From IMG/VR virus record IMGVR_UViG_3300031999_000111, positions 1 through 35,219 of that record: DNA of 35,219 nucleotides. One strand, given 5' to 3'. Positions 1-35,219 of the stretch are shown here, one piece after another (positions within the stretch are counted from its first letter, which is position 1; every line of letters starts with the position of its first letter). The notes under the pieces were generated by a model. The model was not told the origin of the DNA. It saw only the letters and a list, made by a program, of their open reading frames with translations, and ran no database searches. The position numbers were made by a program, and so were the translations under genes. Source of the stretch: a virus.

Positions 1-2
1 AG

Positions 3-134
3 CAAAAGAGCATATCGGACATGAAGACTAACATAATAGAGAATGTAATCAAAACAGCAGTTAGAAAACCTAAATCTTACATAGTCAAAGATTTGGGCAA
101 TAAATCTATGAAGATTGAAGAGGCTAAAGAATGA
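3..134 (+). CDS. C-terminal fragment of an unrecognised protein
   Basis: An open frame runs in from the left edge and ends with TGA at 132-134. The visible 43 residues are basic and charged (ending KIEEAKE) with no recognisable domain. Its stop overlaps the next start as ATGA, so the two are likely translationally coupled in one late operon. The true start lies outside the window. Confidence 0.5.
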   Translation, partial: QKSISDMKTNIIENVIKTAVRKPKSYIVKDLGNKSMKIEEAKE

Positions 135-424
135 GACCCATCATATCATTATTATTGGATGGAAGGGAAATAACTGAGATAGACTTGGGAGTAGTCCAAG
201 TCGGGACTGTAAAAAATATGGACATAGATGTTCAAAACAAGGGAGATGCTTTACTATTTGATATTGAATATTCAATTCCTCATCCTGATGTGGTAATCTT
301 ATCTTCACCAACAAAATTGGGTCCTAACGAATCTGGAACTATTTCATTAAAATATACTCCTGCTGAAGACAGAGAAGAGGGTCTCAGGATAAAACTCACT
401 ATAAGAGGAATATATGTGGTGTAA
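131..424 (+). CDS. Small Ig-like (beta-sandwich) protein, probable virion component
   Basis: 97 residues. The pattern 'DLGVVQVGT...DIDVQNKGDALLFDIEY...LGPNESGTISLKYTP' resembles the ASH/MSP-type Ig-like fold, in which a 'G.v..G......v.N.G' strand pair is followed by a later 'l.p....i.v.f.P' strand. There is no signal peptide or membrane segment. It overlaps the preceding gene by 4 nt and is followed at once by the next start, so it sits in the fibre part of the late operon. A structural or fibre-associated role is inferred from fold and position only. Confidence 0.55.
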   Translation: MRPIISLLLDGREITEIDLGVVQVGTVKNMDIDVQNKGDALLFDIEYSIPHPDVVILSSPTKLGPNESGTISLKYTPAEDREEGLRIKLTIRGIYVV

Positions 425-754
425 ATGGCTGAAAGTTATATTCAATTACCTGTCGATGGAGTTGGAAAAAAGTTTAGGACACAGAATGAGACTGTTATAG
501 GTAATGATGTCCATGAACAGGTTATTCATAATATCTCCGATTTATTGACTAAAAAAATAATCTATGATGCAAGTAATAATCCAATCTATGTCGGAGAGGC
601 TTTGCCTGGAATTGCTACATCAGCAACAGGATGGAGGATTAAGAAGATAACATACGATGCAAGTAACAATCCAACTAATGTCGAATGGGCGGATGGGAAT
701 ACAAATTTTGACAATATAATGGACAATTACTTGTTAGGATATACTTACAGTTGA
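425..754 (+). CDS. Small fibre-like or virion-associated protein with internal repeat
   Basis: 109 residues. It contains two copies of a short repeat, 'KIIYDASNNPIYVGEA' near residue 44 and 'KITYDASNNPTNVEWA' near residue 74, separated by 'LPGIATSATGWRIK'. This type of repeat is familiar from phage-encoded fibre or neck-associated small proteins. The start follows a GGTG ribosome site that overlaps the end of the upstream gene. It lies immediately before a 51-residue protein of the same style and the large fibre gene. No enzymatic motif is seen. Confidence 0.6.
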   Translation: MAESYIQLPVDGVGKKFRTQNETVIGNDVHEQVIHNISDLLTKKIIYDASNNPIYVGEALPGIATSATGWRIKKITYDASNNPTNVEWADGNTNFDNIMDNYLLGYTYS

Positions 755-758
755 TGAT

Positions 759-914
759 ATGACATTCAAATTTAATCCACTTTCAGGGCAGTTCGATATG
801 GTCGGAGGTACAAATAGGATACCCGATACAGGTACTACTTATGTGATAGCTGATGCTACTAATAAGAAAGTACAAATCTATGTGGATGGAGTCTTGGTGA
901 ACGAATGGGGATAA
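759..914 (+). CDS. Small phage-type virion protein (51 residues)
   Basis: The frame starts with ATG at 759 and ends with TAA at 912-914. The N-terminus 'MTFKFNPLSGQFDMVGG' matches a short-protein style common next to fibre genes in tailed phages ('fkfNPltGqFDlv'). The C-terminus is 'KVQIYVDGVLVNEWG'. It overlaps the start of the long fibre gene at 905 by 10 nt in another frame, supporting co-translation. The function is unknown and a structural role is inferred from context. Confidence 0.6.
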   Translation: MTFKFNPLSGQFDMVGGTNRIPDTGTTYVIADATNKKVQIYVDGVLVNEWG

Positions 915-3880
915 AAAAAAATATCATGATTTTACTCTTGTTTTGCCTAATCATACCCATAGTTTATGCTGCTGAACAGAAATCCTATGTAAATATCAAC
1001 ATGATGAAAAATCAAATCTATAATGCTTCTTGGGTCAATGCCAGTTATTTTAATGGAAGCGGACAGTATTTGTCTAATCTGCCTGTCGGTGTAGGAAATA
1101 CAACATCAGAGATGAGAAATGCAATCAATCAGTCTTTATATTATAATTTTACATCTAATTCTACTACATGGTGGGCAAATGTAAATGATTGGACTTCAGG
1201 ATATTTTATAAAAACAGTCAATAGTCTGGATTTCAACGAGACAAAATTAAACAACACGATAGATGCCAGGCTGACTTCATTCACATTTTACCCGATTACA
1301 AACAGGACAATCTATGGAACGGAGACAGGTGGTAACAATATAGGCAACCTGAGTTTTTATGATACCCAGACTTTCAATGTCACTGAGATAGCTGGAAGCA
1401 ATCCGTTGGAAGTCAGGATTAATTTCACAGGAGTGACGGCTTTCGATAATCTTTTAATAAGGGAAAGATATAACGGTGGTAGCGGACATGAGATAGATAT
1501 CGAATTGTGGAATTATGTGACTGGGGTTTGGGATAATTATTTTGAGATAACAGACCAATCACAACTTACTCAGCTACCAGCAATACCAGTTCCAGATTCT
1601 ACGGAACACATCAGTGGTGGAGTCGTGATGCTAAGGTTCAACCATGTAACCACTCCAGGAAACACACAGCATAAATTCTATATTGATTATGCCCAGCTAA
1701 TAGATGGGACTTCGACATTGACAAACATAGCACATGACAGCCTAAGCGGTAGGGATAACATCTGTATCAACCATCCATGGATTTGTATTTATTATTTGAA
1801 CACTTCACAGTTGGTAGGTTTCAATTACTGGAACTTCACATGGGCAGGGTTCAACAAGACCTACGCAGACACCTTATATATCGGTGTGGGAAATGCGACT
1901 ATAACATCATTAAAGAGTTATATGGATGCCAATGTATCTTCTATTTCGAATAATACTTTATTCTTTAACGGATTACCTACTGGCTATTTCCAGAATGGGA
2001 CCGAGATAGATACTGCAAATACTACTACAGAAATGAGAAATGCAGTAAATCAAAGCCTGTATTATAACCTTACTTCGCAGATGTGTTATTATCTGAATAA
2101 TGCTACTCAAGACACTGCATATCAAAAGACTTACAATTCATCATACTTAACAAATTCATACAACTCTAGTTATGAAGCACAGCTAAATCATAACACCACA
2201 AGTGAAATTAGAACGGCAATAAATCAAACATTATATTATAATTTAACTTCTCAAATGTGCTACTATCTTAACAACGCAACTCAAGATACTTCTTATCAGA
2301 AAACATTTAATACATCCTATGATGCTAAACCAAGTGTAGATACAAACTGCTCTGTAGTTGGTTCCTGTTCCAATGTACAATATGGGACAGAACAGGTAAA
2401 TACGACTACTGAGATGAGAATTGCTATTAATCAAAGTCTTTATTATAACATAACCTGCAATGATTCAAGGAATTATTTTGGAGGATACAATACAGGATTC
2501 TTTCAAAATGGGACTGAAGTCGATACCGTAAATACAACTTCACAAATGAGAAATGCAGTCAATCAATCTTTATATTACAACATGACAGTAAATGACACGA
2601 GGAATTTCAACGGATATAATACTGGCTTTTTCCAAAATGGAACAGAGCAAGTTAATACTACAACTGATATTAGAAATACTATAAACCAGACACTTTATTA
2701 TAACTTAACCTCTCAGATGTGTTATTACCTGAATAACGCTACACAGAATACAGCATATACACAGATGTTTAACTCAAGCTATGAGTACTGGAACAATGCA
2801 AGTCTAGCTACAACAGGCACTTGTTCAGCAGGTCAATATGTAAAACAGACTACAGCAAGTGGTGTCGTTTGTGATACCCCCGCAGCAGGGGGTGGTAGTG
2901 GTGTAAATTATTGGCAGGTGACAGGAAGCTGGATGTCTCCAAATGAGACCGCAGGTGGTCAAAATAGTCTAAACATTACAAACCTGAATGTCACAGGTGC
3001 TTATTATGGGACTGTTTTCAATGCAAGTTATGAAAGAAAACCCGACAATAACATGACATATAATGTAACATATCATGGACAGTTGGGGCATAATACTACT
3101 TCTGAAATACAAACAGCAATCAATCAGACTTTATATTATAATTTCACAAGTCAAATGTGCTACTACTTGAATAATGCTACCCAGGATACTTCTTATACAA
3201 AGACATACAATTCATCTTATCTTACTAGCGTATTCAATTCATCTTATGAATATTGGGGCAATATTACTCTAACTAACACCTACAATACCACCTATCACAC
3301 TTATATGACTTCCAATGTATCAAGCATTTCAAATAGGACATTATATTTTAATGACTTAACTACATGGTACACCTACAATTCAACATATCATAATAACATA
3401 GACACAGCCAATACAACAGCACAGATAAGGACAGCAGTAAACCAGACTCTATATTACAATCTGACAGCACAAATGTGCTATTATTTAAGCAATTCAACGC
3501 AGGACACAGCTTATACAAAAACATATAACTCATCTTATCTCACAAGCGTGTTCAACTCAAGCTATGAATATTGGGGGAACACGACACTGACAAACACATT
3601 CAATGCCACATACAATCTAAACCTTTCCAGCACTTCAAACAATACACTATATCTGAATTATCAGACTTCAGGGTTCTATATGAATAAGACTTATAATGAC
3701 ACATATCACACTTTCAATTATTTAGGAAATACTTCTCTAGTTATTCAAAATGATGTAGATTGGATAAACTCAACCAAAGGAATGAACACGACAGTGACTT
3801 ATACAGCATTGATATGTCTCAACCAAACCTGCCTGTCGAACATAACAAAGAATGATACAGGAGTTTACATATACGGGTGA
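905..3880 (+). CDS. Giant secreted, sequon-rich fibre-like repeat protein
   Basis: 991 residues. Residues 1-22 form a clear signal peptide (basic start, hydrophobic core, VYA cleavage site). The rest is very rich in Asn, Thr, Ser and Tyr, with more than 70 N-x-S/T sequons counted by eye. A unit of the type 'NTTSEMRNAINQSLYYN' occurs eight times, beginning near nt 1097, 2018, 2192, 2399, 2531, 2654, 3092 and 3410. Several copies are followed by 'LTSQMCYYLNNATQDT'. Near residues 640-660 there is a 'C.AGQYV......G.VC' motif and a Gly-rich turn typical of fibre shafts. Repetition and position among fibre genes suggest a host-recognition fibre or surface adhesin. The signal peptide is odd for a tail fibre assembled in the cytoplasm and implies export, perhaps for N-glycosylation. 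Confidence 0.7.
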   Translation: MGIKKNIMILLLFCLIIPIVYAAEQKSYVNINMMKNQIYNASWVNASYFNGSGQYLSNLPVGVGNTTSEMRNAINQSLYYNFTSNSTTWWANVNDWTSGYFIKTVNSLDFNETKLNNTIDARLTSFTFYPITNRTIYGTETGGNNIGNLSFYDTQTFNVTEIAGSNPLEVRINFTGVTAFDNLLIRERYNGGSGHEIDIELWNYVTGVWDNYFEITDQSQLTQLPAIPVPDSTEHISGGVVMLRFNHVTTPGNTQHKFYIDYAQLIDGTSTLTNIAHDSLSGRDNICINHPWICIYYLNTSQLVGFNYWNFTWAGFNKTYADTLYIGVGNATITSLKSYMDANVSSISNNTLFFNGLPTGYFQNGTEIDTANTTTEMRNAVNQSLYYNLTSQMCYYLNNATQDTAYQKTYNSSYLTNSYNSSYEAQLNHNTTSEIRTAINQTLYYNLTSQMCYYLNNATQDTSYQKTFNTSYDAKPSVDTNCSVVGSCSNVQYGTEQVNTTTEMRIAINQSLYYNITCNDSRNYFGGYNTGFFQNGTEVDTVNTTSQMRNAVNQSLYYNMTVNDTRNFNGYNTGFFQNGTEQVNTTTDIRNTINQTLYYNLTSQMCYYLNNATQNTAYTQMFNSSYEYWNNASLATTGTCSAGQYVKQTTASGVVCDTPAAGGGSGVNYWQVTGSWMSPNETAGGQNSLNITNLNVTGAYYGTVFNASYERKPDNNMTYNVTYHGQLGHNTTSEIQTAINQTLYYNFTSQMCYYLNNATQDTSYTKTYNSSYLTSVFNSSYEYWGNITLTNTYNTTYHTYMTSNVSSISNRTLYFNDLTTWYTYNSTYHNNIDTANTTAQIRTAVNQTLYYNLTAQMCYYLSNSTQDTAYTKTYNSSYLTSVFNSSYEYWGNTTLTNTFNATYNLNLSSTSNNTLYLNYQTSGFYMNKTYNDTYHTFNYLGNTSLVIQNDVDWINSTKGMNTTVTYTALICLNQTCLSNITKNDTGVYIYG

Positions 3881-3886
3881 GTATTA

Positions 3887-6064
3887 TTGGCGGCAAAGAA
3901 AATAGTCTATTCAAGTGCTTTGGCAACAGTGGTTGCGGTATTAATCTACCTTTCATCTATTCCAGGCGTGAGGATAACAACCTCTGGTGATATAACCTGC
4001 TCTGTATGCACTTCTTACTTCAACATCACATCGTCTAATTACAGCCTGAAGTTCTATAAATTCGACCAGAGACTTACTTTTTCTCCAGAAATAAAGAATT
4101 ATACTATCTACAGATACACCTACGGAAAATGGCGTGAGACGAAATTTCCTATCAACATGACCAAAGGAACACTATATCAATTCAAATTAGTCGGTTATAA
4201 ATTCAATCCTAGTGATAAAATAAAATGGGCTATATCTTCAGGAGATGCTAATGTTGACCCATATTGGTTGGCAATAGAAGGTAAAGGTGGGGGAGTGATG
4301 CTTAGAGAGTATCAGACACTTACATACGGAATAGTAGAAGAAGACCCTAATTATGATTTAAAAATAAATGATTTACACGAGACCGAAAAGGGATGTTTAT
4401 ATTTAGATGCTTCATTGGGATTGAAAAAACATCCAACAGGACTTTCAGCTAATTTTACGACATATAATATTAGTAGCATCGAAACAAATATCCCTTTTAA
4501 AATAAACAATTATACAGTCCTTTTGACTCTAAGCAATACAAGCACTCTAAGCACAAAGCAAATCAGTCCTAATTTTGAGATATGCAACATAGGGAATGTG
4601 ACAGAAATAGCACCATTTACGATAAGTCTAGGAAGTGCGACTACAAGTGTCGTGGCATGGTTCAATGCAAACCTTGAGATTTATAATGGAAGGATAAACA
4701 TAACTTTAAGACCGTCATGGGGTACTGTAGTAAGCCTGATTGATACTAATAGGACTCAGTGGGTTAGAACCTCTTCAGCTGCAAGTGATTATGGTCAAAT
4801 ATATGGGACAGACATTGCTCCAAGAACACAGCCATTTGTCGGTTCTTTAGTAAGTGGAGCTGCACCAAATTACGGTGCTTATGTAAACACGACACTTAGA
4901 ATAAATACACCACCTATGGTGTGGACATATTCTAGAGGGAATATCACACAACAAAATCAGAAAACCCAAGCTAACAATTCTAATACTCAGGAATTTATAA
5001 TATTATCAGGAGAAGATTTCTTCTATAGAAGAGTCTATCTATCGTCAAATACGAGTGCCAATTATTCATCTGACTCTTCTGCGTTCATTGAAGGAAATAC
5101 GATAAACAATGCTACAAGCAGAAACTTTACTGTTGCAAGCTGTGGTGCTGGTCAGGACATGGCGACTATAAACAGCACATATTTAGGTGACATGGGGTAT
5201 ATTTTATACAATCTTAAAGGCAATTCAGACTTATATACGGTAGTCGGCTCTTCGATGAACACTTCTGCACGAGGAATGTATAGATTCATGTGTGAGAATG
5301 ATACTAAATATAACATAATGTACCATGGTTATTGGGGCGGTTCAAGCAAATGGCTGAAATCTCAACCAAACAATACACTCGTAAATTACAGGATAAGTTT
5401 TGTTCCAAGAGTCCAAATGGACTTTACAGGTTCAGGCGGTTCTGGATTATATAACAACCTCACAAGGTCTAAATCTATATTGATAGGAACATCTACGATA
5501 ACAAACAGGACTTCGGGTTGCATACAAGGAATGTTTGGATTAAATACCTCTGATTTCTTCACCTGCAATGGATTGGAAAGCAATGGGGTATGGGCTTTGA
5601 ATGTTACTATTGCACCGAATGCGAACATAACAGGAGGAAGAATATATCTTAACATAGGAAATCTGACTTGGATGCCATACCAGCAGATTTTCATTTATAA
5701 TTCATCATCAGCAGTACCAGTAGCAAATCAATTAGGACTGCATTTAGCTAATGAAACAGGAACATGGGTATATGTGAACGATGCAAACATGACTAAAAAT
5801 GGAAATGCAACGATAAACGCAGGGACATACAACTATACAGGAATAGTAAATACTGGAAATACTGGTTTCCTTATGATACTTCAAGCAGATGCTTATGCCT
5901 CGACAAATCTGATAATACAGAATGTCACAATGGCAGTAACAGGGACAACGACAACTACAACAACGACAATCCCAGCAAACTGCTGGACATACGATAATGT
6001 AAATCATGTATTGATAATACCGTCTGGATGTGTTTATCATAATGATACGGTGGGAATAATCTAG
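3887..6064 (+). CDS. Large surface protein with N-terminal hydrophobic anchor and Thr-rich stalk
   Basis: 725 residues. TTG at 3887 is chosen as start because GGTGA at 3877-3881 gives the usual spacing and the paralogue at 20724 also begins with TTG. Residues 8-30 are hydrophobic (signal anchor). About 130 N-terminal residues match the 20724 protein, including 'ITTSGDI.C', 'YFNIT', 'YGKW', 'FPINMTKGT' and 'FKLVGYK'. The remainder is beta-rich with many N-x-S/T sequons and ends with a Thr run followed by 'IPANCW', a stalk typical of archaeal surface proteins. It is likely exported and glycosylated. Whether it is part of the virion or displayed on the host cell is unknown. Confidence 0.65.
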   Translation: MAAKKIVYSSALATVVAVLIYLSSIPGVRITTSGDITCSVCTSYFNITSSNYSLKFYKFDQRLTFSPEIKNYTIYRYTYGKWRETKFPINMTKGTLYQFKLVGYKFNPSDKIKWAISSGDANVDPYWLAIEGKGGGVMLREYQTLTYGIVEEDPNYDLKINDLHETEKGCLYLDASLGLKKHPTGLSANFTTYNISSIETNIPFKINNYTVLLTLSNTSTLSTKQISPNFEICNIGNVTEIAPFTISLGSATTSVVAWFNANLEIYNGRINITLRPSWGTVVSLIDTNRTQWVRTSSAASDYGQIYGTDIAPRTQPFVGSLVSGAAPNYGAYVNTTLRINTPPMVWTYSRGNITQQNQKTQANNSNTQEFIILSGEDFFYRRVYLSSNTSANYSSDSSAFIEGNTINNATSRNFTVASCGAGQDMATINSTYLGDMGYILYNLKGNSDLYTVVGSSMNTSARGMYRFMCENDTKYNIMYHGYWGGSSKWLKSQPNNTLVNYRISFVPRVQMDFTGSGGSGLYNNLTRSKSILIGTSTITNRTSGCIQGMFGLNTSDFFTCNGLESNGVWALNVTIAPNANITGGRIYLNIGNLTWMPYQQIFIYNSSSAVPVANQLGLHLANETGTWVYVNDANMTKNGNATINAGTYNYTGIVNTGNTGFLMILQADAYASTNLIIQNVTMAVTGTTTTTTTTIPANCWTYDNVNHVLIIPSGCVYHNDTVGII

Positions 6065-6072
6065 GTGAATCA

Positions 6073-6501
6073 ATGTATCCGTTAATAAGAATGATGTGGG
6101 GGGAGAAAGGATTTTGGGATATGTTGCCACCTGCCGAACCTGGTGGTGGTTATCCTGTTAGATTTCCTTTATGGACATATTATAATGTGAACTTTTCGGT
6201 CAAAAGCAAGATAATAAAGCCATTTATTTTTGATACAATGACTACTTCTTTGATTAAACGATTCTTTATGGAAGATTTCCCGATGAAGGGAAAGTTACAG
6301 ATACCGATTTCAAAAGAGATTGAAATGATTGCTCCAAAATACGCATGGTTGGATGAAAACTTTAACATATTCTCTTCAGTAAAAAGGGATTATAACATAG
6401 ATTTTAACATGATAATGATGCCTACTTCGGTAAATATAAATATCATAAACCTGTTGAAAAACTTAGACAAGATTAATTTGATTGATTATGTTGATGATTA
6501 A
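6073..6501 (+). CDS. Hypothetical protein, end of first late unit
   Basis: 142 residues, starting after a good AGGTGA site. The N-terminus contains a Gly/Pro-rich stretch ('PPAEPGGGYP') and the rest is an alternating hydrophobic/polar beta-type sequence with several Met and Ile. No family is recognised and there is no membrane segment. It closes the fibre block, and the next gene has its own promoter in the short gap that follows. Confidence 0.55.
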   Translation: MYPLIRMMWGEKGFWDMLPPAEPGGGYPVRFPLWTYYNVNFSVKSKIIKPFIFDTMTTSLIKRFFMEDFPMKGKLQIPISKEIEMIAPKYAWLDENFNIFSSVKRDYNIDFNMIMMPTSVNINIINLLKNLDKINLIDYVDD

Positions 6502-6503
6502 AT

Positions 6504-6522
6504 TTTAAATAGTAACATTGTA
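6504..6522 (+). promoter_or_regulatory. Late promoter motif, copy 1
   Basis: TTTAAATAGTAACATTGTA. The TATA-like half is centred about 28 nt before the ATG at 6535, so the protease gene is probably transcribed leaderless; no ribosome site precedes that ATG. The same motif occurs at 9839, 13647, 16829 and 25828. Confidence 0.7.
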
Positions 6523-6534
6523 CTTAGAATAAGT

Positions 6535-7749
6535 ATGCCCGTTCCAAGCAATCTTCCTGAAGGTGGAAAAAAGATATTTGAAAGCGTTATGGAATCCTTA
6601 AAAGGAAAGACTAATAAACGAACAGGCAAACCCTATACTGACGAAGAAAGGGGTAAAATCGCTTGGTCTGCTGTAAAAAGAAAATATTCTAAAAAAGCGG
6701 ATGGATGGGAACTCAAATCAATCCCAGAAGATGATTGGGAAACCTGTTTTAATTCATCTCCATTGGAATTCAAAAGTCAGGATGGAAATTATTATTTCTC
6801 TGGTTATTTAAGCACATTCGACCTGGATTTGGTAAACGACATAGTATCTCCCGATTGCATGAAGGATATGCTAGAGCAGATAAAGATGGGAATGAACGGG
6901 ACAATGAGAAGTTTCAAAGGATCTCCAGACCATGATGTTTACTGGTATGAAGACCCCCAGTTAAAACCCATCTCAAAAATCACAGATGCCATCCTTGATG
7001 CTAAAGGGATATTGATAAAAGGAATGTTCAATTCTGCACACCCTGAATTCAACTGGGAGGAAATACAAAAAGGTTTCTATGATGGTCTTAGCATCGAATA
7101 CAAGGCGACTGATTTTTCTTTCAAGGATGTGGATAATAAAAAAATTAGAGTCTTAAATAAAGTCCAATTAAAAGGTTATGGTCATACGCCAAGACCAGCC
7201 AATCCCTATTCAACGCTTACTGATGTTTTTATAAAAAGTTTGGAACTTGAGGAAATCAAGGAAGAAGAGTCCATTAAAAAGGACATAGAATCTCATCTAC
7301 ATAGAGACATAAAAGAATATCAAATGATGATTTCTGAAGATGAAGACTTCCTCAAGAAATTAAGTCAAGATTGTCCAATTTGCGAAAAAAAATCGGAGGA
7401 TGAAATAATGGCGGACAAAAAGGAAGAGGTGAAATCTGAACCTCAACCTCAGCCTGTTCCTAAAGTTGAAGAGGTTAAGACTATTGAAGTCAAGACTGAA
7501 ATCAAACCAGAAACAAAGGTTGAGGAAAAGAAATCAGAGAACTTAGAAGAGACGATTACAAGGATAGTCAAAGACCAGTTAAAGTCAATGACACCTGAGA
7601 ACAAAGCTGTACCTAATGTTACCTTTGAAAAAAATGAAAAAGGTGAGATTAAGGCATCAGCCGAGAAATTTGAAGAGATTAAATCAAAAGAACCCACAGA
7701 CCTTGTTGGATATGTAACAAAAGGTTTGGGGTTACAAGGAGGTAATTAA
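6535..7749 (+). CDS. ChaB domain-prohead protease-scaffold polyprotein
   Basis: 404 residues in three parts. Residues 1-55 are a ChaB-like domain ('LPEGGKKIFESVM' then 'KIAWSAVKRKYSKK'). Residues about 80-235 match the HK97-type (S78) prohead protease: 'FSGYLSTFDLDLVNDIVSP', a candidate catalytic His in 'GSPDHDVYW', a candidate catalytic Ser in 'FYDGLSIEYKA', then 'LKGYGHTPRPANP'. Residues about 240-404 are charged, Glu/Lys-rich and coiled-coil-like, as expected for a scaffold or delta domain. It lies directly upstream of the capsid gene, the normal order for maturation proteases. The product should scaffold and then cleave the procapsid. Its own promoter at 6504 makes a leaderless start likely. 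Confidence 0.85.
   Translation: MPVPSNLPEGGKKIFESVMESLKGKTNKRTGKPYTDEERGKIAWSAVKRKYSKKADGWELKSIPEDDWETCFNSSPLEFKSQDGNYYFSGYLSTFDLDLVNDIVSPDCMKDMLEQIKMGMNGTMRSFKGSPDHDVYWYEDPQLKPISKITDAILDAKGILIKGMFNSAHPEFNWEEIQKGFYDGLSIEYKATDFSFKDVDNKKIRVLNKVQLKGYGHTPRPANPYSTLTDVFIKSLELEEIKEEESIKKDIESHLHRDIKEYQMMISEDEDFLKKLSQDCPICEKKSEDEIMADKKEEVKSEPQPQPVPKVEEVKTIEVKTEIKPETKVEEKKSENLEETITRIVKDQLKSMTPENKAVPNVTFEKNEKGEIKASAEKFEEIKSKEPTDLVGYVTKGLGLQGGN
7408..7749 (+). CDS. Internal in-frame start for a separate scaffold protein
   Basis: Within the protease-scaffold gene, ATG at 7408 ('MADKKEEVKSEP') is preceded by GGAGGA at 7395-7400 with near-ideal spacing, one of the strongest ribosome sites in the window. 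It would yield a 113-residue Glu/Lys/Pro-rich protein equal to the scaffold part alone. This is the arrangement known from lambda C/Nu3. That it is used here is inferred from the ribosome site. Confidence 0.5.
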   Translation: MADKKEEVKSEPQPQPVPKVEEVKTIEVKTEIKPETKVEEKKSENLEETITRIVKDQLKSMTPENKAVPNVTFEKNEKGEIKASAEKFEEIKSKEPTDLVGYVTKGLGLQGGN

Positions 7750-8856
7750 ATGGCTTTTGGAGAAATGCCCGAAAATTTGATGCCAGAATTAGCCTACCAA
7801 GCGACATTCGGAAATATGCCAAATCATACTATCTATCTGGATAGATTGGCAGGTATATTTGACGAGAGGAAATCAATAGACAGAAGACAAGAGATGAAAG
7901 ACCAGATAAAGTCTTTGACTACTACAAGCAATCTATTTGCCACAGGAATAAACTATACATCCACATCTGGAAGCATTCCAGTATTGGTACCAACAGTTGT
8001 CGATTCTACACTCTATGATGTGACTTTCAGAAGCACACCGTTAGCAAGTGGATTATTGCCAAGGGTTACCAACAACGGATTGTTTGCAGACTATGTTGTA
8101 AGAACAGCACTATCCACAGCAAAGTGGAGAGCAGAAACAGGAGCATTGGCGAGTAACGAATCAACTTATACGAGATACGCCGCACCGATAAAATTCTGTT
8201 ATGCAGTTGGAGAATTGAGTGGACCTTTGATGGTCGCTTCAAAAGTATGGCAGGAAGCACTTAGATACGAGACAGAAGGTCAATATCGTTCCTTGAAGGA
8301 ACTAGAAGAAAATACGATAATCAATGGAAACCCGACAACAGGAACATACGATGGTACTTATGCGGATGCTAACGCATTCAAAGGATTGATAGCAACAATA
8401 GGTTCTACTGTTGGTGCAGCTAAATCAACTTTGAGTGGAACATCTAAAATTAGTCTAGCCAACTTGAGGGATGGTATAAGATTAATCAGAGAAGCTAAAG
8501 GAGAACCAGACTTGATTGTAACCGATTATAAAACATTAGATGACATTAAATCTTTGATACAAGATTTACTTAGATACCCAGCACCGACAGGAAACATAAG
8601 TTTTGGTATTGAAACTATCGTATTTGAAGGAGTTCCAATAATCCCAGACTTGTTCATGCCGACTACTGCAACAGTAAGAGAACTGTTGATTTTGACAGTA
8701 AAGAAACAGGGAAACATACAGCTAAGAGTATTGCAGGATACGACATTCGAGGAATTGGCAAAGACAGCAGATACATACAAGTTCATGATAAAGGAATACT
8801 TTACCATGATACTAATAAAAGAGGCATGGTGCTTTAGGTACTATGCTATAGCTTGA
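7750..8856 (+). CDS. Major capsid protein, HK97 fold
   Basis: 368 residues, starting directly after the protease stop with a GGAGGT site. Typical HK97-family features are the N-terminal charged arm, 'GSIPVLVPTVVDSTLYD', the conserved 'LEENTIINGNPTTGTYDG' region near residues 185-200 followed by 'ANAFKGLIATI', 'EPDLIVTDYKTLDDI', and a C-terminal 'ELAKTADTYKFMIKEYFTMILIKEAW' segment. Length is normal for the family. It forms the icosahedral shell and is the maturation target of the protease encoded upstream. Confidence 0.88.
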   Translation: MAFGEMPENLMPELAYQATFGNMPNHTIYLDRLAGIFDERKSIDRRQEMKDQIKSLTTTSNLFATGINYTSTSGSIPVLVPTVVDSTLYDVTFRSTPLASGLLPRVTNNGLFADYVVRTALSTAKWRAETGALASNESTYTRYAAPIKFCYAVGELSGPLMVASKVWQEALRYETEGQYRSLKELEENTIINGNPTTGTYDGTYADANAFKGLIATIGSTVGAAKSTLSGTSKISLANLRDGIRLIREAKGEPDLIVTDYKTLDDIKSLIQDLLRYPAPTGNISFGIETIVFEGVPIIPDLFMPTTATVRELLILTVKKQGNIQLRVLQDTTFEELAKTADTYKFMIKEYFTMILIKEAWCFRYYAIA

Positions 8857-8867
8857 GGTGAAATGAA

Positions 8868-9128
8868 ATGGCAGCAGATATTGCGGAAACTATAACTGAA
8901 ATAGTGCCTCACATGGGGTTGAAGTTGGTTTACTTTACAGGAACAAAGGTAGCTGCGGATGACTATATGACATTCAGCGACTACACACAGGTTTTATGGG
9001 CAAATGCGATGAGTGGAACAATAGGTTCAGCAGCAGTAGTTGATACCATTACTGCAATAACCACGAATGTAGTTACATTCTCGGTAGGGACTTCAACAAC
9101 TGTAAGAGGCATAGCATTAGTTATTTAG
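8868..9128 (+). CDS. Small structural protein, possible capsid decoration or head protein
   Basis: 86 residues, Ala/Thr/Val-rich beta-type sequence with no signal peptide. GAGGTG at 8855-8860 gives 7-nt spacing to the ATG at 8868; another ATG at 8863 is in a different frame. Position immediately after the capsid gene fits a decoration or head-completion protein. Its C-terminal 'TNVVTFSVGTSTTVRGIALVI' resembles the style of the next gene's product. Function is inferred from position only. Confidence 0.55.
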   Translation: MAADIAETITEIVPHMGLKLVYFTGTKVAADDYMTFSDYTQVLWANAMSGTIGSAAVVDTITAITTNVVTFSVGTSTTVRGIALVI

Positions 9129-9147
9129 GGTTTATTTTTTTATTCCC
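9129..9147 (+). terminator. T-rich stretch after capsid genes, possible terminator
   Basis: GGTTTATTTTTTTATTCCC follows the stop of the 8868 gene. Archaeal termination often needs only a T-rich run, so partial termination here could raise capsid mRNA over downstream genes. No hairpin is seen. Confidence 0.35.
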
Positions 9148-9182
9148 TTAATTTAATTAGAATATAGAATGGAGGTAAAAAC

Positions 9183-9428
9183 ATGACATTTACAGCTACA
9201 GCAGGTTCGCAAAAAGTTATAACTGGAGTATTTGGTATGGAAGTAGTCAGAGGGCAAGTTACCGCAGCAACTACAGGTACTTATGTTTCAAAATTTGGAA
9301 CAATATTAGCAGTAGTTATTAGCAATGAAACAACAAACAATACAATAAAAGCATCATGGTCTAGCAGCACTGTAACAATAACTGCCACACAGAATGATTA
9401 TGTGGACTTCGTTATATTCGGATATTAG
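9183..9428 (+). CDS. Small structural protein, candidate decoration protein
   Basis: 81 residues with an excellent GGAGGT site 8 nt ahead of the ATG. The sequence is Thr/Val/Ala-rich and of beta character ('VVRGQVTAATTGTYVSKFGT', 'SSSTVTITATQNDYVDFVIFGY'), like many small head decoration proteins. The strong ribosome site and location behind the capsid gene suggest an abundant product. No family is firmly recognised. Confidence 0.55.
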   Translation: MTFTATAGSQKVITGVFGMEVVRGQVTAATTGTYVSKFGTILAVVISNETTNNTIKASWSSSTVTITATQNDYVDFVIFGY

Positions 9429-9436
9429 GTGAGAAT

Positions 9437-9847
9437 ATGCAATACAGGAATGTTTCAGGTTCGTTTAAATGCTTTTCTATACCTATGCCCGATGGAAGCC
9501 CTTTTTGGGTCAATGCAGAACCGAATGATACAATAGACATACCAGAAAATCATGGTTATAGAGCATTAGCTCATGGTTTTGTCAAAGTCGGCGAGGAAAA
9601 GAAAGGCAGTGAAATATTAGACAAAAAGATAACAGAAGTCGGGAAATTTGTATTGAAACCTGCTTTAAAAAAAAAAGTAAAAGATGAACTTAGAAAGATA
9701 AAAGGATTGGGAAGCAAAACGATAGAAGAAATATCAGAAGAGTATGATTCCATAGAGGATATTATATCCGACATAAAGGCAGGAAAATTCAGTGTCGGTG
9801 GCATAGACAAGAAGAAAAAGGAAGAAATTCTGGAAAAGTTTATATAA
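9437..9847 (+). CDS. Neck-region protein with C-terminal helix-hairpin-helix domain
   Basis: 136 residues. Residues 1-55 form a small beta domain ('FSIPMPDGSPFWVNAEPNDTIDIP'), a style seen in head/neck genes of tailed phages. Residues about 85-136 carry a helix-hairpin-helix signature, 'IKGLGSKTIEEISEEYDSIE', then 'AGKFSVGGIDKKKKEEILEKF', normally a DNA-backbone-binding or oligomer-positioning domain. The intervening linker is Lys-rich. A DNA-binding head or neck protein is the simplest reading. The late promoter at 9839 overlaps its last codons. Confidence 0.6.
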   Translation: MQYRNVSGSFKCFSIPMPDGSPFWVNAEPNDTIDIPENHGYRALAHGFVKVGEEKKGSEILDKKITEVGKFVLKPALKKKVKDELRKIKGLGSKTIEEISEEYDSIEDIISDIKAGKFSVGGIDKKKKEEILEKFI

Positions 9848-9857
9848 TAACACTATC
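9839..9857 (+). promoter_or_regulatory. Late promoter motif, copy 2
   Basis: TTTATATAATAACACTATC overlaps the stop of the upstream gene. The TATA centre is about 28 nt before the ATG at 9871, which lacks a ribosome site, so the next gene is probably leaderless. Confidence 0.7.
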
Positions 9858-9870
9858 GAATTACTTTATT

Positions 9871-11268
9871 ATGATTTTAAAGATTCCTAAAAAACTTTTA
9901 TTCCTATTTACATTTATCTTTGTAGCATTGTCAATCGCTACTTATGTTTTTGCAGTTTTACTTAACCCAACAATCACTGTCGTTTCTCCTGTTAGTGGGA
10001 ATTCTTATTCATCGCCACCATTAATCAATATCAGCACAGATATAAACTCTACTACTTGTAAATATCTTATAAATGGAACTACCTTTTCTACAATCAATTT
10101 GAATCCAGGTTCTTCAAATAATAAAACTTGGGCTAATTCTTCAATCTTAACTAATAATTTTACTGATAATGGTTATGGAAGTTGGGTTAATATGACATTC
10201 TATTGTTTTAATTATACTACCTCCAATGCTAGTTGGTATAATACTACATGGAACACCACAGGTTTTGTACTTTTCAAATATGATACAATAAACCCCCTTA
10301 TAAGTTTCCAAAAAAATGCCAATGGAATGAATTTCACCACAGCATCGACTGGTATATGGAACTGGACATTCAATTATACGGATAATAATTATGCAACCTG
10401 TGGATTGAGATATTACCAATATCCAAGCACATCCACTTATGCCTTCTTGACTGGAGGTTTGACCAACCCAACATCGGGATTGGATTCTAGGGCAAATTGT
10501 ACTCTTTTATTCGACCCGAATGATACTGCTTTGTCAAATGTAAGAAACGAAGGTGAATTCATTTTAGAAGGGTTTGGAAATGATACTGCTAGTCGTTCTG
10601 CTGTTACTTCAACAAACTTCACAGGGGTAATGACAAAGATATACGGAAGCAAATGGAATCTTATAACTTACAGAGGAGCAAATAGAACGGCAAGTTCATC
10701 TCAGAATGTCACTGAATTTATACTCAATAATTTTGAATATGCGACTATAATCTCTGTCTGGAATCAGACTTATGGAAATTTCACGACTTATTCAGCATCA
10801 ACCCCGACTGTAAACAGTCAGATTATTCTTTCCCTTGGAACTGCATTTTATATGTATTCAAATGCAGACAAGTGGTTTATACAGCCAGATTACACACCCG
10901 CTATTGGAACATCTGCTGAAAATATAACATTATATGCCAACCATACTAATAGGGGCAATTCATGGAACCAGATGGGATTATTTAATAATGCCACGATGAA
11001 CACTACGCTTTATACCTGTTCTCTAAATGCTACAAACGCAACATATTTCTGGAGCATTTATAGGGCTGCAACCTGTCCTGTCACGCTTAATAATATAACT
11101 TATATCAGTTGGCTTAATGCCTCTAGTGGACAACTTGTAACCTGCAAGAGGGGAGTTTCAATCTGTTCTGGCGGTTCAAATCCAAAGGATATTGTCTTGA
11201 AAGAGGGTTATGCTATTTGGGTCATGCCAGATAAAAATATAACAATAAACAGGAGTTCGATATACTGA
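9871..11268 (+). CDS. Secreted Ig-like, sequon-rich surface protein
   Basis: 465 residues. Residues about 5-28 are a strong signal peptide ('LLFLFTFIFVALSIATYVFA'). An Ig-like start follows ('NPTITVVSPVSGNSYSSPPL.INIS', with 'CKYLINGT'), the common 'S.p..g......i.l...' extracellular module of archaeal and bacterial surface proteins. Many N-x-S/T sequons and paired Cys residues follow. The C-terminal part ends 'EGYAIWVMPDKNITINRSSIY' with no membrane anchor. Its stop overlaps the next start (TGATG). Export is clear, while the place in the infection cycle (virion spike, exclusion protein or adhesin) is not. Confidence 0.65.
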   Translation: MILKIPKKLLFLFTFIFVALSIATYVFAVLLNPTITVVSPVSGNSYSSPPLINISTDINSTTCKYLINGTTFSTINLNPGSSNNKTWANSSILTNNFTDNGYGSWVNMTFYCFNYTTSNASWYNTTWNTTGFVLFKYDTINPLISFQKNANGMNFTTASTGIWNWTFNYTDNNYATCGLRYYQYPSTSTYAFLTGGLTNPTSGLDSRANCTLLFDPNDTALSNVRNEGEFILEGFGNDTASRSAVTSTNFTGVMTKIYGSKWNLITYRGANRTASSSQNVTEFILNNFEYATIISVWNQTYGNFTTYSASTPTVNSQIILSLGTAFYMYSNADKWFIQPDYTPAIGTSAENITLYANHTNRGNSWNQMGLFNNATMNTTLYTCSLNATNATYFWSIYRAATCPVTLNNITYISWLNASSGQLVTCKRGVSICSGGSNPKDIVLKEGYAIWVMPDKNITINRSSIY

Positions 11269-12032
11269 TGAGAAAAATAATATTTCCGATAATGTGGATA
11301 TTGATTTTATTAGGTTTAAGTAGTGTATTTGCCCAAACGAGTCCTTTGCCTATAAATGGCAAGATATTCACTGAAAATCCTGATGGATTAATGATTAAAG
11401 TCACTATGCAGCGAACTGTAGGCAGTCAGATAACAACAGAATCAATGAATGGTGTAGCAAATTCTGCTGGTGAATATCTAATAGAATGGGCTAATTCACA
11501 AAACAAGTATGCTAATGGTGATGTTTTTATAGTAAATATTGTGGGATGCAGTGACCCTAAATGCTCCCAGACTGTAACTTATTCTGGTCAGCCAGAAATC
11601 TTTATGACATTTGATTTATTTGATGTTGATATTCCAACGACTATTTCGACTACTACGACTATAATCGAGTCATGCCCCGATTGCGAAATCTGCGATAGTT
11701 GCAATAGTTGTTGTGATGCTTGTCCAATTTGTCCAACGACTACAATCTATACTACAACCACGACTGTTCCATGTGAGGAATGTATCAAACCTGCATGGTA
11801 TGGTACGATTGAATTCTTCATAACATTGATAATAGCCTTTGGTGGAGGAATTGGAATCAAGATTGGTGTGGACAAATATGGCAAACTTTCAATAAAAGTC
11901 ACACAGCATAAACACGCAAATTACGATACCTATCATTCTATCTATACAATACATACTAAAGAACCCCACCCAAAAGGATGTATTTATCCAATCTATGAAG
12001 GAGGAAAATTCATAAAGTGCGGTGATAAATAA
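11268..12032 (+). CDS. Type I membrane protein: Ig-like domain, Cys/Thr stalk, transmembrane segment
   Basis: 254 residues. A signal peptide covers residues 1-22 (cleavage near 'SSVFA'). Residues about 26-120 form a carboxypeptidase-regulatory-like beta domain ('LPINGKIFTENPDG', 'NSAGEYLIEWANS', 'YANGDVFIVNIVG'). A stalk with Thr runs and a Cys cluster follows ('CPDCEICDSCNSCCDACPIC'). A transmembrane segment lies near residues 188-208 ('IEFFITLIIAFGGGIGIKIG'), then a His-rich cytoplasmic tail. It is a membrane-anchored display protein. It overlaps both neighbours by 1 nt and shares its beta domain with the next two gene products. Confidence 0.65.
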   Translation: MRKIIFPIMWILILLGLSSVFAQTSPLPINGKIFTENPDGLMIKVTMQRTVGSQITTESMNGVANSAGEYLIEWANSQNKYANGDVFIVNIVGCSDPKCSQTVTYSGQPEIFMTFDLFDVDIPTTISTTTTIIESCPDCEICDSCNSCCDACPICPTTTIYTTTTTVPCEECIKPAWYGTIEFFITLIIAFGGGIGIKIGVDKYGKLSIKVTQHKHANYDTYHSIYTIHTKEPHPKGCIYPIYEGGKFIKCGDK

Positions 12033-12574
12033 TGGTTTACACTCCTTACCCAGTTGATGGGGTTGTATATGATGTAGATGGCGTTAATGTAGTCAATAAT
12101 TCTACTGTAGTTGCATTGAACACTACTACTGGCGAAAAGATTTCAATGAAGACAAATTCTCTTGGTCAATTTATTTTAGATCTGGCAAACCTTACTTCTG
12201 GGTATTCAAACGGAGATTTATTACAAGTCACTGCTACTTATGGTTCTGGAAGTGCAATAAGAAGTCTAAGCAAGAGGCATACTGTTTCGACTGTAGCAGG
12301 AGCATACGCAATAGGAAACATGGTACTTCATCCAGGCGAAGACCATATAGGAGATTGCAACCTAACCTTTGCCTTCATAACTTCAGATACTACTACCAGA
12401 TATTGCGATTATTATGACAGGAATGATAATTTAATTTTCAGAATCAGTTCCATCGCTAGTTCTACTGCCGAGATGGCATTTGGTTATTTAGGAATCAAGA
12501 TGGACAAAGGTTTTATAAGAGTATTTTCAAGCGAGACTGCTGGTCAATGCTATTCCAGTGCAATATATAAGTAG
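12032..12574 (+). CDS. Carboxypeptidase-regulatory-like domain protein, probable virion decoration
   Basis: 180 residues with no signal peptide. Residues 5-100 repeat the same beta domain as the two neighbours ('YPVDGVVYDVDGVNV', 'NSLGQFILDLANLTSGYSNGD', 'LQVTATYG'). The C-terminal half ('CNLTFAFITSDTTTRYCDYYDRNDNLIFRI') is a separate beta domain with Cys residues and no recognised family. Lack of a signal peptide, unlike the gene before, points to cytoplasmic assembly into the particle. Confidence 0.55.
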   Translation: MVYTPYPVDGVVYDVDGVNVVNNSTVVALNTTTGEKISMKTNSLGQFILDLANLTSGYSNGDLLQVTATYGSGSAIRSLSKRHTVSTVAGAYAIGNMVLHPGEDHIGDCNLTFAFITSDTTTRYCDYYDRNDNLIFRISSIASSTAEMAFGYLGIKMDKGFIRVFSSETAGQCYSSAIYK

Positions 12575-12585
12575 GAGGCTATTAA

Positions 12586-13407
12586 ATGCCTTCTAATCCT
12601 TTTCCAATCTCAGGAAAGATTTATTCTTCTGATGGAACTACCATATTAGAGAATGTCCTAATAATCTGCAAGAATGTATCTAATAATGAAACTCAAACGC
12701 AATTAAGCAATTCTTCTGGGGAATTTTTATTCGATGCCACTAATTTTACATCTGGATATAAATCAGGCGATGAAGTAAGCCTATTTGCTAGTTATGGAAA
12801 TTATTCAGATGAAGTCGTATTTACAATATCTGGAGATTATAAAAATCAGGATTTGACTTTGGATAGTCTGATTGAAAGCATAGCACTTTATACTTCTATT
12901 GCCGATGTTAGAAGATTTACTGCTGTAGGAACTTCTGAATTTTCTGATACATCTATTTACGACATGATTAAAAGAGTAACGGGTAGGATAGATGAACTCA
13001 CTGGAAGGACTTGGAAAGGAGTCCAGACTGTAACAGATGAATATTATGACGGGGATGATACTGATATTCTCTGGTTAAACAATACAGATCTGATTTCTGT
13101 ATCAGCATTATCAATAGACGATAACCAAGACGGGACTTATACTTCTGTCACGACTTCTTATGTCTTTGTCTATCCTGATGGACATATAATTTTAGGAAGG
13201 AATGCTGAGATAACTTCATTTGTTGCGGCAGGTCCCAAGGCAGTAAAAGTTTCTTATACTTATGGGAATGCAAAACCAACTGAAGCGATTAAAGAATTGG
13301 CTTTACTCATGGTGGCTAATCTACTTCATTATGATGCTGAAAGAGGCAGATTAATCGACCAAATATTCCAAAAAGTGAAATGGTTATTGACAGGGGGTCC
13401 TGTATGA
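12586..13407 (+). CDS. Head-tail connector with fused N-terminal Ig-like domain
   Basis: 273 residues, starting after AGGAGG. Residues 1-90 are a carboxypeptidase-regulatory-like domain ('FPISGKIYSSDG', 'NSSGEFLFDATNFTSGYKSGD'). From about residue 100 the sequence follows the gp6-type head-tail connector family: 'IADVRRFTAVG', 'SIYDMIKRVTGRIDELTGRTW', 'VTDEYYDGDDTDILWLNN', 'IILGRN', 'AVKVSYTYGNAKPTEAIKELALLMVANLL'. It should form the ring under the portal. The added N-terminal domain would project from the neck as a decoration. It overlaps the next gene by 4 nt. Confidence 0.7.
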   Translation: MPSNPFPISGKIYSSDGTTILENVLIICKNVSNNETQTQLSNSSGEFLFDATNFTSGYKSGDEVSLFASYGNYSDEVVFTISGDYKNQDLTLDSLIESIALYTSIADVRRFTAVGTSEFSDTSIYDMIKRVTGRIDELTGRTWKGVQTVTDEYYDGDDTDILWLNNTDLISVSALSIDDNQDGTYTSVTTSYVFVYPDGHIILGRNAEITSFVAAGPKAVKVSYTYGNAKPTEAIKELALLMVANLLHYDAERGRLIDQIFQKVKWLLTGGPV

Positions 13408-13655
13408 AGAAAAATACAGATGTTGCTGTAGCTATATTACAAACCGATTTGACTTGGATAAAAAATAAACTGAGTTCCATAGAAGATACCATGAATAAAA
13501 TCAATATGTGTGCCAGTGGTCATGATAATAGGATTCAGTCTCTTGAGGAATGGAAGAAATCATGCAATGACCAATGGAACAAAAACATGGTCAAGTGGGG
13601 AATAATAATATCGGCAATAGCTTTAATCTCATCAATCATTCTAAAGTTTATATAA
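13404..13655 (+). CDS. Coiled-coil membrane protein, XhlA-like (possible lysis accessory)
   Basis: 83 residues. The start is set at ATG 13404 because it overlaps the connector stop as ATGA; an upstream in-frame start at 13380 would lie deep within that gene. The N-terminal two thirds form a coiled coil ('LTWIKNKLSSIEDTMNKI', 'GHDNRIQSLEEWKKS') and the C-terminus is one transmembrane segment ('WGIIISAIALISSIILKFI'). This matches the XhlA/holin-accessory plan of phages. A neck-associated membrane role is an alternative, given its position. Confidence 0.5.
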   Translation: MKKNTDVAVAILQTDLTWIKNKLSSIEDTMNKINMCASGHDNRIQSLEEWKKSCNDQWNKNMVKWGIIISAIALISSIILKFI

Positions 13656-13665
13656 TAACACTGTA
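13647..13665 (+). promoter_or_regulatory. Late promoter motif, copy 3
   Basis: TTTATATAATAACACTGTA overlaps the last codons of the 13404 gene. Predicted transcription start is near 13675, giving a leader of roughly 95 nt that contains the hairpin at 13686-13713. Confidence 0.65.
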
Positions 13666-13685
13666 CCTTTAATTATTATAAACTC

Positions 13686-13713
13686 CCCAGCATGACCTTA
13701 CGGAAATGCTGGG
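13686..13713 (+). other. Hairpin in the predicted 5' leader of the neck/tail unit
   Basis: CCCAGCAT at 13686-13693 pairs perfectly with ATGCTGGG at 13706-13713 around a 12-nt loop. It is GC-rich for this genome and lies between promoter copy 3 and the ATG at 13769. It may protect or regulate the leader; a terminator is less likely because no T run follows. Confidence 0.5.
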
Positions 13714-13768
13714 TATCACACCCCCGTTATGGTTTTCCATAACAAAAATAGACTTTAGGTCGGGTAAA

Positions 13769-14251
13769 ATGACAACAACTGATATGAGCAATGTAGTTCA
13801 AACTCTACAGAGTTCTGTGCTTTCTATACTGAGAAGCGATACTGCTTCTTTGTCTATAACTTATCCTGAAGGAGGATCTGGAACAACTACTCTTTCTTCA
13901 ATGACAATCGTTGATGGAATACCATTCGAGCAGATAAAGAATGAGGGATTTCCTATCATAATAGTCCATACTCCTGAAGTAGATGAGGAAAGAATCACAA
14001 TGACCAAGCATAAGATAGAACTCACTATCCATGTGGAGATATTAGACAGAAGGGAAAGTTATGTGAGGATATTTACTGATGCAGTAAAAGATGCCTTATA
14101 TAGAAATCAGGACACTACCAGAGGTTCTGGCTACTGGTGGTATGGTCGAAGAGTTCGTTCAAACTTAAACCATGTCCAATTAGAAGGCGAAGGAAAGATG
14201 AAACCAATCTGGCATATGAATTTATTCTTTACATATTTATGGACGGGATGA
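13769..14251 (+). CDS. Tail completion / neck protein
   Basis: 160 residues from ATG 13769 ('MTTTDMSNVVQTLQSSVLSILRS'). An upstream in-frame ATG at 13706 falls inside the hairpin and adds an unlikely N-terminus. Features include 'FPIIIVHTPEVDEERITMTKHKIELTIHVEILDRRESYVRIFTDAVKDAL', the layout of phage tail-terminator or head-tail joining proteins: a variable target value, a beta sheet and a helix. It sits between connector and gp10-like protein, as expected for the tail completion protein that caps the tube. Confidence 0.6.
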   Translation: MTTTDMSNVVQTLQSSVLSILRSDTASLSITYPEGGSGTTTLSSMTIVDGIPFEQIKNEGFPIIIVHTPEVDEERITMTKHKIELTIHVEILDRRESYVRIFTDAVKDALYRNQDTTRGSGYWWYGRRVRSNLNHVQLEGEGKMKPIWHMNLFFTYLWTG

Positions 14252-14252
14252 T

Positions 14253-14717
14253 ATGGTTACTGCAATAGAAATTAAATTTGATGATAAGGCAACACCTGCT
14301 TTGGAGAGGTTTATGAACAAACAGGTAGGCAAAATCATCTCAAAGGAAGTGGCACATCAGTTAGTGGAACAAATGAAATCTATGGTGCCTTTCTGGAATT
14401 GGAATCTATATAACTCAATCCAATCACGCCCTACAAAAAATGGATATAATATCAGTATGCTTTTCTATGGAAGATTCGTAGAAACAGGGCATAAAATTAA
14501 ATCAATGAATCCATTATTGACTCATTGGGCGTTTGCTAAGATTGCAAACCCAACTGCTTTCTTCAGGATGATTTATTATTCACATAGGATGGGAATGGAT
14601 TATCAGGCTAAAGCACATCCATTCATCCAGCCTTCAATAGATTATGTTGTTTCAAAATTAGAGCCTATTAGCGTTGATATTGTTAATAAGACCCTGAAAG
14701 AATCAGGGTTCAAATGA
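14253..14717 (+). CDS. HK97 gp10-like neck / tail-joining protein
   Basis: 154 residues. 'LERFMNKQVGKIISKEVAHQLVEQMKSMVP', 'WNLYNSIQSRPTKNGYNISMLFYGRFVETGHKI' and a C-terminal 'KAHPFIQPSIDYVVSKL' give the classic gp10 pattern: an N-terminal amphipathic helix, 'L..SI......g..i.v...YA.fvE.G' and 'a.PFl.Pal'. It starts 2 nt after the tail-completion gene and precedes the tail tube, which is the usual order. Confidence 0.75.
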   Translation: MVTAIEIKFDDKATPALERFMNKQVGKIISKEVAHQLVEQMKSMVPFWNWNLYNSIQSRPTKNGYNISMLFYGRFVETGHKIKSMNPLLTHWAFAKIANPTAFFRMIYYSHRMGMDYQAKAHPFIQPSIDYVVSKLEPISVDIVNKTLKESGFK

Positions 14718-14746
14718 ATCTGGGAAGAGAGTTAAAATAAAAAGAG

Positions 14747-15385
14747 GTGAAAAATACGACAGATTTTAGTGCAGGAGCATGGAGTGAGACTTGTTTAATC
14801 TCAATAACACCATTAAGTGGGACTGAAGTACAATTAGCAGCCATGACTGAGACGGTTGATATAGACCTGGGAGACAAGGACATAGAGCAAGTACCGACTT
14901 TGATAGGAGGAAGAGTAATCAAGAAAGTTCCTCAAGATATAACAACTTTGACATTCGAGGGTTATCCGATTGGAATATCAAGTGCAAGTAACAAAGGATT
15001 GTCGCAGTTCTTCCACATGACTAATGCAGCAACTTACGACACAACTGAACCATTAGTAGTGAATGCAAGTCTAGGAAGGGATTTGTTCAGAGTAAGCATA
15101 CTATGGGCAGAAGTAGCACCAACTACAGCATCAGCAACGACTACAGCACTAAAGGCAGCATATAGGTTTAGCATAGCTAATTGCTATATGACAAGCATGA
15201 AACCTAGCTTTACAGATGGGATACTGAAATTTACATTTGCTTTCAAAGGTGCAGCTTTCAACAAACAAGGAACGGCACAGATACACGAAGAATCAACCGA
15301 GACTACTACAGCATTATCAGTATTAAGCACATACGATGCGACACGATTCCCAGAAGACGGAACCACATTTACATGGAGTGCATAA
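14747..15385 (+). CDS. Major tail tube protein
   Basis: About 210 residues. Beta-rich, with 'ETVDIDLGDKDIEQVPTLIGGRV', 'TLTFEGYPIGIS' and 'FHMTNA', then 'YRFSIANCYMTSMKPSFTDG.LKFTFAFKG', which fits a siphovirus-type tail tube. Position between gp10-like protein and tail chaperones/tape measure supports this. The start is unusual. The only standard in-frame start is GTG 14747, which lies inside the ribosome site GAGGTG, while the position expected from spacing holds ACG at 14756. It overlaps the glycosyltransferase start by 13 nt. Confidence 0.7.
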   Translation: MKNTTDFSAGAWSETCLISITPLSGTEVQLAAMTETVDIDLGDKDIEQVPTLIGGRVIKKVPQDITTLTFEGYPIGISSASNKGLSQFFHMTNAATYDTTEPLVVNASLGRDLFRVSILWAEVAPTTASATTTALKAAYRFSIANCYMTSMKPSFTDGILKFTFAFKGAAFNKQGTAQIHEESTETTTALSVLSTYDATRFPEDGTTFTWSA

Positions 15386-16122
15386 AAGTATTAGTCGGGA
15401 TGATAACAAGCAAGAGACATCATTACTGTCAGGACTCAAGCATATATCAGATAATACATCTAACCTATCCGAATTTTGACTTTAAAGTAATCGAACTCAG
15501 TAAAGGACAGGAGAACTTCAGATACTTAAAAAAAAGATACGGTGAGCATATCATAAAGGGAAAATGGTTTGAGAACCCAAATGAAAGGACTGCCAATGGA
15601 AGGGAAATGATTAGAAATATTGCTATCAAAGATGGGTTCGATTACATATTTTTCATGGATGCTGATTGGATAATACCGACTACTATTTTAGAAAGATTGT
15701 TAGCACATGAGAAAGATTTAGTAGGTGTGTTATACAATTATGGAAGAGGTAAGATAAGTTGTCCATCGGTAGCAAAGGGGGGTGGATTGATTTTTGATGG
15801 GATAAAAGTCAAATCAACTTTAGACAGATTAAACCTATACACATGGGAAGATATTTTAGAATTACAGCCAAGATTAATCAAATGTTATGGGGCAGGAATA
15901 GGATTAGTCAGCAGGAAAGTATTCGAGAAGATACCCTGGAGGCATTGCCCTAGTTATCCTCTCGGCGATGATGTGCAATTTTGGAACGAATGCAATGATA
16001 ATGGTTTTCAATGGTGGGCTGATTTGAGTTTTAAAATACCACATTTAAATAGCCCTTGGAATGATAAAGTATTGAATGAGGTGGAAGAGATTGAAGTTAA
16101 ATCAGATATTAAAACAGCCTGA
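15373..16122 (+). CDS. Glycosyltransferase, GT-A fold family 2-like
   Basis: 249 residues. The start 'IKVLVGMITSKRH' is the usual first strand of GT-A transferases. 'RTANGREMIRNIAIKDGFDYIFFMDADW' gives the nucleotide-sugar and metal site (DAD near residue 96). 'CYGAGIGLVSRKVFEKIPW', 'GDDVQFWNECNDNGFQWWADLSFKIPHL' is the typical acceptor side. It begins inside the tail tube gene and is coupled to the methyltransferase downstream. A role in sugar modification of virion or host surface glycans is inferred, in keeping with the many sequons on the encoded surface proteins. Confidence 0.75.
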   Translation: MECIKVLVGMITSKRHHYCQDSSIYQIIHLTYPNFDFKVIELSKGQENFRYLKKRYGEHIIKGKWFENPNERTANGREMIRNIAIKDGFDYIFFMDADWIIPTTILERLLAHEKDLVGVLYNYGRGKISCPSVAKGGGLIFDGIKVKSTLDRLNLYTWEDILELQPRLIKCYGAGIGLVSRKVFEKIPWRHCPSYPLGDDVQFWNECNDNGFQWWADLSFKIPHLNSPWNDKVLNEVEEIEVKSDIKTA

Positions 16123-16735
16123 AAGAGATTTATCTAAATTGAATGAAATACAGAAGAGAGATTTGGCTATGAAAGGAATAGAAGACCTGATTGAATGCAA
16201 GAAAGACATTAATAAAAAAGAGTTTGAAGAACATTTTGGAGATGGGATTAAATTGAATCTTGGATGTGGAAATAAAAAGATGGAAGGGTTCATCAATATT
16301 GATTCAAGAGAAAGCGTTAAACCAGATATAGTCTGGGATTTAGAAAAAGGTCTTCCTATAACTTCTACAGAACAACTTCCAATAGATTCTGTCACAGGAG
16401 TTTATGCTTCTCATATTTTTGAACACATAAAGAATTTCATACCTCTAATGGAAGACATTTATAGAGTTTGTAAAAATGGTGCTAAGGTTTATGCGATAGT
16501 TCCAATATACACTTCAACCCATGCCTTCAGCGATCCTACTCATGTCCGTTACTTTGGCGATTATACATTTCAGTATTTCAGCAAAGGAAAATTCAAAGAG
16601 ATGAATTTAGACAAGTTCGATTATGATTTTAATTGCGATTTTAGAATCATTAGCCAATCGATAAACGATGGTATAATGACTGTAATAATGGAGGTAGTCA
16701 AATGCCAAGAAAAAAAGAAGAAAATGAAGGAATAG
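16091..16735 (+). CDS. Class I SAM-dependent methyltransferase
   Basis: About 214 residues from TTG 16091, chosen because GAGGTG at 16078-16083 gives 7-nt spacing; ATG 16076 in the same frame is the alternative. The SAM-binding motif I is 'IKLNLGCGNKKMEGFINID', followed by 'PDIVWDLEKGLP', 'GVYASHIFEHI' and 'IYRVCKNGAKVYAIVPIY', the layout of sugar/glycolipid methyltransferases linked to glycan clusters. It overlaps the glycosyltransferase by about 30 nt. Methylation of a glycan made by the preceding enzyme is the likely job, but the substrate is not known. Confidence 0.75.
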   Translation: MKLNQILKQPERDLSKLNEIQKRDLAMKGIEDLIECKKDINKKEFEEHFGDGIKLNLGCGNKKMEGFINIDSRESVKPDIVWDLEKGLPITSTEQLPIDSVTGVYASHIFEHIKNFIPLMEDIYRVCKNGAKVYAIVPIYTSTHAFSDPTHVRYFGDYTFQYFSKGKFKEMNLDKFDYDFNCDFRIISQSINDGIMTVIMEVVKCQEKKKKMKE

Positions 16736-16833
16736 ATTTAGAGGTGTCTGTGAGTGATTCAGATAAAATAAGATGCTGTAATCAGGAATTCACAGAAAAA
16801 GAATATTATTGGCACAAAAGGAAATGCCATTAA
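16702..16833 (+). CDS. Tiny zinc-finger-like protein (43 residues)
   Basis: ATG 16702 follows GGAGGT with ideal spacing. After an acidic/basic N-terminus come 'CCNQEFTEKEYYWHKRKCH', with Cys and His spacing of a compact zinc finger. It overlaps the end of the methyltransferase gene. The stop lies within promoter copy 4. Probably a DNA-, RNA- or protein-binding module; the target is unknown. Confidence 0.55.
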   Translation: MPRKKEENEGIDLEVSVSDSDKIRCCNQEFTEKEYYWHKRKCH

Positions 16834-16847
16834 ATAATAACACTATC
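16829..16847 (+). promoter_or_regulatory. Late promoter motif, copy 4
   Basis: ATTAAATAATAACACTATC. Predicted transcription start is near 16859, just at or before the AGGTGA site of the gene starting at 16870. Confidence 0.65.
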
Positions 16848-16869
16848 AAAAGATAATTAGGTGAAAAAA

Positions 16870-17031
16870 TTGACTGAAATATTTGTATGTCCAAAAAATA
16901 AATGTGGGCATCAAAATAAAAGACATGGATTTATTTGTTTAAGGAGAAAGGGACATAAAGGACCTCATCATGCTCTGTTTAATTGGACAGATATAGAAGG
17001 GAAACCATACAAATTAAGGGAGGATGGCTAA
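16870..17031 (+). CDS. Tiny Cys/His-rich protein (53 residues)
   Basis: TTG 16870 is chosen since AGGTGA at 16859-16864 precedes it by 5 nt; GTG 16861 in frame would lie inside that ribosome site. Residues 'VCPKNKCGHQNKRHGFICL' and 'GHKGPHHALFNW' supply four or more Cys/His ligands for a zinc site. It is first in a five-gene run of similar small proteins driven by promoter copy 4. Confidence 0.5.
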   Translation: MTEIFVCPKNKCGHQNKRHGFICLRRKGHKGPHHALFNWTDIEGKPYKLREDG

Positions 17032-17032
17032 A

Positions 17033-17230
17033 ATGGGGTCAGAAGACCTTCCTAAGAGACCTAGAAATGTCCCTGCTTATCCACAGCCATCTCAAAAGAT
17101 ACCAGTAAGAAGCTGTCCGAGATGCGGTGGACAAACGATGGTATTGCCTGAAGGATTGCTTGAGTGTTTCAACTGCAAGAGAATCTATCAGACTGCTGGA
17201 ATAAACTATCAAATATTACGAGCTAGATAA
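17033..17230 (+). CDS. Small zinc-ribbon protein
   Basis: 65 residues from ATG 17033, preferred over ATG 17024 because GGGAGG at 17018-17023 would touch 17024 but is 9 nt before 17033. A Pro-rich N-terminus leads into one zinc ribbon, 'RSCPRCGGQTMVLPEGLLEC' then 'FNCKRIY' (C-x2-C ... C-x2-C). Function unknown; nucleic-acid or protein binding is likely. Confidence 0.6.
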   Translation: MGSEDLPKRPRNVPAYPQPSQKIPVRSCPRCGGQTMVLPEGLLECFNCKRIYQTAGINYQILRAR

Positions 17231-17231
17231 T

Positions 17232-17351
17232 ATGAAAATAAAAAGAGTCTGTCCATATTGTAATGGAACAGGATTTATAGAAGAGGAAGAAATCGTTAAA
17301 AATTACCCTAATGTTTATCCAGATTATCCATTCAGAGGTGGTAAGGTTTGA
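17232..17351 (+). CDS. Tiny DnaJ-type zinc half-site protein (39 residues)
   Basis: ATG 17232 lies 1 nt after the preceding stop. The N-terminus 'RVCPYCNGTGFIEEEE' contains one CxxCxGxG unit, half of a DnaJ-like zinc site, so a dimer or partner would be needed to complete metal binding. The stop overlaps the next TTG start. Confidence 0.5.
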   Translation: MKIKRVCPYCNGTGFIEEEEIVKNYPNVYPDYPFRGGKV

Positions 17352-17551
17352 TTAATACTTCAAGAGAAAGATTTCCACAGCGTAAGATAAGGCATGGGGA
17401 AAGAGGTGGATTATATGGGTTCTGCCCCAGAGAAAGACGGGTGGTATCGCAGGATGAAGTCCATCAGATGAGAGTACCACCGTTTAGGATGATTTGCAAC
17501 TATTGTGGGGGGTTCATAGATAGGCATTTGGATAAAAATATATTCGGGTGA
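17348..17551 (+). CDS. Small Cys-containing basic protein
   Basis: 67 residues from TTG 17348, supported by AGGTGG about 10 nt ahead. It is Arg-rich with 'YGFCPRERRVV' and 'RMICNYCGGFIDRHLD', enough Cys/His for one zinc site. It overlaps the preceding gene by 4 nt and ends 4 nt before the next start, so it is clearly part of the same unit. Function unknown. Confidence 0.5.
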   Translation: MINTSRERFPQRKIRHGERGGLYGFCPRERRVVSQDEVHQMRVPPFRMICNYCGGFIDRHLDKNIFG

Positions 17552-17555
17552 TTAA

Positions 17556-17927
17556 ATGGAAGAGATTGACAAAATAAAGGACATAATTATTTACCATAAG
17601 AGTGAGAAGTGCTTTAAATGTGGGAATCTAGTAGAAAAGAATACCGATGGATACTTTAAATGCGACTGCGGATTTGAATGGGCTAACTTGTTCATCAAAA
17701 GGATTCCTGTATCTACATTCTTGCTGTTCAAACAAATATCAGATAATGAATTCTGTTCTGATTACGGTCTAATGTTGAAATCAATTTTAGATGATGTTTC
17801 CAAGTTTCAGGGTATTTTTGAATTGATACAAGATCATGAAAATAGGATATTAAAATTAGAAGAGAAGCCTGTAAAAGAGATTAAGCTTCTTTCAGGCAAT
17901 AAATTGGAGGTGAAGAGAAGTGGGTAG
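17556..17927 (+). CDS. Zinc-ribbon protein with helical C-terminus
   Basis: 123 residues. A zinc ribbon lies near residues 18-42 ('KCFKCGNLVEKNTDGYFKCD', then 'CGFEW'). The C-terminal half is helical and ends in a short coiled coil ('FELIQDHENRILKLEEK'). It overlaps the tail chaperone gene by 8 nt. Position directly before the chaperones hints at a tail-assembly role, but no family is recognised. Confidence 0.55.
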   Translation: MEEIDKIKDIIIYHKSEKCFKCGNLVEKNTDGYFKCDCGFEWANLFIKRIPVSTFLLFKQISDNEFCSDYGLMLKSILDDVSKFQGIFELIQDHENRILKLEEKPVKEIKLLSGNKLEVKRSG

Positions 17928-18321
17928 ATTTAGCAAACATCTAGGTCAGGTTCAAGATGTGACGATAGAATATGCAGATGGAACAAATGAAGTATTGAAA
18001 TTGAAGCCTTTGGGCTGGGAAGATGTGAACGATTTGATATTAATCGGAAAGGATTTCGGTGAAAGCGGGTCTAATGTCTTGGAAAAAATGACAAATGAGA
18101 CTATTGAAAGGATGAAGAACATAGTCTTGAAGACTATGAAAACATCTTATCCAGAAGACCCAGAAGAAGAACTCAAGGAATTTTGTGCCAAAAACTTCAT
18201 ACAGCTTATACCTATAATACTTGACTTGAATTTCAATGTAGGCAAGGCGGACAAACTTGAAAAGATAAAGAAACTTCAGGCGAATGCGAGTGCTAGAACG
18301 GTTCAACCAGTTAAAGTCTGA
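17920..18321 (+). CDS. Tail assembly chaperone, first frame (gpG-like)
   Basis: 133 residues from GTG 17920 after GGAGGTG. It is a mixed alpha/beta protein ('DVTIEYADGTNEVLKLKPLGWEDVNDLI') with an acidic helical C-terminal part ('SYPEDPEEELKEFCAKNF') ending in a Lys-rich tail. It is directly upstream of an overlapping small frame and the tape measure gene, the hallmark of the G/GT chaperone pair that binds the tape measure protein during tail assembly. Confidence 0.65.
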   Translation: MGRFSKHLGQVQDVTIEYADGTNEVLKLKPLGWEDVNDLILIGKDFGESGSNVLEKMTNETIERMKNIVLKTMKTSYPEDPEEELKEFCAKNFIQLIPIILDLNFNVGKADKLEKIKKLQANASARTVQPVKV

Positions 18322-18490
18322 ATCCGATGAGGAGGGAAATCTAATCGGCATATACCATGAGTTCATGAGGGCTTATGGATATATACCACTAGAGGATTGG
18401 AAGAAACTCCCGATACCATTGGTAATAGAATTGAGGGATAAACTGGAAGAGGAAGCAAGAAAAATGAAAAGTAGCATGAGGAAAAGATAA
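18284..18490 (+). CDS. Tail assembly chaperone, second frame (gpT-like)
   Basis: 68 residues if started at ATG 18284; the frame is open from 18269. 'IYHEFMRAYGYIPLEDWKKLPIPLVIELRDKLEEEARKM' is the type of helical segment found in the second chaperone frame. It overlaps the first frame by up to about 53 nt, so it may be made as a fusion by a +1 (or -2) shift. No strong slippery heptamer is obvious, and separate initiation at 18284 is possible. Its stop overlaps the tape measure ATG. Confidence 0.55.
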   Translation: MRVLERFNQLKSESDEEGNLIGIYHEFMRAYGYIPLEDWKKLPIPLVIELRDKLEEEARKMKSSMRKR

Positions 18491-20166
18491 TGGTCCAGCA
18501 GGATGTAATAATAAATGTAATTTATAAGATGAAGGGAAAGTTAGAGGATAGTCTGAATAAACTAAGGAAATTCGGCGATGCTACACAATCCAGTTTGAAA
18601 ACATTGACAGAGGGATTTGACAATGCACAGGAATCATTGCAAAAACTGTCTGGCATAGCAGTCGGATCTAATTTCTTGGATATAACTAACAAAGGAGACA
18701 AACTTAGAAAGGCGATGGATAAAATCAACAAAGAGAATAAAAAGTTCAAGCCGCACTGGATTGGGATAATCTATTTTGGAAGGCAGCTTACGGCTACTTT
18801 TAAAGGATTGACAAGTGCATCTTTGGAAATGGCAGGGGTATTTGATGTTTTAAATTCTTTCTTAGGCATGGCATTCCTGCCACTTGGTATGTTTTTATTG
18901 GATGTAGTATTGTGGTTGTGGGATGCTTGGGATGCTTTACCAGAACCAGTGCAGAATTTCATAGATATACTTGTTGCAGTTGGGCTTGGTATAGGCATAT
19001 TTTTGACTGTTCTTGGAACACTCAAAGCTGGTCTTTGGGCTTTATCACAACCTTTACCAAAGTTTAGTGAGACTATGAAGGATGCTATGGGATGGTTTGG
19101 ATTCTTTGCAATCGCTGCCATCATAGCACTTGCTATAATAAAAGGTGGTTGGAAGAATTTTCAAGTAGCTATACAGGCAAGTCAATTAGCAACCCAGGCA
19201 ATGATGAGAAGAGATTGGGATGCTTATACAGATTATGTCCTTTTAAGAAACATCAATTTAAAATGGGGGATAATAAGGGGTTTTGCCAGTATTTATAATG
19301 AAGTCAAAATCATCCTTTGGCAGATAGGTCTTGCTTTTACACAGACTGTATTGGATATAATGACATCCCTTAACGCACCAGAATGGATGCTAAAACCAGT
19401 TAGAAAATTTATAACAGAATATCAGGATAGAATGGGAAAGGCAATAGCAGAAACTGGGCAAGTGATGGAATATTCTTGGCAGATGAGCATTGAAGAGGCA
19501 ATAAAAAGTGGTATGAGTTTGACTAGAATAATCGTGGCAATGCCCAATGATATTAAAACTATAAACGATGCGTGGTTTGCAGTTAAGGGAACAAGCACTC
19601 AGACTACATATCAATGGATGGAAGCAAGAGCCGCAGCAGAAAAAATAATGAACCCTATTCAAAATATCAATACAGGATTAGTCGATATTAATGATTTACA
19701 GAAAGATATACAAGATGAAACAAACAATATGAATTATCTCTTTGACCAAACAAATTCAACACTTGGTGATACGGTTGGACAGATGAAAAGCATTGATTCT
19801 CAATTAGCCGAATTAAACGCACAAATAGGTGCGACTGGTCAAAGTCTAGCAAATGTATTTGGTATGACCCGTGAAGGTATAATGACAAAATCCGAGTGGG
19901 TGAAAGCTCAGGCAGCAAAGGGCGGTTATATTTCCCCTACCTTACAAAAATATTTAGGTATGCAGCATGGTGGATTGGTAACAAAACCAACCCCTGCTTT
20001 AATCGGAGAAAGAGGTCCTGAAGCTGTAATTCCTTTGGATAGGATTGGTTCTATAGGGGGAATAAACATCACAATCAATACCTCTACTATAGGCGGTAAT
20101 ACCGACCAAATAGCTAGGGAGATAGCTGAGAAATTCTCCTTTGAACTTTCGAGGGTGAGATATTGA
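18490..20166 (+). CDS. Tail tape measure protein
   Basis: 558 residues. A coiled N-terminus ('KMKGKLEDSLNKLRKFGDATQSSLKTL') is followed by hydrophobic segments near residues 115-145, 155-180 and 200-215, then long helices. The C-terminus has the tell-tale 'HGGLVTKPTPALIGERGPEAVIPL' segment of many tape measure proteins. At about 0.15 nm per residue it predicts a tail of around 80-85 nm, so a short siphovirus-like tail. It is directly behind the chaperone pair, as expected. Confidence 0.85.
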   Translation: MVQQDVIINVIYKMKGKLEDSLNKLRKFGDATQSSLKTLTEGFDNAQESLQKLSGIAVGSNFLDITNKGDKLRKAMDKINKENKKFKPHWIGIIYFGRQLTATFKGLTSASLEMAGVFDVLNSFLGMAFLPLGMFLLDVVLWLWDAWDALPEPVQNFIDILVAVGLGIGIFLTVLGTLKAGLWALSQPLPKFSETMKDAMGWFGFFAIAAIIALAIIKGGWKNFQVAIQASQLATQAMMRRDWDAYTDYVLLRNINLKWGIIRGFASIYNEVKIILWQIGLAFTQTVLDIMTSLNAPEWMLKPVRKFITEYQDRMGKAIAETGQVMEYSWQMSIEEAIKSGMSLTRIIVAMPNDIKTINDAWFAVKGTSTQTTYQWMEARAAAEKIMNPIQNINTGLVDINDLQKDIQDETNNMNYLFDQTNSTLGDTVGQMKSIDSQLAELNAQIGATGQSLANVFGMTREGIMTKSEWVKAQAAKGGYISPTLQKYLGMQHGGLVTKPTPALIGERGPEAVIPLDRIGSIGGINITINTSTIGGNTDQIAREIAEKFSFELSRVRY

Positions 20167-20720
20167 CGACTTGGTATCTTAAAAAAACATTGTCAGCAAC
20201 AGGGAATTCATTCGGCTTTTATGGGACAGATGTTCAGCTTGATTTTGACACGGCTTTAACTAAAGTCACTGAAAAATTGGACAAATTATACAAGGGAGAA
20301 ATACCAAGATACAGAAGCAGAAAAGATTGGGATGATTATTCGCCCAGCACTATTTTGATAGATTTAAAGGCTACAAAATGGACATTCATAGTCACTGGTG
20401 TGTTAGTCAATGATACAGGAAATCTTTCTACTGTAAATCCAACAACTACTGCTACGGCTATTAATAAGAAAAACCTATTGATTGCATTCGCAGAAGACGG
20501 TGGAACCATGTCATTCTTTCATAGGGACTTTGGTAGCAACAGACCCACTGGAATTAACCATCCGAATAATATAATTTCTACAGCGGAGAATGTTAACATA
20601 GTATCATTGCAGTTCGATGATGAAGAGACGGAAGTAGGGACGAATGAAGTCTATATGAAGAACAATGAGAGGAGAATATCGTTTTCGATGGTATTGCAAA
20701 AAGGAATAGATAGGGGATAA
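20163..20720 (+). CDS. Distal tail protein candidate
   Basis: 185 residues from TTG 20163, overlapping the tape measure stop by 4 nt. Beta-rich, with 'TTWYLKKTLSATGNSFGFYG', 'KATKWTFIVTGVLVND' and 'NVNIVSLQFDDEET..GTNEVYMKNNERRISFSMVLQKG'. The position between tape measure and hub is normally held by the distal tail protein, but no motif is decisive. Confidence 0.5.
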   Translation: MTTWYLKKTLSATGNSFGFYGTDVQLDFDTALTKVTEKLDKLYKGEIPRYRSRKDWDDYSPSTILIDLKATKWTFIVTGVLVNDTGNLSTVNPTTTATAINKKNLLIAFAEDGGTMSFFHRDFGSNRPTGINHPNNIISTAENVNIVSLQFDDEETEVGTNEVYMKNNERRISFSMVLQKGIDRG

Positions 20721-20723
20721 AAA

Positions 20724-23700
20724 TTGGTCACAAAAAAAATCATATTGGGAACTTCTTTAACTACTGTATTAGGCATTTTAATTTACTTATCAACTTTACA
20801 GGGAGTAAGTATTACAACTTCTGGTGACATTAAATGTCTAGGAACTTTAGAGAATCCATGCGTTTCTTACTTTAATATCACTTCTAATTATTACACATTA
20901 AAATTCTTCAATACTTCAAATCAAAAATTATCTTTTTCTCCTGAAGTCAAAGACTATAAAATTTATAGGTTTACTTACGGCAAATGGAAGGAAATCAATT
21001 TTCCCATCAACATGACTAAAGGAACTAAATATCAGTTTAAATTAGTTGGCTATAAAAAAACTCTTTTTGACAATATAAAATGGTCTATCGGGATGGGGGA
21101 TACTGAGATAGATCCTTGGTGGAATACCACATTTGTAAAAAGAAACAATATAACAGTAAGTGGTATGGGAGCAGCAGCAAGAATAAATTATCCTGTAGGA
21201 ATAAATATAACCTATGCTTCTGGCATGAATGCTAATTTCAATGATTTGAGGTTTCTTAATGACACGACTTCAGTTGATTATTGGATAGAATCGAATGTCA
21301 CATCAAGCTGGGTTTATGTGTGGATAAAAATACCATATCTGCCTTCAAGTCCGAATGTGACTATTAGTATGTATTATGGCTCTGGGGATACTCAAACGAC
21401 TTCAGATGGTGTTTCAACATTCCTATTATTTGATGACTTCAACGACAATTCATTCAATACGACAAAATGGAAAACTAATGCAGGTACTCCAACAGAACAA
21501 AATGGTTATGTCTTAATAGATAGCACAGATGATATTGAAAGTTATTACCAGCCGACAATGATTAATGTTTCTTTAGAAACGAGGGCAAACATCACGACTA
21601 CGGGCATAAATATTGGTTTTTATAATGACACAGAAAACTCCAGGGCATTGTTCCAACCAGCAAATACAAGGACTCAAACTTCTGATGGGGTTGTTACTTA
21701 TTATCAAAGTTTTGGTAGTATGACTTATCCATTGAATAGCTGGGATACTTGGATTATTTATATAAATAGAACCCAAGGAGAAAGGAATAATGTGGAGTTT
21801 TATAAGAACACTACAAAAGTAACTAATCATACGGAGAATTTACCAGCAACAAAAGCAAATGCTAGATTGTATGGTAATGGTGCATCTTTTGATTGGATAT
21901 TCATAAGGAACTATACTTTTCCCGATGCCCAGGCATCTATTACTTCTGAAGAGACTTATACAGCTCCTCCAGTTTCTATGAGTCTATCAGTCCAGATGCC
22001 TCAATATATAGGATATTCAACCGAAGACACTACTACCGATTCCAACTTGCCTAACTCCTATTGGAACAATAATTATACTTTAATCTCAGGGGGATACACT
22101 TCTGTAATATCTTCTGGAACGATTACGACTAACAATGCTTCTCAATCGAGCTGGAACGAAAGTTTTACTGGAAATCAAAATAATATTTTCTATGTAAGGA
22201 TTAAAAAGACTTCAAATGTTACAGGTGGGACATTGGATTTAAGTGGATATAATTCAACCAATACAACAAACTCACTGAATACTTTAACTATAGTAGAAAA
22301 TTTTGACAATTCCAGTGAATATAAATCAAAATCATCTGGATGTTCAATTCCGATCACAAGTACTCTACATAACACTCAAGGCGCATACTCTACGATATTT
22401 AACAGGTCAAGCACGGGAATATGTGCCTATAATTATTATGAAGATACTTGGGACAATACTACTTCAATCGCTAATTTAATGGATACTAATGTCGAAGTAT
22501 GTGTTGATGTTTGGATAGATAGTTCAACAAGCGGGATTGCATCAATCCAGGTGGCTTTAACAGATTATGAAGATATAAATTATATAAGTTGGAGATGGAC
22601 CGAATTTTCTATTGGAGAAAATTATTTGTGTAAGAATTTCAGCTATTATAATGATAGGTCTGGTGATATAACACAGGCAAATAGCACAGAAATAAGTTTT
22701 TTTATTAGTACATATTCTCCATCCCAATCATGGTTTTATATGGACAATCTAAGAATAAGCAATTATACATCCCCAAGCAATCCCCATCTTGATGTGGGCG
22801 GCGATAGCATTTGGAACTGGAACTATACGGGGATTTTTAATGTAACCAATAATAAGACTTACGATTTTTCTTCAGATATGAGAGATTATATCTCCACTTG
22901 TTCTCCAAATATTCAAGGATACTGTGATGTGCCTTTTATATTGTATTCGGATTCGGGAGGTAAAATTCAGATAAGTTCTATGCAAATCAATTATACTTCT
23001 ACTACAGCAAACTGGACTATAAACCCTTCAAGATATGGTTGGTATAAGTTTCCTGTGAATAATCTGAATTACTTTGATACTGCCACTTTAAATCTCTATC
23101 AGCAACCTACTTTGAATAATTCCTATGGTTACGATTGTAATAGTTCTTATCCATGCGTTACTAACCTTTATTATTCTTCAAATCAAACTTGGTCTGGAAT
23201 AAGTTGGAATACGAATCCTACTTGGTTAAATTATATAATAGAAAAGAAAAACTTCACTTCAAACATCGGTTGGAGATATTATAGCATAACAAATCAGTTG
23301 AAATCAATCTATTCTAATGTAACTTATATGTTGAGAATACCGATGCAGAATTTAGACTTGAAGTCGATGAACTTCACAAAAAGCGGTTATTCCTCATCTG
23401 TAAACGCTTATTACAGACCATATTCCTATACGACAGGCGGAGGTCTCAATTATAATGCAACTTATGCTTATGACAATAATTCAAATGATACTACAACCTT
23501 TGCTCAAACTGGCGGTGATGGTGCTAGTGTGGGTACGATAACATATAATTTTAACATCGGAAACAATGGGAGTTCCACAATATTCTATACATACAATGGC
23601 ACAAGCGGTGGTGTTCAGCTTTATAATTATATCACAAGTTCCTGGGATACAGTCGGGACAAGCTCTTCCACTCTTACAACAGGCTCGACCTCTTTAGTTT

Positions 23701-24203
23701 CAAACTATATAGATTCTATAGGAAGCGTATCATTGAGAATCACATCGGCAGGTATTAGCACAGGTGCTATCACTCGGCTTTGGGATACATATATAAATGT
23801 CTATAGTCCATCGTCTTTCGGTCCATATATAAACGCAAGTGTGACAAAATATCAAATGAATGCAAGTTCATGTATTTCTCTAGGAAGTATGCCATGTTAT
23901 CAGAATGGTTCATTCACTCCTAAAGGTCAGACCAATTCGCAATGGATATGGAACATAACGAATGTCGGAACTATCAATGGAAGTGTAAACGCTTATTGGT
24001 CTCAAAATCTTCCTTCCTGCATGAAGCATTATCTTTCTACAAACTATACTTTTGAGTCTTCAGTCGATTATAATGTTAGCAGCACGAATGCTGTAAGCAT
24101 AACCAGTTTAAATACAAGCCAAAGCCAACAGTTCTGGGGGTTCTTTGTATTGAACAACTGCACTGCTGGATATTGGATTAATTCCACATTGGTATTTGGG
24201 TGA
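20724..24203 (+). CDS. Giant surface/fibre protein with DUF2341-type lectin-like domain
   Basis: 1159 residues from TTG 20724 (GGGGAT ribosome site). Residues about 5-25 are a hydrophobic signal anchor. Residues 1-135 parallel the 3887 protein ('SITTSGDIKC', 'FSPEVKDYKIYRFTYGKWKE', 'FPINMTKGTKYQFKLVGYKK'). From about residue 130, 'WWNTTFVKRNNITVSG', 'NFNDLRFLNDTTSVDYWIES', 'VWIKIPYLPSSPNVTISMYY' match DUF2341, followed by a concanavalin-like start ('LLFDDFNDNSFNTTKWKT'). The rest is a long beta-rich, sequon-rich array. Glycan binding by the lectin-like part is inferred. It lies between distal tail genes, so a receptor-binding fibre is plausible. Confidence 0.65.
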   Translation: MVTKKIILGTSLTTVLGILIYLSTLQGVSITTSGDIKCLGTLENPCVSYFNITSNYYTLKFFNTSNQKLSFSPEVKDYKIYRFTYGKWKEINFPINMTKGTKYQFKLVGYKKTLFDNIKWSIGMGDTEIDPWWNTTFVKRNNITVSGMGAAARINYPVGINITYASGMNANFNDLRFLNDTTSVDYWIESNVTSSWVYVWIKIPYLPSSPNVTISMYYGSGDTQTTSDGVSTFLLFDDFNDNSFNTTKWKTNAGTPTEQNGYVLIDSTDDIESYYQPTMINVSLETRANITTTGINIGFYNDTENSRALFQPANTRTQTSDGVVTYYQSFGSMTYPLNSWDTWIIYINRTQGERNNVEFYKNTTKVTNHTENLPATKANARLYGNGASFDWIFIRNYTFPDAQASITSEETYTAPPVSMSLSVQMPQYIGYSTEDTTTDSNLPNSYWNNNYTLISGGYTSVISSGTITTNNASQSSWNESFTGNQNNIFYVRIKKTSNVTGGTLDLSGYNSTNTTNSLNTLTIVENFDNSSEYKSKSSGCSIPITSTLHNTQGAYSTIFNRSSTGICAYNYYEDTWDNTTSIANLMDTNVEVCVDVWIDSSTSGIASIQVALTDYEDINYISWRWTEFSIGENYLCKNFSYYNDRSGDITQANSTEISFFISTYSPSQSWFYMDNLRISNYTSPSNPHLDVGGDSIWNWNYTGIFNVTNNKTYDFSSDMRDYISTCSPNIQGYCDVPFILYSDSGGKIQISSMQINYTSTTANWTINPSRYGWYKFPVNNLNYFDTATLNLYQQPTLNNSYGYDCNSSYPCVTNLYYSSNQTWSGISWNTNPTWLNYIIEKKNFTSNIGWRYYSITNQLKSIYSNVTYMLRIPMQNLDLKSMNFTKSGYSSSVNAYYRPYSYTTGGGLNYNATYAYDNNSNDTTTFAQTGGDGASVGTITYNFNIGNNGSSTIFYTYNGTSGGVQLYNYITSSWDTVGTSSSTLTTGSTSLVSNYIDSIGSVSLRITSAGISTGAITRLWDTYINVYSPSSFGPYINASVTKYQMNASSCISLGSMPCYQNGSFTPKGQTNSQWIWNITNVGTINGSVNAYWSQNLPSCMKHYLSTNYTFESSVDYNVSSTNAVSITSLNTSQSQQFWGFFVLNNCTAGYWINSTLVFG

Positions 24204-24207
24204 AATC

Positions 24208-25821
24208 ATGCCTTATAATACTTTTGGAAGTCCTGTAGTGCCTTACGGACACCCGAATGATTTTTCAATTTATGTAAATGATTATGAATATCCAGCTTTT
24301 ATCTATTTGAAAATAATAAAGAAGATAAACGAGATGGACAGCTTTGAAGTAAATCTTATGGATGTGACCTCCTCGGATGCGAATGTCCAATATGGAAGGA
24401 TAATAAAGATTTTTTCAGAATACACACTTATTTTTAAGGGAAGGATTGAATCGGTCAAATACAAGACAGACGGGACTACTACGATAAAAGGGTTCGGAAT
24501 GGCTACCTTTCTTGCAAATAAGGAATATACGCTAAGAAACACCTGGTTCGATACTACTGTAAACCTGTCTAATTATTTCCTATCTTTGAACAATGATAGT
24601 GCTTCTCCTTGGATTATAACTCCTGGAACAATAGAAGATTATGGGGAAAATATAGACTTTAGGAGTGAGTTTGATAATAAATTACAAATTATGGATGCTT
24701 TAGCCAGACAATTAGAATGGGACTGGTATATTGATAATGGGGATTATCCTTTTAATACAGATACATTCAATTTAGTTTATTGGAGGGGTTCTCTTGCTCC
24801 GACTTATTCCGTGCAATTATCTGGAACAAGCCAAAATGGTTTCATTTCGGACAGGAACGACAATATGTCAAGCCTTTTAAATTCTGTGATTTACATGGGT
24901 AAAGGTGAGGGGACAAATCAGATATGGACAAAGTTCTCCCTGGTTTCGACTATCTACGATAAATTAGACCAAAGCATAACTGCCTATACACCCTTGGTAT
25001 TGATTACTGCTAATGGTTTTCCAGACATGGGAATAGCTAAAATAGGAAGGACACCTGTTGCTTATACTTCAAAGATTGGAAATCTATTTAATGTATTCAT
25101 GCAGGATACTGAATTAGGCACTTTGAATATAAACCATTACAAAGGAATATTATGTATATTGACTTTTGATGCGACTGAATTACCAAATACTATTTTGAAT
25201 TTGCAGTTGAATAGTTCAGAGACTACTGTAACTGTTGCTGATACGACAGAATTTAATGCCATCGGTTCGATAATAATAGGAGAGGAAGTAATAGCTTATA
25301 CAGGAAGGACTGCAACTACTTTCACAGGATGCACAAGAGGAAGTTCCAATACTACAGCAACAGGGCATGACTGGAATATGATAGTTTTTCAGTATGATTC
25401 TTCAAAACATTATACGGAAAATAATCCTCAAGCTGGAACCACCATGTCAGATCCGTATATTAAAATCAAGCAGAAAAACATAGTAGATCCTACAAAAGAG
25501 AATGAAAGGCAATTAGAGATGGAAGCGAGTTGTTACCTATTTAGGAACATGACTATCACCTATGAAATAACATTCGAGATGATGGATTACCATGATTTTT
25601 TAAACAATACAAAATTAGGAGACAATTTACAAATCATAGATTCCGATTCTGGATTGAATGATGTTTACAGATATTTAAGTTTAGATTTGACCTATGACAA
25701 CGGAAATGTGACCATGATAGTCGGTGCTTCAAACAAGAAGATAATAGAGACTTCGTTTATTGACAAAGTATCGAACATAAACAAGGTCTTGCGTTCAAGA
25801 TTGACCTATTCTCCGACTTAA
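24208..25821 (+). CDS. Tail hub / baseplate-type protein
   Basis: 537 residues from ATG 24208, which follows GGTGA at 24199-24203; a TTG at 24196 lies ahead of that site. 'DFSIYVNDYEYPAFIYLKIIKKINEMDSFEVNLMD', 'GRIIKIFSEYTLIFKGRIESVKYKTDGTTTIKGFG' and 'LQIMDALARQLEWDWYIDNG' resemble the first domains of phage tail hub (gp27/gpD-like) proteins. 'IIIGEEVIAYTGRTATTFTGCTRGSSNT' near residues 365-395 is a common virion beta motif. The C-terminus returns to a hub-like 'TKLGDNLQIIDSDSGLNDVYRYLSLDLTYDNG'. Last gene of the tail block. Confidence 0.65.
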   Translation: MPYNTFGSPVVPYGHPNDFSIYVNDYEYPAFIYLKIIKKINEMDSFEVNLMDVTSSDANVQYGRIIKIFSEYTLIFKGRIESVKYKTDGTTTIKGFGMATFLANKEYTLRNTWFDTTVNLSNYFLSLNNDSASPWIITPGTIEDYGENIDFRSEFDNKLQIMDALARQLEWDWYIDNGDYPFNTDTFNLVYWRGSLAPTYSVQLSGTSQNGFISDRNDNMSSLLNSVIYMGKGEGTNQIWTKFSLVSTIYDKLDQSITAYTPLVLITANGFPDMGIAKIGRTPVAYTSKIGNLFNVFMQDTELGTLNINHYKGILCILTFDATELPNTILNLQLNSSETTVTVADTTEFNAIGSIIIGEEVIAYTGRTATTFTGCTRGSSNTTATGHDWNMIVFQYDSSKHYTENNPQAGTTMSDPYIKIKQKNIVDPTKENERQLEMEASCYLFRNMTITYEITFEMMDYHDFLNNTKLGDNLQIIDSDSGLNDVYRYLSLDLTYDNGNVTMIVGASNKKIIETSFIDKVSNINKVLRSRLTYSPT

Positions 25822-25827
25822 GATTGG

Positions 25828-25846
25828 CTTAAATAGTAACATTATC
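25828..25846 (+). promoter_or_regulatory. Late promoter motif, copy 5
   Basis: CTTAAATAGTAACATTATC in the short gap before the possible holin gene. Predicted transcription start is near 25856, leaving a leader with GAGGT before the ATG at 25872. Confidence 0.65.
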
Positions 25847-25871
25847 AAGTAGATTTATTGAGGTACAAGAT

Positions 25872-26153
25872 ATGCCATTTGAATATTTGCCTATAATCTA
25901 TTCGGTTATAGGTGGTTTTGGTTGGGCTATGTTAGCCTTCTTCAGGGAATATCAGAAGACAACGACTAGCTTTGAATGGAAGAAATTACTTAAGACACTC
26001 ATAATCGGTGCAGGAGTAGGATTCATCGCACAATGGTATGGACTCACTTTCGATGCAGTTCAGTCAATGACCATCTTCGGTTCAATAACAGCAGTGGCAG
26101 ACAAAATAGTAAATATAGTCTTTGGTTTTTTAAGTCCAAAGAAAAAGAAATAG
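25872..26153 (+). CDS. Small multi-span membrane protein, holin candidate
   Basis: 93 residues with about three hydrophobic segments: residues 6-24 ('LPIIYSVIGGFGWAMLAFF'), 41-62 ('LKTLIIGAGVGFIAQWYGL') and 67-87 ('MTIFGSITAVADKIVNIVF'), and a basic tail 'SPKKKK'. Size, topology and basic C-terminus fit a class I holin. It has its own promoter and is the last late gene. No endolysin is visible nearby, so the call rests on architecture. Confidence 0.55.
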   Translation: MPFEYLPIIYSVIGGFGWAMLAFFREYQKTTTSFEWKKLLKTLIIGAGVGFIAQWYGLTFDAVQSMTIFGSITAVADKIVNIVFGFLSPKKKK

Positions 26154-26154
26154 G

Positions 26155-26183
26155 CTTTTCTTTATTTTAATTTTTTTAATTCT
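26155..26183 (+). terminator. T-rich late terminator
   Basis: Directly after the TAG of the holin candidate comes a T-dominated stretch with several T runs (up to 7) and no hairpin, the usual archaeal termination signal. It ends the plus-strand late region just before the pentamer array. Confidence 0.5.
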
Positions 26184-26185
26184 AG

Positions 26186-26388
26186 TGTATATCATATGAT
26201 GTCATTGCATGTAATTTAATGGAATTCTATGGAATATTATAAAGTCGCATCTGATTCTATAGTATGTGATAATATCAAATTAAATGTAATGTTGTGAAAT
26301 TATAGTATTAAGTGGCATGACATGGGATGGTATATTGTCGAATGAAATATTATATGGTTTCATTACATTTTATTTTATTATATAAAAT
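26186..26388. repeat. 5-bp periodic NNN-(A/G)-T array, main copy
   Basis: Reading from 26186, 23 consecutive pentamers end in AT (21) or GT (2), up to 26300. After a 3-nt slip (TAT at 26301-26303), 17 more from 26304 to 26388 end in AT (14) or GT (3). The first three bases of each pentamer are varied (for example TGT, ATC, ATG, GTC, TGC, GTA). The element is non-coding. It lies between the late T-rich terminator and the early-operon terminator hairpin. It is not a simple microsatellite, a CRISPR or a coding repeat. Partial array: see 27226-27270. Function unknown; a protein-binding ladder is the leading idea. Confidence 0.8.
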
Positions 26389-26391
26389 AAA

Positions 26392-26409
26392 AGGGGAATT
26401 AACTCCCCT
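26392..26409. terminator. Bidirectional hairpin terminator at the convergent boundary
   Basis: AGGGGA at 26392-26397 pairs with TCCCCT at 26404-26409 around a 6-nt loop. On the plus strand CTATTTTT follows; on the minus strand TTTTATTTTAT follows. The stop of the 26399 gene lies inside the hairpin, so it probably terminates the early minus-strand operon and blocks read-through from the late side. Confidence 0.6.
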
Positions 26410-27214
26410 CTATTTTTACCAATTTAATTATCCCACCGAATACTTTTGAATTTGCCCCTAAACCATCAAGCCCTGCTTCCTCTATCATTTTGAACCAATC
26501 AACTATTTGCTGTTTGGTTTTTAGCTTAGAACCCCTGAATGGAAATCTCATCATCAATTTAAATTTGCATCCCTTTGGTATCATCTCATAGTCGCACATC
26601 CCTTCTTTTACTTTCAACTGCTTCCATTCTGTTTTAGGCTGTTCCAAGAATGTTCCCTTGCTTATAGCTAAATGATATGTTATGGATTGTGGCAAGTCTA
26701 TTAATGCAGCATTATTTCTCATCAACCCATACATCCAGTTTGGTAGGATGACTAATTTTCCATCTATTTTCGGAAAGACTAATTTTCTTTCTTCTCCATT
26801 AGACCATCCACCCAATATTGGCGTTATTGTTTCAAATGTCATGTCGAATGTATGGTAGTCCCCCCATACCCCCCTTGGTTCGATTATTCTTGGTTCTTTC
26901 TTTATTTTTTCATTTAATGATTCCAATGCCAGTTTCATCTCTATTTCAGTGCTTGTGCTGTTGCAAATAGCCATTATACCAGAACTGTACCAAGCAGGTA
27001 TATCTGCCATTTTCCAGAGCAGTTCACCATTATGATAATTCCCTGCTATGACTTTTCCTGCTTTATGCTTTCTCAGATAACGGATTAATTTATCTTTTTT
27101 TATTTCCATCTTCATCTGTTTGTTCAGATAATTCAAGACCTCATCCGTAGAAGCCTCTTTAAGTTCTCTTATAGCCGAGAACACAGCTATCTCTTCCTTT
27201 GGATTATATTCCAT
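26399..27214 (-). CDS. Winged-helix-like / RAMP-like protein bracketed by pentamer arrays
   Basis: 271 residues with an AGGAGG site. Residues 1-70 look like a winged-helix domain ('IAVFSAIRELKEASTDEVLNYLNKQ', 'IRYLRKHKAGKVI'). Residues about 115-271 have features of a RAMP/ferredoxin-like fold: 'FDMTFETITPILGGW', 'KIDGKLVILPNWMYGLMRNNA', 'KFKLMMRFPFRG', and a C-terminal Gly-rich 'GLDGLGANSKVFGGIIKLVKIE' resembling the RAMP loop. Similar phage proteins exist but their function is unclear. It is the last gene of the early operon, with its own possible promoter. Pentamer arrays lie just before its ribosome site and just after its stop, so it may bind them. The fold assignment is tentative. Confidence 0.5.
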   Translation of the reverse strand: MEYNPKEEIAVFSAIRELKEASTDEVLNYLNKQMKMEIKKDKLIRYLRKHKAGKVIAGNYHNGELLWKMADIPAWYSSGIMAICNSTSTEIEMKLALESLNEKIKKEPRIIEPRGVWGDYHTFDMTFETITPILGGWSNGEERKLVFPKIDGKLVILPNWMYGLMRNNAALIDLPQSITYHLAISKGTFLEQPKTEWKQLKVKEGMCDYEMIPKGCKFKLMMRFPFRGSKLKTKQQIVDWFKMIEEAGLDGLGANSKVFGGIIKLVKIEGS

Positions 27215-27225
27215 CTTCTCTTCCT

Positions 27226-27270
27226 CCTATTTTATTTCATGCAATAGTATGCAATAATATCTGATTACAT
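27226..27270. repeat. 5-bp periodic NNNAT array, short copy upstream of the 26399 gene
   Basis: Nine consecutive pentamers (CCTAT TTTAT TTCAT GCAAT, then AGTAT GCAAT AATAT, then CTGAT TACAT) all end in AT; the phase then slips by one base (ACGAAT). It lies about 12-56 nt upstream of the start of the 26399 gene and abuts its ribosome site. An 18-bp word at 27244-27261 matches 26259-26276 of the main array at 16 positions, in the same pentamer phase. Confidence 0.7.
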
Positions 27271-27294
27271 ACGAATAAAATTTTTATTAACATT

Positions 27295-27304
27295 ATTTTA
27301 AAAT
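27295..27304 (-). promoter_or_regulatory. Possible TATA box for the 26399 gene
   Basis: On the minus strand TTTTAAAATA is followed by ATGTTAAT. The predicted transcription start would be near 27270, at the right edge of the short pentamer array, placing that array in the 5' leader. It overlaps the stop of the preceding gene. Confidence 0.35.
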
Positions 27305-27696
27305 TTGTCTTTTTTGAAAGATATGAATAAAGCAATAGCAGTCTTGCTTAGCACTTCAGGGTTGATGAAACCACCATCAGAATATTCCTTGAGAATTATA
27401 CTTCCCTCTTTATAACACCTTGTCATCAATGCCAAGTTATTATTAAATCGTTCATTTATCTTCTCAGGGCTTTCCTCATAATGGCTATCAGTATCTTCTT
27501 TTTTCTTTATGGATTTTATATTATAGAATGTCTTGTCGTTTTTTGTCACTTCTTCAACATCGGCTTCTATCGTATCCCCTTTTTGCAACTCGGTCTTTCC
27601 CCATCCGTTAATCCATTTATCTTGGACTTTCAAACCATAACGAGTTTCATCCTGATTAACTCCTTCGACTTTTCCAATTACAATCATTTTAATCAT
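27298..27696 (-). CDS. OB-fold protein, probable single-strand DNA-binding protein
   Basis: 132 residues. Residues 1-65 show an OB-fold pattern: 'VIGKVEGVNQDETRYGLKVQDKWINGWGKTELQKGDTIEADVEEV..NDKTFYNIKSIKK', that is five alternating strands ending in a basic stretch. After an acidic linker, the C-terminal half is helical ('NERFNNNLALMTRCYKEGSI', 'LSKTAIALFISFKKDKF'). An ssDNA-binding role in replication is likely. It overlaps the upstream gene as ATGA. Confidence 0.6.
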   Translation of the reverse strand: MIKMIVIGKVEGVNQDETRYGLKVQDKWINGWGKTELQKGDTIEADVEEVTKNDKTFYNIKSIKKKEDTDSHYEESPEKINERFNNNLALMTRCYKEGSIILKEYSDGGFINPEVLSKTAIALFISFKKDKF

Positions 27697-27884
27697 CTCA
27701 ATTTCTTTCTTCCATATTCTTTTAATTGAGAAACTAAAGGCATATATTCGCCATCATTATCTATAATTTCTTTACCCAATAAATGCAAAGTTATCTTCAA
27801 GACTTCCCTAACATTTCCTATAGAGACTTGTCTTTTCTTACCTTCTATCTTGGCTATTTCAGAACTCATTTTTCTAAAATTCAT
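27693..27884 (-). CDS. Small conserved-type phage protein (63 residues)
   Basis: 'MSSEIAKIEGKKRQVSIGNVREVLKITLHLL' resembles a short family seen next to recombination and SSB genes in phages. There is no catalytic motif. GGTGG precedes the start and the promoter motif at 27927-27944 lies upstream. It is coupled to the OB-fold gene by a 4-nt overlap. It may be a partner of that protein. Confidence 0.5.
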   Translation of the reverse strand: MNFRKMSSEIAKIEGKKRQVSIGNVREVLKITLHLLGKEIIDNDGEYMPLVSQLKEYGRKKLR

Positions 27885-27926
27885 CTATTCCACCTTTATT
27901 ATTATTCTTATTTAATATTATTTATA

Positions 27927-27944
27927 AATTAACTACTATTTAAA
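27927..27944 (-). promoter_or_regulatory. Early promoter motif, copy 1
   Basis: On the minus strand TTTAAATAGTAGTTAATT; predicted start of transcription is near 27914, 30 nt before the 27884 start codon. A second TATA-like TTTATAAATA lies at 27918-27927. It shares the TATA half with the late motif but differs after it. Confidence 0.55.
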
Positions 27945-28182
27945 TCTTACTCTTTACTTTTTGCCGAGCATCTATGTATCCTCTGGCATAGATTAACTTA
28001 GCATAATCGGGAAATCCTCGGTCATAAGTAAGAACATATGCGTCAAGTATAGCGGCTAAATCACGGATTTCATAATCGCTTAAACCTGTCTTGGGAATAA
28101 CAATATTATACCATCGGCATAATTCATAAATCAATCTTCTATGGACACATTCATCTAAAATGAGTGTGCGTGGTCTCATCAC
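27940..28182 (-). CDS. PIN-like nuclease domain protein (DUF5615/Mut7-C type)
   Basis: 80 residues. 'LILDECVHRRLIYELCRWYNIVIPKTGLSDYEIRDLAAILDAYVLTYDRGFPDYA' follows the small PIN-like pattern: first acid in 'LDE', 'gL.D.eI', and 'vlTyDrgF' with the late acidic residue. The expected metal ligands D/E are present. Such proteins are usually toxins or RNases, yet no obvious antitoxin is adjacent. It overlaps the upstream gene by 4 nt. Host RNA cleavage or counter-defence is speculation. Confidence 0.6.
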   Translation of the reverse strand: MMRPRTLILDECVHRRLIYELCRWYNIVIPKTGLSDYEIRDLAAILDAYVLTYDRGFPDYAKLIYARGYIDARQKVKSKI

Positions 28183-28406
28183 ACCACATAATCTGGTACT
28201 TTGTATGGTTCTTTTTTTTGGTTTAAAACTATTTCATCGACTGTTATCTCATCAAAGAAATATAACACGAATGGACAGTTCTTCCTGTCGCATTTAGTAT
28301 TGTTCTCTCTTCCATAAGTCCCACAAATCTTATCGGTCCTCCAAGAACATGAAATCTGATAGATTTTGAAATCCATTACTGCGAACTTTCCTTTTTCAGT
28401 CGTCAT
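28179..28406 (-). CDS. Cys-rich small protein
   Basis: 75 residues. 'CSWRTDKICGTYGRENNTKC' then 'DRKNCPF' provides four Cys at spacing suited to one metal site. The C-terminus is beta-like ('VLYFFDEITVDEIVL'). A TATA-like box sits 24-35 nt ahead of the ATG and no ribosome site is visible, so it is probably leaderless. No family recognised. Confidence 0.5.
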   Translation of the reverse strand: MTTEKGKFAVMDFKIYQISCSWRTDKICGTYGRENNTKCDRKNCPFVLYFFDEITVDEIVLNQKKEPYKVPDYVV

Positions 28407-28429
28407 TAAATCAATTAAAGTATGTATGA

Positions 28430-28441
28430 TATTTAAAAATA
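28430..28441 (-). promoter_or_regulatory. TATA box for the 28406 gene
   Basis: On the minus strand TATTTTTAAATA, centred about 29 nt before the ATG at 28406, consistent with a leaderless transcript. It may start a separate unit within the early region. Confidence 0.45.
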
Positions 28442-28457
28442 ATGCTTCTTTAATTCT

Positions 28458-28766
28458 TCAAAAGTATTTCTGTCCTATTCTCAATTTATTGCAACAGATT
28501 GTAACCCATTTTTTTAATATGTGATAATCGGTCTCGCCCAGTTTGTAGAATTCCTGGCGAGGCATATCGGATTTTAAAATCCTTATTATAGCAAGTGCAA
28601 CATTTCTTGGTCTCCCATCCTGATAATCCATTTCTTCAGCGAACTTATTTGCTATGTCTATTTCGTTTTCCGATAGGTTGAATTGAATACACAAAACCTT
28701 CAAATCTTCCTTGACCAGATCATGATATTTCATGCTAGGTCGAATTGATGAACATAAGGTTTCCAT
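28458..28766 (-). CDS. Possible cyclin-fold (TFB-like) protein
   Basis: 102 residues from ATG 28766; an internal ATG at 28733 is possible and would avoid a 32-nt overlap. 'LSENEIDIANKFAEEMDYQDGRPRNVALAIIRILKS' has the 'A......  ..GR.P..vA.a.i.i' signature of a TFIIB/TFB cyclin repeat, and 'LGETDYHILKKWVTICCNKL' resembles the terminal helix-turn-helix segment. It would equal a single C-terminal cyclin repeat without the zinc ribbon or B-finger. A role in redirecting host RNA polymerase to viral promoters is inferred; a generic helical protein is the alternative. Confidence 0.45.
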   Translation of the reverse strand: METLCSSIRPSMKYHDLVKEDLKVLCIQFNLSENEIDIANKFAEEMDYQDGRPRNVALAIIRILKSDMPRQEFYKLGETDYHILKKWVTICCNKLRIGQKYF

Positions 28767-28938
28767 TAACTAATTGCCCCAGATTTAAAATTGTATCGGA
28801 CTCTTGAAAGAAGTTTATCAATCCTATAAATTCAAATCCTTCCAAAGTCGTAAAAACTTGATAATGGTAATAAGGAAACAAATTTAATGAGTGGGACATC
28901 TCTTTGATGATTTTTAACATCTCGATTTCGGTGTTCAT
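28735..28938 (-). CDS. Hypothetical small protein
   Basis: 67 residues beginning 'MNTEIEMLKIIKEMSHSLNL', then an aromatic, beta-like centre ('YYHYQVFTTLEGFEFIGLINFF'). No motif or membrane segment. It begins 8 nt after the HNH-like gene stop with no clear ribosome site. It overlaps the 28458 gene by 32 nt if that gene starts at 28766. Confidence 0.45.
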   Translation of the reverse strand: MNTEIEMLKIIKEMSHSLNLFPYYHYQVFTTLEGFEFIGLINFFQESDTILNLGQLVNGNLMFINST

Positions 28939-28946
28939 AATTATAT

Positions 28947-29246
28947 TTATTTTTTATCCCTTAATAAAGCTATGTTTTTAAGTCTCTTTAATATATCCAC
29001 TCTCTCCTGATTTTCTTCGAGAATTCTGAGACAATTTGCCAAACGATGATCATAAAAGCAAAGAACCGAACTATTTTCCTTGGCTAATTCTGGATCGTCT
29101 TTAACTTCTTTAATAGAATATTTATAGAGCCAATGATGTGTATGAAGACCTCTTGGGTCTGGTCTCTTGGCACAGCAGTCACAACTTGTAGGCTTATTCC
29201 CAGAGACAATGACTGTTATTGTCTTGTATTTTATCTTATAACTCAT
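28947..29246 (-). CDS. HNH-endonuclease-like zinc protein
   Basis: 99 residues from ATG 29246, chosen for its GGTGGGA site and position just past the previous stop; a longer frame overlaps a better-supported gene. 'CDCCAKRPDPRGLHTHHWLY' supplies the first Cys pair and the His cluster, and 'ENSSVLCFYDHRLAN' matches the second half of an HNH site, though one of the second Cys pair is replaced. It may be a nicking or homing-type nuclease, or an inactive relative. Confidence 0.55.
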   Translation of the reverse strand: MSYKIKYKTITVIVSGNKPTSCDCCAKRPDPRGLHTHHWLYKYSIKEVKDDPELAKENSSVLCFYDHRLANCLRILEENQERVDILKRLKNIALLRDKK

Positions 29247-29247
29247 T

Positions 29248-29535
29248 TCATTCCCACCAATAATCACATCTATTTTTTGTCCAATCCCATTTATCCTTTT
29301 CATCGAATGGATAATAATAACATAATAACGGCATTTCAGGTGTTTTATAGACTTTACATGAATTAGTTTCTTTATCAAAATTATTGCATTTAAAACCAAA
29401 TATGCTTTTACTGCAACATAAACCACAGTTAGTGCATGAACCATGCCTTTTCATTATGCTTTGTTTCATCTTATCCCTATTGAATGTCAAATAATATCTT
29501 CGCCTGATTATCTTCCATAGTTCATTTAGCATCAT
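29248..29535 (-). CDS. YkgJ/UPF0153-like Cys-cluster protein
   Basis: 95 residues. After a basic N-terminus comes 'HGSCTNCGLCCSKSIFGFKC', then 'NSCKVYKTPEMPLLCYYYPF', the Cys spacing of the YkgJ (UPF0153) family thought to bind zinc or an Fe-S cluster. The stop is 1 nt before the next start. The function of the family is poorly known, and its presence in a viral early operon is unusual. It overlaps the upstream gene by 14 nt. Confidence 0.6.
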   Translation of the reverse strand: MMLNELWKIIRRRYYLTFNRDKMKQSIMKRHGSCTNCGLCCSKSIFGFKCNNFDKETNSCKVYKTPEMPLLCYYYPFDEKDKWDWTKNRCDYWWE

Positions 29536-29656
29536 CTTTCGCCTGTTTTAATTCTTTATTGTATTGTTCTAATTCTTCCCTTGTATCTATTCCCTTATTT
29601 AATCTTACAAAATAACTACCTGTTGGGAATATCTTTATCTTCTTGATTATTTTCAT
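29522..29656 (-). CDS. Tiny hypothetical protein (44 residues)
   Basis: ATG 29656 is preceded by GAGGT with 6-nt spacing. The sequence is basic then helical ('MKIIKKIKIFPTGSYFVRLN', 'REELEQYNKELKQAKDDAK'). It fills the gap between two operon genes and overlaps the next one by 14 nt, which supports it being real. Function unknown. Confidence 0.45.
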   Translation of the reverse strand: MKIIKKIKIFPTGSYFVRLNKGIDTREELEQYNKELKQAKDDAK

Positions 29657-29659
29657 TCC

Positions 29660-29857
29660 TTAACCTCTTTCTTTTTTGGAATTTTCTAGGAATTTAATTA
29701 TTACTTTTAAATGCTTGATATATTCTTTATCTGGATTCTTTTTGCTCTCTGCTTTTTCCAATGTGTTTTTCAATATCAAATAATTTTTAGCTTCTGAATA
29801 AGTTTTTCTGGTTTTGGTATGATAGAGATAATTTATGAATCTTTGTAAAATGTTCAT
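29660..29857 (-). CDS. Small basic helical protein
   Basis: 65 residues, Lys-rich and helical ('RFINYLYHTKTRKTYSEAKN', 'EYIKHLKVIIKFLENSKKE'). It overlaps the upstream gene as ATGA and so is translationally coupled. No known family; nucleic-acid binding is possible from its charge. Confidence 0.5.
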   Translation of the reverse strand: MNILQRFINYLYHTKTRKTYSEAKNYLILKNTLEKAESKKNPDKEYIKHLKVIIKFLENSKKERG

Positions 29858-30327
29858 TCTTTCTCACCCAAAAGGGGTTTTAATCTCTTTACTACATGTT
29901 TTGCATAATTATCTCCACCAGAACCAAGAAAATCAAAGTGTTTAATCAATTCCTTAATCTTCTCTGTCCATCTTTGATTTACTTCTTTTCTTCCCTCTTC
30001 TCTTACATCAACATAAGATGTACCAATAGGTCTACTGTAAGTCAATAACTTGTGTTTCAATCTTTCAATATCATTCTCTTTTTCTATTAATTTATCTGTT
30101 AAATCATTCACAGATGGTGATACCTGCCATTTCTCCAATTCCTTTATCTTCTGCAATATTTCTGATTTTAACTCTTTCCAATTAATACTAGAACAACTAA
30201 TACCAGCAAACATTCTCTTCCCATTTTTAATAGTTTCTACTTTGCAAATCTTTTCAAAATTCTCAAATATCTCTTTTATTGAATCTTCAGTTGAAAGATT
30301 CTCTTTGATTTCTTTATTTGATTTCAT
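29854..30327 (-). CDS. Coiled-coil protein with 'NKEIKENLS' N-terminal tag
   Basis: 157 residues. It starts 'MKSNKEIKENLSTEDSIKEI', the first 43 bp of which recur almost exactly at the start of the 38-residue gene at 31510. Residues about 55-95 form a coiled coil ('ILQKIKELEKWQ', 'LIEKENDIERLKHKLL'). The C-terminus ('YAKHVVKRLKPLLGEKE') resembles a motif that also ends other small proteins in the operon. No enzymatic signature. Overlaps its upstream gene by 4 nt. Confidence 0.5.
   Translation of the reverse strand: MKSNKEIKENLSTEDSIKEIFENFEKICKVETIKNGKRMFAGISCSSINWKELKSEILQKIKELEKWQVSPSVNDLTDKLIEKENDIERLKHKLLTYSRPIGTSYVDVREEGRKEVNQRWTEKIKELIKHFDFLGSGGDNYAKHVVKRLKPLLGEKE
30285..30327 (-). repeat. 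43-bp direct repeat, copy A (5' end of the 30327 gene)
   Basis: Identical to 31468-31510 except at one position (G at 30290, A at 31473 on the plus strand). Each copy begins exactly at a start codon and covers the first 14 codons of a different gene. Confidence 0.75.
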
Positions 30328-30599
30328 GGTTTCAACTCTTTGTTTTTGTTAATTTCTATCATGGCTTCTCTCATTGTTTTGAATAACTTTTCAATATTGT
30401 TTTTATTATAATCACTTTTTCCACAGTAAACAGATGATACTGATTTACCAGTGCTATGTCGTATCCTAAGGTATCCTTCTATTATTAATCTTGGGTTCTT
30501 TTTTACTATCTTAGAATGTTTTATCCCTAATTCCTCTAATTCTTTGTCCACTTTCAAAAATGTATCGTCTTTGATTTGTTTATTTGGTTCTGGTTTCAT
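30324..30599 (-). CDS. Hypothetical small basic protein
   Basis: 91 residues from ATG 30599, with GGGGA 9 nt ahead; a longer frame up to 30659 overlaps the membrane protein gene and is not favoured. It starts 'MKPEPNKQIKDDTF', a looser version of the N-terminal tag in neighbours. The body is basic with 'KKNPRLIIEGYLRIRHSTGK' and a C-terminal helix. No family recognised. Confidence 0.5.
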   Translation of the reverse strand: MKPEPNKQIKDDTFLKVDKELEELGIKHSKIVKKNPRLIIEGYLRIRHSTGKSVSSVYCGKSDYNKNNIEKLFKTMREAMIEINKNKELKP

Positions 30600-30700
30600 A
30601 ATATCAATTCCCCTATTAAACAAATAATACCAATTACTAATGCGATAATTATAAACCACATTGGTTGTTTCAATACTTTATCTTTGATTTCTTTATTCAT
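30596..30700 (-). CDS. Tiny single-span membrane protein (34 residues)
   Basis: ATG 30700. 'MNKEIKDKVLKQP' (the shared tag again) followed by one transmembrane segment 'MWFIIIALVIGIICLIGELIL' in two pieces. It overlaps the next start as ATGA. Too short for the automatic frame list but coupled on one side. Confidence 0.5.
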   Translation of the reverse strand: MNKEIKDKVLKQPMWFIIIALVIGIICLIGELIL

Positions 30701-30705
30701 GGTTA

Positions 30706-30807
30706 TCAACTATTTTCAAAATCACAATCTCTACCACATATTTCACATGTTCCATCAATGTCATGGTTATCTGAATCATGACCACATATCGCACAGTTAT
30801 AACTCAT
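30706..30807 (-). CDS. Tiny zinc-ribbon protein (33 residues)
   Basis: ATG 30807; 'YNCAICGHDSDNHDIDGTCE' then 'ICGRDCDF' makes a complete C-x2-C ... C-x2-C site in an acidic peptide. It fits exactly between two neighbouring genes with short gaps. Likely a protein-interaction or nucleic-acid-binding finger. Confidence 0.5.
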   Translation of the reverse strand: MSYNCAICGHDSDNHDIDGTCEICGRDCDFENS

Positions 30808-30811
30808 TCAC

Positions 30812-31060
30812 TCAACCTTCTTTTTCTCCTTTGGAATTTTCTATTTGCACTTCTAATTCACTACTACCACAAAAAGGGCAGAAATTTAAAAATATCCCTC
30901 TATCCTTTTTATTAATTTTATAAGCAATACCCATATCTTTTTCTATTCCTGTTTTTGTATTGATGGTTCGTATAAGAGAAAATCCTGTATTTTCACTCAA
31001 TCTGTTCCCTAATGCACTACACAAATTTAATTTATTACCGTTCCTTTTACAATTAATCAT
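30812..31060 (-). CDS. Small zinc protein with Lar-like CPFCGS motif
   Basis: 82 residues from ATG 31060; an in-frame GTG at 31069 is the alternative. The C-terminal 'FLNFCPFCGSSELEVQIENS' resembles the start of Lar-type restriction-alleviation proteins, though here it is at the C-terminus. Two further Cys ('INCKRNG', 'NLCSALG') lie near the N-terminus and may complete the zinc site. An anti-restriction role is only a suggestion. Confidence 0.5.
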   Translation of the reverse strand: MINCKRNGNKLNLCSALGNRLSENTGFSLIRTINTKTGIEKDMGIAYKINKKDRGIFLNFCPFCGSSELEVQIENSKGEKEG

Positions 31061-31397
31061 CTTTCTCACTCAAAAGGGATTTCTTCAAAGATTGTAATTC
31101 TTCTATTTCTCTTCTGTTCTCTGGAAAATAAACTTCTTCACCACATTTTGGACAAGTCGTTTCAAAGGCATCTGCATCATAATTGTAATCTTTATCTTTA
31201 CCCTTAAATTTACATTTTGGACATATTATTGTTGGATTTTTTAATTCCTCAACCCTCTTATCAATGATTTGAATGATTTTAGATTGGGTTAATTGGATTG
31301 TAGTTTCAAGTAATGCTGTTTTATCATAAGTTCTATCTTTTAGTTGTTCCCAACCTCTTTTAATTAATTCATCAATTATTTCTTTTTCAAGCATCAT
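31053..31397 (-). CDS. Zinc-ribbon protein with helical flanks
   Basis: 114 residues. A helical N-terminus ('LEKEIIDELIKRGWEQLKDR') is followed by a zinc ribbon near residues 58-86 ('IICPKCKFKGKD', 'FETTCPKCGEEVYFPE'), then a helix ending 'LKKSLLSEKDD'. It overlaps the upstream gene as ATGA and the downstream one by 8 nt. Probably a regulatory or adaptor protein; no family named. Confidence 0.55.
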   Translation of the reverse strand: MMLEKEIIDELIKRGWEQLKDRTYDKTALLETTIQLTQSKIIQIIDKRVEELKNPTIICPKCKFKGKDKDYNYDADAFETTCPKCGEEVYFPENRREIEELQSLKKSLLSEKDD

Positions 31398-31510
31398 CTA
31401 ATCCTCTTGAAAACTTTTAATTTATTTTCTAACCATTCATCAAGTGCTATTTTATTAGGAAGCTCTGCTTCAATTGAAAGATTCTCTTTGATTTCTTTAT
31501 TTGATTTCAT
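31394..31510 (-). CDS. Tiny protein (38 residues) with 'NKEIKENLS' tag
   Basis: ATG 31510. It begins 'MKSNKEIKENLSIEAELPNK', near-identical to the start of the 30327 gene, then diverges ('EWLENKLKVFKRIR'). It overlaps both neighbours by 4 nt. It may be a truncated duplicate or a real short peptide using the shared module. Confidence 0.5.
   Translation of the reverse strand: MKSNKEIKENLSIEAELPNKIALDEWLENKLKVFKRIR
31468..31510 (-). repeat. 43-bp direct repeat, copy B (5' end of the 31510 gene)
   Basis: See 30285-30327: 42 of 43 positions match. Homology stops sharply after the 14th codon. Confidence 0.75.
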
Positions 31511-31863
31511 TTTTTATCAACATATTGTTTTAATTCATCCAAATCCTGCTGTAATTTCTTTCTTTGATCCTCGTAAAAGATTATCGTTTTGTCAATATTT
31601 TCCATGCTTGGAAACTGAATGTTCGGTATGAAAACTATGAGAGTTTCTATCATCTCTTTCAATCTCGGCTGTTTGCTTATCTTAATCAAAGTAGATTTCA
31701 TCGCCTTAAATTTGTCGAGCATCGCAATAGCGTTAGCAAGTTTGTTCTTCTCGTCTTCGTATATGCTTTTGACCTGCTCTAATGTGAAAGTATCCTCGCT
31801 TAATGCCCTCACTTTCAAAATCTTATTCTTTTCATTAAATTCAAAAGTTCGTGAAGTTACCAA
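31507..31863 (-). CDS. Coiled-coil protein
   Basis: 118 residues from TTG 31863, supported by GAGGTG five nt ahead. Heptad-rich segments lie near residues 28-60 ('LEQVKSIYEDEKNKLANAIA') and 95-115 ('YEDQRKKLQQDLDELKQYV'). An antiparallel coiled-coil adaptor is likely. No family recognised. Confidence 0.5.
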   Translation of the reverse strand: MVTSRTFEFNEKNKILKVRALSEDTFTLEQVKSIYEDEKNKLANAIAMLDKFKAMKSTLIKISKQPRLKEMIETLIVFIPNIQFPSMENIDKTIIFYEDQRKKLQQDLDELKQYVDKK

Positions 31864-31864
31864 T

Positions 31865-31987
31865 TTAACACCTCTTCCTTATATTTTTATAATGGCATTT
31901 TTGACAATAAAAGCCTTCATGCGTAAGGCTTATAATCCTTTTTAATCTTGTACTTCTACATACAGGGCATTTAGATGGTGGTTTCAT
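31865..31987 (-). CDS. Tiny zinc-ribbon protein (40 residues)
   Basis: ATG 31987 with GGGGT a few nt ahead. 'PPSKCPVCRSTRLKRIISL' and 'GFYCQKCHYKNIRKRC' give a full zinc ribbon in a very basic peptide, suggesting nucleic-acid binding. It overlaps the upstream gene as ATGA. Confidence 0.55.
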   Translation of the reverse strand: MKPPSKCPVCRSTRLKRIISLTHEGFYCQKCHYKNIRKRC

Positions 31988-32091
31988 CTTAACCCCATCG
32001 CCTTCTTTTCTAATACTACTAAAAAGTCTTTAAACTCGGAAATTGCATATAAATACCCGTTCTTTTCGTCATCATTCTTGAATTTTTCCAT
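31984..32091 (-). CDS. Tiny hypothetical protein (35 residues)
   Basis: ATG 32091, which follows the preceding stop directly; GGTGG from the end of that gene acts as ribosome site. 'MEKFKNDDEKNGYLYAISEF' then a hydrophobic helix 'KDFLVVLEKKAMGLR'. Function unknown; reality is supported by tight packing. Confidence 0.45.
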   Translation of the reverse strand: MEKFKNDDEKNGYLYAISEFKDFLVVLEKKAMGLR

Positions 32092-32373
32092 TTAACCACC
32101 CAATTTATTCAAAGCATCCTTTAATTCATCCCGTATTTCAGGATTTATTTCATACATTGAATCATCAACCTTTATAACTACATTTGATAATATTGAACTC
32201 GTTAAAAACCTCAAGCGGGAAGAAACATATTGGTCCCAAATCTCTCCTTTTAATTCTGCAATCTGATGTCCAGTTAAAGGTCCTTTATCTAATAATATTT
32301 TAAGTATTTGTACATCTCCTTTAGGAAGTTTCTTGTTTCCTACAAACAGTTTTTTATCTGTAACAGTTATCAT
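32092..32373 (-). CDS. Winged-helix-like DNA-binding protein
   Basis: 93 residues. 'KGDVQILKILLDKGPLTGHQIAELKGEIWDQYVSSRLRFLTSSILSNVVIKVDDSMYEI' reads as helix-turn-helix followed by a beta wing, similar to archaeal ArsR/MarR-type winged helices. A transcriptional regulator near the promoter end of the early operon is likely. It overlaps its upstream gene as ATGA. Confidence 0.6.
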   Translation of the reverse strand: MITVTDKKLFVGNKKLPKGDVQILKILLDKGPLTGHQIAELKGEIWDQYVSSRLRFLTSSILSNVVIKVDDSMYEINPEIRDELKDALNKLGG

Positions 32374-32579
32374 TCCAATTCCTCATCTTTTATATTGAAA
32401 AATTTCATTATCCAATCAATTATATCAGGGTTCCAAAATCTAACATCTTCATAGTATTTAATCCAATTTATAGCTTCTTTTCTTAAAATTTTTGCCCAGG
32501 GATTTTCAACATTATGCCCTTCATAAAAAGTTCCTTTATCCCAATTTTTTTCAATATCTTTTAAAGTCTTTAATTTCAT
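32370..32579 (-). CDS. Hypothetical Trp-rich small protein
   Basis: 69 residues from ATG 32579, which overlaps the previous stop as ATGA; a start at 32597 is possible but lies inside that gene. Six Trp residues within a helical acidic sequence ('ENPWAKILRKEAINWIKYYE', 'NPDIIDWIMKFF'). No family recognised. Confidence 0.5.
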   Translation of the reverse strand: MKLKTLKDIEKNWDKGTFYEGHNVENPWAKILRKEAINWIKYYEDVRFWNPDIIDWIMKFFNIKDEELE

Positions 32580-32806
32580 TCCATCATCCCATACCATTTA
32601 TTGAAGACATAAAACCAATTTGGAATACAACCGATTTGCTTTAATGAACTGAAACTTTTGCCATCTACACATATCCAACGATGTTGATTCCACCAACAGG
32701 TATAAAATCTATATCCTTTGAAATCACTACAAGAAACAAATCTATAAACAATCGCTAATAAAATCAATGTTAAAATTAAAATCTTTTCTATCATTTTCTC
32801 TTCCAA
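32576..32806 (-). CDS. Small membrane-anchored or secreted Cys protein
   Basis: 76 residues, first gene of the early operon. Residues 6-25 are hydrophobic ('IEKILILTLILLAIVYRFVS'), followed by a Cys/Trp/aromatic-rich part ('GYRFYTCWWNQHRWICVDG', 'SLKQIGCIPNWFYVFNKWYG'). It is anchored or exported, with Cys suited to disulphides outside the cell. Early export of a small protein could serve superinfection exclusion, which is speculation. Probably leaderless from the promoter at 32820. Confidence 0.5.
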   Translation of the reverse strand: MEEKMIEKILILTLILLAIVYRFVSCSDFKGYRFYTCWWNQHRWICVDGKSFSSLKQIGCIPNWFYVFNKWYGMME

Positions 32807-32819
32807 TTAATATCTTAGA

Positions 32820-32837
32820 ATAAACTACTATTTAAAA
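32820..32837 (-). promoter_or_regulatory. Early promoter motif, copy 2
   Basis: On the minus strand TTTAAATAGTAGTTTATT, matching the motif at 27927-27944 in 17 of 18 positions. The TATA centre is about 28 nt before the ATG at 32806, so that gene is probably leaderless. Confidence 0.65.
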
Positions 32838-32859
32838 CTATCAATCATAATAAAAAAGC

Positions 32860-32870
32860 TTATAAATAAA
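32860..32870 (+). promoter_or_regulatory. Divergent TATA box for the 32889 unit
   Basis: CTTATAAATAA, a near-consensus archaeal TATA box about 24 nt before the ATG at 32889. It lies 23 nt from the opposed early promoter, so both could share one control region. Confidence 0.6.
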
Positions 32871-32888
32871 AGAAGTCAATAGATTATT

Positions 32889-33401
32889 ATGGATTCAAAA
32901 GAGTTCGAGATGAAAGCTATGGAACTAGAAAATAAAATCAAGGAGGGAATTTCCAAAGGTATTGGGAACCGTGAACTATTAAAGCTGCAGGAAGAATTAA
33001 ACCGTTTAAAGGAATCTTCCAATAAGACTCACAAAGAATACTTTGGTCAAATTATAGACCATTCTGAGAGTTTTGCGTTAAATGTGAAGGTTCTTAATCG
33101 TGCCTTGATTAGAAATACAGAGTATCCGACTAAAATATCATTTGAATTGTTTCCAGTTTCAGATCCCAGGAATATTCGTTCGCTTCGTTTAAGTTCCGTC
33201 ATGAAAGTCGAGAACTTGTTTGAAACGATGTTCAAGGCATTCGGTTATTTCCTTTGCGATACTGATTACTTTAATCCCTTAAAAGTGGATTTAAAACCTG
33301 AAGACTATGAAAAAGCCTTAAACGAATGGTGGATGATATTCTCGCCTAAGATGAGAAACTCGATGCTTGAAGGGATTAAATTGTTCTGTGAGAAGAGATG
33401 A
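32889..33401 (+). CDS. Hypothetical protein with N-terminal coiled coil
   Basis: 170 residues. Residues 3-50 are a coiled coil ('KEFEMKAMELENKIKEGISK', 'LKLQEELNRLKES'), followed by a mixed domain ('PTKISFELFPVSDPRNIRSL', 'FETMFKAFGYFLCDTDYFNP', 'KALNEWWMIFSPKMRNSMLE'). No known family. It is divergently transcribed from the early operon and coupled to a zinc-ribbon gene, a layout often seen with regulators. Confidence 0.5.
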   Translation: MDSKEFEMKAMELENKIKEGISKGIGNRELLKLQEELNRLKESSNKTHKEYFGQIIDHSESFALNVKVLNRALIRNTEYPTKISFELFPVSDPRNIRSLRLSSVMKVENLFETMFKAFGYFLCDTDYFNPLKVDLKPEDYEKALNEWWMIFSPKMRNSMLEGIKLFCEKR

Positions 33402-33622
33402 CGACTCGCACATCAAAATATAATACTGCTAAAAAGTGGAACAATACGCAAAAACCATTCTCAATGAGAAAGTGGGAAAATAAACCCAATTATCATCCAA
33501 GAAGATATGGTAGAACTTTTGTTTTTTATATCTGCGAGGTTTGTAAAATAGAGTTTACCGATAGATTCTGCCCTAAATGTGGATTGGAAGCCAAAGACTT
33601 TAAGAGATTTCATCCTATCTAG
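33398..33622 (+). CDS. Basic zinc-ribbon protein
   Basis: 74 residues. A very basic N-terminus (residues 1-42, many Lys/Arg/Asn) leads into a zinc ribbon 'FYICEVCKIEFTDRFCPKCG'. It overlaps the upstream gene as ATGA. The basic arm suggests DNA or RNA binding. Confidence 0.55.
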   Translation: MTTRTSKYNTAKKWNNTQKPFSMRKWENKPNYHPRRYGRTFVFYICEVCKIEFTDRFCPKCGLEAKDFKRFHPI

Positions 33623-33636
33623 TGCAAGTGTATATT

Positions 33637-34740
33637 TCAAATAATCGTGCATTTCTGCACTAATTGTTTTTTCAGATTAAAGAAGTGTCTTCTTGAGTAT
33701 CCGCTTCTTTTAACAAATTCGTTTATTTGTTCGTTCACATCCTTGAATTGCATTTCTTTTATTACCTCTAAAAATATTGCCTTATCTTCTTCTGTTTTTA
33801 ATTCTAAGTTAGCTATGTTTTTCCAACCATTGTTCATATTGGTCAAATAAATCTCATTTATTTTAAAAAGTGTCCTGAAGTTTAAATTACTTGCTTCAGA
33901 AGAATTATCCTTTATGAAATCCAATACTTCTAATGGTATTCTTTGCAATTTTCCTATTTCATAGATAAGTTTAACAGTATCGGCATAATTGAAATTCAGT
34001 TCATAATAGAAACATCTGCTTTTTAATGTCTCAAGATGTTCTGGTATATGATTAGTTAATAAGATTATCTTGGATTTAAACTCAAATTGGCTTGGAACTT
34101 TAAGTTTTTCTGATGTTGTAAGCCAATTCACTATTCGTTTATTTGTGGGATTCCAAAGACAAGCCATTAATATATTACATTTTATTTCTTCCGACCACAA
34201 ATTACTGATATCATCAAGTATTATTATCTTATTATCGCTATACTTATAAAAGAACTCATAGAGTTCCATCGGTGAACAGTGAGTATTAAGCAATACATAA
34301 TCCTTTTCATATCTTAATCCATTGTCGTTTAAGCGTTTAATGACATTAAAAGATTTTCCTTTTCCCGTGCTACCACAAATTATTAAGCCGAATATACTCT
34401 TACTGTTAATCAAAGTATCTACATACTCATTAAGATATAAAAAATATTCGTCTATCTTGTTGTTGGTCGATTTAGAAATCTCTTTTATAGATTTGTTTAA
34501 ATCCTTTCGTGTCTTATCTTCCAATCGTTTTAATTGCTCGGATTCAAACTCTTTTTCTTCTACTTTAATCTTGGATTTCTCTAATTCCTTTAATTTTCTC
34601 CAATCCTCGCCTAAAATATGAGAATAATTTTCATCTTTTTCTAAAGTATTATCCCAAATAGCATGAATATCCAAGTCTTTAATATCGTTTTTAGATAGTA
34701 AATTATTCAATTCCCCCTCTATTATGTTATTCATTTTCAT
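33637..34740 (-). CDS. P-loop ATPase with C-terminal HTH-like segment
   Basis: 367 residues. A coiled-coil N-terminus (about 45-95) precedes an AAA-type core: Walker A 'CGSTGKGKS' near residue 123, Walker B 'KIIILDDIS' near 172, sensor-like 'IILLTNH' near 230, and 'LKSRCFYYELNF' in the place of a late arginine. The C-terminus 'INEFVKRSGYSRRHFFNLKKQL' looks like a helix-turn-helix. The plan resembles DnaC/IstB-type helicase loaders or viral initiator ATPases. No helicase or primase is visible in the window. It is the last gene of its operon and overlaps the terminator hairpin of the opposing unit. Confidence 0.65.
   Translation of the reverse strand: MKMNNIIEGELNNLLSKNDIKDLDIHAIWDNTLEKDENYSHILGEDWRKLKELEKSKIKVEEKEFESEQLKRLEDKTRKDLNKSIKEISKSTNNKIDEYFLYLNEYVDTLINSKSIFGLIICGSTGKGKSFNVIKRLNDNGLRYEKDYVLLNTHCSPMELYEFFYKYSDNKIIILDDISNLWSEEIKCNILMACLWNPTNKRIVNWLTTSEKLKVPSQFEFKSKIILLTNHIPEHLETLKSRCFYYELNFNYADTVKLIYEIGKLQRIPLEVLDFIKDNSSEASNLNFRTLFKINEIYLTNMNNGWKNIANLELKTEEDKAIFLEVIKEMQFKDVNEQINEFVKRSGYSRRHFFNLKKQLVQKCTII
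33647..33672 (+). terminator. Hairpin plus T run ending the 32889-33622 unit
   Basis: GTGCA (33647-33651), TTTC loop, TGCAC (33656-33660), then TAATTGTTTTTT. It lies within the 3' end of the opposing ATPase gene. A second arm TAGTGCA at 33620-33626 can pair with TGCACTA at 33656-33662, giving an alternative fold. Confidence 0.45.
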
Positions 34741-34749
34741 AAATTCACC

Positions 34750-34881
34750 TTAAAACTGTTCATTTCCCTTTAATCTCTTTAAATATTCCATTCTTTCAAT
34801 GTCTTTAGGCTTTAAAATATGGGGAACTTCAAAATTAATGAACTCTAAAACTCGAAGTTCTTCCTTTTCCTTGTTGTTCAT
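34750..34881 (-). CDS. Tiny hypothetical protein (43 residues)
   Basis: ATG 34881. 'MNNKEKEELRVLEFINFEVP' then 'LKPKDIERMEYLKRLKG', acidic/basic and helical. It ends 9 nt before the ATPase start and so belongs to that operon. No known family. Confidence 0.45.
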   Translation of the reverse strand: MNNKEKEELRVLEFINFEVPHILKPKDIERMEYLKRLKGNEQF

Positions 34882-34885
34882 AAAA

Positions 34886-34984
34886 TCACAGATAATAATG
34901 GATTATCCCTTTTTGGTCTATGATCTTGATTTCCTGATATGAATAACCCAATTTTCTTAATTCTATCATTTGTTTTACTGGCAT
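34886..34984 (-). CDS. Tiny hypothetical protein (32 residues)
   Basis: ATG 34984, overlapping the upstream gene by 10 nt. 'MPVKQMIELRKLGYSYQEIK' has the look of a short helix-turn-helix ('l...GysyqeI'), but it is too short to be a full domain. Reality rests on tight packing between neighbours. Confidence 0.4.
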   Translation of the reverse strand: MPVKQMIELRKLGYSYQEIKIIDQKGIIHYYL

Positions 34985-35169
34985 ATATATTCACTTTTAA
35001 ACTTGGTTTCAATCTCTTTTATTATAGTTTCTATTTGTGTCAGCATGGCTTTAAAGTCTGTTCCGTATTTCTTTACTGAATACTGATAAGTTCCCTTGGC
35101 GTTTTTGGTTATTTCTATCGAATCTGAATTAAGGCTTAAAACCTCTAAAATCTCTTTTTTCTCTTCCAT
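34975..35169 (-). CDS. Small hypothetical protein
   Basis: 64 residues with a good GAGGTG site. 'IEITKNAKGTYQYSVKKYGT' is followed by a helical 'LTQIETIIKEIETKFKSEY', a common layout for small archaeal virus proteins of unknown role. An inverted repeat lies immediately upstream. Confidence 0.55.
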   Translation of the reverse strand: MEEKKEILEVLSLNSDSIEITKNAKGTYQYSVKKYGTDFKAMLTQIETIIKEIETKFKSEYICQ

Positions 35170-35183
35170 AATTACACCTCAAA

Positions 35184-35214
35184 GAAAAGTAAAGCGTTTC
35201 AGCATTTACTTTTC
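35184..35214. promoter_or_regulatory. Perfect 10-bp inverted repeat, possible operator or hairpin
   Basis: GAAAAGTAAA (35184-35193) and TTTACTTTTC (35205-35214) are perfect inverted copies separated by 11 nt. They lie about 15 nt upstream of the 35169 start and just before its ribosome site. Suited to a dimeric repressor or a leader hairpin. Confidence 0.45.
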
Positions 35215-35219
35215 AATCT

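What the first reader, a model, noticed from the sequence alone, without database searches (positions are those of the whole stretch)
26186..26388. Non-coding DNA with strict 5-bp periodicity: 40 pentamers all ending in AT or GT
From 26186 every fifth base pair step is A/G followed by T for 23 units, then after one 3-nt slip for 17 more (35 AT and 5 GT in all). The other three bases are highly varied, so this is neither a microsatellite nor an iteron in the usual sense. In DNA of this composition a given pentamer would end in RT only about one time in five, so chance is not credible. A 5-bp pitch puts the AT steps on alternating faces of the helix, as a ladder for a polymerising or multi-copy DNA-binding protein might. 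Partition sites built of short degenerate boxes at regular spacing (for example the ACTC boxes with AT-rich spacers of the TP228 parFGH operator) are the closest known analogue. Origin, packaging or chromatin-anchoring roles are alternatives.
Basis: partly seen in the sequence, partly recalled or inferred. Interest (0 to 1): 0.92.

Follow-up and report, generated by a model that had tools for sequence, protein, structure and literature searches.

The report
Virus-borne VIPR-type guide RNA array
The strange 5-letter rhythm in this probably archaeal virus is most likely a guide-RNA array for a recently described, CRISPR-ancestor-like viral system (VIPR), in which fixed letters hold the RNA to a protein and the varied letters between them spell out a DNA target.

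Summary
In detail: 40 pentamers NNN[A/G]T at 26186-26388, far beyond chance, plus a missed 9-unit array at 27226-27270. The two arrays bracket the minus-strand gene 26399-27214. A distant relative (contig 3300009320_000035) has the same arrangement: 42 units, a 38%-identical gene, then a short array. A closer relative (capsid 77% identical) lacks both.
The gene product is a winged helix fused to a RAMP-fold domain. The domain model has pLDDT 81, and its best PDB matches are Csm3, Cmr4 and other Cas7-type CRISPR subunits. Blind scans of viral contigs for such arrays repeatedly recover RAMP-like genes beside them (phrog_4652 kin). These include the GGT/NN arrays of Felix O1-like phages.
This matches VIPR (bioRxiv 2026, PMC13142463): phage RAMP 'Vipr' plus vrRNAs of constant GGY and hypervariable NN, which guide the protein to DNA by a noncontiguous code.
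The window is best read as a VIPR variant. Only two letters per unit (RT) are constant, the arrays are unusually long, and a DNA-binding domain is fused to the RAMP. Expression, the decoding rule (2 or 3 letters per unit) and natural targets remain untested; no target was found in 4.5 Mb of viral DNA.

The parts
26176..26388 (+). Long guide array: about 43 pentamers NNN[A/G]T in two in-phase blocks (26176-26300, 26304-26388) with a 3-nt slip at 26301-26303. Strand given is the one read as NNNRT; the opposite strand reads AYNNN.
27226..27270 (+). Short array, 9 pentamers NNNAT, in the leader just upstream of the vipr-like start codon; possibly 2 more units after a 1-nt slip
   Evidence: same position in relative L133:7142-7216
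26399..27214 (-). vipr-like gene, 271 aa: N-terminal winged helix (residues 1-91) fused to a C-terminal RAMP-fold domain (about residues 118-271)
26390..26411 (.). Bidirectional terminator-like hairpin (AGGGGAATTAACTCCCCT) between array and gene; on the + strand it follows the array as a possible 3' tail/terminator, on the - strand it ends the gene

Best explanation
The array is a VIPR-type guide locus. It is transcribed, probably on the + strand (convergent with the gene), into RNA whose every fifth-base RT dinucleotide is a constant scaffold gripped by successive copies of the RAMP protein encoded at 26399-27214. The variable letters between the RT steps form a noncontiguous guide that directs the filament to a DNA target, most likely a competing virus or mobile element. 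There the fused winged helix would help hold or repress the DNA. Shown here: the array, its conserved pairing with the gene in a distant relative, the RAMP fold by prediction, and the general array-RAMP association in viral contigs. Inferred by homology with VIPR: transcription, RNA binding, DNA targeting, repression.
For: Array and gene are conserved as a unit in a relative whose MCP is 44% identical: short array 7142-7216 (16 units), gene 7232-8032 (38% id), long array 8122-8328 (42 units, 207 bp, against 43 units, 210 bp here), same orientation. A relative with 77% MCP identity lacks both gene and array, so they behave as one cassette. AlphaFold2 of residues 108-271 with 43 Vipr-like homologues gives pLDDT 81, pTM 0.78. 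All 50 listed Foldseek PDB hits are Cas7/Csm3/Cmr-type RAMPs (best 5yjd E 1.3e-6); VIA Z 11.3 over 146 residues; BFVD top hit is a 'Cas system-associated RAMP superfamily protein', E 1.3e-6. A profile of L089+L183 proteins (array-linked, kin of phrog_4652) finds the relative's protein at E 0.004 among 9,949 ORFs; hhalign P 1.4e-4. Pattern-only scans of viral contigs recover array loci, and a RAMP-like gene lies within 3 kb in 1/40 low-diversity repeats but 22/45 and 15/24 of medium- and high-diversity arrays. Felixounavirus phages carry GGT/NN arrays flanking their phrog_4652 gene. This is the VIPR architecture of PMC13142463. Constant part grades GGT, GAT, RAT, NRT across linked arrays.
Against: Strict GGY is absent: only R and T are constant. 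The Vipr profile built without window and L133 finds neither protein, and phrog_4652 itself does not hit this genome, so homology rests on a bridging subfamily and a predicted fold whose alignment already contained Viprs. With a 2-sequence alignment the fold was not confident (pLDDT 54). No target was found. No expression data; transcribed strand is inferred. 43 units exceeds the 9-16 reported per vrRNA.
Confidence: 0.85

Rival explanations
1. DNA-level partition or operator site: the winged-helix protein polymerises on duplex DNA along the RT ladder (centromere plus autoregulatory site upstream of its own gene).
For: N-terminal winged helix, with PDB matches that include the pNOB8 centromere-binding protein 4rs8 (Z 9.1) and viral F93 proteins; one array lies in the gene's own promoter region; AT is self-complementary so most of the pattern is strand-symmetric.
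Against: C-terminal domain is a RAMP; array-linked RAMP proteins elsewhere, e.g. in Felix O1-like phages, give no winged-helix match in Pfam, so the array follows the RAMP; strand-asymmetric GT over AC (5:0 in the window's long array); no ParA/ParM-type partner noticed among the window ORFs (not searched for systematically).
Confidence: 0.07
2. Self-regulatory RNA leader: copies of the protein coat its own mRNA (5' and 3' arrays) in the manner of TRAP on NAG-repeat RNA, with no targeting of other DNA.
For: Arrays sit at both ends of the gene; the gene strand reads AYNNN consistently in window and relative; 5-nt RNA periodicity has a precedent in TRAP (general knowledge).
Against: Hypervariable N positions have no role in this model; the published VIPR relatives target DNA (PMC13142463); on the RT reading the array RNA would be antisense to the gene.
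Confidence: 0.06
3. Decayed tandem repeat or mutational artefact without function.
For: Period-5 arrays include many true microsatellites in the same collections.
Against: N positions are near-random while R and T are nearly invariant over 40 units; conserved length and position in a distant relative; diversity-dependent link to RAMP genes.
Confidence: 0.02

Closest known systems
VIPR (Viral Interference Programmable Repeat) systems: Vipr RAMP, Vap and vrRNA; PMC13142463, doi 10.64898/2026.04.26.720920
   Same: Virus-encoded single-RRM RAMP beside non-coding arrays of strict 5-nt units with constant and hypervariable letters on both sides of the gene; a DNA-binding accessory domain; paper reports VIPRs in archaeal viruses too.
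   Different: Constant part is RT only rather than GGY; third N is free; about 43 units almost uninterrupted instead of 9-16; no clear conserved tail between guides; winged helix fused to the RAMP; guide strand apparently opposite to the gene.
Class 1 CRISPR-Cas backbone RAMPs (Cas7, Csm3, Cmr4)
   Same: Fold of the C-terminal domain (Foldseek E about 1e-6, Z 10-11) and the idea of a RAMP filament on guide RNA.
   Different: No CRISPR repeat-spacer array; units are 5 nt; no Cas6, Cas10 or Cas1 noticed in the ORF list.
phrog_4652 (unknown function), e.g. Escherichia phage Alf5 gp091
   Same: Array-linked RAMP-like protein; likely the Vipr of Felixounavirus.
   Different: Window protein is not recognised by this profile and carries an extra winged helix; arrays there are NNGGT.
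Plasmid partition sites such as parH of TP228
   Same: Short regularly spaced boxes next to a DNA-binding-protein gene.
   Different: Partner is a RAMP; information lies in the variable letters.

Membership tests
VIPR | Virus-encoded RAMP protein with a single RRM-like core and G-loop | tested here: met
   Model of residues 108-271 (pLDDT 81) matches Csm3/Cmr4/Cas7 RAMPs, E about 1e-6, Z 11.3; G-loop GLGANSKVFGGI aligns with GIGxxRPxxGxFGRF. Caveat: Vipr-rich alignment was used; without window and L133 the Vipr profile does not find them.
VIPR | Intergenic arrays of strict 5-nt units with constant and hypervariable positions next to the RAMP gene | tested here: met
   Arrays 26176-26388 and 27226-27270 bracket the gene; same in L133.
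VIPR | Constant part GGY, or a related consensus | tested here: inconclusive
   Strict GGY not met: only [A88 G11][T98 C1] constant over 99 pooled units. Paper allows 'a related consensus (fig. S17)', which could not be read. Linked arrays grade GGT-GAT-RAT-NRT and Vipr-linked NNNGT arrays exist, e.g. L165, 26 units.
VIPR | Arrays expressed as about 100-nt RNAs that co-purify with Vipr | not testable with these tools
   Needs small-RNA sequencing and pull-down.
VIPR | Structured 3' tail after the repeats | tested here: inconclusive
   A hairpin plus T-run follows the array on the + strand; hairpins with TTCG loops follow it in L133 (read); no repeated tail.
VIPR | Noncontiguous DNA recognition (1-nt skip rule) | tested here: inconclusive
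   No match above shuffled guides under several skip rules in about 4.5 Mb.
VIPR | Vap accessory gene | tested here: inconclusive
   No separate vap identified; a winged helix (Z 10.1 to 2co5) is fused to the N-terminus.
Class 1 CRISPR-Cas | CRISPR repeat-spacer array plus several cas genes | tested here: not met
   Tandem-repeat scan shows no CRISPR-like array; ORF list shows no other Cas-like protein (by inspection).
Plasmid or viral partition locus (parS/parC type) | Segregation NTPase (ParA, ParM or TubZ) beside the site | not tested
   None noticed in the ORF list, but no profile search of the other window proteins was made; a AAA-type ATPase lies at 33637-34740.

The most novel reading that the evidence does not exclude
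In this lineage the relaxed unit (NNN + RT) is read as three guide letters per pentamer rather than two, so that the two-letter constant step is skipped and the target is a contiguous stretch (up to about 129 bp for the whole array): a denser, different code from the published NN-with-1-nt-skip rule, executed by a RAMP with its own DNA-binding domain.
Probability: 0.15. Interest if true: 0.85.

Novelty: new variant of a known kind. Interest (0 to 1): 0.66.

Why it matters
VIPR was proposed in 2026 as an RNA-guided ancestor of CRISPR. A variant with a looser scaffold, longer arrays and a fused DNA-binding domain would show how far the code can drift, bear on whether two or three letters per unit are read, and give a ready-made compact test case. 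It also shows that simple pattern scans (R-T every 5 bases with diverse letters between) find such systems without knowing the protein, including lineages whose RAMP is too divergent for sequence profiles.

Tried and rejected
Pfam, NCBIfam and PDB sequence searches with the 26399 product gave nothing usable, PHROGs only a weak short match, and phages tblastn no match. AlphaFold2 with the two-member alignment: only the winged helix was confident. Searches for further members of the window's own gene family in viral contigs and genome contigs found only contig 3300009320_000035. Host search through the capsid protein in genome contigs: none. Target search of window and L133 guides under NN skip 0-2, NNN skip 0-1 and N2N3 skip 1 rules in 4.5 Mb: nothing above shuffles; one 16/18 match of the short array in relative G002 was inspected and judged chance. 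Collapsed NNN array as DNA and as a hand-decoded peptide against phages: only chance-level hits. Test whether N3 behaves like a codon wobble base: no support. All Vipr-linked guides against all fetched loci: same distribution as shuffled. Considered and rejected: microsatellite, iteron, partition ladder, nucleosome-like phasing.

Full report
OBSERVATION. It is far outside chance: in the window RT is 15.2% of dinucleotides; seven consecutive RT units occur 43 times against 0.2 expected; the array scores 70.9 in a log-odds finder whose maximum on ten shuffles is about 11. The first three letters are diverse. A second array, 9 units of NNNAT, lies at 27226-27270. The minus-strand gene 26399-27214 lies exactly between the two.

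RELATIVES. Only six viral contigs share the capsid gene. One, 3300009320_000035 (capsid 44% identical), carries a 266-aa protein 38% identical to the 26399 product over 265 residues, with a 16-unit array immediately upstream and a 42-unit, 207-bp array immediately downstream. The window array has 43 units in 210 bp. Orientation relative to the gene is the same in both: the gene strand reads AYNNN, the other strand NNNRT. That relative was independently recovered by a pattern-only scan for 11 consecutive NNNAT units. A closer relative (capsid 77% identical, 40 kb) has neither the gene nor the array, and at the corresponding place small unrelated genes follow. Gene and array therefore travel together as an optional cassette.

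THE SAME PAIR ELSEWHERE. Pattern-only hits with diverse letters were inspected. L015 has about 60 units in three arrays, two of them followed by a repeated tail, right after a 217-aa gene. L089 has arrays on both sides of a 196-aa gene. Both proteins hit phrog_4652, unknown function, E 3e-7 and 7e-9. L038 and L010, also found by array pattern, carry homologues of the L015 protein beside their arrays. A weak tblastn link led to Felixounavirus phages of E. coli and Salmonella. Their phrog_4652 gene (E 2e-96) and its neighbour sit between two roughly 400-bp gaps filled with NNGGT arrays. The constant part grades across linked arrays: GGT (Felix-like), GAT (L038), RAT (L015), NRT (L089, window, L133).

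IDENTITY. Literature search found one paper that describes this architecture: PMC13142463, VIPR systems. It reports a phage-encoded RAMP ancestor (Vipr), usually with an accessory gene, and vrRNAs of 9-16 pentanucleotides with constant GGY and hypervariable NN. The NN letters pair with DNA with a one-base skip, and VIPR represses competing mobile elements. The paper reports seven types using GGY/NN 'or a related consensus', in phages and archaeal viruses.

THE PROTEIN. Sequence profiles do not name the window protein, and a broad Vipr profile built without it does not find it. Three lines connect it. First, a profile of L089+L183 (Vipr kin with relaxed arrays) finds the L133 homologue at E 0.004 among 9,949 ORFs, and profile-profile P is 1.4e-4. 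Second, MAFFT brings all motif blocks into register with 42 Viprs. Third, AlphaFold2 on that alignment gives a confident model, pLDDT 81 and pTM 0.78, whose listed PDB matches are CRISPR RAMPs: Csm3 5yjd E 1.3e-6, type III-D RAMP Z 11.3 over 146 of 164 residues. The viral library's top hit is annotated as a Cas-associated RAMP. The alignment contained Viprs, so the third line is not independent of the second. The first 91 residues are a winged helix, Z 10.1 to STIV F93.

MECHANISM (inferred). The RT step every five nucleotides is the scaffold that a RAMP subunit grips; the letters between are guide. I favour the + strand as the RNA: GT not AC is the tolerated variant (5:0 in the window's long array), linked systems have G-rich constants, and a hairpin with a T-run follows the array on that strand (hairpins likewise in L133). 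None of this proves the strand. The L133 array splits at slips into blocks of 14, 15 and 12 units, and the window into 25 and 17, which suggests several guides laid end to end without intervening tails.

CODE AND TARGETS. In published vrRNAs three letters are constant and two are guide. Here the third letter is free (A31 T31 C22 G15 over 99 pooled units). It may be unread, leaving the published rule intact, or it may be a third guide letter. Codon-phase tests do not favour the second, and no target was found under any rule in 4.5 Mb or among phage records for the collapsed array. That DNA set is small and mostly unrelated, so this is uninformative rather than negative.

VERDICT. Observation confirmed. 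The interpretation as a ladder for a multi-copy nucleic-acid-binding protein is upheld in outline; as a partition site it is not. Best reading: a variant of the VIPR kind in a virus that looks archaeal (host unidentified), with relaxed RT scaffold, very long arrays and a winged-helix-RAMP fusion. Whether this consensus already appears in the preprint's fig. S17 could not be checked.

Noticed in passing
L133:6329-6727 and L133:8400-8822: Two paralogous HNH-endonuclease-like genes flank the array-gene cassette of the relative, which may help explain its presence/absence among related viruses.
   Followed up: no
L141 (Escherichia phage Alf5) 2680-2870 and 4064-4282: NNGGT arrays in the gaps either side of the hypothetical gene gp091 (phrog_4652) and its neighbour gp092 (phrog_5926): most likely the VIPR locus of Felixounavirus, unannotated in the record.
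   Followed up: partly
L165:589-715 (-), L245:3121-3202 (-), L186:2900-2976, L235:4203-4279, L206:2788-2864: RAMP-gene-linked arrays with only two constant letters (NNNGT), one of 26 units: the relaxed consensus is not confined to this virus.
   Followed up: partly
L174:6535-6651 (-), L191:6998-7069 (-), L233:5516-5582, L022:3281-3397, L006:6150-6257: Long diverse period-5 RT arrays (some NNTGT or NNYGT) with no Vipr-profile hit within 3 kb: either coincidental, or RAMP relatives too divergent for the profile.
   Followed up: no
BFVD A7WKN2 (Betalipothrixvirus) and A0A0A0P750 (Los Azufres archaeal virus 2): Uncharacterised archaeal-virus proteins match the window's RAMP-domain model (Foldseek E 1e-3 and 6e-3): possible further archaeal Viprs.
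   Followed up: no
window 3887-6064 and 20724-24203: Two large genes begin with closely similar signal-peptide-like N-termini (KKI...LATVVAVLIYLSSIPGVRITTSGDI / LTTVLGILIYLSTLQGVSITTSGDI); the first also matches the region of the second in relative L137, suggesting duplicated surface proteins.
   Followed up: no
phrog_4652 control search: The Felix-type Vipr profile also matches Caulobacter vibrioides and Thermotoga maritima genomes; not checked whether these are Viprs or CRISPR RAMPs.
   Followed up: no

Follow-up and report, generated by a model that had tools for sequence, protein, structure and literature searches.

Results

Pentameric arrays on both sides of one viral gene

The DNA analysed here (the window) is an IMG/VR virus record of 35,219 bases, in which a gene for a protein of 271 amino acids (P0001) lies between arrays of five-base repeats. 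In gene sense these repeats read NAYNN. The features of the locus are as follows.

27227–27271, minus strand: upstream array of nine NAYNN units in gene sense (9/9 units match), which touches the ribosome-binding site; candidate guide RNA (vrRNA-like)
27223–27228, minus strand: ribosome-binding site AGGAGG of the P0001 gene, from the sequence
26399–27214, minus strand: P0001 gene, 271 amino acids, predicted winged helix plus RAMP (Vipr-like) domain, from models and PDB comparison
26942–27214, minus strand: predicted winged-helix domain, residues 1–91, from an AlphaFold model and its match to STIV F93 (2co5)
26402–26902, minus strand: predicted RAMP domain, residues 105–271, from a model and its match to Csm3
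26432–26464, minus strand: glycine-rich loop GLGANSKVFGG, residues 251–261, aligned with the G-loop of Vipr relatives in alignment A4
26390–26411, minus strand: terminator-like hairpin at the gene end, ahead of the downstream arrays, from a comparison of sites with shuffles
26300–26389, minus strand: downstream array, block A, 18 NAYNN units (18/18 match)
26187–26301, minus strand: downstream array, block B, 23 NAYNN units (23/23 match), phase shifted relative to block A

An earlier note on this DNA had described nine consecutive AT-ending pentamers (given as 27226–27270) immediately 5' of the ribosome-binding site, and these were confirmed at 27229–27270, touching the AGGAGG motif. The arrays also bracket one gene, as had been claimed, with nine units upstream and 18 plus 23 units downstream. 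In the whole window, runs of at least six units at 5-bp spacing are formed by AT only, at four places (26189–26240, 11 units; 26249–26290, 9 units; 26362–26388, 6 units; 27229–27270, 9 units), and by none of the other 15 dinucleotides, and the longest such AT run outside the two array stretches is 4. When the whole window was shuffled 200 times with its dinucleotides preserved, the longest AT run was 4 to 7, while local shuffling (n = 5000 each) gave a run of nine in no shuffle of 27215–27297 and in one shuffle of 26160–26398, where the real value is 11. The periodic arrays are confirmed as a real feature. The word at 27244–27261, which had been said to match the main array (26259–26276) at 16 of 18 positions, does so, and its significance is lost on shuffling: with AT fixed and the NNN letters of the second array shuffled, 43 of 500 shuffles still reached at least 16/18. 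Since AT-keeping shuffles reach this value so often, the match points to a scaffold in common and not to further shared sequence.

Only about 12 bases separate the upstream array from the gene. Terminator-like sites in the region numbered three against a shuffle mean of 0.5, and promoter-like sites were at shuffle level; because the terminator-like hairpin lies between the gene and the downstream arrays, these arrays may have a start of their own. The folding of the main array RNA is not unusual (z −0.66), no 3' tail common to the arrays of the window was recognised by eye, and an Rfam search gave no match. As to a CRISPR array of near-identical repeats and spacers, the tandem repeat search of the window returned short low-copy repeats only, and the pentamer arrays of the window have no repeat-spacer structure.

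Predicted winged-helix and RAMP domains of P0001

P0001 had no usable family match in Pfam, PHROGs or PADLOC and no match to the PDB by sequence. In an AlphaFold run with two sequences, P0001 and the homologue at locus L027 described below, the RAMP part was not resolved, and the winged helix gave STIV F93 (2co5) as its best PDB match (Z 10.1, 87 residues, rmsd 2.7). Residues 105–271 were then aligned with ten proteins by MAFFT and modelled, which yielded pLDDT 84.1 and pTM 0.81, where the input comprised nine vipr-like and two P0001-type proteins, so that the vipr relatives dominate and may steer the fold. The best PDB match of this model was CRISPR Csm3 (5yjd; Z 12.5, 143 residues, rmsd 3.1), and Foldseek gave 8do6_E with an E value of 2.7e-8. 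Of the best 50 matches of the structural PDB comparison, 48 have CRISPR, Csm, Cmr, Cas7-11, gRAMP or Craspase in their titles and two (7x8a and 7x7r) are titled only as a ‘bacterial protein’, and the best 50 Foldseek matches all name CRISPR-type RAMP complexes. In addition, the glycines G147 and G149 are invariant in all 11 rows of alignment A4. By these models, P0001 joins a winged helix to a RAMP domain in one chain.

The tie between P0001 and the vipr family was not reached by sequence comparison alone, since hhalign of P0001 against the vipr alignment found no homology, its best match lying in the wrong region, and since the P0001 alignment A1 against alignment A2 gave only E 0.061. No cas family was found by Pfam and PHROGs among the ten window proteins scanned, and no cas gene was recognised near P0001.

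Homologues of P0001 and similar arrays at other loci

Searches with the single P0001 sequence found no homologue in IMG/VR, and none was found in GTDB genomes or among phage records; searching IMG/VR with alignment A1 returned the L027 protein only, which is the one close homologue found (38% identity over 265 amino acids). Its gene is flanked by pentameric arrays on both sides, so that the check suggested in the earlier note for homologues of the 26399 protein gave a positive answer: an upstream array at 7141–7205 (13/13 units) ends 26 bases before the gene, and three array blocks follow it. The two viruses have nine open frames in common, P0001 included (31–49% identity), most of them in the stretch taken for structural genes, and judging from this comparison they look like distant relatives in both of which the system has been kept. 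The window frames gave no match at E 0.001 to the fetched parts of L117, L012, L007 and L043.

Among more distant relatives, gene-sense pentameric arrays of the NRYNN family were found near the gene in all eight loci, which were fetched with the L007/L012/L043 alignment, three of them being those same contigs and originally found via their arrays. The earlier idea that gene and arrays form one cassette is supported by these eight loci and by the flanking of L027 on both sides.

A search of IMG/VR for ATNNN repeated ten times in a row gave at least 119 stretches, most of those listed having few distinct units, like microsatellites. Only 12 of the 119 listed are diverse arrays (at least seven distinct triplets of nine). 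Six of the 12 have a vipr-like gene in the record (L079, L043, L117, L012, L027 and L007, on five contigs), and the other six (L019, L115, L116, L058, L003 and L034) have no vipr match in the whole record. Near the remaining 107 listed stretches no vipr-like gene was found below E 0.001 with P0001, the SUSP1 Vipr, two relatives and a seven-sequence profile as queries. P0001 matched L057 weakly (E 0.0089), and a protein of L012 had weak Csm5 matches in PADLOC (E 0.0014). The array of L058 is largely self-complementary and that of L116 lies inside an open frame, while in L012 and L117 the arrays begin within ten bases after the gene.

Several of these loci have particularities of their own. The diverse ATNNN arrays of L019 (3281–3397) and L115 (129–190) lie in large virus records with no recognisable vipr, and they are either chance occurrences, orphan arrays, or neighbours of a vipr too distant to find. 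In L117 (9228–9400), TTTTAACTTTTTATTAATGGAGGA occurs after each of two consecutive arrays, and its second copy forms the leader of the vipr-like gene; this element, which includes the ribosome-binding site, is a candidate guide tail. The 115-kb virus record L007 carries two vipr-like genes, at 1254–1817 (minus strand) and 8328–8909 (plus strand), and arrays at 417–481, 1844–1903 and 9285–9349, one gene having RAU/NN arrays and the other being followed by a GGY/NN array.

Strand polarity and the repeat scaffold

Because AT is palindromic, the strand of the arrays is not obvious. Read in gene sense, [N]A[C/U]NN is present in 50 of 50 units (9/9, 18/18 and 23/23), whereas on the opposite strand the same pattern has misses in both downstream blocks. 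When the arrays of the window, L027, L117, L012, L007, L043 and L079 are pooled and read in gene sense, the 245 units contain 227 AT, 12 AC, no GT and 6 others. Deviations to AC and never to GT make the constraint look single-stranded, that is, one on RNA. No NRYNN run scoring 11 or more was found outside the arrays in the window or in the L027 record.

The three remaining positions of the pentamer are nearly free in the window (1.92, 1.84 and 1.91 bits). This holds for the base that precedes A-U as well, which is G in 27 of 27 units of L043 and L079. The scaffold differs by locus: it is GGY in SUSP1 and at the second gene of L007, GGC/GAC in L123, GAU in L043, RAU in L012 and L007, and NAU in the window, L027 and L117, and in the more distant Vipr relatives it is RRY/NN or NRY/NN, grading over the distant loci from GGC/GAC through GRY and GAU to RAU. 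Although GGY itself is absent from the window, NAY connects to it via the GRY, GAU and RAU loci, and the NAU of the window looks like one end of a scaffold series that starts with GGY.

Discussion

Relation to VIPR and other known systems

The closest published counterpart is VIPR (Viral Interference Programmable Repeat), known for example from Escherichia phage SUSP1 (PMC13142463, bioRxiv 2026.04.26.720920). There, a viral RAMP protein with an RRM core and a glycine-rich loop acts with RNA guides that silence competing phages; the guides consist of 9–16 YNNGG (GGY/NN) repeats up- and downstream of the gene, have an invariable structured 3' tail, overlap in some types, and target double-stranded DNA, which is read with one skipped base, and an accessory vap protein comes from a separate gene (PMC13142463). 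Our array search recovered the SUSP1 arrays, which served as a positive control. Moreover, the SUSP1 Vipr alone, searched by phmmer against 2666 ORFs of 120 sources, matched proteins of L007 (two genes), L043 and L117 with E values of 1.6e-11 to 3e-4, one of the L007 matches being the second gene, beside the GGY array, and the L043 protein searched against phage records matched phiSUSP1 (E 0.002). Since the SUSP1 Vipr matches proteins beside AT arrays, these AT-array systems are related to the published Vipr.

The window resembles VIPR in having a single virus-borne (here predicted) RAMP protein, tandem arrays of pentanucleotides, partly constant and partly hypervariable, on both sides of the gene and in its sense, and a putative DNA-interacting accessory function, here the predicted winged helix. 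It differs in that the constant part is A-(U/C) with a free preceding base instead of GGY, that there are blocks of 18 and 23 units besides one of 9 while the published range is 9–16, and that the putative accessory domain is an N-terminal fusion and not the product of a separate vap gene. The ORF after vipr encodes 163–210 amino acids in L123–L126 and 167 in L007; between the P0001 winged helix and the vap proteins or these ORFs no homology was found. The GAU or RAU loci L012, L007 and L043 share with the window the period and polarity of the repeats, and their array lies a few bases from a RAMP gene matching the SUSP1 Vipr or its relatives, but they have G or A before A-U and an unfused Vipr. 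The Csm3 and Cas7 RAMP subunits of type III CRISPR are like P0001 in predicted fold (Z 12.5) and glycine-rich loop, while the window has neither a CRISPR array nor a recognised cas gene near P0001. TIGR-Tas, likewise borne by viruses, uses RNA guides and a repeat array to target DNA, whereas Tas, at least in part of its published description (PMC12045711), was found from the guide-RNA domain of Cas9 and not among RAMPs.

All seven VIPR types are reported to have GGY/NN ‘or a related consensus (fig. S17)’ (PMC13142463). No description of an A-U-type array was found in the literature searched, the supplement of the VIPR preprint lying outside its reach, and given the wording just quoted the A-U consensus may already be in that supplement.

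Possible explanations of the arrays

The earlier note had suggested that the gene product binds the array DNA and controls its own expression. Such an operator, in which the winged helix of P0001 would bind 5-bp periodic double-stranded DNA and repress its own gene, would fit the position of the upstream array in the leader of the gene and the predicted winged helix itself. However, an AT operator would be strand-symmetric, while the deviations are 12 AC and no GT; the long array follows the gene, with a terminator-like hairpin in between; and the other domain of P0001 is predicted to be a RAMP, the related systems being known as guide-RNA systems. We therefore consider it quite improbable, and this part of the note gives way to guide RNA: transcription of the arrays into guides is favoured by the strand asymmetry, the RAMP fold and the likeness to VIPR. 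That the gene product recognises the arrays is still probably right.

The arrays could also encode a RAMP-bound RNA whose role is not DNA targeting but, for instance, mRNA autoregulation or the targeting of RNA. The upstream array does lie in the 5' leader of the mRNA, and the best fold match is CRISPR Csm3, a subunit of RNA-targeting complexes. This is nevertheless unlikely, because many different units on both sides of the gene are more readily explained as guides than as one regulatory site, and because the published VIPR targets double-stranded DNA (PMC13142463). A decayed microsatellite or a functionless structural DNA element might be suspected from the simple repeats that make up most of the ATNNN arrays listed from IMG/VR, but the units of the window are nearly all different with A-Y kept in 50 of 50, decay would affect fixed and free positions equally, and such arrays are associated with vipr-like genes. 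The pattern of variation already contradicts this reading, to which we give next to no credence.

The preferred reading, with a probability of about 0.83, is that a tailed virus here carries an RNA-guided system of the VIPR type, made up of the gene and its two arrays and characterised by an A-U scaffold and a winged helix–Vipr fusion. The kind of system is thus best read as one already known, and what would be new here is A-U instead of GGY and the fusion of the DNA-binding domain to Vipr. By analogy with VIPR we infer transcription, RNA binding, target pairing and the biological role as follows. The arrays would give rise to gene-sense transcripts made up of pentameric repeats. Along these RNAs the RAMP domain of P0001 would polymerise, each subunit covering 5 nt and gripping the constant A-(U/C) step, with the variable bases left exposed. 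These bases might then pair, with gaps, with double-stranded DNA from a rival virus or satellite and silence it, while the fused winged helix would stand in for the vap protein that other VIPR loci encode separately. The blocks of 18 and 23 units, compared with the nine repeats upstream, could possibly hold overlapping guides.

How many bases of each repeat would be read is a further question. It is conceivable, if rather doubtful, that the NAY code fixes nothing but the A-pyrimidine step and that the three other bases all pair, giving one full triplet per RAMP step with no skip. If so, a gapped guide would read a contiguous target at three bases per subunit, and together with the fused winged helix this would make a one-protein system.

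VIPR, reported in 2026, is RNA-guided and may precede CRISPR (PMC13142463). If our reading is true, an A-U variant with an extra free base per repeat and a built-in winged helix would mean that the code itself evolves, and the window would supply a one-gene example of VIPR, in which the number of bases read per repeat and the role of the accessory domain become testable.

Searches for targets

The three guides of the window, together with 15 from other loci, were compared with the window and the fetched loci under five pairing rules, and nothing stood out by inspection. Under the one-skip rule with 8-unit seeds, block A had 22 matches in IMG/VR (best, 10 consecutive units in L144), and one-skip seeds of block B had 2 and 1 matches and those of the upstream array 8; in GTDB genomes, one 9-unit seed of block B had 7 matches, the best of 11 units in a Myxococcales MAG (L173). 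For the extensions of 10 and 11 units about 0.1 would be expected by chance (an estimate), which we judged not significant, so no target is claimed, and none was found for the window arrays in the window, the fetched loci or the IMG/VR and GTDB seed scans. In 19 of the 22 block A matches the longest open frame is antisense and the skipped base falls at the codon wobble position; this pattern was set aside, as the matches represent about six protein families and several near-identical records.

Neighbouring genes

The final gene ahead of the arrays, which lies on the other strand (25872–26153, plus strand), encodes a small protein with a sub-threshold match to the phage holin family PF16083 (E 0.00018). 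Further away, the product of 33637–34740 (minus strand) resembles nrdC.10-type proteins of T4-like phages (phrog_1250) and has matches in 1100 phage records, with 24.8–29.4% identity among the matches listed.
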